Source: a virus
Virus record (IMG/VR): IMGVR_UViG_3300008267_011103
Span: 1 to 37,417 of that record
Reading direction: 5' to 3' (one strand)
DNA length: 37,417 nucleotides
The notes under the pieces are model-generated. The model ran no database searches, had not been told where the DNA came from, and saw only the letters and a program-made list of their open reading frames with translations. Shown here piece after piece: positions 1-37,417 of this stretch; the first letter of the stretch is position 1, and each line of letters begins with the position of its first letter. Made by a program: the position numbers and the translations under genes.

Positions 1-507
1 TTTAAAAATTGTTTGATTATTATGACATCAAACTTGGGGGTTAAAAAACTACAGGATTTCGGAACAGGGGTAGGGTTTAAATCTTCTACATCAACATATG
101 TTCAAGAAGAACAGAAAAAAGACATTCTTAAAAAAGAATTACAAAAGTTTTTTTCTCCTGAATTTTTAAATCGTATTGATGAAATAATTGTATTTAATCA
201 ATTAAATAAAGAGGATATTGGTAAGATTGTTGATATTGAAATTAAAAAACTAATATCAAGATTATCTAATTTAAAATACAAATTCTCATATGATAAATCA
301 TTGGTGGATTTAATTTCTGAAGTTGGTTTTGATGAGTTGTATGGAGCAAGACCATTAAAAAGAGCTTTACAAGATAAAGTAGAGGACTATATCTCGGAAG
401 AAGTGTTAAAAGGTGAAATTTCTGAAGATAAAGAATATGAGATTTATGTTGACGAGAAAGAGGTTAAGATAAAAGAGAAAAAGAAGAGAAAAAAGAAAGG
501 GGATTAA
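1..507 (+). CDS. ClpC/ClpB-type AAA+ unfoldase, C-terminal part (5' end outside window)
   Basis: The reading frame is open from base 1, so the gene starts upstream of the window. What remains is the end of the second AAA+ domain: the sensor-1 segment IIMTSNLG, the arginine-finger region FLNRIDEIIVF, and the small lid domain with the sensor-2 motif YGARPLKRALQ. In this family these residues sense ATP in a hexameric ring that unfolds proteins. The protein ends in a lysine-rich tail (KKKRKKKGD). ClpC, ClpB and ClpA cannot be separated without the N-terminal and middle domains. With tmRNA, SmpB and DnaK also in the window it fits a protein quality-control set. The stop codon lies inside a terminator hairpin. 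Confidence 0.9.
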   Translation, partial: FKNCLIIMTSNLGVKKLQDFGTGVGFKSSTSTYVQEEQKKDILKKELQKFFSPEFLNRIDEIIVFNQLNKEDIGKIVDIEIKKLISRLSNLKYKFSYDKSLVDLISEVGFDELYGARPLKRALQDKVEDYISEEVLKGEISEDKEYEIYVDEKEVKIKEKKKRKKKGD

Positions 508-520
508 AATCCCCTTTTTT
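496..520. terminator. Bidirectional intrinsic terminator between clp and the peptidase gene
   Basis: A perfect 9-bp stem (496-504 with 509-517, loop TAAA) is followed by a T run on the plus strand and by a T-rich tract on the minus strand. It contains the stop codon of the clp gene (505-507) and lies beside the stop of the convergent peptidase gene. Confidence 0.85.
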
Positions 521-1332
521 TATAACCAACCTTTTTGATTTGATATTTTTTTATATTTTTTATAACCCAATTTTTCTATCATTTTTTTACCTGTATCAAT
601 CCCGTTATAAACATCTTCAATTACAACATACTCATTTTTTCTATGATAGTTATAATAACCAATAGCAAAATTAATACAAGAGAAATCGAATTTAGTTTTT
701 AACGCGTAAACATCTGTATAAGGATGAGAATAATACTTATTTCTATTATCAAAACTTTCACTTAATATCTCATCACAAGATTTAAAGAATTCGTCTTCTC
801 TATCAAATAATTGAACTCCCATACAATATTCTGTAACCATTGAATTTCCTGGTGCGTCAAACTGAATAGAATAACCAACATCTTTAAAGAAATTTGGGTC
901 GGCTTTTCTTGAACCGTGACATCCTGTTTCTTCAGATACAAAGAATGCGGATTTCAAATTTGGAAGTTCTTTTAATAGCTCCAAACAAGCGTAAACTCCG
1001 CACTTATCATCTCCACCAATTCCTGTTTGCTCTCCATCATCATTTATTGCGGTTAAAGATTCCTTTAAAACTTTTTGTTCATTTGGTAACATCTTCTCAA
1101 TAATGTTAATAGTATCTATGTCATGTACGGTGTCAGTATGAGCCACCACACAAGGATAATAATCAACATTATCCGTTTTCTTTGTTGCATAGATGTTATT
1201 ACTTGAATCTTTATAAAATGGTATATTGTTGGTGGTTAACCAATTAACAATAAAATCAACCATTTTGCCTTCGTTATAGGTTACCGTTGGTATTGATAGG
1301 ACTTCTTTAAGTAGGTTATAATCGCGTTTCAT
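520..1332 (-). CDS. M20/M42-family zinc aminopeptidase-like protein (peptidase T-like)
   Basis: A 270-residue protein with the order of metal-binding motifs of co-catalytic zinc peptidases: AHTDTV near residue 65, GGDDKCG near 106-112, and SEETGCHGS near 133-141, with HRKNEYV late in the chain. In the family, the His, Asp and Glu residues of these motifs bind two zinc ions and provide the general base for removal of N-terminal amino acids or cleavage of small peptides. It is shorter than cellular peptidase T (about 400 residues), probably through loss of the dimerisation lid. No signal peptide is seen, so it should be cytoplasmic. It could recycle peptides during infection. The -7 box at 1337-1344 is four bases from the ATG, implying a nearly leaderless mRNA. 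Confidence 0.8.
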   Translation of the reverse strand: MKRDYNLLKEVLSIPTVTYNEGKMVDFIVNWLTTNNIPFYKDSSNNIYATKKTDNVDYYPCVVAHTDTVHDIDTINIIEKMLPNEQKVLKESLTAINDDGEQTGIGGDDKCGVYACLELLKELPNLKSAFFVSEETGCHGSRKADPNFFKDVGYSIQFDAPGNSMVTEYCMGVQLFDREDEFFKSCDEILSESFDNRNKYYSHPYTDVYALKTKFDFSCINFAIGYYNYHRKNEYVVIEDVYNGIDTGKKMIEKLGYKKYKKISNQKGWL

Positions 1333-1335
1333 ACA

Positions 1336-1803
1336 TCAAATGTAACGCTTTTTTCCTTTGTTAACAACTTTTCTCTCAAAAATTTCTTTATTATGTAAAA
1401 AATCAATAAAAGACTCGTGATTATAAGACCTAGATTCCATAGGTTTGAATTGAGCTGGAGTATAATGAACTATCACAACTTGTTTTTCAGGGTCATACTT
1501 ATAAATCCTAAAACGTTTACCTTCGTTATCAGGGTCGTTAGGTAATGGATACCATTCTCCTAATTTATATTTATTAAAAACATTATCTTTAAAATTAATG
1601 AATTCTTGACTTGTAAATTTTTCATCTGTTGATATTTCTTCTAATATGTCGTCAAGTTTTGAAGATACGTAATTATTAAATCTTTTAGAAAAAATTTCAT
1701 GGTGTTTGTCATTACAATAGGTTTCATAAGCATACTCATAATAATTAGGATCTAAATGAATACTTTCTTTATTTATTTTTTGAAGTAACTCAAATACAGA
1801 CAT
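1336..1803 (-). CDS. Hypothetical protein, start uncertain
   Basis: Not recognised. The ATG at 1803 gives 155 residues, rich in Tyr, Phe, Asp, Glu and Lys, with no signal peptide or membrane segment. The frame stays open for 44 codons upstream of this ATG (1804-1935). Those codons encode protein-like sequence such as DDNCFWSYRTSVKILTTLFE but contain no ATG, GTG or TTG. The real start could therefore be a rare codon (ATA 1935, ATT 1929) beside the stop of the preceding gene at 1922, with translational coupling, or the gene could be frameshifted. The stop lies just before the promoter box of the peptidase gene. Confidence 0.65.
   Translation of the reverse strand: MSVFELLQKINKESIHLDPNYYEYAYETYCNDKHHEIFSKRFNNYVSSKLDDILEEISTDEKFTSQEFINFKDNVFNKYKLGEWYPLPNDPDNEGKRFRIYKYDPEKQVVIVHYTPAQFKPMESRSYNHESFIDFLHNKEIFERKVVNKGKKRYI
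1337..1344 (-). promoter_or_regulatory. Bacteroidota -7 box for the peptidase gene
   Basis: TACATTTG on the minus strand matches TAnnTTTG, with four bases between box and ATG (1332). Confidence 0.6.
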
Positions 1804-1921
1804 ATGTTTTGCGTCATATATTTCAAATAAAGTTGTTAATATTTTAACACTTGTTCTATACGACCAAAAACAATTATCATCTTTTACAAAGATTCCGTAA
1901 TTTGAAAATACGTCACAAAAT

Positions 1922-2710
1922 TCAAAAATATTTATCTAATTCTCGTGCAATAGTTTCACTATGCTTTTCTAAGTTTTCTATTGTAACTCTTTCTGCAGAA
2001 TTTAAATAACTATAAATTTCAATAATCTTTTGTTTATTTTCCGCAGTAAAATGATATAACATATAACCATCTTTCCATTCATATTGAGAAGTATCCCAAG
2101 ACTCAAATTCATAACCACTTCTTCCATTACCAATAGTGGTTAAAAACCAAGCCTCATCGTCATTATCTGTAAAAATTTTAAAAAAATCACTTACCTCATC
2201 AAATCTTAATATAATTTGACTAGCGCCAGGTTTTGTAGGACTATATTTAATATCATAAATTAAATTATCAAAATCAGAAATATCAATATCATTTACAATA
2301 TCGGAACCTTTTTTTATGTTCGATAAAATATTGTAAATGGAATTACTCATTAGTTCCAAATACTTGTCGTAGATCGAAGGGAAATTACTTTCAATATAAT
2401 TGTTAGGATCATCAATATCATCATTTTCTTTATCAACTACATTAAAACCATTATAATTAACATCTTTACCAGTTTTTTTTCTTAATAATGTAATACAAAA
2501 TTTTTCAGAGGTAGGATTTTTGGTTTTATCAATTATAAAATATATGTCATAATATTGAAATTTTCCAAAATAAGCGTCTTTAATGAATTTAGGTCCAAAA
2601 TATAATACTGAATTATAACCATTCGATTTAAGAAAGGTTAATATTTCATTATCTTCAATTATCTCACTCTCTTTATAAGCTTCTCTTCTTAAATTACCGT
2701 CAGATTCCAT
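1922..2710 (-). CDS. Hypothetical protein
   Basis: Not recognised. 262 residues, acidic, soluble, rich in Asp, Asn, Tyr and Ile, with no export signal. The middle (residues about 90-160) is very acidic and Asn-rich, and the C-terminal third contains a Trp-rich stretch around EAWFLTTIG and SQYEWKDGYMLYHF. It has an ATATTTAT-type box 20 bases before the ATG, the class that precedes candidate virion genes in this window. The following gene on the strand begins about 118 bases downstream of its stop by ATG, but that gap is open in frame. Confidence 0.7.
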   Translation of the reverse strand: MESDGNLRREAYKESEIIEDNEILTFLKSNGYNSVLYFGPKFIKDAYFGKFQYYDIYFIIDKTKNPTSEKFCITLLRKKTGKDVNYNGFNVVDKENDDIDDPNNYIESNFPSIYDKYLELMSNSIYNILSNIKKGSDIVNDIDISDFDNLIYDIKYSPTKPGASQIILRFDEVSDFFKIFTDNDDEAWFLTTIGNGRSGYEFESWDTSQYEWKDGYMLYHFTAENKQKIIEIYSYLNSAERVTIENLEKHSETIARELDKYF

Positions 2711-2730
2711 TAAAATAAAATATTTATATA

Positions 2731-2738
2731 ATAAATAC
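2731..2738 (-). promoter_or_regulatory. GTATTTAT box (candidate late promoter)
   Basis: GTATTTAT on the minus strand, 20 bases from the ATG at 2710; same motif and similar spacing as before many other genes here. Confidence 0.45.
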
Positions 2739-2769
2739 TTAAAAAGTTTAATTAATTAAATTTTATTTG

Positions 2770-2777
2770 TATATTTG
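2770..2777 (+). promoter_or_regulatory. -7 box of the tmRNA promoter
   Basis: TATATTTG on the plus strand, followed by the tmRNA 5' end at 2804. The roughly 20-base leader would be removed when RNase P makes the mature 5' end. A -33 TTG element is not clear. Confidence 0.55.
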
Positions 2778-2803
2778 TATTGTAAAAGTTCATTGAAAAT
2801 ATT

Positions 2804-3187
2804 GGGGGTAAAAATGGTATTGACTGGCATTGTTAATTGTTCGGGGCACGCAGTGAGAAGATTCCTATCACTTAAATCTACGGATTCAAATTTTAGACGG
2901 CAACGTACTAGACAAAATGGCGACTATCGGTTTAATCCGTGAAAACGCTGAAGTTGTAGCTTAATAGTTAAGAAACAACAACGGGTCGGTGAGTGTATAA
3001 CCCAGGAACAGAAGCTCTTTAGGGGTTGAAAAATGACTGAACCCTAAATCGAGTCGTCCATTGGTTGTTAGTTTACGATGGTGAAGAACAAACTAAATAT
3101 TTTGGAATGTTAGAAAACATTATCCTAAGCGTGTAGTCCTTAATAGTTAAGGTGAACAACACGGCGGTTCGACCCCGCCTACCTCCA
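2804..3187 (+). ncRNA. ssrA: Transfer-messenger RNA (tmRNA)
   Basis: The tRNA-like domain is clear: the 5' end GGGGGTA (2804-2810) pairs with TACCTCC (3180-3186), followed by discriminator A 3187. The T arm is GGCGG-TTCGACC-CCGCC. CCA is not encoded. The message part contains an in-frame tag ending GAA GTT GTA GCT followed by TAA TAG (2962-2967). From the ATG at 2917 the tag reads MATIGLIRENAEVVA. By analogy with E. coli TAGTC-GCA, the resume codon might instead be AAA 2914, after TAGAC. Known tags end mostly in LAA or VAA; this one ends in VVA. tmRNA charged with alanine and bound by SmpB rescues ribosomes stalled on broken mRNA and marks the product for Clp proteases. smpB lies just downstream, convergent. 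Confidence 0.93.
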
Positions 3188-3191
3188 CTTT

Positions 3192-3222
3192 AAACCCTTA
3201 CCTCCACAGGTAGGGGTTTTTT
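3192..3222 (+). terminator. Intrinsic terminator of the tmRNA gene
   Basis: A stem of AAACCC..ACCT with AGGT.AGGGGTTT follows the tmRNA 3' end by a few bases and runs into a T tract. Confidence 0.8.
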
Positions 3223-3241
3223 ATTTGACATTATAATAAAT

Positions 3242-3263
3242 AAAAAAACCACCCGAAGGTGGT
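3242..3263 (-). terminator. Intrinsic terminator of smpB
   Basis: On the minus strand ACCACC-TTCG-GGTGGT is followed by seven T residues; the UUCG loop makes it very stable. It lies 15 bases after the smpB stop. Confidence 0.85.
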
Positions 3264-3277
3264 CTGTCATCTCAACT

Positions 3278-3712
3278 TTAAATATTTCTTTTCATATCCC
3301 GATCAATGTCTCGATTTTTAATTGATTCTCTTTTATCATAAAGTTTCTTACCTCGACCTAATACAATTTCTACTTTAATCAAACCTCTGTCATTAATGAA
3401 AAGTTTATACGGAATAATCGCTAATCCTTTTATTAATTGATTCTCCAATTTTCTTAGTTCTTTCTTCTTGAGTAATAGTTTTCTATCTCTATTAGTTTCG
3501 TGGAAAGTTCCATACCCATAATCTGAAATAGTCATTCCTTTAACGAATAATTCACCATTACTAAAATAACAATAACTCTCTGAAATTGAGGCTTTATTTC
3601 CCCTAATAGATTTTACCTCAGACCCAATTAATTGAATTCCTGCAATTTCGGTTTGGATAAATTCGTATTCAAACTTTACTTTTTTATTAACTATATTAAC
3701 CGAATGTTTCAT
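3278..3712 (-). CDS. smpB: SsrA-binding protein SmpB
   Basis: A 144-residue protein of normal SmpB length with the family's landmarks: the OB-fold segment GIQLIGSEVKSIR near residue 25-37, the RDRKLLLKKKELRKL helix, and the basic tail GRGKKLYDKRESIKNRDIDRD. SmpB binds the tRNA-like domain of tmRNA and places its C-terminal tail in the empty mRNA channel of a stalled ribosome, mimicking an mRNA and anticodon. The lysine- and arginine-rich tail needed for this is intact. Together with the adjacent tmRNA gene it makes a complete two-part trans-translation system. The promoter box at 3717-3724 lies four bases before the ATG. Confidence 0.96.
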   Translation of the reverse strand: MKHSVNIVNKKVKFEYEFIQTEIAGIQLIGSEVKSIRGNKASISESYCYFSNGELFVKGMTISDYGYGTFHETNRDRKLLLKKKELRKLENQLIKGLAIIPYKLFINDRGLIKVEIVLGRGKKLYDKRESIKNRDIDRDMKRNI

Positions 3713-3716
3713 TAAA

Positions 3717-3724
3717 CAAAGATA
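3717..3724 (-). promoter_or_regulatory. -7 box of smpB
   Basis: TATCTTTG on the minus strand, four bases before the smpB ATG; implies a nearly leaderless transcript. Confidence 0.65.
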
Positions 3725-3760
3725 AGAATTTTTTTTATATATTATTTGATTTTTTTAAAT

Positions 3761-3803
3761 AAAAAAAGAGGGAAGAATTGATGGCTACTCAAATCCTTCC
3801 CTC
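3761..3803 (-). terminator. Intrinsic terminator of the long non-coding transcript
   Basis: On the minus strand GAGGGAAG (3796-3803) pairs perfectly with CTTCCCTC (3768-3775) around a 20-base loop, followed by TTTTTTT. No protein gene ends upstream of it for about 600 bases or more, so it marks the 3' end of the RNA transcribed from 5230 leftwards. Confidence 0.85.
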
Positions 3804-4217
3804 TTAGCCGTGAACTCTGTCATTCAGTAAGTTCTACCTGATAATCCAATGAGTGAAATCGGATTGACACTTTGACGTTAGTGATGACCAGTATACATTA
3901 TAACGTTTGTGTTTTTATCGGATTTTTATCATCACTTGAAAAAACCCCTGTGGTTATCACAAAAAATCCACACCTTAAAAAAACATAGTTTTAGTCTTTT
4001 TTATCTTTTTACCCATTGATTAGTCATACTAAGGACTTTTATTGGGGTTCGTTTGTTTTTTATGGTTTCAAATCTCAGTTAGAAACTTGGTGAACAAATA
4101 CGAATCTAAATCAAACACACATTAAAGAACTGAACCTATTTTTTTGATGTCATAACTTTAAACTCATTCACACCGAGTGTATTGGTTAAACACTACTTAA
4201 CTGGAGTCACTTTTCTG

Positions 4218-4290
4218 TAGCATCGAGTTGGAATCGAACCAACTTAATTCGGCTTATGAGACCGATGAGATACCTTACCTCCCCCCTGCT
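4218..4290 (-). tRNA. tRNA-Met(CAU)-like element with imperfect acceptor stem
   Basis: Canonical parts are visible on the minus strand: D arm GAGG-TAAGGTA-TCTC, anticodon arm TCGGT-CTCATAA-GCCGA with anticodon CAT and U33, a five-base variable loop, and T arm GTTGG-TTCGATT-CCAAC. The acceptor stem is poor: the outer four pairs form (AGCA/TGCT), the next two positions are G-A and G-G, and one extra base separates it from the T stem. No CCA is encoded. It lies within the long non-coding transcript, about 420 bases before its terminator. It may be a diverged elongator, initiator or Ile2-type tRNA, or a tRNA-mimicking domain of the larger RNA. Confidence 0.65.
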
Positions 4291-5159
4291 ATGTTAGGCT
4301 GAGATTACACCTATTTGTGAGAACCTTTACAAGTATTATTGTTTCCCTTGTTATCCACTCCCTTTTGAAGAGTATTTCTCAATGACGGTCTTTTAAGTTT
4401 ACCACTCTTTGAGGTATCAATTACTCTCTCATTACTCAACTCTCTTCGAGGATGCCTCCCCAACACATTCTTGCGGAATTAGAGGTTTTTGGTAAGAATA
4501 CACTCAGACTTGGGGTCTTTGTGTGCAATGAACGGCTCATTACTATGTAGTCACCTTTCATCGATACCTGATAGACACTTTTCCTTATTGATTTTTTTAA
4601 TTTGGAATTAAAAGATTTCCATAAGTTTCGTGTCGTGGATGTGTCGAAGTAGTGGTCTATCGTAAGCTCAGTCATCTTTTGAACAACCGAATACTTGACT
4701 ACTCCGTGAGATGTCCCCATCTCCATTTTTTAAGTTTACTTCATACCACAACCTTGGTGGGTTGTTAGTAAGGATAGTAGCGACACCACTCGTTCTCCAT
4801 CTTACCTTTCGGTTTTAAGTCCACTCTTAAATTGGAACCCGTAATCATATGATTAGATAATCACACTTTTTACTTGATTCCTATGGGTTATTCTTATTGT
4901 TCTTCCGAACTCAACCAAACAATCCACATTGCTTGGTCATTAAACCACTTTCCCTAAAGCGTTGCCCTCAGTACTAAAGGTCTAATGATATCCCACTTGT
5001 ATACTCGAGCTCAGTTTCCCAAGCCGCAGAATCACTAACACAAGTAACCCCACTTTATCCTACTTTCGTAGTTTATTTAACGACCATATACGGCCGATTA
5101 TCGTTTCTCGAGTTATCATCACTCCGAAGAGTTACTTTCACCCGATGGATAATTCACTA

Positions 5160-5217
5160 TTTCAAAGAACTGAGTTGATTTTTGGGGTTAGAACCTTTTT
5201 GAGATTTTAAACCCCAA
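5160..5217 (-). promoter_or_regulatory. Hairpin plus boxA-like antitermination leader of the long RNA
   Basis: Just downstream of the innermost promoter, minus-strand TTGGGGTT (5210-5217) pairs with AACCCCAA (5182-5189), and GTTCTTTGAAA (5160-5170) follows. The order hairpin then boxA matches rRNA operon leaders, where NusB/NusE bind boxA and prevent premature termination. Confidence 0.55.
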
Positions 5218-5407
5218 CTTTCAAACTCTTTACAAAGTTAAGAAGAATTTTTCATTTTGTCAAATTTTTCTTAAACTTTTTTTTTCGGTTACTATAACTA
5301 TTGCGACAATATGTTTCACTTGTACTTTAAATGCGAAGGAGTCCCGTAGTCACTTTCCTCACATACAATAGTAGCCCTACGGACCTAGACTATTTCTGTA
5401 ACCAAAC

Positions 5408-5437
5408 TTTTCAAAGAACATATCGGACATTCCCGAT
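5408..5437 (-). promoter_or_regulatory. Hairpin plus boxA-like leader, second copy
   Basis: After the promoter at 5446-5453 comes the hairpin ATCGG/CCGAT (5422-5437) and then GTTCTTTGAAAA (5408-5419). Stem bases differ from the copy at 5581-5613 while pairing is kept. Confidence 0.55.
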
Positions 5438-5580
5438 TTGTTTTACAAAGTTAAGAAGAATTTTTTAATTTGTCAAACTTTTCTTAAACTTTTTTTTGAG
5501 AGTTGTATCTTAATCGTTCTCATTCTCATTTCCTTTACAAAGATAAGAAGAATTTTTCATTTTTCCAAATTTTTCTCAAA

Positions 5581-5613
5581 CTTTTTTCAAAGAACCCATC
5601 AGATATTTCTGAT
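5581..5613 (-). promoter_or_regulatory. Hairpin plus boxA-like leader, third copy
   Basis: After the promoter at 5622-5629 comes ATCAGA-AATA-TCTGAT (5598-5613), then GTTCTTTGAAAAAAG (5581-5595). A weaker fourth copy, GTTCTTTAAAAAAG preceded by ATTT/AAAT, lies near 5666-5691. Confidence 0.5.
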
Positions 5614-5839
5614 TTCTTTTACAAAGATAGGTATTTTTTTTCAAACTACCAAATCTTTTTTTTCACTTTTTTAAAGAACCATTTGAGAAATTATAAATAT
5701 ACGTCTTTTCTTAAATGTTTTACAAAGATACAAAAAATATTCAATTAAACAACATTTTCATAAAAAAATTTTTATTTTGTTGACTTCTTTGGGTTTTATA
5801 ACTATTTATTTGACATATAATAAACAAATAATAAAAACT

Positions 5840-6025
5840 ATGAAAAAATTAATTTTATCTTTATCAATTTTAACGTTAACATTAACATCTTGTGGTAGTG
5901 GAAAAACTGAAGAAGTTCCTGCGGTTGATACAACTGCGGTTGTGGCGGTTGATACTACTAAAGTGTCTGTTGATACTACGGTTGCTGAAACAACTACCGT
6001 TGTTGCTACTGAAGTTACAAAATAA
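5840..6025 (+). CDS. Small Thr/Val-rich lipoprotein
   Basis: 61 residues. The start at 5840 gives a typical lipoprotein signal: MKK, a hydrophobic stretch, then the lipobox LTSC at residues about 16-19. A Ser/Gly-Lys linker and a low-complexity tail follow, with repeated VDTT and TTVV units. A farther upstream in-frame ATG (5777) would bury the signal and is rejected. It should be lipid-anchored in the cell envelope. Function unknown; small phage lipoproteins can block superinfection at the cell surface, but nothing here proves that. It ends just before a terminator shared with the convergent gene. Confidence 0.75.
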   Translation: MKKLILSLSILTLTLTSCGSGKTEEVPAVDTTAVVAVDTTKVSVDTTVAETTTVVATEVTK

Positions 6026-6050
6026 TAGAAAACATATCTATTATAAACTT

Positions 6051-6077
6051 AAAATCCCTCGTTTGGAGGGATTTTTT
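6051..6077. terminator. Bidirectional terminator between lipoprotein and M23-like gene
   Basis: AAAATCCCTC-GTTT-GGAGGGATTTTTT forms a strong stem with a T run on the plus strand; the minus-strand gene ends at its edge. Confidence 0.85.
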
Positions 6078-6669
6078 ATTTTAATAAACTTTTAATTCTT
6101 TCTATATTCTCACTAAGCTTAATTTCCTCTTTGGATTCCTCTCGTTTTTTATCGGCACTTAATCCTGATTTAACAACGTCTAAAGCGGCTTTAGGGACAC
6201 CTAACAACCATTTTTTTATAACGTCATCACCTGTTTTGGATGTTGATGGGGATTTGATATTACCATCACCATCTTTTATATTATTTTCTTTATTATCTGA
6301 ATTTATAAACTTACTAATATCTTGTTTATTACCATTACTACCAACTATAGTGTATAAGACACTAGAATTATTAATCGTCTTACCAATTTGTTCTCCTTTT
6401 GAAACGGATTTAGAGTTCGATGATAAAATATAGTCAGGGTCTTTAGTAATGTTACATATTACGGAATAATATATATCACCATCAATATTATGTTTTATTA
6501 TGAATGATTGGTCTTTATCGGAACAAGAATTATAAGTATTATCATTAATAATCACACCATCGTAAGGTGAAACGACATCAGAATCTCTTTTTTTAGGTTC
6601 AAATTCGTATTTTTTTTCTGTTCTTTTTTTAGTGTTTGAATTTGAAACCGGTATAGTAAAATTAGGCAT
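6076..6669 (-). CDS. Degenerate M23 (LytM-like) domain protein
   Basis: 197 residues. Residues about 34-115 resemble the beta-sheet core of M23 peptidases: SPYDGVIINDN, then FIIKHNIDGDIYYSVICNI, then VSKGEQIGKT. Active M23 enzymes bind zinc with HxxxD and HxH; here the H-x-H position reads SVICNI and the first histidine is not seen, so the domain is probably non-catalytic and structural, as in some tail or baseplate proteins. This assignment is by pattern only. The C-terminus (IKLSENIERIKSLLK) resembles the tail of the next gene upstream. No export signal. It is the last gene of an operon with 6675-7118 (five-base gap) and 7118-7450. Confidence 0.6.
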   Translation of the reverse strand: MPNFTIPVSNSNTKKRTEKKYEFEPKKRDSDVVSPYDGVIINDNTYNSCSDKDQSFIIKHNIDGDIYYSVICNITKDPDYILSSNSKSVSKGEQIGKTINNSSVLYTIVGSNGNKQDISKFINSDNKENNIKDGDGNIKSPSTSKTGDDVIKKWLLGVPKAALDVVKSGLSADKKREESKEEIKLSENIERIKSLLK

Positions 6670-6674
6670 TGTAA

Positions 6675-7118
6675 TTATAATAGTTTTTTTATTTTTATTA
6701 TCTCTTTTTCTAAACTTTCATTGGTTTTATTTAAACCGGATAATAAAGTGTTTTTAATGAATAAATCACCTTTTGATGGTGTTTGGGTTTGACTTGACGT
6801 AGAAGTATTTTGGTCGGATTTTAAAAAATCAAGATTTAAACTTGTTTTTTGGTTAGGGTATTTTTGATTATATAAAGTAATAAATTTATTTATAGAATTT
6901 TCACTCCCTGTTATTTTTCTTTTATTATTTACTTGTGTTATATTCCAATCATTTGGTTCTACTTTTAATGTTCCATCACTTTTAAATAACTCATAAATAC
7001 TATTTAAATTGGTCTTATCGTAAAAAGTTATGGTGACACCTGTTTTACTATCTGTGGTGATTGTTTGACCTGTTTGAGACGATTGTTCATTAACATTAAA
7101 GAAATATTTTAATTTCAT
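6675..7118 (-). CDS. Hypothetical protein with operon-shared C-terminal helix
   Basis: 147 residues, not recognised. An N-terminal Thr/Ser-rich region carries TGVTITFYDKTNLNS, the middle is a small mixed fold, a Ser/Thr/Gln linker follows near residue 110, and the chain ends in a helix ESLEKEIIKIKKLL. That tail resembles the end of the 6076-6669 product. Its ATG overlaps the stop of the upstream gene by one base (TAATG), so translation is probably coupled. Possibly a virion component. Confidence 0.65.
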   Translation of the reverse strand: MKLKYFFNVNEQSSQTGQTITTDSKTGVTITFYDKTNLNSIYELFKSDGTLKVEPNDWNITQVNNKRKITGSENSINKFITLYNQKYPNQKTSLNLDFLKSDQNTSTSSQTQTPSKGDLFIKNTLLSGLNKTNESLEKEIIKIKKLL

Positions 7119-7450
7119 TATTTAGCCATTCGTAAAAATTTATTTTCTTCTTTAAGTTTTTCATTGTCTTTTCTTAAAAAGTCAACTTCAACTTCAAGTT
7201 TTGAAACTTGCGCGGTAAGAGTTAAGATACTTTCTCTCATTGTATCCTTCTCTTTTGATGACTCGACTAATAATGTTTCTAATTTTAAAACTCGATCTTT
7301 TAAATCGTCTCTGAACATTCTTCCGTCTTTTGAATCATCTTCCTCTTTTTTTGCCTTTAATAACATTCTTTTTTCATAGAATTTCCAAGCTGCGGTTGAT
7401 GTTAGTACGGTTATTAATGTAATGAATATTGTATAAATTTGTTGTTCCAT
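7118..7450 (-). CDS. Single-pass membrane protein with coiled coil
   Basis: 110 residues. Residues about 4-23 form one hydrophobic segment (IYTIFITLITVLTSTAAW), followed by a charged region and a long heptad-like coiled coil (LKLETLLVESSKEKDTM through LKEENKFLRMAK). The layout resembles small phage membrane proteins of the holin or inner-spanin type, but no family is recognised. First gene of a three-gene operon. An ATATTTAT box lies 21 bases before the ATG. Confidence 0.65.
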   Translation of the reverse strand: MEQQIYTIFITLITVLTSTAAWKFYEKRMLLKAKKEEDDSKDGRMFRDDLKDRVLKLETLLVESSKEKDTMRESILTLTAQVSKLEVEVDFLRKDNEKLKEENKFLRMAK

Positions 7451-7471
7451 ATTTATATTAATTAATATTAT

Positions 7472-7479
7472 ATAAATAT
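7472..7479 (-). promoter_or_regulatory. ATATTTAT box (candidate late promoter)
   Basis: ATATTTAT on the minus strand, 21 bases from the ATG at 7450, heading the three-gene operon. Confidence 0.45.
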
Positions 7480-7496
7480 GCGACTCGCGAATAAAA

Positions 7497-8546
7497 TTAT
7501 AGTTTTTTAAACTCAGGTTTTATTAATTTCCATATATAAGATGAATAATCTTTTTTATCATACATTTTAAATAATATTGGTCTTAAATGTTCTGGTTGTT
7601 GTAGAACCCACATTGCATAGTCTTTTTTGGGTACATCAGCGTAGTTATTATTTTCACCAAAATTATCAAATCTTTTTCCGGCATCTTCCCTAACGGACAT
7701 AAAAGAGTATCTTAATTCTTTTTCATAAGATTTTATTTTTTGATAAAATTCATCAGGAACATCTTTAAGTAGTTCGTCAAAATTACCACCATTACTTAAT
7801 ACTTCCCATATACCAGTAGTTGATACATTAGTCATTATTTTATGTAAACGAAGATATTCCTGTCCTTTTATTTTAACTCTATCACCATTAGAGAATCTAA
7901 CGACAAACCCTTCTTCATCATCTTTTATCATTGAACTTAAAGTAGTATAATCAAATATTCCGTCATACTTCTCAACAACCCTAAATCCAAGGTTATTTAT
8001 CATATTTCTTATTCGTATATCTTCATCACCATCATATAAGTTAACTTCTCTTCCTGTTTTGGTTTCTATTATACCCAATAAAACAACATCTTCAAATGGG
8101 TATTGAACTACTATACGATTATCAGAATATATTATCTCAAACAAATAGGTATATTCGGTTTTTAAGTTTTTGTAACCATATCTTTGTAACATTTCAAACC
8201 CTTTAACCGATTGGTCAGAGGTAAATGAACCCCTGGTTGCCATTATCCATTCACCATTATAATTAAATAATATACCTAAACTACCATCCATTTTTGAATA
8301 AACTTCAAAGTCGGTAGTTGGGGTGTGTTTGTTCTCAGACAAGTTAAAAAACTTTCTGAAAGGTCTTGCAACTATATTTCCTTTATCATCGGTTACAAGA
8401 CCACGACTTATTAAAGTTATTTCATCCCACTTCTCATTATACTGAACATCCTCAGAATAATTCCATATGGTTAATGGTAGAGTTGGGTGAACTTGTTTGT
8501 GAAGTAACCCATCTTCGTGATATTTATTTAAGGTGTCTAACATCAT
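7497..8546 (-). CDS. T4 Rnl1-type RNA ligase
   Basis: 349 residues, close to T4 RNA ligase 1 (374). The nucleotidyltransferase motifs are in order: the upstream RGLVTDDKGNIVARPFRKFF segment, motif I SKMDGS with the predicted AMP-accepting Lys at about 85, EIIYSD (motif III-like), EEGFVVRF (motif IV), and VKIKGQEYLRL (motif V). The family activates a 5'-phosphate with ATP and joins it to a 3'-OH, and in T4 it repairs tRNA cut by host anticodon nucleases. A kinase-like protein (29498-29920) and a phosphoesterase (9319-9975) in the window could complete such a pathway. Start may be ATG 8546 or ATG 8543; the -7 box at 8549-8556 makes the message practically leaderless. Confidence 0.9.
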   Translation of the reverse strand: MMLDTLNKYHEDGLLHKQVHPTLPLTIWNYSEDVQYNEKWDEITLISRGLVTDDKGNIVARPFRKFFNLSENKHTPTTDFEVYSKMDGSLGILFNYNGEWIMATRGSFTSDQSVKGFEMLQRYGYKNLKTEYTYLFEIIYSDNRIVVQYPFEDVVLLGIIETKTGREVNLYDGDEDIRIRNMINNLGFRVVEKYDGIFDYTTLSSMIKDDEEGFVVRFSNGDRVKIKGQEYLRLHKIMTNVSTTGIWEVLSNGGNFDELLKDVPDEFYQKIKSYEKELRYSFMSVREDAGKRFDNFGENNNYADVPKKDYAMWVLQQPEHLRPILFKMYDKKDYSSYIWKLIKPEFKKL

Positions 8547-8548
8547 TA

Positions 8549-8556
8549 CAAAGATA
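8549..8556 (-). promoter_or_regulatory. -7 box of the RNA ligase gene
   Basis: TATCTTTG on the minus strand, two to five bases before the two possible ATG codons. Confidence 0.65.
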
Positions 8557-8582
8557 ATAATTTTTTTTTAAATTTCAAAATT

Positions 8583-9128
8583 ATGAAACAATATTCTATC
8601 GAAGAATTAAAAGGAGAATTTAACAGATTAGGTTATAAATGGTTTGATTTTCAAATTGTTGGTATTAGATCTAAAGCTAATTTACCAAATGTTTTTGACG
8701 ATTTAATCGCTGTCATTAACAAAGATAAAATTCAATGGTTTACTTGTACAACAAACCCAGGAACTCATTGGTTAAAGAATTTACTAAACCCAAAAGGCAC
8801 CGCATTACTTAAACCAGGACAATACGTTGATACTTGGGGTGTTGGTTTACATCAGGGTAAATACGAAGCGTTAACACAACAAAAACCTGTTACCGTTTTT
8901 AGAGATAAAGATTTAGATGATTCGGCAGAAGAAACTGCGGTTACTGATACAGGAATTTTTGGTATTAATATCCACAGAGCGAATGATAAAATGGTGTCAA
9001 AATTCATAGATAAGTGGAGTGCGGGCTGCCAAGTGTTAAACGACCCTAACCAATTTAAAGAGTTATTACACGAATGTAAGTTGTCAGGTAAAAAATTATT
9101 TACCTACACGCTTTTAAAGGAATTTTAA
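8583..9128 (+). CDS. Putative cell-wall enzyme with L,D-transpeptidase-like His/Cys motif
   Basis: 181 residues, no signal peptide. The C-terminal half has GIFGINIHRAN (about 125-135) followed by WSAGCQVL (about 146-153). A histidine followed by S-x-G-C resembles the active site of YkuD-type L,D-transpeptidases and related phage wall enzymes. I assign this by motif only, and the N-terminal half (KWFDFQIVGIRSKAN) is not recognised. If correct it would act on peptidoglycan peptides, perhaps as an endolysin-associated or virion enzyme. It is divergent from the RNA ligase gene and converges on the 9114-9359 gene with a 15-base overlap. Confidence 0.55.
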   Translation: MKQYSIEELKGEFNRLGYKWFDFQIVGIRSKANLPNVFDDLIAVINKDKIQWFTCTTNPGTHWLKNLLNPKGTALLKPGQYVDTWGVGLHQGKYEALTQQKPVTVFRDKDLDDSAEETAVTDTGIFGINIHRANDKMVSKFIDKWSAGCQVLNDPNQFKELLHECKLSGKKLFTYTLLKEF

Positions 9129-9359
9129 TTCGTTTTCACTAATTATATCTTTATTATTCAATCTGTATTGATAATTACCTTTTGAATATAATACTTCCTC
9201 AACAACGCCGCTTGAGTAGATATTACCATCTATTTTAACGACTTTGACTTTATCTCCAATTTTAAATTTTGGGTTATTTTTTCTAGGTCTTCCCAATTTA
9301 TTTATTACATAAATATCATCAAAATGATGTTTGCGTATGATGATCATAACCCATCTCAC
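9114..9359 (-). CDS. Small KOW/SH3-like protein
   Basis: 81 residues from ATG 9359, or 77 from ATG 9347. KFKIGDKVKVVKIDGNIYSSGVVEEVL is a run typical of KOW or SH3-like beta barrels that bind RNA or protein (split here: KFKIGDKVKVVK then GVVEEVL). It overlaps the end of the phosphoesterase gene by 41 bases (29 with the inner start), so the two are probably translated together. Function unknown. Confidence 0.55.
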   Translation of the reverse strand: MRWVMIIIRKHHFDDIYVINKLGRPRKNNPKFKIGDKVKVVKIDGNIYSSGVVEEVLYSKGNYQYRLNNKDIISENELKFL

Positions 9360-9975
9360 TAATAATAGGTCTTGACTCTAACAATGGTAATACTTCTCTT
9401 AATACGTGATAAGGACGGAATTCGGGGTGACCATCCATGCCGACATCCATACGTCTCCCTAACCCAAATCGGAGTTTGGTGGGTAAATGACAATGACCGT
9501 GAAGGTGTATCACTCCCTTATTTAAACCATCCCAAGAACTAATCGGGTAGTGCATTAATCGAAATTTACGTTTTCCGATAACCAAAGTTTCGTAATGACT
9601 TACAGACATAAATAGTTCTTGAATATTATCTCTATTCTTTTCTATGTGTTCATCGTGATTTCCAAGTATTAAATGTATGTTTTTACAAACAATCCTGTTG
9701 TGAAATTCCCTTATTGAATCAAACCCACCAAAAGACCAATCACCTAAATGAATCAAAATATCATCTTGTTTAACCACACTATTAATGTTATCAACAATTG
9801 AACTATTCATCCTCTCAAGTGAAGGGAAATCCCTTGTATAATCAATTGGAATCTCCCCGTTGTCATCTCTCCACCCAGTAATGCCCCTACAAATATTCTT
9901 GTGATTGTAATGTGTGTCTGATGTTATCCAAACATCAGGAAACCTACCTTTACTATCACCTTCAATTTTTATCAT
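9319..9975 (-). CDS. Calcineurin-like metallophosphoesterase
   Basis: 218 residues with all the signature blocks of the family: SDTHYNH (about 19-25), HLGDWSFGG, LILGNHDE, MHYPISSW and HLHGHCH. The Asp, His and Asn residues of these blocks bind two metal ions that hydrolyse phosphoester bonds. The substrate is not predictable; phage members act on 3'- or 2',3'-cyclic phosphates, nucleotides or tRNA ends. It directly follows the CYTH gene (stop and start overlap at 9975), in an operon near the RNA ligase, which fits RNA end processing. Cytoplasmic. Confidence 0.9.
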   Translation of the reverse strand: MIKIEGDSKGRFPDVWITSDTHYNHKNICRGITGWRDDNGEIPIDYTRDFPSLERMNSSIVDNINSVVKQDDILIHLGDWSFGGFDSIREFHNRIVCKNIHLILGNHDEHIEKNRDNIQELFMSVSHYETLVIGKRKFRLMHYPISSWDGLNKGVIHLHGHCHLPTKLRFGLGRRMDVGMDGHPEFRPYHVLREVLPLLESRPIISEMGYDHHTQTSF

Positions 9976-10457
9976 TACTCGGCTAATTTCTTATTTGTAA
10001 ATTCTTTAATTCCTGTTACTTCAAATAAAATCTCTCTTTCAATTGATTCGGGAAACACTATGTCCTGTTCAATATCGTCAAGTTCAACTTCCAATGTAAT
10101 CAAACTTGTATTTTCGTAGGAGTCAATCTCAAATTTTAAATCATTTTCTTTAACGACCCTTCTAACTTTTTTAATTTTAGAATAACTACTCAAATCCAAT
10201 TTTTCAAATTCTTCGTTAGTTATTATCGTTGTTTCTTCGTGATTGACCCCTCTCGATAATGTTACTTTTCTTTCCTTAAAAATGGTAACCTGATTATTTT
10301 TTTGGTTTACTTGATATCTGTATCTATAACCATCAGGAGAATACCACTGCTCAATATCATAAACAATATCTATTTTGTCTAATTTTGGGAATCTTTTTAA
10401 TAAAAACTTTCTCTCAATCTCTTTGTGTCCACCCGTCATATTTATCCCTTCATTCAT
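9975..10457 (-). CDS. CYTH-domain protein (triphosphate tunnel metalloenzyme)
   Basis: 160 residues with the CYTH pattern: the metal-binding EIERK (residues 13-17) near the N-terminus, basic strands RYRYQV and FKERKV, KKVRRVV, then FEIDSY and LEVELDD, ending EVTGIKEFTNKKLAE. The fold is an eight-stranded barrel whose inner Glu and Lys/Arg residues bind triphosphates with metal ions. Small bacterial members of this kind hydrolyse tripolyphosphate, thiamine triphosphate or similar compounds. Start could be ATG 10457 or the inner Met seven residues later; the promoter box spacing favours 10457. Operon with the phosphoesterase. Confidence 0.88.
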   Translation of the reverse strand: MNEGINMTGGHKEIERKFLLKRFPKLDKIDIVYDIEQWYSPDGYRYRYQVNQKNNQVTIFKERKVTLSRGVNHEETTIITNEEFEKLDLSSYSKIKKVRRVVKENDLKFEIDSYENTSLITLEVELDDIEQDIVFPESIEREILFEVTGIKEFTNKKLAE

Positions 10458-10461
10458 AACA

Positions 10462-10469
10462 CAAAGATA
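10462..10469 (-). promoter_or_regulatory. -7 box of the CYTH operon
   Basis: TATCTTTG on the minus strand, four bases before ATG 10457. Confidence 0.65.
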
Positions 10470-10500
10470 AGAATTTTTTGTGAGACCACCAAATAAAAAA

Positions 10501-10740
10501 TTATTTATTAAAATATTTTTTATAGACTTTAAACATTAAAAATAAAGGGATTAGACAGATTCCCCCTATAATTATAGACATTGCCGCGGTTCTTATTAGG
10601 AAAAAATAAAATGTGTAAATATGTTCAGATAAAGTCATTCCCGGTATTGGAAGTAGAACATAGAATGTAAGACATATAATTAACGAAAGTATTAGTCCTG
10701 AAGTTAAGATAAATAATCCTTTTAAGATGTTTTTTTTCAT
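10501..10740 (-). CDS. Small membrane protein with two transmembrane segments
   Basis: 79 residues, MKKN start, hydrophobic segments at about 8-32 and 48-71, and a basic tail (KVYKKYFNK). No family recognised. It follows the 40-residue membrane protein at 10745-10867 with a four-base gap, and both belong to the operon starting at 11083. Confidence 0.65.
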   Translation of the reverse strand: MKKNILKGLFILTSGLILSLIICLTFYVLLPIPGMTLSEHIYTFYFFLIRTAAMSIIIGGICLIPLFLMFKVYKKYFNK

Positions 10741-10744
10741 AGTT

Positions 10745-10867
10745 TTAAATTATTAGTATTAAAGTTAATATTATTAATATAATGTTTAGGTAAATCATAG
10801 TATAAGAAAACTCAATTTGTTTTTTACTCTTACCTTGCCAATCATCGTCCCAGTCTATATTTTCCAT
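10745..10867 (-). CDS. 40-residue membrane protein, DWQGKSK family, copy 1
   Basis: The frame reads MENIDWDDDWQGKSKKQIEF and then a single hydrophobic helix ending LIIL-TLILII at the stop. The acidic, Trp-rich cytoplasmic head with WQGKSKxQ followed by one membrane span is repeated in the 48-residue product of 11113-11259, which makes both credible genes. Spacing to its neighbours is six bases upstream and four bases downstream, so it is an operon member. Function unknown. Confidence 0.7.
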   Translation of the reverse strand: MENIDWDDDWQGKSKKQIEFSYTMIYLNIILIILTLILII

Positions 10868-10873
10868 ACGTTT

Positions 10874-11083
10874 TTAAAGTATTTCTAATTCGTCAAGATC
10901 AATTAAAATGTTACCTTGTCTATCAATCACTTCGTTCTCAATTAGATTCATTGCAGTTCTACCATAATGACCCTGTAATGTCCAAGCGTTACCTGTTTTA
11001 ACAAGTTCACTAAAAAATTCGACCATATCTTTGTCACCCATTTCGCCACCTTCATATGCGATAATTTTTTCAACTGAAATCAT
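10874..11083 (-). CDS. Conserved small phage protein (QGHYGRTA type)
   Basis: 69 residues: IIAYEGGEMGDKDMVEFF, then LVKTGNAWTLQGHYGRTA and a short C-terminal part. Short proteins with this acidic helix followed by W-x-LQGHYGRTA occur widely in phages of unrelated hosts, which supports a phage origin. I recall no tested function. Soluble, acidic. It heads an operon with two small membrane proteins. The leader from the -7 box (11104-11111) to the ATG resembles those of the genes at 11858 and 33515. Confidence 0.75.
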   Translation of the reverse strand: MISVEKIIAYEGGEMGDKDMVEFFSELVKTGNAWTLQGHYGRTAMNLIENEVIDRQGNILIDLDELEIL

Positions 11084-11103
11084 AATTTATTAATTTTATA
11101 ATA

Positions 11104-11111
11104 CAAAGATA
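11104..11111 (-). promoter_or_regulatory. -7 box with conserved AU-rich leader
   Basis: TATCTTTG, then GTATTATAAAATTAATAAAT before the ATG. The same leader, slightly changed, follows the boxes at 11879-11886 and 33536-33543. Confidence 0.6.
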
Positions 11112-11112
11112 C

Positions 11113-11259
11113 TCAAATAATTTTATTTACCAAATAAAAAACACCCAAAACTATTAACAAGATACCAACAATTATTAAACACATTGATGCAACCTTTGTT
11201 GAATAATCAACCTGTTCTTTACTTTTACCTTGCCAATCCTCTAAATTCCAATTACTCAT
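11113..11259 (-). CDS. 48-residue membrane protein, DWQGKSK family, copy 2
   Basis: The frame reads MSNWNLEDWQGKSKEQVDYS followed by one hydrophobic helix (residues about 25-44) and NKII. It is a paralogue of the 40-residue protein at 10745-10867: same order, shared DWQGKSKxQ, one membrane span. The ATG overlaps the stop of the metallopeptidase gene (ATGA), so the two are translationally coupled. Function unknown. Confidence 0.72.
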   Translation of the reverse strand: MSNWNLEDWQGKSKEQVDYSTKVASMCLIIVGILLIVLGVFYLVNKII

Positions 11260-11858
11260 ATGTTTTCCTCCTTAAACGCTTTAAAAACTTTTTTAGACAT
11301 TTTACTATATCTCATATTAAATTTTGGACTCATAACACCTAATAATCTTTCATTTTTATATGGTGAATTTTTGGTGGTACTCCATCTTCTTGTGTAATAC
11401 ATCCAATTATAGAACATAACATAAGCGTTTGCCTTTCTAATATAATTAGGTATATCAATACTTAAACCCCACTCTTTGATTAGTTTAACTGACCTCTTCT
11501 CATTGTCTAATTCAAGATCACGACAATTAGATAAATGTTTTCTGATATTCCTAACTTCATTACCCGACAACCATTGGTCTAATCTAACTAATGAATTTAA
11601 TGTTGTATTCCATAATGGTATATTATCCTGCCATTGAGTTAGATGAGCATATTCGTGAACCAAAACACCAAAACCATCAGTACTTTTTATTGCCACAACC
11701 AATTCTTTATTTATAGAATCGAACCAACCTGAACACCTGGCGTTACTACTATACTTAACATAAGAAACATTCCTTATATCACATTTAACACCCAATTCTT
11801 TACAATGAGATTTAATGTGTTTAATAAATTCCTTATCTTTTTCTGTTAAATCCATCAT
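11256..11858 (-). CDS. Putative zinc metallopeptidase (HExxH)
   Basis: 200 residues. VLVHEYAHLTQWQDN near residue 85-99 carries the HExxH zinc motif in a hydrophobic helix context typical of gluzincin or SprT-like peptidases. No signal peptide or membrane segment, so probably cytoplasmic. The C-terminal half contains KANAYVMFYNWMYYTRRW and a basic region. Other family landmarks such as a third zinc ligand cannot be assigned safely. Start may be ATG 11858 or 11855. Coupled to the 48-residue membrane protein downstream. Confidence 0.7.
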   Translation of the reverse strand: MMDLTEKDKEFIKHIKSHCKELGVKCDIRNVSYVKYSSNARCSGWFDSINKELVVAIKSTDGFGVLVHEYAHLTQWQDNIPLWNTTLNSLVRLDQWLSGNEVRNIRKHLSNCRDLELDNEKRSVKLIKEWGLSIDIPNYIRKANAYVMFYNWMYYTRRWSTTKNSPYKNERLLGVMSPKFNMRYSKMSKKVFKAFKEENI

Positions 11859-11878
11859 ATTAATAAACTTTTATAATA

Positions 11879-11886
11879 CAAAGGTA
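11879..11886 (-). promoter_or_regulatory. -7 box of the metallopeptidase gene
   Basis: TACCTTTG followed by GTATTATAAAAGTTTATTAAT before the ATG; same leader type as at 11104-11111. Confidence 0.6.
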
Positions 11887-11920
11887 CGAATTTTTTTTGA
11901 AATTACCAAATTTTTTTAAC

Positions 11921-11946
11921 AAAAAAAACCACCTGAAAACGGTGGT
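11921..11946 (-). terminator. Intrinsic terminator downstream of 12083-12352
   Basis: On the minus strand ACCACC (11941-11946) pairs with GGTGGT (11928-11933) and is followed by eight T residues. It lies about 137 bases after the stop at 12083; the intervening sequence shows no convincing minus-strand gene. Confidence 0.75.
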
Positions 11947-12082
11947 GTTGGGGTTTAGGTTTGTATTGTTAGTAATCCCAGTTCTATATTTACCTTTTAT
12001 TGGGAGATTCCTTAAACCTGAGTCGGAATCACAATTTAATAATAATTATCCTAACCCTCAACAAAATAATGTTAAGAAATTG

Positions 12083-12352
12083 TTAATTAAAACCATAAGG
12101 ATTTAATTCACTACCAATAGGTAAGTTTTGTAGTTCTAACATTTCCTCAGTTATTTCTTCGGGAGTTAAGTATCCTTTAACATCAGAATCACAACTTCTC
12201 CAAATTTCAAAAGTATTGATACCATCACCATATAAACCAACGCCTCCACCAACAACCGAAATTTTGTGACCATTATCAAACTCCATTATAGCTTGTTTTC
12301 CACCTGTCAAACTTTGTTTTGGTTTGAACTCTAAATCTTTAAATGTTTTCAT
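12083..12352 (-). CDS. Hypothetical protein
   Basis: 89 residues, acidic, soluble, not recognised. It starts MKTFKDLEFKPK, has a glycine-rich stretch (VVGGGVGLYGDGINTFEIW) and an acidic C-terminal half with TPEEITEEMLELQNLP. The glycine-rich beta pattern around a conserved-looking FEIW might be a small binding domain. A TACATTTG box lies four bases before the ATG, so it belongs to the leaderless class. Single-gene transcript ending at 11921-11946. Confidence 0.65.
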   Translation of the reverse strand: MKTFKDLEFKPKQSLTGGKQAIMEFDNGHKISVVGGGVGLYGDGINTFEIWRSCDSDVKGYLTPEEITEEMLELQNLPIGSELNPYGFN

Positions 12353-12356
12353 ACCA

Positions 12357-12364
12357 CAAATGTA
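12357..12364 (-). promoter_or_regulatory. -7 box of 12083-12352
   Basis: TACATTTG on the minus strand, four bases before ATG 12352. Confidence 0.55.
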
Positions 12365-12400
12365 GTAATATTTTTTTAATCTACAAAATTTTTTAAAATA

Positions 12401-12429
12401 AAAAACCCACCTTTTTGGGATGAGTTTTT
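12401..12429 (-). terminator. Terminator of 12451-12762, diverged copy
   Basis: AAAAACCCACC-TTTTT-GGGATGAGTTTTT, an imperfect copy of the hairpin at 12806-12835. Confidence 0.65.
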
Positions 12430-12450
12430 AAAATTACTTTATGATAAATA

Positions 12451-12762
12451 CTATTCGATATCACTTAGAAAATCATTAATCTTGTCACTATAATAAGCAC
12501 AACTACCGGCAATATCTTCCAATTTATTCAAGTTATCGGTTGATTCATTATTACTTGACTCATCTATTATATTGTATAATTCTTCTGATAGGTTGTAACA
12601 TTCTCTCATAACTTCTTCAAGTTCGTATAAAGCGTTTGATATTTTAACACCTAGGTCTTGAAATTTATTGTCATAAAAATCTAAATTAGAATCATCTTCT
12701 TTAATAACACGTTTTACAATTTTATGTAAATCCGATTCTGTAAGTTTTATAGTTTTTTTCAT
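12451..12762 (-). CDS. Candidate capsid-targeted protein with I-x-E N-terminal peptide
   Basis: 103 residues from ATG 12762. An in-frame ATG at 12816 lies in the preceding terminator and is rejected. The N-terminus MKKTIKLTESDLHKIVKRVI-KE is an amphipathic helix ending V-I-K-E. In T4, internal head proteins are targeted by a short N-terminal peptide that is removed after I/L-x-E by the prohead protease. The same pattern starts several other proteins here. The rest is acidic, helical and Asn/Ser-rich. Function of the mature part unknown. An ATATTTAT box lies 25 bases upstream. Confidence 0.7.
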   Translation of the reverse strand: MKKTIKLTESDLHKIVKRVIKEDDSNLDFYDNKFQDLGVKISNALYELEEVMRECYNLSEELYNIIDESSNNESTDNLNKLEDIAGSCAYYSDKINDFLSDIE

Positions 12763-12787
12763 ATTATTTTTTTTTGGTTTATACAAT

Positions 12788-12795
12788 ATAAATAT
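12788..12795 (-). promoter_or_regulatory. ATATTTAT box (candidate late promoter)
   Basis: ATATTTAT on the minus strand, 25 bases before ATG 12762. Confidence 0.4.
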
Positions 12796-12805
12796 GTTAT
12801 AAAAC

Positions 12806-12835
12806 AAAAAACCCACCTTTTTGGGGTGGGTTTTT
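12806..12835 (-). terminator. Intrinsic terminator of 12838-13185
   Basis: AAAAACCCACC-TTTTT-GGGGTGGGTTTTT; nearly symmetrical, so it may act on both strands. It lies two bases beyond the stop codon. Confidence 0.8.
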
Positions 12836-12837
12836 AA

Positions 12838-13185
12838 TTATTTTTGGTTTTTATCAAACCTTTTGTCTGTGTATTTTTTACTATCAAGATTACATTCTTG
12901 TATTTCTTTTGAAATCTTGTCGTCTAAATACTTAAAATCTTCCGAACGATGTCTATGAATAGTTTCATAGTTATCATTAATCGTCCTGTATAGATTTTGA
13001 TTTGATTCATCTATTCTTCTGTGAATGTGACTCATCATATCATCGTAATCTCTACGCATGTTCTCAACATTCTTTTCTAACCTGAAGACCTTAACCAAAC
13101 CTACAACAACTAATCCAACAAAAATTAGACCCATCATCGAAAGCACACCTAAAGTAAAATAAGTTATTCCCATTTTTTTAAACAT
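12838..13185 (-). CDS. Membrane-anchored coiled-coil protein
   Basis: 115 residues. One N-terminal membrane span (residues about 8-34, TLGVLSMMGLIFVGLVVVGL), then a long charged helix rich in Arg, Asp, Glu and His, likely coiled coil (RLEKNVENMRRDYDDMMSHI and onward). No cleavage site. Similar in plan to 7118-7450. Perhaps an envelope or lysis-related protein, but no family is recognised. Its upstream region lacks a clear box of either promoter class. Confidence 0.65.
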   Translation of the reverse strand: MFKKMGITYFTLGVLSMMGLIFVGLVVVGLVKVFRLEKNVENMRRDYDDMMSHIHRRIDESNQNLYRTINDNYETIHRHRSEDFKYLDDKISKEIQECNLDSKKYTDKRFDKNQK

Positions 13186-13225
13186 TTATTTTTTTATACC
13201 TCAAAGGGTAATAAATTATAAATGT

Positions 13226-13795
13226 TTATTTTATTAATGTCAAATGTCCGTGGTCAATATATTGTCTACCTCTTCTATCTTTCCATTTTAGAATATAAAT
13301 GTAAGTATCTTCTTGACACATTTTACCTTGGTAAGTTCCGTCCCAACCAGTATCTAAACTATTTGATGTAAATACTAAATTACCCCATCTATTCATCACA
13401 TAAAAATTCACATCTTTAGTGTTAAACCCCTTTGGTAACCAAATTTCATTTAAGTTATCACCATTTGGTGAAAATGAATTTGGTACATACATTGTTATTT
13501 GGTCACATTCTTTAGTTGTTACTTGAAAATAAACAGGTTCAGAAGGACAATTATTTATAGAATTAAAAGTTACAATTATGTCGTAAATACCTATTGGATA
13601 TTCTCCCCAATCAATTGTTAAATTTGTACCGCCTCTAACAAGAACATTATTTAAAAACCAACTAATACTACCCATCTGATTAGAACTTGTTGAGTATGTA
13701 AACGTAACATCGTCTCCCTCACATATCTCAATTTCCTGTTGTGAAAACATAAACACAGGTAGGATAAATAATAATATGTAAAGTAATTTTTTCAT
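13226..13795 (-). CDS. Secreted protein with gliding-motility-type C-terminal domain (T9SS type B)
   Basis: 189 residues. A Sec signal peptide ends near residue 19 (MKKLLYILLFILPVFMFSQ). Residues about 22-95 form an Ig/PKD-like domain (CEGDDVTFTYS, ISWFLNN). The C-terminal 90 residues are the CHU_C/gliding-motility-associated domain: VPNSFSPNGDNLNEIW, NRWGNLVF, WDGTYQGK, DTYIYILKWKDRRG. This domain is the type B signal that sends proteins through the type IX secretion system of Bacteroidota. It is the last gene of an operon whose upstream member overlaps its ATG by one base. A T9SS cargo only makes sense in a Bacteroidota cell, so the host must be one. Confidence 0.88.
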   Translation of the reverse strand: MKKLLYILLFILPVFMFSQQEIEICEGDDVTFTYSTSSNQMGSISWFLNNVLVRGGTNLTIDWGEYPIGIYDIIVTFNSINNCPSEPVYFQVTTKECDQITMYVPNSFSPNGDNLNEIWLPKGFNTKDVNFYVMNRWGNLVFTSNSLDTGWDGTYQGKMCQEDTYIYILKWKDRRGRQYIDHGHLTLIK

Positions 13796-14352
13796 TAGTC
13801 GTGTTGTATTGGTGATAATGTTGGCACTGGATTAATAACAACCCCTGTGGTTGTTGTAAATGTACATCCACCATTAGTATAGGTATAAGTTATTGTACTA
13901 TTATTAGTTCCAGGACAATATTGATTACCCGTGACACCTACACCCGAAAAAGTTCCGCCAGTTGGTGTTGCTGATAACGTAACACAAGGAGCGTTAGGAC
14001 AAAAAGGTCCGATTGAAGTTATTGTTGGTGTTACCCTATAAATAAAAACACTAACTGACACAGGTGTTGCGGTACACCCACCTGAACTAGTAAAGTTAAC
14101 GGTAACCGCATTATTAATTAACCCAGGAGCACATCCTGACCAATTAACTTGAATTGAAGTTGTTCCTTGTCCACTAACAATTGATGCACAAGCAGGAACC
14201 GTCCAATTATACGTACCTGCTCCCGCCGATGGTATTTGATATGTTGACAATGTTGTTGATTGATAACAAACCGTATCAGGGTTTATTGTAGTTAACTGAC
14301 CAAAGATTAATGTTGGTAGTAACATTAGTAAGAATAGAATTAACTTTTTCAT
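13795..14352 (-). CDS. Secreted Ig/PKD-like repeat protein
   Basis: 185 residues: signal peptide to about residue 19 (LILFLLMLLPTLIFGQ), then Thr/Ser/Gly-rich beta repeats of the kind found in Bacteroidota surface proteins (YNWTVPACASIVSGQGTTSI, then GGTFSGVGVTGNQYCPG). The VSGQGTTSI element is the same as the repeats in the 1850-residue protein at 16139-21691. It lacks a T9SS sorting domain and ends PTLSPIQHD, similar to the end of the neighbouring 14372-14974 product (LGTISHN). Exported by Sec at least to the periplasm. Part of the secreted operon. Confidence 0.75.
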   Translation of the reverse strand: MKKLILFLLMLLPTLIFGQLTTINPDTVCYQSTTLSTYQIPSAGAGTYNWTVPACASIVSGQGTTSIQVNWSGCAPGLINNAVTVNFTSSGGCTATPVSVSVFIYRVTPTITSIGPFCPNAPCVTLSATPTGGTFSGVGVTGNQYCPGTNNSTITYTYTNGGCTFTTTTGVVINPVPTLSPIQHD

Positions 14353-14371
14353 TTTGTTGTTTTTTTATTTT

Positions 14372-14974
14372 TTAATTATGACTTATTGTCCCTAAGTTTA
14401 TTGGTACTACATTTATTGTTCCATTGAATATTGTATTAGGTGTTACGACATCACAAGACGTACTATTATAACTTCCCCATAATCCATCAGGACCTGCGGT
14501 TACTTGTATTTGTAAGTTTTGTGGTGTACAAGAGTTTGCAACCGTAAGAGTAACACAAAAAGACCAAGAACAATTCCCACCTGATTGTGAATCACCATAA
14601 TCATTTCCCGGATTGTTATCGTTATTTAAATCAAAAAAGTATCCAGGTCCAACCGTTACAACTGGTGTTGCGTTAGATGTTACAGAATTTTTCCAAACCC
14701 ATTGACCTCCTGTAGAATTACCACCACAATTTGCGGGTGGTGTTTGTGGGGTTACTGAAGCCCAACCAGGTCCTAAATTTAAATCAAAACCTTCAAACCA
14801 ATTAGAACTTGTTTGGGTAAAACTATTTAAAGTGTAACATAAGGTAACTACTTGTCCTGAATTATACGTGTTGTTTACAGGTGGTGGTGTTAATGTAAAA
14901 GTTTGTGATCCGGCACATTGTGAATAAATTTTAACATTTAATATTAAAAACAAAAACAATAATACTTTTTTCAT
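14372..14974 (-). CDS. Secreted hypothetical protein
   Basis: 200 residues with a signal peptide (residues 1-18, VLLFLFLILNVKIYSQ). The mature part is Asn/Gly/Thr-rich beta protein with cysteines and aromatic clusters (NWFEGFDLNLGPGW, GYFFDLNNDNNPGNDYGDS). The Asp/Asn-rich DLNNDNNPGND could bind calcium. No T9SS domain; the end INLGTISHN resembles that of the next gene. Its ATG overlaps the stop of 14974-16059 by one base. Not recognised as a named family. Confidence 0.72.
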   Translation of the reverse strand: MKKVLLFLFLILNVKIYSQCAGSQTFTLTPPPVNNTYNSGQVVTLCYTLNSFTQTSSNWFEGFDLNLGPGWASVTPQTPPANCGGNSTGGQWVWKNSVTSNATPVVTVGPGYFFDLNNDNNPGNDYGDSQSGGNCSWSFCVTLTVANSCTPQNLQIQVTAGPDGLWGSYNSTSCDVVTPNTIFNGTINVVPINLGTISHN

Positions 14975-16059
14975 TATTTTAAATTTACAACCTTTTTATA
15001 AGACCCATCTGAATAAATTTTTATTACAACTCCGTGTTGGTTTTCATCAACAACCCTTCCTGTTAAATCTATTGTTTTAATCAGATATGGTTCATCATCA
15101 TACGTGTTATTAATATAAATAGGTCCGTAGTACTTAATTGTTCCATTAAAATCAGTTTGTCTTAACATATAATAATTTAATGAATTATCTTTAAATTCCT
15201 TATCTTCAACTTTATAATTTGTGGGTTCAGATGTTGTTCCTTTTCCATCTAATTGGTCAATATCCACCCATATTACACCATCAACACTTCTTTCCAAGAC
15301 AAAATAATCGTTATTTAATTCGGTCTCAGTTCTCCAAGTAATTTCGTTGTGTGTTTGTTTTTTAACCGCCTTATATGATGATATTGTTACGGGTAGTGGA
15401 GCACAAGGAGCTATCTCAATTAAACTCATATTATCTAACCACCATTCTTCACCATTAGCATTTACCCTACAAAGAATATCAATCGCTAATTGGGAAATTC
15501 CTGTTAAAGTTAATGTGATATCCGAATATCCGTCACCTGTTGTTGTTCTATTTCCACCACCAGCTGGGGTATATGTTGTTAAAACACCATCCGCGGTTTT
15601 ATTTATAACACCAAGAGTATTGTAGTTCCAAGTCGCGTTACCATTTCCTGTAATTCTAATTTCAGATGTGTATGAAATCTCACCATTTGTACTAACTTGT
15701 ACTTCAACCAAATCAGTTCCATCAACACCTCTAGAAGTTGCGGTTGAATTGGTAAAGGTATAACTACCCAACCTCATTTTAAATTGATAGGTGTAGGAAG
15801 GATTGAGCCCAGTAATGTTAGGTAAGACGTACCAATCTTGTTCTATTGCTGATGAGCCACTACCACCTCCATATATCACTGCACTTGTTGTTGGTGATAC
15901 CGAAGCGTCAATATAATAACTACTATTTAATGTATTGCCAAACCAAAGACCAACCCAGTCATAATTTTCAATATTGTCATAAGCAACGGTTGTGGTACAG
16001 GTTTGTGATTTTAAACTGAATGAAAATATTAATAAGAATATGACTAATAGTTTTTTCAT
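14974..16059 (-). CDS. Secreted protein with T9SS-type C-terminal region
   Basis: 361 residues: signal peptide (1-18), a jelly-roll-like domain of about 200 residues (YDNIENYDWVGLWFG, WWLDNMSLIE), then a Bacteroidota surface-protein segment LPVTISSYKAVKKQ, WRTETELNNDYFVLERSVDG, YYMLRQTDFNGTIKYYGP. It ends with a short beta domain (IKTIDLTGRVVDENQHG through YKKVVNLK) that matches T9SS type A sorting domains in plan. First gene of the operon that runs to 13226. A TATATTTG box lies seven bases before the ATG. Confidence 0.82.
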   Translation of the reverse strand: MKKLLVIFLLIFSFSLKSQTCTTTVAYDNIENYDWVGLWFGNTLNSSYYIDASVSPTTSAVIYGGGSGSSAIEQDWYVLPNITGLNPSYTYQFKMRLGSYTFTNSTATSRGVDGTDLVEVQVSTNGEISYTSEIRITGNGNATWNYNTLGVINKTADGVLTTYTPAGGGNRTTTGDGYSDITLTLTGISQLAIDILCRVNANGEEWWLDNMSLIEIAPCAPLPVTISSYKAVKKQTHNEITWRTETELNNDYFVLERSVDGVIWVDIDQLDGKGTTSEPTNYKVEDKEFKDNSLNYYMLRQTDFNGTIKYYGPIYINNTYDDEPYLIKTIDLTGRVVDENQHGVVIKIYSDGSYKKVVNLK

Positions 16060-16066
16060 ATCTTAC

Positions 16067-16074
16067 CAAATATA
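16067..16074 (-). promoter_or_regulatory. -7 box of the secreted-protein operon
   Basis: TATATTTG on the minus strand, seven bases before ATG 16059. Confidence 0.55.
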
Positions 16075-16138
16075 TTTCTCAAATCACATTTTTCTTTATG
16101 TGTTTGAATCGTCCTTAAAAAATTTAAAATCTTCCTTA

Positions 16139-19100
16139 TCATTCGATTATAAATAATTCTTTAATTAATGTATTGTTTTTGTTATCTCTAACCATTATAA
16201 AATATATCCCTGTATTAAGGTTGATTAAGTTTATTTGGTCTTCGGATTTATTATAACCCGAATAAACAACTTGTCCTAAACTATTCTTAACCTCAACAAA
16301 ATAAATATCACTTTCACCTCTAAAAACTCTAAATTCCATAATTCCTTTACCAGGATTTGGATAAACGATAAAATCTAAATTTCTATTTTCATTATCATCT
16401 AAACCAACCATTCTTACATCACAAACTTTATTAACCCCAAAATAACCCATAGGACTTGACCCACAAGTGTTTACTCCCATAACACTAAAAGTCCCCCCAA
16501 AAAATGATGATGATGTTTTAGCGTAAACCACATTACCCGTAGTTGAACCAATAAAAGAAGTTCCATTAGGGTTACTCCAAATATAACTTGTATTTCTTGG
16601 TGATATTGATGCGGTTAACATTATAGTGTCAGGAAAACAAGCTTGATTTATACCTGTAATTGTCGGTCTTTGTGTTAGTAACCCAATTCTTCTAGTACTT
16701 TTTACGGTACCACAAGAAAATTGTGTTGTTAGTCTTATACTATCACAAGAGTTATTAATACAAGTTGATTCAAAATTGTTAGGGAAAAATACACTTATAG
16801 AATTAGTTCCCTGACCACTAACTATTTGAGCGTTGTTCGGTACAGACCAAGTAAATGATAATGCTCCCGTTGTAGAGACACTATAAGTATTTGTGTAACC
16901 ATTATCAACACAACTTGAACCATTAATTGTAACTAATGGAAGACCTATTGTAACATTTTTAGTTAGTGTCACAGGATTTCCACAACTACCCGTAATAACC
17001 AATTGAATATCACCACCAGTGAATCCGTTTTGAAATGTGACCCAAATCGAATTTGTTCCTTGACCACTAACTATTGTTGAGTTAACGGGAACTGACCAAT
17101 TGTAATTAACCCCACTTATTGGTGTGACACTAAAATTTGTTGAGGTATTTGTTCCGATTATACTACAAACACTTCTTACCCCAGATATTGGAGAAGATGA
17201 AATGGTTGATTGAGTTGTTGATAAAGTTTTAGTTGATGATATACTACCGCCACATCCATTATTTAGATTAACACTAATTGTTCCTGAAACAAACAAGTTA
17301 GATACTAATACATTTATAACATTAGTTCCTTGACCCGATTGGATTGTCATATTTGTTGGAACTGACCAAGTAAATGTTCCACTTTGATTTGTTACACTAT
17401 AAGTTACCGACTGACCTAAGTATGGACATAAATCACCAGGTCCTGTTATCGTACCAATATTAGAATAAAGATTGTTATTAGAAACACTATAATATGTCAT
17501 CGGTGAAGAACCACAAGGGTTAACTGACATAACACTAAAATTACCACCAATAAAAGTTGTACTAAACTTAACTCTAATAGTATCATTACCTTGACCACTA
17601 ACTAAACTACATCCATTAGGTAAACCCCATATATAACTAAACGCTGTCGGTACCGAATCAACTCTATAAGTATAAATTGTGAAATTATCTGCACATATAC
17701 TAGAATTTCCAATAATTGCGGTAGGTCTATTAACTAATTTATAGACTTTAAATTCCGACTCACTTTGACCACATTCATTAGATGCAAGAACACTAACAAT
17801 ACTTCCATTAGTAAAATAACTATTAGCGAATTTAAGTTTTACGGTATCATTACCTTGACCTGAAAAAATATTAACCCCGTAAGGTTGAGTCCAAGTATAA
17901 GTAACTCCTGGTGTTGAGTTTGTAACAACATATTGGTTAATAGTCCCTGATGTTGGAGAACAAACATTACCCGACACTATTGGGTCTAATGGTCTACTTC
18001 TAACATAATAACTTCTTGTATAAACCATTGCACCTGAATATACGTTTACTTTAATACTATCTTCATAAAAACCATCGTCAAAAATTACCGATACAGGGTT
18101 ACTATGTAAGTTAGTTGAATGAGCGTTATTTGGTAACACCCAAGTAATACTATCTGGATTATCTCCCGAATAGTTTATCGTATAATTAATTGGATTACTT
18201 GTTTGAGTTGATGGGCACACAACTACATCACCCGAAATGTTTCCAACAACTATTGTTGGTACATTACAACCTAAATTTATTGTAGTTTGTGTTGTACAAT
18301 TTTTAGAATCTGTTACGGTTAAAGTATAATTTCCTGAAGAAACATTTGTTAAGTTTTGTGATGTTGAACCATTTGACCAAGAATAAAAATATGGTGGAGT
18401 TCCACCAACAACTGAACTATTAATAACCCCATTACTTGAACCACAAGTTGGTGTTACTGAAATAGTGGTTGAAATACTTAATAAACTTGGTTCAGATACG
18501 TTATATGTCGACATTTTATTACAACCCTTACTATCTGTTATTGTTAGATTGTAATTACCTGCAGTTAAATTACTAATCGTATTTTGATTGCTACCATTAC
18601 CCCATAAAATAATATAAGGTGATGTTCCACCTGAGATGTTTGTTACTGAAAGACTACCATTATTTTCACCAAAACAATTTACATTTGTAACTGAAGTGGT
18701 AAGTGTAATTGTTGATGGTTGTGTGATTGTAACTGAGTTGGTTGTTGTACAACCTTTACTATCCGTAATTGTTACTGAATAAGTGTTTGCCGGTAAGAAA
18801 TTTAAATCCTGATTAGTAGAACCATTAGACCAACTATATGAATATGGTGAAGTTCCACCACTTGGGGTTAAGTTAATACTACCATTCACACCATTAAAAC
18901 AACTAACATTTACGGAAGTTAATGACGATGTAAGTAACGTAGGTTGTGTGATTGTGACTGAGTTAGTTGAACTACATAGGTTGTTATCAGTAATTGTAAC
19001 TGAGTAATTACCCGATGTTAGGTTAGATATATCTTCAGTTGTTCCACCATTTGACCAACTAAAAGTAAAAGGACTATTTCCTGTCGGTGTTAAATCTATC

Positions 19101-21691
19101 GAACCATCACTACCACCATTACAAGAAACATTGATTGAAGTGAGTGTTGAAGTTGGTGGGTAAACCACAACCCAAGTTGATAATATGTCGTATGAATTAT
19201 TTGAACAACCAATACCTGTTGTACAATTTCCTCTTCTACCTCTAATTTGAACCGTAACCCCATCATTTAAAGATGATGTTGATATTGTCGTACCAGGAAT
19301 ATAATTTGACCAAGAAGTTCCGTTAATTGTATATTGAAATATGTCAGAACAACCAACCCCACTACTTCCAGAATTAAATGTTGCGGATAAATCAGTTCCG
19401 ACACAAACATTATTAGTGTTTGGTGTTTTAGTATTTAATGTCGGATTAATCGGGTCAGGAATAACCGTAACCGTATGGATGTTTGATGTATCTTTACAAC
19501 CATTACCATCTGTAACAATAACCCTATAATCTCTCGTTACGGTTGGTGTTGCGTTTATTGTTGAAGTTATTACCGTATTTGACCAACTACCACTATTAAA
19601 TTGCCATTGATAAGTGTATGTCGGTATTCCCAATGTAACTGATGAAGTTATGTTGTTTGTCCCTGAACCACCCGCACAAATCTGTGATGTACTTGGTATT
19701 GTAACAATCGGACTTGTTGCTAAAGATAATGTAACCGTATTTGAGTTTGTTGATTGATTACAACTATTTGTAACTTGAACGTAGTAGTTTCCAAGAGTTG
19801 ATGTTGAATATGTATCACTATTAGCTCCCGATATACTAACTCCGTTACGATACCATTGATATGTAAATGGTGTTCTAACCCCTGACGCAACAACTGAAAA
19901 TGTTTGTGGTGTTGTACAAGTTTGTAAATTAATTGGTTGGGTTGTAATAGTTGGTGGTGATGAAGTATAAGTCACACCTAACTGAAAGTTTCCTTTTGCA
20001 CTTCCATAACCTGTAACCAAAACATAATAGTCAGTATTGTTTGTTGAACTAATTGTGACTTGGGATTGAGATGAACAAAAATCATCATTATAAGTTAAAC
20101 AAGTTAATGAACCACAAACACCAGTATAAACAAATAATTTGGTGTCAAATGAAGTTCCTGTACATAAACTTAAAGTGATATTTTGTCCATTACCAACGAC
20201 CTTATACCAAACACCTGGCGCTGTCCAAGTTTCAAACGCTGCGGTATAACAAACGGGAGCGTCACCTGTTTGAGTTGCGTAATTAGTACTTCCATTCCAA
20301 GTTACATCACAAGTCGTAGAAATTGCACCTGAACATAAATCATTTGATGGGGGTGGAATACTACACTTTACTTGTTTGGTTCTACTTGTTGCTTGTGTAC
20401 CACAACTACTATTAGTGTGAACATAAACCCTAACAACTTCATCTGAAGTTGGTGTGTATGTTATCGGTGTTGTTCCGTAAATATATTTTGTTGTTCCACC
20501 ACTATTTGTTATGGTGATAAAATCCGTAGAGACTGAACTATTAAATGTATATTGAACGTTTGAAATTAAACTAACGTTCGAGTATTCACCCGCATATCCT
20601 AATGTTGTAATGTTTTCAAAAGAACCCGAACAAGATGGTGAGTATGTTGTGGATGGATATAAACTTCCGTTTGTACATCCAGGGGTTGTGGTTGTAAATG
20701 ACCAAGTTGAACAACTTAAAGCCGTACCTGCCGAATTTTTAGGGATTATTTTCCAATAATAAGTGGTTGAATTTGACAACGTTGGTGTGTATGAAGTTCC
20801 CACTTGATTAGTCACAAATGGTGGTGAACTATTTGTCCCGAAGTAAACATCGTAACTTGTTGCACCACTTACGGTACCCCAATTTAAAGTTTGTGTTAAT
20901 AAAATGTCCGTTGAATTATTTGTTGGTGATGTTAGTGTTGCACAAACAGGTATTGCGGTATAGGTTAATATTACACGACCTGCCGCACCCGCTCCACCAT
21001 TTCTCGATGTGGTATTGTTTTTATAAGCTCCACCACCTCCACCACCAGGTGTTGAACCTGCCGTCCCATTACCACCTGAAGCGTGTCCACTACCACCATT
21101 ACCACCACCTGCAGGAGCGGTAGCTCCCGCGGTTCCCGTAGCGTCGACACCATTTAAAGAAGTGCCCGCACCTGAACCTCCACCTCCAGCGGTTGCGCCA
21201 CCAACTCTACCTGAACCACCACGATATATTGTTTGTCCTACTGAACCTGTTGTTGTCCCAACACCAGATGTAATACCGACCGCACTTTGTCCACCTTTAG
21301 CTAAAACACCATCATTGGACGATGTAGGAGATGAGTTAGTTAATTCATTAACCCAAGTGTCATTTCCGTTCGCTGCGTTACCTGATGTTCCAGTTCTTGA
21401 TGCTCCAACCACCCAATAAATAATTTGACCAGGCGTTACGGATATTGTTGATATAGAATGAGCTCCTCCCGCCCCACCGGCTAAACCACCTGTTCCTGTA
21501 GTTGATTGTCCTGCTCCCGCACCTCCACCACCCCAAGCATCAATCTTAATTGAATACACGTTTGAAGGAACTATCCAAGAACCTGAACCAGAACCTACTA
21601 AAGCTCCTGATGCCGGCATTGCGGTCTGTGAAAATGATTTAATACATAGTAAGGTAAATAGAGTTAAAAATATGTATGTTATTTTTTTCAT
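16139..21691 (-). CDS. Giant SprB-like secreted adhesin with T9SS type A sorting domain
   Basis: 1850 residues. In order: signal peptide (1-21); a glycine-rich domain (about 28-240) starting WIVPSNVYSIKIDAWGGGG, as in phage fibre and bacterial surface proteins; a fibronectin-III-like domain (about 250-335); a PPC-like domain (about 450-580); Ig-like modules; four SprB-type repeats (about 870-1150; SCNGGSDGSI, SCFNGVNGSI, NCFGENNGSL, TCGSSNGVI, each with FSWSNG-like cores); five PKD-like modules with SGQGN/T; and a C-terminal T9SS domain containing VYPNPGKG and NLNTGIYFIMV. SprB repeats are known from the gliding adhesin of Flavobacterium. The protein should cross the outer membrane by T9SS and stay on or leave the cell surface. 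It lies directly upstream of four further secreted-protein genes. Confidence 0.88.
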   Translation of the reverse strand: MKKITYIFLTLFTLLCIKSFSQTAMPASGALVGSGSGSWIVPSNVYSIKIDAWGGGGAGAGQSTTGTGGLAGGAGGAHSISTISVTPGQIIYWVVGASRTGTSGNAANGNDTWVNELTNSSPTSSNDGVLAKGGQSAVGITSGVGTTTGSVGQTIYRGGSGRVGGATAGGGGSGAGTSLNGVDATGTAGATAPAGGGNGGSGHASGGNGTAGSTPGGGGGGAYKNNTTSRNGGAGAAGRVILTYTAIPVCATLTSPTNNSTDILLTQTLNWGTVSGATSYDVYFGTNSSPPFVTNQVGTSYTPTLSNSTTYYWKIIPKNSAGTALSCSTWSFTTTTPGCTNGSLYPSTTYSPSCSGSFENITTLGYAGEYSNVSLISNVQYTFNSSVSTDFITITNSGGTTKYIYGTTPITYTPTSDEVVRVYVHTNSSCGTQATSRTKQVKCSIPPPSNDLCSGAISTTCDVTWNGSTNYATQTGDAPVCYTAAFETWTAPGVWYKVVGNGQNITLSLCTGTSFDTKLFVYTGVCGSLTCLTYNDDFCSSQSQVTISSTNNTDYYVLVTGYGSAKGNFQLGVTYTSSPPTITTQPINLQTCTTPQTFSVVASGVRTPFTYQWYRNGVSISGANSDTYSTSTLGNYYVQVTNSCNQSTNSNTVTLSLATSPIVTIPSTSQICAGGSGTNNITSSVTLGIPTYTYQWQFNSGSWSNTVITSTINATPTVTRDYRVIVTDGNGCKDTSNIHTVTVIPDPINPTLNTKTPNTNNVCVGTDLSATFNSGSSGVGCSDIFQYTINGTSWSNYIPGTTISTSSLNDGVTVQIRGRRGNCTTGIGCSNNSYDILSTWVVVYPPTSTLTSINVSCNGGSDGSIDLTPTGNSPFTFSWSNGGTTEDISNLTSGNYSVTITDNNLCSSTNSVTITQPTLLTSSLTSVNVSCFNGVNGSINLTPSGGTSPYSYSWSNGSTNQDLNFLPANTYSVTITDSKGCTTTNSVTITQPSTITLTTSVTNVNCFGENNGSLSVTNISGGTSPYIILWGNGSNQNTISNLTAGNYNLTITDSKGCNKMSTYNVSEPSLLSISTTISVTPTCGSSNGVINSSVVGGTPPYFYSWSNGSTSQNLTNVSSGNYTLTVTDSKNCTTQTTINLGCNVPTIVVGNISGDVVVCPSTQTSNPINYTINYSGDNPDSITWVLPNNAHSTNLHSNPVSVIFDDGFYEDSIKVNVYSGAMVYTRSYYVRSRPLDPIVSGNVCSPTSGTINQYVVTNSTPGVTYTWTQPYGVNIFSGQGNDTVKLKFANSYFTNGSIVSVLASNECGQSESEFKVYKLVNRPTAIIGNSSICADNFTIYTYRVDSVPTAFSYIWGLPNGCSLVSGQGNDTIRVKFSTTFIGGNFSVMSVNPCGSSPMTYYSVSNNNLYSNIGTITGPGDLCPYLGQSVTYSVTNQSGTFTWSVPTNMTIQSGQGTNVINVLVSNLFVSGTISVNLNNGCGGSISSTKTLSTTQSTISSSPISGVRSVCSIIGTNTSTNFSVTPISGVNYNWSVPVNSTIVSGQGTNSIWVTFQNGFTGGDIQLVITGSCGNPVTLTKNVTIGLPLVTINGSSCVDNGYTNTYSVSTTGALSFTWSVPNNAQIVSGQGTNSISVFFPNNFESTCINNSCDSIRLTTQFSCGTVKSTRRIGLLTQRPTITGINQACFPDTIMLTASISPRNTSYIWSNPNGTSFIGSTTGNVVYAKTSSSFFGGTFSVMGVNTCGSSPMGYFGVNKVCDVRMVGLDDNENRNLDFIVYPNPGKGIMEFRVFRGESDIYFVEVKNSLGQVVYSGYNKSEDQINLINLNTGIYFIMVRDNKNNTLIKELFIIE

Positions 21692-21804
21692 TGTTACACA
21701 TAGTTTCTACTCTCTTAAAAGAACTTCTTAATAGAAGACCCCCAATTTCCTTGGGCAGGTTGAGTTATTTATATAAATATAAAAAAAGAAATAAAAAAAT
21801 CAAA
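21692..21804 (-). promoter_or_regulatory. Promoter and long leader of the giant adhesin gene
   Basis: ATATTTAT (21773-21780) is the only clear box before the gene, leaving a leader of about 80 bases, much longer than elsewhere here. The leader contains AAGGAAATTGGGGGTCTTC, a small CTTCTATTAAGAAG hairpin and an out-of-frame ATG 13 bases before the start. It may control translation. Confidence 0.4.
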
Positions 21805-22284
21805 TTAGTTATAAATAAACCAATCAGGGATATTCCTATTTTTCCAATTTGCAAAATCTTTTTTTTCTTTTCTATAGTATTCTCTATAAGAATCGATAGC
21901 GTTTCCTATTTTACACTCAACAGGCATCGCTAAAGCGAACGGAGTTAATTCTCCAACACTTTTTATTTTAGGTTTATTTGTTATACACCACTCAATAACT
22001 TCCTGTGATTTATGTCTTTTACCGTATCTGTATGTGTATTCGGAACACAATTCCATACCTAAATCACATAACCATACATAATTTTCATAACACTCTCTAA
22101 CCCAAATAGAACAAGGGTGATTTTTATGAGATAACTTATAAGGTACTTGGTCGGTTACTTGTTCGGTCATATGGTGAACCCCACATAAAAGTTGTGCGGT
22201 TTCAAGTATCATTTTAACAACGTGTTTGTCACAATGATATTCAGCACACTTTTTTGGTTCATAATCTAATACAAAAATATTCAT
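21805..22284 (-). CDS. Conserved phage protein of unknown function (CDKHVVKMILE type)
   Basis: 159 residues. The pattern MNIFVLDYEPKKCAEYHCDK, HVVKMILETAQLL, HPCSIWVRECYENYVWL, EYTYRYGK, TPFALAMP, and SYREYYRKEKKDFANWKNR is shared by a protein found in many phages and some giant viruses. The paired Cys and His residues near the N-terminus (C13, H17, C18, H21 by rough count) suggest metal or nucleic-acid binding. I know no tested function. It forms an operon with the next two upstream genes. Confidence 0.75.
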   Translation of the reverse strand: MNIFVLDYEPKKCAEYHCDKHVVKMILETAQLLCGVHHMTEQVTDQVPYKLSHKNHPCSIWVRECYENYVWLCDLGMELCSEYTYRYGKRHKSQEVIEWCITNKPKIKSVGELTPFALAMPVECKIGNAIDSYREYYRKEKKDFANWKNRNIPDWFIYN

Positions 22285-22547
22285 TAGTATTTTTTAAGAA
22301 TGTTTTCAATTACTTCTATATCCTCGGTAGACATTTGAAGTCTAATTTCAGATAATTTTTGACAAGTTTGATTCCAATTTTTATCTGAGATTAATTGTTC
22401 ATTTTCAGGTATAGGGACATTAATATTACTTAAATGTCCGTCTTCTTTTAATTTATCAATTACTTCTCTAATTTCTCTTTCATTACAAGATGATAAGAAC
22501 TCATCAACTTCAATTTCTACGTCAACGTAACTTTCAAAATAAGGCAT
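22284..22547 (-). CDS. Conserved acidic protein
   Basis: 87 residues, soluble, acidic: SYVDVEIEVDEFLSSCNERE, then IREVIDKLKEDGHL and a C-terminal helix. Small phage proteins with the V-D-V-x-I-x-V-D-E-F-L opening are familiar but have no known role. Its stop overlaps the ATG of 21805-22284, and it follows the archaemetzincin gene by 12 bases. Confidence 0.65.
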   Translation of the reverse strand: MPYFESYVDVEIEVDEFLSSCNEREIREVIDKLKEDGHLSNINVPIPENEQLISDKNWNQTCQKLSEIRLQMSTEDIEVIENILKKY

Positions 22548-22559
22548 AGTTTTTAAATT

Positions 22560-23198
22560 TTAATTATTATTGATTATATTTTTACATTTAGGACAAAAAT
22601 CACCACTATCATACTCGTCATTAGCAATTGCCATAATACAGGTTAAATCATCACAATGCGATAAACCGAACGTATGACCTAACTCGTGAATAATTGTTTC
22701 CTTAATAAATTCAGGATTACTTCTAACAACAACCGTATTACCATTTATAGTAGTATAACCACGTAGTCTCATACCACCTTTAGTATATAAATTACTATTG
22801 GTTATGTATATAGTTTTAATATCGTTAGTTAGAGTAAAAACACATTTATCAGCATCTAACGTATCATTATTAAGACACAAGTCAGTTGTGATATCCACAT
22901 TACCTTTTATATTTGTGTTAATACCATAGAAATCTTTAATAATTTGGGAAGCTTTTTCGAGAATAGAATTATCTAAATCACCTAAACCCACAATGTTAAT
23001 AACTTTTGAATTATTAACATTTTTATTTGTGGATTCAGAATCTTCGTTAGAAGCCGTAACATTTTCGGGGAGAACTTCACTTACTTTTTCAACCGAAACG
23101 TTAGACTGATTTGATGACGGATTGTCATAACCTTTAACAATAACTAATGTAGTAAATATAACTACAACAAATAAAATGGTATTAATTAAATTTTTCAT
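22560..23198 (-). CDS. Archaemetzincin-like metalloprotease, exported or membrane-anchored
   Basis: 212 residues. Residues 171-182 read HELGHTFGLSHC, the extended zinc motif HExxHxxGxxHC of archaemetzincins. It is followed by Cys 187, the Met-turn segment CIMA, and a C-terminal Cys pair (FCPKC, 202-205) that binds a second zinc in this family. Residues about 5-23 are strongly hydrophobic, so the protein is exported or anchored, unlike most cytoplasmic archaemetzincins. A Ser/Asn/Glu-rich linker (28-65) joins anchor and catalytic domain. The target is unknown. A TATATTTG box lies four bases from the ATG. Confidence 0.88.
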   Translation of the reverse strand: MKNLINTILFVVVIFTTLVIVKGYDNPSSNQSNVSVEKVSEVLPENVTASNEDSESTNKNVNNSKVINIVGLGDLDNSILEKASQIIKDFYGINTNIKGNVDITTDLCLNNDTLDADKCVFTLTNDIKTIYITNSNLYTKGGMRLRGYTTINGNTVVVRSNPEFIKETIIHELGHTFGLSHCDDLTCIMAIANDEYDSGDFCPKCKNIINNN

Positions 23199-23202
23199 AC
23201 TA

Positions 23203-23210
23203 CAAATATA
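23203..23210 (-). promoter_or_regulatory. -7 box of the archaemetzincin operon
   Basis: TATATTTG on the minus strand, four bases before ATG 23198; a TTTGG element lies about 20 bases further upstream. Confidence 0.65.
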
Positions 23211-23297
23211 TAAATTTTTTATTAAATGGCCAAATTTATTTTTAGTTATTTAAAATAAATCTAAATAAAAGTTATTAACTATTTTCATTATATTTTC

Positions 23298-23304
23298 TAT
23301 TTAT
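23298..23304 (+). promoter_or_regulatory. TATTTAT box before the HNH gene
   Basis: TATTTAT on the plus strand, 14 bases before ATG 23319; preceded by C rather than A/G. Confidence 0.35.
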
Positions 23305-23318
23305 TATAATAAATAATA

Positions 23319-23810
23319 ATGGAAAAAGTTTTAGTTTTAAATTCTGATTATTCTCCTTTGAATGTAACTTCAATATATCGAGGTTTTAATTTAGTGATTA
23401 ATGGTAAAGCCGAAATATTAAAATCTTCAGATAAACCTATTTTAGCGGGTAACAAAACTTACGCCAAACCATTAATAATTCGGTTATTTTATTATATAAA
23501 ATACCGTAACAAGTCTTTAAAAATAAATAGACAAAGAATATTAACAAGAGATAACTATGAATGTGTGTATTGTGGTAAAAACAAAGATTTAACTATTGAC
23601 CATATCATACCAAAATCAAGAGGTGGAAAGAATACTTGGTTAAATTTAGTTACTTGTTGCAGTAAATGTAATTCATTTAAAAACGATAGAACACCTGAAG
23701 AAGCCAATATGAGTTTAAGATATAAACCTCAAATACCTTCAATACTTCACGATATTTTTAGTCCTAATTTAAAATCGGTTTGGGAAGAATTTAAAAACTC
23801 ATATATATAA
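23319..23810 (+). CDS. HNH endonuclease
   Basis: 163 residues. N-terminal part VLVLNSDYSPLNV and GFNLVINGKAEIL matches a widespread HNH subfamily. The nuclease motif follows: CVYCGK (Cys 82, Cys 85), the catalytic TIDHIIPKSRGG (His about 95), and NLVTCCSKCN (Cys 114, Cys 117) completing the zinc site. Members cut DNA, often as free-standing homing nucleases or packaging-associated enzymes. The product has no intein or intron signature around it, so it is probably free-standing. Single gene on the plus strand closed by a terminator. Confidence 0.93.
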   Translation: MEKVLVLNSDYSPLNVTSIYRGFNLVINGKAEILKSSDKPILAGNKTYAKPLIIRLFYYIKYRNKSLKINRQRILTRDNYECVYCGKNKDLTIDHIIPKSRGGKNTWLNLVTCCSKCNSFKNDRTPEEANMSLRYKPQIPSILHDIFSPNLKSVWEEFKNSYI

Positions 23811-23813
23811 AAA

Positions 23814-23841
23814 CAAAAAGGTGTCTTTCGACACCCTTTTG
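23814..23841 (+). terminator. Intrinsic terminator of the HNH gene
   Basis: AAAAAGGTGTC-TTTC-GACACCCTTTTG hairpin directly after the stop codon. Confidence 0.8.
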
Positions 23842-23890
23842 TTAGATATGGAATACCCCCTTTCTATTACTGGTTTATCCCATTCGGGTA

Positions 23891-24556
23891 TTACCCCGCT
23901 GGTTTCGTTAAGAGATTTGGTGTTTTATTACCAAACGTCTCTGAAAATTTATTACTCATTTTGTCGATGGTAGGACAAATAAATTGTGATATTGTCGACT
24001 CCATTTTTTGGCCTATATCAGATTTACCTATCGCATCTGCTATTACATTCCTTAAAACGTCTGAAAACCCGGATTCAAACCCTGTTTTTCTTTGTAATTG
24101 TTTTGCTAACGTTTCACCCAAATTTTTAGACATTAATCCTGATACGTATCTACAATCGAGTAATTTAGTTATTTCACTTAATTTAATATTACTTAGAGAT
24201 ATTGAAATTAAATCAGCCATAAAACTGGTTTCATCCATTCCTAAAGATTTTAATATTGCTCTAAAAAAATTTTCTTGTATTTTTTCCCAAGCACCTCTAC
24301 CAAACATAGAAACCCATTCACCAAATCCTTCATTTATTAATTTTTCATTGAAATTTTCTTTTTTTAGTTTTAAAACTTCTGAAATACCTTCATTGATGAT
24401 TTTTTCTATTTCTTTTTCAGTTTTTAATGTTTTATTTTCGGTAATAATATTAAATCTTCTTTTAATTATTTTTTTCTCTTGTAATAAAACATTTTCTTTT
24501 TTTTGTTTAGTCTTAATTAAATTTTCTTTAACTAAAGAATTTAAATTTGTTTTCAT
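23891..24556 (-). CDS. Candidate head-core or virion protein with several I/L-x-E sites
   Basis: 221 residues. The N-terminal half is a highly charged Lys/Glu helix carrying LLQE, IITE, IINE and LINE within the first 80 residues, each fitting the I/L-x-E consensus of T4-type prohead proteases. The C-terminal half is more hydrophobic and helical (FFRAILKSLGMDETSFMADL, LSEITKLLDCRYVSGLMSKN). Such a layout would suit a core or scaffold protein that is cut many times during head maturation, but no homologue is recognised. Last gene of the group beginning at 25690; nine bases after the next gene upstream. Confidence 0.55.
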   Translation of the reverse strand: MKTNLNSLVKENLIKTKQKKENVLLQEKKIIKRRFNIITENKTLKTEKEIEKIINEGISEVLKLKKENFNEKLINEGFGEWVSMFGRGAWEKIQENFFRAILKSLGMDETSFMADLISISLSNIKLSEITKLLDCRYVSGLMSKNLGETLAKQLQRKTGFESGFSDVLRNVIADAIGKSDIGQKMESTISQFICPTIDKMSNKFSETFGNKTPNLLTKPAG

Positions 24557-24565
24557 TTATATTAA

Positions 24566-24823
24566 TTATAATAAGGTATTTGCTTTACCTCTGTTTATTT
24601 TAACTATATCTTTCCATTTTGTCAATCCTATTTGATTTGCCGGTCCTCTTGTAACCCCGCTCTCCCATTTAGTAACCGATGGGTAAGGCTGAGGTGTTCC
24701 TCCGCCGGATGAACCTGCGGCTGACGATCCGGAATCCGAATCTTGTTCTGAATACTCCCCTTTATTTTCATTAAAAGTGAATTTCTTCATTAAATTTATT
24801 AAAGTATTTACGTCAGTTTTCAT
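24566..24823 (-). CDS. Small hypothetical protein
   Basis: 85 residues. N-terminal helix MKTDVNTLINLMKKFTFNEN, then a Ser/Gly-rich linker (about 27-48) and a basic C-terminal part. The N-terminal helix plus F-x-E may be another targeting-like peptide. Its ATG overlaps the stop of 24823-25125 by one base. Not recognised. Confidence 0.55.
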   Translation of the reverse strand: MKTDVNTLINLMKKFTFNENKGEYSEQDSDSGSSAAGSSGGGTPQPYPSVTKWESGVTRGPANQIGLTKWKDIVKINRGKANTLL

Positions 24824-25125
24824 TAAAATAATTCTGCTTTAGGTAATTTTTTTGGATAAACCATATAATACTCATTTAAAAATGTAATAATGTCTTCATC
24901 ATCGATATAATTTAAACCTTCATATAAGGTATTAATTTCTTCAAAATCCTCATCAGATTCATTTATGGTATCATTTAAAAAGTTATACCCAAATTCTTCA
25001 ATTTCATCTAAATGAATGGTGTCCTGTCTAATTTGGTCATCATCATCATCTATTGTTCTAAAAGAAACTTCTAATAAATTTGATGAATCATCGATATAAA
25101 ACGAAACTAAATCTTTAATTTCCAT
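24823..25125 (-). CDS. Small acidic hypothetical protein
   Basis: 100 residues, very acidic (runs DDDDDQ and NESDEDFEEI), soluble, not recognised. It begins one base after the stop of the 25127-25690 gene region, in a compact operon with candidate virion genes. Acidic small proteins can be head-core components or nucleic-acid mimics, but nothing in the sequence decides this. Confidence 0.6.
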   Translation of the reverse strand: MEIKDLVSFYIDDSSNLLEVSFRTIDDDDDQIRQDTIHLDEIEEFGYNFLNDTINESDEDFEEINTLYEGLNYIDDEDIITFLNEYYMVYPKKLPKAELF

Positions 25126-25126
25126 A

Positions 25127-25690
25127 TTAATAATTTTTAAATCTTTTAAACATATCGAGAGTTTTTAAAACTTGTTCTTGTATAGGTTCAACCATACTCT
25201 CATCAAGGTCTTCTTCATCAATATATTTAATAACCATCTCATCATTTGTTATATCGTCATCAACTCGTAAATCTAAAACATCCATAACATCATCTTCGAT
25301 TTCTTCGTCATCGTGACCAAAAGTTCCGTGTTCTAAATCATCTTCTCCATCACCAATCATATCTAATGGCGCTCCAACGCTAAGATATTCACTTTCAAAT
25401 GTTTCTTCAGGATGAAGTCCTAACCCCGAACCTGATTGAGCGTCTTCATCGAACAATCCAGTTGATTTTCCATCAAATCTCATTTCATTAATACCCACAT
25501 TTTTATATTCAGTAACATCTCCTTTGTTATTTACGGTTAATCCCGCTTTATCATTGGCGAAATCCTGAACATATAATGGTTGAGTATTAGATTGAGAATA
25601 ATTGGTCACATATCCGTCATAAACAGATTTATGTTTATCGAGAATACTTTCCTTTTCTTCTCTTGTCATCTTAAAAAAATACTGATTCAT
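25127..25690 (-). CDS. Acidic protein with phage N-terminal MTREEKESIL motif
   Basis: 187 residues, strongly acidic, with long Asp/Glu runs in the C-terminal half (DDEEIEDDVMDVLDL, YIDEEDLDES). It begins MNQYFFKMTREEKESILDKH, a pattern like the T/S-E-x-E-K-x-x-I-L-x-x-H peptides that start many putative virion proteins in related large phages. First gene of the operon down to 23891. A GTATTTAT box lies 16 bases before the ATG. Function unknown; a core or portal-associated role is possible. Confidence 0.6.
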   Translation of the reverse strand: MNQYFFKMTREEKESILDKHKSVYDGYVTNYSQSNTQPLYVQDFANDKAGLTVNNKGDVTEYKNVGINEMRFDGKSTGLFDEDAQSGSGLGLHPEETFESEYLSVGAPLDMIGDGEDDLEHGTFGHDDEEIEDDVMDVLDLRVDDDITNDEMVIKYIDEEDLDESMVEPIQEQVLKTLDMFKRFKNY

Positions 25691-25706
25691 AATTTTTATT
25701 TTTTAT

Positions 25707-25714
25707 ATAAATAC
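25707..25714 (-). promoter_or_regulatory. GTATTTAT box (candidate late promoter)
   Basis: GTATTTAT on the minus strand, 16 bases before ATG 25690, heading a four-gene operon. Confidence 0.45.
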
Positions 25715-25722
25715 ATTTAAAC

Positions 25723-26064
25723 TTATAAAACTTTACCAACCAAATTAATTAGTTGTTTTTTAGTTATAAGATAGGATTCTTTTTTTATTTTTCTTTTTTT
25801 ATCGGTATAATACGGGTCTTTTGTCCAAGTATCTTTTTTAATTGAGAGAGATAATGTACTTATTCTCTTACCAATATTTTCATAATTCCCATCGTCCCAA
25901 GCGACTTTATACATCCACTCACCGGCAGCGTCAAACGATTCTCCCGCAACTCCCCAAGTTCCTGGGGATAAACTTTCACCATCCATAAATAATAAACATA
26001 CTCTATCACCTACTTCTAACTTTGGATTTATTCTTGAATCGGGTTTTAAATTATCAGGCGCCAT
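25723..26064 (-). CDS. SH3/KOW-like small protein
   Basis: 113 residues. KLEVGDRVCLLFMDGE and WMYKVAWDDGNYENIGKRI suggest a small beta-barrel (Tudor, SH3 or KOW-like) domain. The C-terminus is basic and ends SYLITKKQLINLVGKVL, a helix resembling the N-terminal targeting peptides of neighbouring proteins but placed at the other end. It is divergent from the holin-like gene. An ATATTTAT box lies 24 bases before the ATG. Confidence 0.6.
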   Translation of the reverse strand: MAPDNLKPDSRINPKLEVGDRVCLLFMDGESLSPGTWGVAGESFDAAGEWMYKVAWDDGNYENIGKRISTLSLSIKKDTWTKDPYYTDKKRKIKKESYLITKKQLINLVGKVL

Positions 26065-26088
26065 ATATTTTTATATATTTTATTAATA

Positions 26089-26111
26089 ATAAATATTATC
26101 AAAGTATTTAT
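26089..26111. promoter_or_regulatory. Divergent pair of (A/G)TATTTAT boxes
   Basis: ATATTTAT on the minus strand (26089-26096) faces the gene at 26064; GTATTTAT on the plus strand (26104-26111) faces the holin-like gene at 26118, only six bases away. Confidence 0.4.
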
Positions 26112-26117
26112 TGTTGT

Positions 26118-26744
26118 ATGGGTATTACAATTTTAATTAATGAAAATCAAAAAAGAAGACTAATCCTTGAAGGTAGCGGTGATTTTATTGTCGAGACATT
26201 ATCAAAAAATTATGAATTTGTTAGAAAAGTTATTAAGGATTCGTCAAGTCAGATAGGTCTTAATTTAGAGTTTTTGGTTAGTTGGGGAGCAACTATTGGT
26301 GGATTTGTAGGTCCTTTAGAAGAATTTTTAAGAGGTGTTGAACCTAGTTTATCTGATTTGGAAATTAGTTTAATCTTAACAGGAATTATTTCATCTTATT
26401 ATCTTGATAATAAAGAATATGTTAAAAAAATTATAGATACTATAAAAGATAAAGGTTTATATAAACCATTTAAAAAAGTTTTAACTAAGAGTAAGGAATT
26501 TAAATCTGTTTTTTCCGATTTTATTGGTAGTTTAGGTATTACCTTACATAAGGTAACTAACATATTAAGTTATACTTTTATATTACCATTATTACCCATA
26601 ATATATAAAATGGTTACTGAGAATAATATTAGTTCATCCGAAATTAATAATTTATCTAAAAGATTAATAGGATTTGGTCTTTTGACCGTATCAGGTATAA
26701 TATTGAAACAATTATTAACAAAAATTGCTAAAAGGTTTAAATGA
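26118..26744 (+). CDS. Holin-like multi-span membrane protein with I-L-E N-terminal peptide
   Basis: 208 residues from ATG 26118; a longer in-frame start (26022) would add unlikely sequence and read through the promoter boxes. Residues 1-19 (MGITILINENQKRRLILEG) form a targeting-like peptide with I-L-E near the end. Four hydrophobic segments follow, near residues 48-66, 80-98, 150-172 and 183-203. It overlaps the lysozyme start by ATGA. A membrane protein coupled to an endolysin suggests a holin, but holins do not normally carry capsid-targeting-like peptides, so a virion membrane-penetration role is also possible. Confidence 0.6.
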   Translation: MGITILINENQKRRLILEGSGDFIVETLSKNYEFVRKVIKDSSSQIGLNLEFLVSWGATIGGFVGPLEEFLRGVEPSLSDLEISLILTGIISSYYLDNKEYVKKIIDTIKDKGLYKPFKKVLTKSKEFKSVFSDFIGSLGITLHKVTNILSYTFILPLLPIIYKMVTENNISSSEINNLSKRLIGFGLLTVSGIILKQLLTKIAKRFK

Positions 26745-27349
26745 AAATTTTAATAACCGAATCACAATATAGTAAAATTTTAGAGATATTGAGCGAATCT
26801 GTATCTGAAGATCCTTCATTTATCGATTATATAGTGTCTGTTGAGGGAAAGGTATTAGGTGATGACGGATTTCATAAAGCTTATAAAGATAGTAAAGGTA
26901 TTTGGACTATTGGTTATGGTCACGCTAAAACAGGTGACTCTAAGGTAAAACCTGGTCTTAAAATAAGTGAAAAAAAAGCACGAGAATTATTAAAAAAAGA
27001 TCTTGTTAAATTTGAACAACAGGTTAGGGATTATGTTAGTAGAAAATTTTCAGGTAAAACTTTGGATACTCACCAATTACAAATGTTAACAGACTTCGCA
27101 TTTAACTTAGGTGATTTGGGTAAATTTCCTAAATTTGTTAGATCAGTTGTATATAAAGATTGGGAGAATGCTAAGAAAAATTATAAAAGATATGCCGGTG
27201 GAAGAGAACTTACAGATAGAAATACTAAATTCTTTAATAAGTTTTTAAAAAATATACCTAATGAAAATTTATCTATTATAAGACCGCCCCAACAAGATGC
27301 TACAATGGTCAAGCAACCAAACATACTTAATTTAAACTTTAAAAAATAA
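26741..27349 (+). CDS. T4-type lysozyme (GH24) with N-terminal targeting-like extension
   Basis: 202 residues. The GH24 core follows a 25-residue extension: SVEGKVLG with catalytic Glu about 35, AYKDSKG with Asp about 50, and WTIGYGHA with Thr about 56, matching the Glu-Asp-Thr set of T4 lysozyme; TDFAFNLG and the C-terminal RELTDRNTKFF region complete the fold. It cleaves the glycan chain of peptidoglycan. The extension MKILITESQYSKILEILSES carries L-S-E, like the other targeting-like peptides. No signal peptide. It may be the lysis enzyme working with the membrane protein it overlaps, or a virion-packaged enzyme. Confidence 0.92.
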   Translation: MKILITESQYSKILEILSESVSEDPSFIDYIVSVEGKVLGDDGFHKAYKDSKGIWTIGYGHAKTGDSKVKPGLKISEKKARELLKKDLVKFEQQVRDYVSRKFSGKTLDTHQLQMLTDFAFNLGDLGKFPKFVRSVVYKDWENAKKNYKRYAGGRELTDRNTKFFNKFLKNIPNENLSIIRPPQQDATMVKQPNILNLNFKK

Positions 27350-27406
27350 TTTGTCTATTAGTTTTTATTTTACTATATTTTATTAGAAATATTAGTTTTT
27401 TAAAAA

Positions 27407-28438
27407 ATGGATAAAAAATTTGACTTTAAAGACATCACATTAGTTCCCGAGACAATCAGTTCAATTTCGTCAAGAAAAGACGTAAACCCTTTTTATGAAA
27501 ATGGTAAATTACCAATATTTGTATCACCAATGGATACCGTTGTTGATGGAGATAATTTTGATTTATTTCACGAAAACAAATTAGAGGTTTGCTTACCTAG
27601 AGGAGTTTTTTCAGGTGAAGACGATTCATTTAGTTCAATATCATTAACTGATTTTGAAAAAATAATTAACTGGTTTAGTGATGGTTCATTAGAAACTAAA
27701 GAGACAAGATTTTTAGTTGATATTGCTAATGGTCATATGGAAAAATTACACGAATTATGTAAAAAATTCATAGAAACAAGAGAATCTGAAAAATATGAAA
27801 TTATGGTTGGTAATGTTGCTAACCCAAAAACATTTGAGAAGTTTTGTGAAATAGGTGTTGATTATGTTAGGGTTGGTATTGGTGGTGGTAGCGGTTGTTT
27901 AACATCTGCCAATACCGGAGTTCACTACCCTATGGCGTCTTTAATTTCTGAGTGTTATACCATTAAAAAAAATAATGGATTTAAAACAAAAATAGTTGCG
28001 GATGGAGGTTTTAGAAATTATGATGATATTATCAAGGCAATTGCCTTAGGATCTGATTACGTGATGTTAGGAGGTATTTTAAATAAAACTTTAGAATCCT
28101 GTTCACCAACAAAATTATTTAATTTAATACCGATTAGTGAGAAAACTTCAAAATTAATATGGGAAAATTTACCTACATTAAAAAAACATCTATATAAAGA
28201 TTTTAGAGGTATGAGTACTAAAGAAGTTCAGATAAAATGGGGTAAAGATAAACCAACAACATCTGAAGGTATTTCAAAAACAAATAGGGTTGAGTATACT
28301 TTAAATGGATGGGTGAGTAATCTTGAGGATTATCTTAGATCGGCTATGTCGTATACAAATTCAAAGGATTTAGAACAATTTAAAGGTAGTGATTATATTT
28401 TTATTACCGAAAACGCTCTTAATCGTTATAATAAATGA
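27407..28438 (+). CDS. IMP dehydrogenase / GMP reductase family enzyme
   Basis: 343 residues, the length of GMP reductase and lacking the CBS domains of most IMPDHs. The (beta/alpha)8 barrel shows SPMDTVV near residue 40, NVANPKTFEKF, the catalytic loop VGIGGGSGCLTSANTG with Cys about 164, the phosphate-binding VADGGFRNYDDIIKA, YVMLGG, and DFRGMST in the flap region. In the family, Cys forms a covalent intermediate with IMP or GMP during NAD(P)-linked chemistry. The loop GGSGCLTS differs from the usual GPGSxCTT. It would alter purine nucleotide pools, perhaps salvaging host GMP. Which reaction is catalysed cannot be told. Confidence 0.85.
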   Translation: MDKKFDFKDITLVPETISSISSRKDVNPFYENGKLPIFVSPMDTVVDGDNFDLFHENKLEVCLPRGVFSGEDDSFSSISLTDFEKIINWFSDGSLETKETRFLVDIANGHMEKLHELCKKFIETRESEKYEIMVGNVANPKTFEKFCEIGVDYVRVGIGGGSGCLTSANTGVHYPMASLISECYTIKKNNGFKTKIVADGGFRNYDDIIKAIALGSDYVMLGGILNKTLESCSPTKLFNLIPISEKTSKLIWENLPTLKKHLYKDFRGMSTKEVQIKWGKDKPTTSEGISKTNRVEYTLNGWVSNLEDYLRSAMSYTNSKDLEQFKGSDYIFITENALNRYNK

Positions 28439-28444
28439 TGTTTT

Positions 28445-28756
28445 TTATTTAAGACGTATTTTAACTTTTAAATCTCCATCACCTTTAATTAGTCTGTGGT
28501 AAACACCTTTTGGTATAAAGTATTCTTTACCTTCAGTTAATTTAATTGGTAGTTCGTTATCCATTTGAAAATACCAATTATTTTTGTGTTGAGGTATTAC
28601 TACTCTATCTTCTTCATCAAAATGCCATTTTAATTCTTCGGTTTTAACATTTTCAAAAAATGTTCTTATTTTAACTTTTTTGGAAACATTTTCATCTAAA
28701 AAAGGAAATGTTTCTAAATCTTTTTGAGAACCGATCGGTAATGAATTTAAGGACAT
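28445..28756 (-). CDS. Small cupin-fold protein, start uncertain
   Basis: 103 residues from ATG 28756. ELKWHFDEEDRVVIP, NWYFQMDNELPIKL and YFIPKGVYHRLIKG match a small cupin barrel found in marine T4-like phages; the two His and the Glu/Asp could hold a metal. The frame is open for 27 codons upstream (28757-28837), encoding NLWYAVFEELEQILKLL and further helix-like sequence with no ATG, GTG or TTG. These codons run straight from the TGA stop of the DUF5872-like gene, in the same frame. The true protein may be longer, by non-AUG start or stop-codon readthrough. Function unknown. Confidence 0.72.
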   Translation of the reverse strand: MSLNSLPIGSQKDLETFPFLDENVSKKVKIRTFFENVKTEELKWHFDEEDRVVIPQHKNNWYFQMDNELPIKLTEGKEYFIPKGVYHRLIKGDGDLKVKIRLK

Positions 28757-28837
28757 TCTAATATCATATCTGTATATATCAATATTAAGTAATTTTAAAA
28801 TCTGTTCTAATTCTTCGAAAACCGCGTACCAAAGATT

Positions 28838-29455
28838 TCAACTTCTACTACTCTTTAAACCCAATTTTTTTCTATATCTTGACACATTACAACTCCAATA
28901 TCCCGCGGTAGTTCTATCTTTCTTTTGGTCACACTTATGACGAGCCCTGAATGATTTTGCTCTACCTTTGTTAGCGTTTTTTATTCTCAAATTAGGATCA
29001 CCAAATGTAACTTTTTTAACGGTTCCCTTTGGTGTTTTTACATATACCGCAAATTTCTTAGGACCTCCAGGTGTTCTGAATGGACTATTAAGTTTAACAT
29101 TTTTTCCACCCTTTTTAGCCTCAGTTAATATATCTTCTAAATCAGTTTCGTAAATGGGTGCGTCCAACCAAACCTCATCACCATTCTCCAATAACACTTT
29201 TTTACCTAAATCAGACTCAATAATCCATATATCATTTTCATTTAGACTTATTAAGTTTTTATTATATAAAGACCTAACTTCATTAATCAAATTAAAAAAT
29301 TTATCTGAATACACTCTAAAAATATTTTCATTTAAAGGTATTTTATTTTCAATATGGTAACTTAATTCTTCAGATATTTGAACGTCTTTTATCAATTTCA
29401 TTGGTGGATTTCTCATCTCACTAAGAACTTTGGTTATTAGATTATCAATTTTCAT
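28838..29455 (-). CDS. DUF5872-like phage protein with targeting peptide and internal L-T-E site
   Basis: 205 residues. The C-terminal domain (about 115-205) has GKNVKLNSPFRTPGGPKKF, AVYVKTPKGTVKKVTFGDP, FRARHKCDQK and YWSCNVSRY, features of a basic DUF5872-type domain common in T4-like cyanophages and related marine phages. The Cys and His suggest a zinc site. The N-terminus MKIDNLITKVLSE ends in L-S-E, and L-T-E lies just before the conserved domain (about residue 111), so a prohead protease could release the domain. It is probably a virion or head protein; the role is not established. TATTTAT box 14 bases upstream. Confidence 0.75.
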   Translation of the reverse strand: MKIDNLITKVLSEMRNPPMKLIKDVQISEELSYHIENKIPLNENIFRVYSDKFFNLINEVRSLYNKNLISLNENDIWIIESDLGKKVLLENGDEVWLDAPIYETDLEDILTEAKKGGKNVKLNSPFRTPGGPKKFAVYVKTPKGTVKKVTFGDPNLRIKNANKGRAKSFRARHKCDQKKDRTTAGYWSCNVSRYRKKLGLKSSRS

Positions 29456-29469
29456 AAATCACTTTTTTA

Positions 29470-29493
29470 TATAAATAAATATATCTATATTTG
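29470..29493. promoter_or_regulatory. Back-to-back boxes of both promoter classes
   Basis: TATTTATA on the minus strand (29470-29477) serves the DUF5872-like gene; TATATTTG on the plus strand (29486-29493) lies four bases before the kinase ATG 29498. Confidence 0.5.
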
Positions 29494-29497
29494 TAAT

Positions 29498-29920
29498 ATG
29501 GTAGAAAAAACATTATTTATTGTTAGAGGTTTACCTGGTTCAGGTAAATCAACATTCGCTGAGAAATTAGTAGGGTCAGATTTTTTAGTATGTGAAGCTG
29601 ATAAATATTTTATCGATAAAGAAACTGGTCAATACAACTTCGATGGGAGTAAGATAAAAGATGCTCATAGATGGTGTCAAGAATTGGTTGAAACTTATAT
29701 GAAAGATAGTTTAGTTAATCACCAATTTTATCGTGAGATTGCGGTATCGAATACTTTTACTCAAGAATGGGAAATGAAACCTTACTTTGAATTGGCCGAA
29801 AAATACGGATACAAAGTTTTTACCATTGTGGTTGAGAATCGTCACGGAGGTAAGAATATTCACGGAGTTCCTGATGACAAATTAGAAATAATGAGAAATA
29901 GATTTGAATTTAAGTTATGA
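29498..29920 (+). CDS. P-loop kinase, polynucleotide-kinase-like
   Basis: 140 residues, start set by the promoter box. Walker A RGLPGSGKST (residues 10-19), then EADKYFID as the acidic helper strand, YNFDGSKIKDAHRWCQ, and AVSNTFTQEWEMKPY as the Walker B or lid region. This is the kinase family that includes T4 polynucleotide kinase and zeta-toxin-like enzymes; it transfers ATP phosphate to a 5'-OH or similar acceptor. No phosphatase domain is attached. It could form 5'-phosphates for the RNA ligase at 7497-8546. It overlaps the next gene by four bases. Confidence 0.85.
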   Translation: MVEKTLFIVRGLPGSGKSTFAEKLVGSDFLVCEADKYFIDKETGQYNFDGSKIKDAHRWCQELVETYMKDSLVNHQFYREIAVSNTFTQEWEMKPYFELAEKYGYKVFTIVVENRHGGKNIHGVPDDKLEIMRNRFEFKL

Positions 29921-30114
29921 GAAAGTTTTTTTATTCAATATCAATAATAATAAGATTATTAATTATTTATAAAGTAGTTGTGTTATTATTTACGACCACA
30001 ACATCAACAGACGAAGAATCTTTCAAAAAATTAATATGGTGGGGCGTATTTCTAATATTCGACATATGGTTACAACAATCTTTTCCTTTTGATAAAAATG
30101 ATAAAGAAGATTAA
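29917..30114 (+). CDS. Small membrane protein
   Basis: 65 residues with two hydrophobic segments (about 6-27 and 40-58) and an acidic tail (KNDKED). The ATG overlaps the stop of the kinase gene (ATGA), so it is translationally coupled to it. Not recognised. Confidence 0.65.
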   Translation: MRKFFYSISIIIRLLIIYKVVVLLFTTTTSTDEESFKKLIWWGVFLIFDIWLQQSFPFDKNDKED

Positions 30115-30132
30115 ATATTTATCATTATCACA

Positions 30133-30140
30133 ATATTTAT
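30133..30140 (+). promoter_or_regulatory. ATATTTAT box (candidate late promoter)
   Basis: ATATTTAT on the plus strand, 17 bases before ATG 30158. Confidence 0.45.
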
Positions 30141-30157
30141 AAAAAAAAGATTTTAAT

Positions 30158-30667
30158 ATGAAAAGAGTTATATTAGACGAAAAAAAAATTCGTAAAATAA
30201 TCAGACAACAATTACTTGAGGATATTTCTTTAGAAAAAGAAAAAACAGAATCTAAACCAAGATGTTTAACGACTAACACCATTCCATTAGATGATATTGT
30301 TGGCGCATCAAAAGATTTTAATTTATACATTTCAAATCTTAATAAAAGAGAAGGAGGTATTAATGGTATGGTTGACGCTCTTGATATTTTAAGAACTTTA
30401 AGATTACATCCTCACATTAAAGATGGTGGTGAACATTTATCGTATGATTTAATGAACCATCTTAATACTTTTAGAAATAAACACTATTATGATGAGACAA
30501 ATGGAGATTGTATTAGTGCTATGGATAAAGTAATTGAACTTTATAAAGAAAATGAACACGGAGAAGAATTAGTTAAGGATATTGAAAAGGTTTTGAATCA
30601 TAAAGATCCAACACCAAGAGCTAAAGAGTATTTAAAACGTTGTTTGAATTTAATAAAAGAAAAATAA
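30158..30667 (+). CDS. Candidate capsid-targeted protein (L-L-E N-terminal peptide)
   Basis: 169 residues. The N-terminus MKRVILDEKKIRKIIRQQLL-ED is a basic amphipathic helix ending L-L-E, matching the targeting-like pattern in this window. The rest is helical and polar (DILRTLRLHPHIKDGGEHLS, CISAMDKVIELYKEN) with a Cys pair far apart; no family recognised. If the peptide is cleaved, the mature protein would begin near residue 22. A terminator-containing spacer separates it from the OmpA-like gene. Confidence 0.65.
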   Translation: MKRVILDEKKIRKIIRQQLLEDISLEKEKTESKPRCLTTNTIPLDDIVGASKDFNLYISNLNKREGGINGMVDALDILRTLRLHPHIKDGGEHLSYDLMNHLNTFRNKHYYDETNGDCISAMDKVIELYKENEHGEELVKDIEKVLNHKDPTPRAKEYLKRCLNLIKEK

Positions 30668-30696
30668 TCCTCATATAGTTGGGGACTTTTAGGATC

Positions 30697-30748
30697 GTTA
30701 TCGTTACGATAACATTAAAAGGGGAGGTTCGCTACCATCCCCTTTTTT
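30697..30748 (+). terminator. Perfect hairpin followed by intrinsic terminator
   Basis: GTTATCG-TTA-CGATAAC (30697-30713) is a perfect 7-bp hairpin. Four bases later AAAAGGGGA.GG / CC.TCCCCTTTTTT (30717-30748) forms a strong terminator. Two stacked hairpins in a 95-base spacer are unusual here; the first may protect the mRNA end or control read-through to the OmpA-like gene. Confidence 0.75.
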
Positions 30749-30762
30749 AAAAATAAAAAATT

Positions 30763-32010
30763 ATGGAAAAAAAAATATTATCAGAAGAATTAGGAAGAAT
30801 GGGTTACCTTTTTGGGTATAAAAGAGGTGTCGTTGTTAGTGAACAAAATGTGGTTGGTGCATCAAATAACCCTGAAAAGTCAGGTGTTGATGTTAGAACA
30901 AACGCCCCTAATTGGAATGGAGGTTCTTCAGGAAATTTATCATTTACAAATTTTTCAACAGATAATAGAGGAATAATTGTTAACGCATCCAATGTAGGTT
31001 ATAAAGAAAATTTATATGTATTGTCAGTTTCATCAGGGATTGGAAAAAATTTACCATATTCCATTAAGAAAACTGATACTTTAACAAAACCGCCGGTATT
31101 AACTAGATTTGAGTTTATTGACGACTCTTTTCCATATGCCGATAATATGATTACCCCTGAAATTAATAAAAATGCTAAAGCAGAGTCTCTTCTCTACTTA
31201 ATTAGAGATACTATCATTAAAAATATTAATGAGGGAGGTATAGATTCCATTAAAAATATTAGACTAAAAGGTTTTGCTGATTCCGCCAGACCTACATTAG
31301 ATGTTCCTAGAGGTTATAAAGGATTGGATCACTCAAAAGTAGGGTGTGATAAACCTTATTGCGGTGAAAGAGATGATTCAAAACGTAATTTATTTTTAGC
31401 CGAACAAAGAGCAAAAAGAATGGGGACGTTTTTAAAGAATTTAGTGAAACAAAAAATAAATGTAGATATTCCAGACGATAAATTCATATTTGATGAACCT
31501 GAAAGCGCTTTTGACCCTAATGAAATAAATAAAAACATTAGAAAAGGTAAAAAAAGTGTTTACGTTGAGATTATCCCTTCTGACCCTACAATAGAACCTG
31601 GTTATAGTCTTGAAAAAACTAAAATAATAACCTCTATCCCAAAACCAAAACAAGGTGTAATAACTTATAAAGGTTATGAACTTAACGTACTTGAAAATAT
31701 AAAATCTAATACCGGTTATTCCGTTATAACGGTTGAAGATAATGATATGGTTAGAAAATTAATATCTAATGGGGATATCCCTGATTTAAGTGTTACGGGT
31801 AAAATTAATGGTAAAACATTAGTAAAAGGAGAAATCTCCGGAAATGAAGTAAAAATTGATGGATTATCTTGGGGTAATTTAACCGATTACGAGGAAGGTT
31901 CGTACGCAAATATGAGATATATAACCGAACCAGGTGTTTTATGTGTAAAACGTTTCATTGATGGTTCGGTTGAATTAGGTGTTTACAAAGTTGTGTTGTC
32001 AGAAAGTTAA
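30763..32010 (+). CDS. OmpA-like domain protein with I-L-S-E N-terminal peptide
   Basis: 415 residues. The N-terminus MEKKILSEELGRMGYLFGYK, then GVVVSE, is a targeting-like peptide with two x-S-E sites; no signal peptide. The middle (about 125-265) resembles an OmpA-type peptidoglycan-binding domain: DSIKNIRLKGFADSARPT, then RDDSKRNLFLAEQRAKRM and SVYVEIIP. The insert with two Cys (KVGCDKPYCGERDD) is unusual. The C-terminal 140 residues are not recognised. Lacking an export signal, it could be a virion or baseplate protein that meets peptidoglycan during infection. No promoter box is seen; expression may come from read-through of the terminator upstream. Confidence 0.7.
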   Translation: MEKKILSEELGRMGYLFGYKRGVVVSEQNVVGASNNPEKSGVDVRTNAPNWNGGSSGNLSFTNFSTDNRGIIVNASNVGYKENLYVLSVSSGIGKNLPYSIKKTDTLTKPPVLTRFEFIDDSFPYADNMITPEINKNAKAESLLYLIRDTIIKNINEGGIDSIKNIRLKGFADSARPTLDVPRGYKGLDHSKVGCDKPYCGERDDSKRNLFLAEQRAKRMGTFLKNLVKQKINVDIPDDKFIFDEPESAFDPNEINKNIRKGKKSVYVEIIPSDPTIEPGYSLEKTKIITSIPKPKQGVITYKGYELNVLENIKSNTGYSVITVEDNDMVRKLISNGDIPDLSVTGKINGKTLVKGEISGNEVKIDGLSWGNLTDYEEGSYANMRYITEPGVLCVKRFIDGSVELGVYKVVLSES

Positions 32011-32015
32011 TTTTT

Positions 32016-32639
32016 TTAAAAATTATCAAAAGATATAACATCCTTACCTGAGTAACCTTTATATTCTAAAACAAAAAATCCTGTAACTGATAAACAATCT
32101 GTATTAGGATTATAATGTGTTTTATATTCTCCACACATATCTCCATAATCAATCATATCATAAAGTAGAGCAATTCTATGAAATTTTGATGACATATAAT
32201 TATTTATAATATCTTCAGCATAATTTTGGTAAGTTTTTTTATCAATCCCTATATAATTTATAGTAGTTACATTTTTATACTGAAATAAAATCTCCATTTT
32301 ATTTTTATATTCTTTTTTAGTTTTTTTATTTTTCAAAAAATAATTAAATCTATCATTATGTTTTTCTAATAATACATTACGAAAAATTTTATGGTTTTCG
32401 TGACTAAATACTGAGTAGTGTGACATATATTCAGATTGATATTTTGCAGATTCACCACAAACTTCATCGTGTTTCATTCGACTAACATTAGCTTTTTTTC
32501 TTTCTTTCATCGCCTCTTCAAACACTAAAGAATCTAATAATTTTAAATTTATTTTTTTGAAGTCAATAACATCATCCTTTGTTTGCGATAAAAGTATCGT
32601 TGAAAACAACAATGTAATAGATATTAATATTTTTTTCAT
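32016..32639 (-). CDS. Secreted CAP-domain (SCP-like) protein
   Basis: 207 residues from ATG 32639; a longer frame start at 32666 would include the promoter box and is rejected. Signal peptide to about residue 19 (KKILISITLLFSTILLSQ). The CAP core shows AKYQSEYMSHYSVFSHEN and, later, DIINNYMSSKFHRIALLYD and GDMCGEYKTHYN, with His and Glu/Asp positions expected for the cavity. CAP proteins occur outside cells with varied, often unclear roles. Three Cys residues could form a disulphide. The TATATTTG box is four bases before the ATG. Confidence 0.75.
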   Translation of the reverse strand: MKKILISITLLFSTILLSQTKDDVIDFKKINLKLLDSLVFEEAMKERKKANVSRMKHDEVCGESAKYQSEYMSHYSVFSHENHKIFRNVLLEKHNDRFNYFLKNKKTKKEYKNKMEILFQYKNVTTINYIGIDKKTYQNYAEDIINNYMSSKFHRIALLYDMIDYGDMCGEYKTHYNPNTDCLSVTGFFVLEYKGYSGKDVISFDNF

Positions 32640-32643
32640 ACTA

Positions 32644-32651
32644 CAAATATA
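32644..32651 (-). promoter_or_regulatory. -7 box of the CAP gene
   Basis: TATATTTG on the minus strand, four bases before ATG 32639. Confidence 0.6.
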
Positions 32652-32674
32652 CAAATTAAATTTCATCCGGCAAA

Positions 32675-32682
32675 ATATTTAT
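32675..32682 (+). promoter_or_regulatory. ATATTTAT box (candidate late promoter)
   Basis: ATATTTAT on the plus strand, 20 bases before ATG 32703. Confidence 0.45.
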
Positions 32683-32702
32683 TTATATAAATAATTAAAA
32701 AT

Positions 32703-32831
32703 ATGGCAAAATCATCAAAAACAACATCTTCAGGAAAAGTGACTTTCGGTAATAAAGTTAAAGGAAAATCAAAAAAAAGTTACGGACCAAAAGCCGAAAA
32801 ACCTAAGAAATATAGGGGTCAAGGTCGTTAA
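32703..32831 (+). CDS. 42-residue basic protein (KVTFG...KKYRGQGR type)
   Basis: The frame reads MAKSSKTTSSGKVTFGNKVK and ends KPKKYRGQGR, with 13 Lys and 2 Arg among 42 residues. Short basic phage proteins with KVTFG and a C-terminal KKYRGQG are familiar from other large Bacteroidota phages. The charge suggests binding of DNA or RNA, for instance in the head or on ribosomes; no function is known to me. Supported by an ATATTTAT box with 20-base spacing. Confidence 0.75.
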   Translation: MAKSSKTTSSGKVTFGNKVKGKSKKSYGPKAEKPKKYRGQGR

Positions 32832-32856
32832 TATAATAATTATTCTGAAAATGTAA

Positions 32857-32864
32857 ATATTTAT
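32857..32864 (+). promoter_or_regulatory. ATATTTAT box (candidate late promoter)
   Basis: ATATTTAT on the plus strand, 16 bases before ATG 32881. Confidence 0.45.
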
Positions 32865-32880
32865 AGTATAAAATAATACT

Positions 32881-33180
32881 ATGAATAAGAAAAAATACTT
32901 TTTTGGGTGGAATAATATTAAATGGGTAATTAAAGAATCCGTTAATATTTACTCAAGTAAAAAATCATTTTTCTCAAAGAAAAGAATTGAGTCCGGAATA
33001 GCATTTGTTATCGCACAATGGGGAATGATATTTTTCCTATTGGAAAATATAAATAAAATGAGTGCTTCAGACCTTTTTATTTGGGCGGGTATTGAATTTG
33101 CGGTTTCAGGTTATATTATTAACCAAATTCAAAAAGAAAAAAAACAGGAAGAATCTCAAAAAGAAAATCCCGAAGTTTAA
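32881..33180 (+). CDS. Membrane protein with two spans, holin-like plan
   Basis: 99 residues: basic N-terminus (about 1-38), hydrophobic segments at about 41-58 (SGIAFVIAQWGMIFFLL) and 65-83 (FIWAGIEFAVSGYIINQI), then a charged tail (KEKKQEESQKENPEV). Two spans with a charged C-terminus resemble class II holins or small superinfection proteins, though I recognise no family with certainty. The stop codon lies within a bidirectional terminator shared with the convergent gene. Confidence 0.65.
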   Translation: MNKKKYFFGWNNIKWVIKESVNIYSSKKSFFSKKRIESGIAFVIAQWGMIFFLLENINKMSASDLFIWAGIEFAVSGYIINQIQKEKKQEESQKENPEV

Positions 33181-33190
33181 TCGGGATTTT
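33165..33190. terminator. Bidirectional terminator overlapping two stop codons
   Basis: AAATCCCG-(9 bases)-CGGGATTTTTT contains the stop of the plus gene (33178-33180) and of the minus gene (33177-33179). Confidence 0.8.
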
Positions 33191-33515
33191 TTAATTTACC
33201 TAAATCCTCTTTTAATCTTTCTAAGAAAGATTCTTCACCATCATCCCCCGATATTAACCAATCAATTCTTTGAGCATAAATTTCGGCTTTACGAAGAATT
33301 TCCAAACTCTCTTTGAATTTTTCAATCACTTCATCGGGATACTTGTAATGAAATTTATCTTCAGGATATTTTTCATACCAATCAGGGTCTCTCCAACCCT
33401 CATTTTTCATCTCTTCTTTGGTTTTTTCTTTACCATTTTTTCTGATTAGTTGTTCAACCTCATCTGCAATGTAACCAATTTTATATTGGCCGTATTCAAA
33501 AGCTCCTCCTGACAT
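33177..33515 (-). CDS. Conserved hypothetical protein (MSGGAFEY type)
   Basis: 112 residues: MSGGAFEYGQYKIGYIADEV, then FHYKYPDEVIEKFKESL, YAQRIDWLISGDDGEESF. This arrangement occurs in many phages and some bacteria without a known function. The central part (about 30-60) is Lys/Glu/Trp-rich and variable. Soluble. The GDDGEESF end recurs strongly enough to suggest a binding site. Its leader resembles those of 11083 and 11858. Confidence 0.8.
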   Translation of the reverse strand: MSGGAFEYGQYKIGYIADEVEQLIRKNGKEKTKEEMKNEGWRDPDWYEKYPEDKFHYKYPDEVIEKFKESLEILRKAEIYAQRIDWLISGDDGEESFLERLKEDLGKLKNPD

Positions 33516-33535
33516 AGTTTATTAATTTTAGAATA

Positions 33536-33543
33536 CAAAGATA
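33536..33543 (-). promoter_or_regulatory. -7 box with conserved AU-rich leader
   Basis: TATCTTTG, then GTATTCTAAAATTAATAAAC before ATG 33515. Confidence 0.6.
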
Positions 33544-33545
33544 TA

Positions 33546-33575
33546 AAAAATCCTTGAGATTTCCAAGGATTTTTA
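33546..33575 (-). terminator. Terminator of dnaK
   Basis: On the minus strand AAAAATCCTTGG..CAAGGATTTTTT forms a near-perfect stem six bases after the dnaK stop; the same symmetry works in both directions. Confidence 0.75.
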
Positions 33576-33581
33576 TTTTTT

Positions 33582-35444
33582 TTACTTAACTTCCTCAAAC
33601 TCAACATCATTTGGGTCTATTGTGGTTGATTGGTTTCCATCACCACTATTTTGATACATTTCTTGTGAAATTTTGTGGAAATGTTCATTTAACTCATCCA
33701 TATGTTTTGTAACAGACTCAACATCTTTTTTACTATGAGATTCTTTTAACAAATCTAACTTAGAATTAATTTCAGTTTTTTGTTCTTCCGTTAATTTATC
33801 TGATAAATCATTCATCGACTTAGTAATATTGAATATTGTACTATCCGCCATATTCAAAACCTCAGCATCTTCTTTGGATTTCTTATCTGATTCGGCATTT
33901 AATTCCGCATCTCTTTTCATTTTTTCAATTTCTTCTTTTGAAAGACCTGAAGATGATTCGATTCTAATTGATTGTTGTTTGTTAGTTGCTTTATCTGACG
34001 CAGATACATTAATAATACCATTCGCATCGATATCGAAAGTAACTTCGATTTGTGGTGTTCCTCTCATAGCAGGTGGAATACCATCTAAATGAAATCTACC
34101 AATGGTTTTATTATCTTTCGCCATAGCTCTCTCACCCTGTAATACGTGAATTTCAACACTTGGTTGATTATCAGATGCGGTAGAGAAAACTTGTGATTTT
34201 TTGGTCGGAATTGTCGTATTTGACTCGATTAATTTTGTAAACACCCCACCCATAGTTTCAATACCTAAAGATAATGGTGTAACATCTAACAATAAAACAT
34301 CCTTAACATCACCCGCTAAAACACCTCCTTGAATTGCGGCACCTAACGCGACAACTTCATCAGGATTTACCCCTTTTGATGGGTCTTTTCCGAAGAATTT
34401 CTTAACCGCATCTTGGATTGCAGGAATTCTTGTTGTACCACCAACTAAGATAATTTCATCAATATCACTCGGATTTAATTTCGCGTTTCTTAATGCCGAC
34501 TTACAAGGGTCAATAGTTCTCTGAACCAAAGAATCTACCAATTGTTCAAATTTAGACCTTGTAAGTGTCTTAACTAAGTGTTTTGGAATACCATCTACCG
34601 GCATAATATAAGGTAAGTTAATTTCTGTTGAAACGCTTGAGGATAGTTCTATTTTCGCTTTTTCAGCCGCTTCCTTCAATCTTTGTAATGCCATAGGGTC
34701 TTTAGAAATGTCAACACCATTCTCATCTTTAAACTCCTTAACTAACCAATCTATGATTGTATTGTCAAAATCATCACCACCTAAATGAGTATCACCATCA
34801 GTTGATAACACTTCAAAAACACCATCACCTAATTCTAAAACCGATACATCGTGAGTCCCACCACCACAATCAAATACTACAACCAAAATGTCCTTATCTT
34901 TTTTATCAAGACCATAGGCAAGAGCCGCTGCGGTAGGTTCATTAATAATACGTCTTACATTTAACCCAGCAATCTCACCCGCCTCTTTAGTTGCCTGTCT
35001 TTGAGCGTCATTAAAATAAGCGGGTACGGTAATAACCGCGTCAGTTACAGAAGTCCCTAAATAATCTTCTGCCGTCTGTTTCATTTTTTGTAAGATGATT
35101 GCTGAAACCTCCTGCGGTGAGTATTTTCTATCATCGATTTCAACTCTTGGGGAATTATTATCACCTTTTACTACTTTATAAGGAACTCTAGTTAATTCCT
35201 TTTTGGATTCTTCAAAAGAAGTACCCATAAATCTTTTAATTGAGTGGATTGTTTTATCGGGGTTTGTAACCGATTGTCTTTTAGCGGGGTCTCCTATTTT
35301 TCTTTCCCCACTTGTTGTAAAACCAACGATTGATGGTGTTGTTCTCTTACCTTCACTATTAGGTATCACCACAGGTTCATTACCTTCCATTACTGCGACA
35401 CACGAATTTGTGGTCCCTAAATCAATTCCTATTATTTTTCCCAT
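33582..35444 (-). CDS. dnaK: Molecular chaperone DnaK (Hsp70), full length
   Basis: 620 residues, normal length. The nucleotide-binding domain has [62 protein letters not shown] and [13 protein letters not shown]; the linker [15 protein letters not shown] leads to the substrate domain and helical lid, ending EFEEVK. [11 protein letters not shown] instead of FDLGGGTFDVS is characteristic of flavobacterial DnaK, suggesting capture from such a host; the Cys in FDCGGG is unusual. DnaK binds exposed hydrophobic peptides in an ATP cycle run by DnaJ and GrpE. Neither full partner lies here, but a J-less DnaJ-type zinc-finger protein is encoded at 36532-37392. It may fold phage proteins or replace a host chaperone. 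Confidence 0.97.
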
Positions 35445-35479
35445 ACTTTTTTTGTTTAATTATATTAATATTTTATTAT

Positions 35480-35491
35480 GGAGTCAACTCC
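35480..35491. promoter_or_regulatory. Inverted repeat upstream of dnaK
   Basis: GGAGTCAACTCC, five-base arms with two central bases, lies 36 bases before the dnaK ATG in an otherwise AT-rich leader. It could be an operator. It is not a CIRCE element. No box of either promoter class is clear before dnaK. Confidence 0.3.
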
Positions 35492-35597
35492 AAAATTCGC
35501 TTATTAAAAACTATACCAAACAAAGGGATATGACAAAATGTCATAAAAATTATTAAAAAAATGACAAAATTTATTTGGTGGATTAAAAAAAAGTTCA

Positions 35598-35605
35598 TAC
35601 CTTTG
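35598..35605 (+). promoter_or_regulatory. -7 box of 35610-35828
   Basis: TACCTTTG on the plus strand, four bases before ATG 35610, with TTTGG about 22 bases upstream. Confidence 0.6.
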
Positions 35606-35609
35606 TCTT

Positions 35610-35828
35610 ATGAGAAAGAAAAAAACAACCACAACAGAAACAACAACACAAAAAGTTAATACTAAAAGTACTAAATGGCAAAGAGTATATGAAGATGAAT
35701 ATAGAATCTCCATTTGGAAATTTGATAGTAAAATTAGTATGATAAATCCTTACGAAGTAGAATTTAAATTCAAAAAGGAAATCACTATGGATATACCTAA
35801 ATTAAAGGTAAGAAGAAAAAAATCATAA
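35610..35828 (+). CDS. Small basic protein
   Basis: 72 residues. A Thr/Lys-rich start (MRKKKTTTTETTTQKVNTKS) followed by WQRVYEDEYRISIWKFDSK and a basic end KLKVRRKKS. Not recognised; charge suggests nucleic-acid contact. The promoter box fixes the start. Confidence 0.6.
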   Translation: MRKKKTTTTETTTQKVNTKSTKWQRVYEDEYRISIWKFDSKISMINPYEVEFKFKKEITMDIPKLKVRRKKS

Positions 35829-35835
35829 TATTTAC

Positions 35836-35843
35836 ATATTTAT
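35836..35843 (+). promoter_or_regulatory. ATATTTAT box (candidate late promoter)
   Basis: ATATTTAT on the plus strand, 22 bases before ATG 35866. Confidence 0.4.
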
Positions 35844-35865
35844 CGTCTAACACTATTATTAAGTT

Positions 35866-36048
35866 ATGACAGAAGAAATGAAAGCACGCCTTTATGGTCA
35901 ATTATTAAACGAACATACTCGTATTGGAAATAAAATATCCGAAATTAAAGGTCAAAATATTGATCCTAATCAAAAACAAAAAGAAGAGATTAGAAAGTTG
36001 GAATTACAACAAATTAAAATTATGAATGATATTAGAAAGTTATTTTAA
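35866..36048 (+). CDS. Small helical phage protein
   Basis: 60 residues, all-helical and highly charged: MTEEMKARLYGQLLNEHTRI, then NKISEIKGQ and a Lys/Glu-rich second helix (RKLELQQIKIMNDIRKLF). A helical hairpin or coiled coil is likely. Similar short proteins occur in large Bacteroidota phages; role unknown. Confidence 0.65.
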   Translation: MTEEMKARLYGQLLNEHTRIGNKISEIKGQNIDPNQKQKEEIRKLELQQIKIMNDIRKLF

Positions 36049-36049
36049 T

Positions 36050-36057
36050 ATATTTAT
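36050..36057 (+). promoter_or_regulatory. ATATTTAT box (candidate late promoter)
   Basis: ATATTTAT on the plus strand, 12 bases before GTG 36070. Confidence 0.4.
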
Positions 36058-36069
36058 ATAAAAAAAATT

Positions 36070-36546
36070 GTGCCTAATACTGAAAATTTAAGTAAAAAAG
36101 AAATTAAAGGGGTTGAGCTAGTTATAAAAGCTTTAAAGAAAAAATATCCTTTTATTAAAGGTTTTAATATTACTCCTGACTATGAAAATAAATACAGATT
36201 TACGGTGTTTATTGATTTAAAAATTAATTTTGAAGAATTGTCAAAATATTCAGGATATGAATTATCCGATTATTATTTTAAAAACAAAGACTCTGTAAAG
36301 AGTAGGTCTTTTTTAGCCCTTTTTTTTGATTCTAAATCAATAGGTGATAAAGACTCTATTGATGGGTTGGTAGAATATTTCGCAAATTTAAAAAATCAAA
36401 TAGATAAGGATATGGGCGATTTTTATGAAAATAGTCTTCCTGATGAATTTAAAATTAAAAATTTTGATGGGGGTCTTATTGGAGACTTTTTCATAAATAT
36501 TGGTTTAGATGGATTTACTGACGATTCTTTATCAGAAGATAGTTGA
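36070..36546 (+). CDS. Hypothetical protein with GTG start
   Basis: 158 residues, acidic, soluble, not recognised. No ATG lies between the promoter box and the coding region, so GTG 36070 is taken as the start. Mixed alpha/beta sequence: LVIKALKKKYPFIKGFNITP, YRFTVFIDLKINFEEL, and a Gly/Asp-rich C-terminal part. It runs into the convergent zinc-finger gene by 15 bases. Confidence 0.6.
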   Translation: MPNTENLSKKEIKGVELVIKALKKKYPFIKGFNITPDYENKYRFTVFIDLKINFEELSKYSGYELSDYYFKNKDSVKSRSFLALFFDSKSIGDKDSIDGLVEYFANLKNQIDKDMGDFYENSLPDEFKIKNFDGGLIGDFFINIGLDGFTDDSLSEDS

Positions 36547-37392
36547 ATTAATATCTATTATTCCCTTATTACCGCCTTTATTTTTTAATAAAGGGTTTGT
36601 TGTAAAATCAATTAAAAAAATATCACCTATAATAAAATCATGTTTATCTAACATATCTGTTTTTATATTATCCCCCCAAATTAAAATATTTTTAGGGTTA
36701 TTAACGATTTTTAAATAACTTTCATTTTCAAATTTATCTAAATCAGATTTTGTTTCTAAATTAGAAAATTGATTATCTTTATCCCAACTTAAATAAATCA
36801 TTTGTACTATTTCTAAATAATCATCCATTTTTATCTCACCTGAACCTTCACAATAATCACAATCCTCTCTACCACTAGCATCACAATCTGGGCAGTTTAC
36901 GAATTCGGTACCGTCGCAAGTTGGGCACGTAACTTTTCCTTCTCCACCGCAACTACTACAAGATTTTTTACTCTTCCTATCATCTTCATCATCTTTACCA
37001 CTACCACCACACTCATCGCAATCAATTTCTCCATCACCATCACATTCGTGACAAGTTATATCAGAATCACCATTACAAGTTGCACATTTTTGAGATCCGT
37101 ATCCATCACAAAACTCACATTCATCCATTACATCTTCTTCAGTTATTTCACCAATACAAAAAGAATATAAGTTATTTTTTATTTGGTCGTAGGTATTCTC
37201 CAAATCGGTGTTACCTCTATTAATTTCGGACACCAAAAAACATAAAATCACGGTATCGATAGGGTCGTAACTATCAAAAATATTATGATAATCAGACATT
37301 CTCTTTAATTCTTTATAAAAATCGGATGGAATTTCATCAGAATATGTGTTAGAAAATTTTTTTGATAATTTTATTAATTTATTTTTATCCAT
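36532..37392 (-). CDS. DnaJ-type zinc-finger protein lacking a J domain
   Basis: 286 residues. Residues about 92-187 hold eight CxxC units (CEFC, CATC, CHEC, CDEC, CSSC, CPTC, CPDC, CDYC), most followed by the DnaJ-type x-G-x-G; DnaJ itself has four. There is no J domain with HPD at the N-terminus and no client-binding barrel. The flanks are helical and acidic. The protein should bind about four zinc ions and might hold unfolded proteins or bring them to the nearby DnaK, but without a J domain it could not stimulate ATP hydrolysis in the usual way. Similar proteins occur in phages. ATATTTAT box 14 bases before the ATG. Confidence 0.8.
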   Translation of the reverse strand: MDKNKLIKLSKKFSNTYSDEIPSDFYKELKRMSDYHNIFDSYDPIDTVILCFLVSEINRGNTDLENTYDQIKNNLYSFCIGEITEEDVMDECEFCDGYGSQKCATCNGDSDITCHECDGDGEIDCDECGGSGKDDEDDRKSKKSCSSCGGEGKVTCPTCDGTEFVNCPDCDASGREDCDYCEGSGEIKMDDYLEIVQMIYLSWDKDNQFSNLETKSDLDKFENESYLKIVNNPKNILIWGDNIKTDMLDKHDFIIGDIFLIDFTTNPLLKNKGGNKGIIDINSTIF

Positions 37393-37406
37393 TTTGATTA
37401 TATTAA

Positions 37407-37414
37407 ATAAATAT
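37407..37414 (-). promoter_or_regulatory. ATATTTAT box (candidate late promoter)
   Basis: ATATTTAT on the minus strand, 14 bases before ATG 37392. Confidence 0.45.
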
Positions 37415-37417
37415 TAT

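Follow-up and report, generated by a model that had tools for sequence, protein, structure and literature searches.

What a virus might do with a row of genes for secreted proteins, some of which end in sorting domains for the T9SS of a Bacteroidota host, is the question raised by this locus. The window, which is the whole stretch of DNA analysed, has 37,417 bases and is listed in IMG/VR as a virus record. The first-pass annotation had described five secreted-protein genes in a row in a phage-like genome, and all five open reading frames (ORFs) were present, at 16139-21691, 14974-16059, 14372-14974, 13795-14352, and 13226-13795, all on the minus strand and reading leftwards from 21691 to 13226. 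The junctions among them were short or overlapping, with a 1-base overlap in two pairs. Signal peptides had been claimed for all five products, and reading of the sequences agreed with this, as each product showed the Bacteroidota-style pattern of MKK, a hydrophobic stretch, and Q at the likely cleavage site.

Phage identity of the window

Along its length, the DnaK of the window shared 59-68% identity with its closest counterparts, which came from uncultured huge phages with genomes of 634-735 kb, and the window also encoded a T4-type RNA ligase, a phage lysozyme, a pyrimidine-dimer glycosylase, and an HNH gene. Four viral contigs (L142-L145) were collinear with much of the window, with protein identity of up to 98%. 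Together with the IMG/VR virus record itself, these features bore out the earlier description of the genome as phage-like. The neighbouring genes, in which phage identity was to be sought, supplied phage-type genes and no terminase. No match to terminase (phrog_2) was found in the window or its nearest relatives, and because of this the phage identity of the window rests on its relatives and gene content. A terminase was found in 7 of the 39 records of the set combining cassette carriers and window relatives, with strong matches in five, and the split cassette described below occurred in terminase-bearing contigs; the viral contigs surveyed were mostly fragments. A chimera of phage and host sequence and a host chromosome, the two possibilities held against the first reading, were both excluded by about 50 distinct viral sequences with the cassette, by the viral collinearity and the DnaK affinity, as well as by two close relatives with the adhesin at the same locus. 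The contig is a phage.

The giant adhesin, its neighbour and the accessory block

The longest gene of the row (16139-21691, minus strand) encodes an adhesin of 1850 aa, the domains of which were matched by Pfam and NCBIfam models above the cut-offs. Besides its signal peptide, it had a glycine-rich domain together with four SprB repeats and six PKD-like domains, and its type A domain, at aa 1776-1847, scored 38.6 bits with TIGR04183 (cut-off 23) and 37.9 bits with PF18962 (cut-off 27). In L143 and L145, the corresponding locus encoded this adhesin with 88-89% identity, and the protein would represent a conserved giant type A substrate of the T9SS. Matches to PHROGs (Hoc-like and tail) were restricted to the Ig-like stretches of this protein, and none of the five proteins of the row matched a PADLOC model of a known anti-phage defence system.

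T9SS sorting domains had been assigned to three of the five products. HMM matches above the cut-offs supported the type A domain of 16139-21691 and the type B domain of 13226-13795, but not the type A domain of 14974-16059 (minus strand, 361 aa), for which there was no NCBIfam match up to E=10 and no Pfam match at 0.1, so this assignment was rejected. The tail of the 361-aa secreted protein was instead a short, A-like conserved stretch, VDENxxGxVIxxYxDG, common to the phage relatives. Its N-terminal domain was shared with phage L002 (68% overall) and with a host chromosomal protein (52%). In the comparison with L002, the N-terminal 224 aa were nearly identical while the C-terminal module was much more divergent, and to judge from this alignment the pattern is that of a module swap.

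The upstream flank of the row is formed by the pyrimidine-dimer DNA glycosylase gene (21805-22284, minus strand), which served to find relatives. Alignment to L143 (a 106.8-kb contig) and L145 (a 52-kb contig) showed that both kept the 1850-aa adhesin and were without window positions 12430-16048. This accessory block contains four of the five secreted-protein genes and the small ORFs 12451-12816 and 12838-13185. About 7 bp of shared sequence marked the absence junction in both relatives, just ahead of a terminator-like hairpin, and the downstream flank gene (12083-12352, minus strand) was 96-97% identical in the relatives without the block. Because L143 and L145 are without 12430-16048, the five genes in a row are to be regarded as a conserved giant adhesin and an accessory block.

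A three-gene cassette with a shared C-terminal tail

The last three genes of the row, all on the minus strand, encode proteins that we designated tip, middle, and anchor. The tip (14372-14974) is a secreted protein of 200 aa, and the middle (13795-14352) is a secreted protein of 185 aa with a PKD-like and an Ig-like domain; neither had a type A or type B match by HMM. The anchor (13226-13795), a secreted protein of 189 aa, contained an Ig-like domain and a type B (CHU_C) domain and nothing else. Its type B domain scored 59.5 bits with TIGR04131 (cut-off 35) and 59.3 bits with CHU_C (cut-off 27), and the mature anchor was about as long as a published type B CTD alone. The AF2 model of the middle (pLDDT 89) consisted of two beta domains, and that of the anchor (pLDDT 91) of the Ig-like and CHU_C domains, the relative orientation of which was uncertain (pTM 0.62). 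The PDB matches of the AF2 models were generic Ig folds, with fragments of Aureispira GhpA among them.

Tip and middle were otherwise unrelated, yet both ended in I-x-H-[N/D], represented by LGTISHN before the stop codon of the tip (14375-14395, minus strand) and LSPIQHD before that of the middle (13798-13818, minus strand). In the tip family alignment (A7), I197, H199, and N200 were invariant, as were I182 and H184 in the 49 sequences of the middle family alignment. The scan of viral contigs for the middle family gave 94 relatives, 80 of which were retained. A separate scan for close relatives of the window's own anchor found none. A total of 51 distinct split middles were present in viral contigs, and a recognisable anchor lay directly downstream in 44 of them. 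The I and H were invariant in all 51, with codons varying synonymously, and N or D was the last residue in 50. Where an adjacent upstream ORF was present (49 cases), it ended in [IV]xH[ND] in 47, even with unrelated domains. Endings of this type with I, V, or L in the first place were found in 22 of the 4,640 ORFs of an initial set of loci; 17 of these 22 ORFs were of the signal-peptide type by a crude score, and most of the 17 adjoined a type B gene.

The tail as a DNA or RNA signal for the downstream start was ruled out by the synonymous codon variation and the unequal gaps between tip and middle, and was also countered by tails where no cassette gene follows closely. A role as a strand of the last domain was likewise rejected, since the tail was a coil after the last strand in the AF2 model of the middle.

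The cassette (14974→13226) recurred in the same order in L208/L209, with 47-55% identity and a different gene context. Tips of unrelated domain types accompanied similar pairs of middle and anchor; between L325 and L341, for example, the middle was 88% and the anchor 74% identical, whereas the tips, of 200 and 322 aa, had no meaningful similarity. The first-pass annotation had overlooked that three of the five genes appear to be one adhesin chain split in a manner typical of viruses, with a C-terminal motif common to the two parts that lack a sorting domain.

Fused chains and the proposed surface fibre

Tip, middle, and anchor were also found as single chains of 521-602 aa, in the same order, in the viral contigs L042, L083, L088, L059, and L010, and fusions of middle and anchor occurred in viral ORFs of 731-819 aa, LR745206 included. 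The cut between the modules fell in the linker, where the fused form read '...PQPTISPITPYNEFYEICDGD...' and the split form read '...PVPTLSPIQHD' followed by the new mature start 'QQEIEICEGD'. These Rosetta-stone fusions provide the strongest argument that the separate proteins would act jointly.

The reading that we favour, with a probability of roughly 0.6, is that the phage may encode a T9SS surface fibre that is split into parts and has exchangeable tips, and that this fibre would be mounted on a host shuttle and decorate the infected Bacteroidota cell. The virus probably dresses the surface of that cell. The mobile cassette 14974-13226 would specify one surface fibre in three secreted polypeptides, namely an exchangeable tip, a middle of two domains, and a short anchor that would in essence be a type B sorting domain on its own. 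Each part would reach the periplasm through its own signal peptide, and the I-x-H-[N/D] tails on the tip and the middle, as the ends at which the chain was cut, probably dock each part to the next. The anchor would then take the complex in trans through the host T9SS translocon. We know of no protein without a sorting domain that passes the T9SS, and for this reason carriage in trans is a new assumption; delivery of the parts lacking a sorting domain on the type B anchor via I-x-H-[N/D], joined non-covalently or perhaps by a host transpeptidase, is put forward tentatively, at somewhat less than even odds. For secretion, a type B CTD of 150-235 aa is enough, and shuttles of the PorP/SprF family are required (PMC12618676), and type B proteins are retained at the surface by PorP-like proteins (PMC9143113). 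The complex would accordingly be expected on a PorP/SprF-type shuttle at the surface, and a host shuttle is invoked since the phage records searched yielded no such gene. With this arrangement, the infected cell would display a binding tip chosen by the phage. Its likeliest uses would be protection against other phages, by masking or replacement of surface receptors, or adhesion among cells and to particles, which appear about equally plausible. The first-pass annotation had put forward coating of the infected cell, competition with SprB, aggregation, or a decoy function as possible roles.

Tip and middle have no sorting domain, and signal peptides alone would leave both in the periplasm. They could then be independent periplasmic proteins, with the operon reflecting co-regulation with the anchor and the IxH[ND] tail serving a periplasmic partner or protection of the C-terminus. 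This is unlikely, since other viruses and a host have the same domains in one chain with a type B domain, and the domains are of the Ig, PKD, and SprB types found in surface adhesins.

Distribution in hosts and viruses

In 148 Bacteroidota genomes, the middle domain was found only in frames of 458-5126 aa among the matches listed, and the tip domain was found in 2 of 296 genomes, within frames of 419-2082 aa. Host loci surrounding such adhesins contained 368 complete ORFs, none with an IxH[ND] ending. The proposed comparison with host adhesins showed shared domains and no split form, as only long chains were seen among the sampled genomes; host sampling was partial, and the absence of the split form is a statement on those genomes. 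The split arrangement, repeated in viruses and not seen in the sampled host genomes, appears to be virus-typical. A single-chain counterpart of 1867 aa in a host MAG contained the tip domain, weak middle-like domains, and a type B domain, and it adjoined a PorP/SprF gene. This MAG, which served as the control, had 18 matches to PF11751, and 12 of its 38 type B matches adjoined a PorP/SprF gene by coordinates. Neither the window nor any of 43 other viral records contained a match to the PorP/SprF shuttle (PF11751), and on this result for 44 records a phage-encoded shuttle was ruled out.

T9SS cargo occurs commonly among the viruses of the collection. A search for the type B motif with a narrow DNA pattern gave at least 120 stretches there, and the majority lay within ORFs of secreted proteins whose ending is of type B. 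All five published huge phages tested (462-735 kb) carried type A and/or type B domains. No cultured phage with the cassette was found, as the phage collection yielded matches in huge phages that are uncultured and in two weak records of metagenomic or single-cell origin; plasmids gave partial type B matches only.

Secreted proteins of 93-126 aa with nothing but a CTD also recurred in viral contigs. Gliding proteins are entry factors of phages (PMC13288928), and the anchor has little beyond its sorting domain, so the anchor and these CTD-only proteins could be competitors that occupy PorP/SprF shuttles or the translocon and lower SprB display or T9SS output. We consider this improbable, because the anchor accompanies tip and middle in a conserved order and retains an N-terminal Ig-like domain that mere jamming would not need.

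The position of the cassette varied among viruses. It lay near head genes in one lineage, which together with the Hoc-like and tail PHROG matches of the Ig-like domains would suit decoration or fibre proteins of the virion, but in most complete contexts it was far from the terminase. Virion proteins assembled in the cytoplasm do not need the signal peptides that all of these products have, and two of the products bear T9SS domains, which makes a place in the virion very improbable. The least probable reading is that the block consists of recently acquired passenger host genes without a phage role, for although the closest relatives are without the 3.6-kb block and host chromosomal adhesins contain the same domains, about 50 distinct viral sequences keep the three-gene order together with the tail, and no split form turned up among the hosts sampled.

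If the split surface fibre is the correct reading, the phage would rebuild the outside of the infected cell via the gliding and secretion machine of its host, with a fibre tip as exchangeable as that of a tail fibre. It would also imply an in-trans T9SS route for proteins that lack a sorting domain, as well as a novel assembly signal at the C-terminus, and would give a testable handle on the exclusion of rivals or the stickiness of infected cells in Bacteroidota phages. The motif and the cassette are small and easily searched for.

Comparison with known systems

The use of the host T9SS by phage genes, as proposed in the first-pass annotation, is well supported by sorting domains in a genuine phage genome, but its statement that no such phage system had been described did not stand. 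Two publications already present T9SS cargo in Cryophages (PMC7468147) and proteins with T9SS domains in crAss-BACON phages (PMC6949934), and a first report of phage T9SS cargo is thereby ruled out. In the Cryophages, three strain-variable cargo genes have type A sorting domains, and hijacking of the host T9SS and perhaps superinfection exclusion were proposed (PMC7468147). This cargo resembles the present case in its type A domains and the proposed hijacking; in contrast, it is enzyme-like, single-chain, and type A, and the accessible part of that publication reports neither a split cassette nor a type B anchor nor IxH[ND] tails (PMC7468147). The crAss-BACON phages likewise have proteins with T9SS sorting domains in their genomes, but these are mentioned alongside BACON domains near head genes, and no such cassette is described for them (PMC6949934).

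Among bacterial systems, the SprB-SprF adhesin system of gliding Bacteroidota shares the type B domain, the SprB repeats, the PKD and Ig domains, and surface anchoring by PorP/SprF (PMC9143113, PMC12618676). Host adhesins, however, are single long chains, often beside a shuttle gene, whereas the phage has three short genes and no shuttle was found in the viral records searched. The orphan type B substrates of Flavobacterium johnsoniae are similar in that the shuttle gene is unlinked and one shuttle is shared (PMC12618676), and differ in being encoded by the host, with cargo and sorting domain on a single chain. The grappling hook protein GhpA of Aureispira, also from Bacteroidota and with Ig-like domains, had fragments matched by the anchor and middle models in Foldseek; it is a single giant bacterial protein, and the likeness extends only to the Ig fold in general (TM-score by query 0.35-0.47). 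No description of the split cassette or the IxH[ND] tail was found in the open-licence papers searched. While T9SS cargo in phages is itself already known, the three-gene cassette 14974→13226 looks like the new part.

T9SS sorting domains in huge phages

Type A and/or type B sorting domains of the type IX secretion system (T9SS) were encoded in all five of the huge phages tested (LR756502.1, LR745206.1, LR756504.1, LR756501.1, and LR756500.1; 462-735 kb), at up to seven places per genome. In two huge phages, small secreted type A proteins resembling each other were found at a position common to both (L133:2084-2644 and L135:2055-2654, locus coordinates), flanked by a DnaJ-like gene on one side and a large ORF on the other. 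This shared placement suggests that they have been maintained over the long term.

Cargo-less secreted proteins of about 107-126 aa, in which a signal peptide is followed only by a type B sorting domain, recurred in viral contigs and huge phages (L022:6237-6560, L051:12075-12401, L100:4352-4675, L109:431-754, L129:1667-1990, L131:2009-2359, and L005:43838-44218), and L107:4146-4427 looks like a lipoprotein version of them.

Other features of the window

A tmRNA match (2804-3190, + strand), an SmpB gene (3278-3712, - strand), a tRNA (4219-4289, - strand), and a full-length GOLLD RNA (4296-4706, - strand) lay close together in the window. The sequence bordering the accessory block (12430-16048) had a second copy within the block at 12791-12835 (80% over 45 bp), hinting at recombination between terminator-like repeats.

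A short C-terminal tail, VDENxxGxVIxxYxDGxxxK, was conserved among secreted phage proteins, namely those of window 14974-16059, L002:9995-11077, L004:42655-43092, and loci L213-L218. Recognised by no HMM, this tail may be a hitherto undescribed sequence related to the type A domain.
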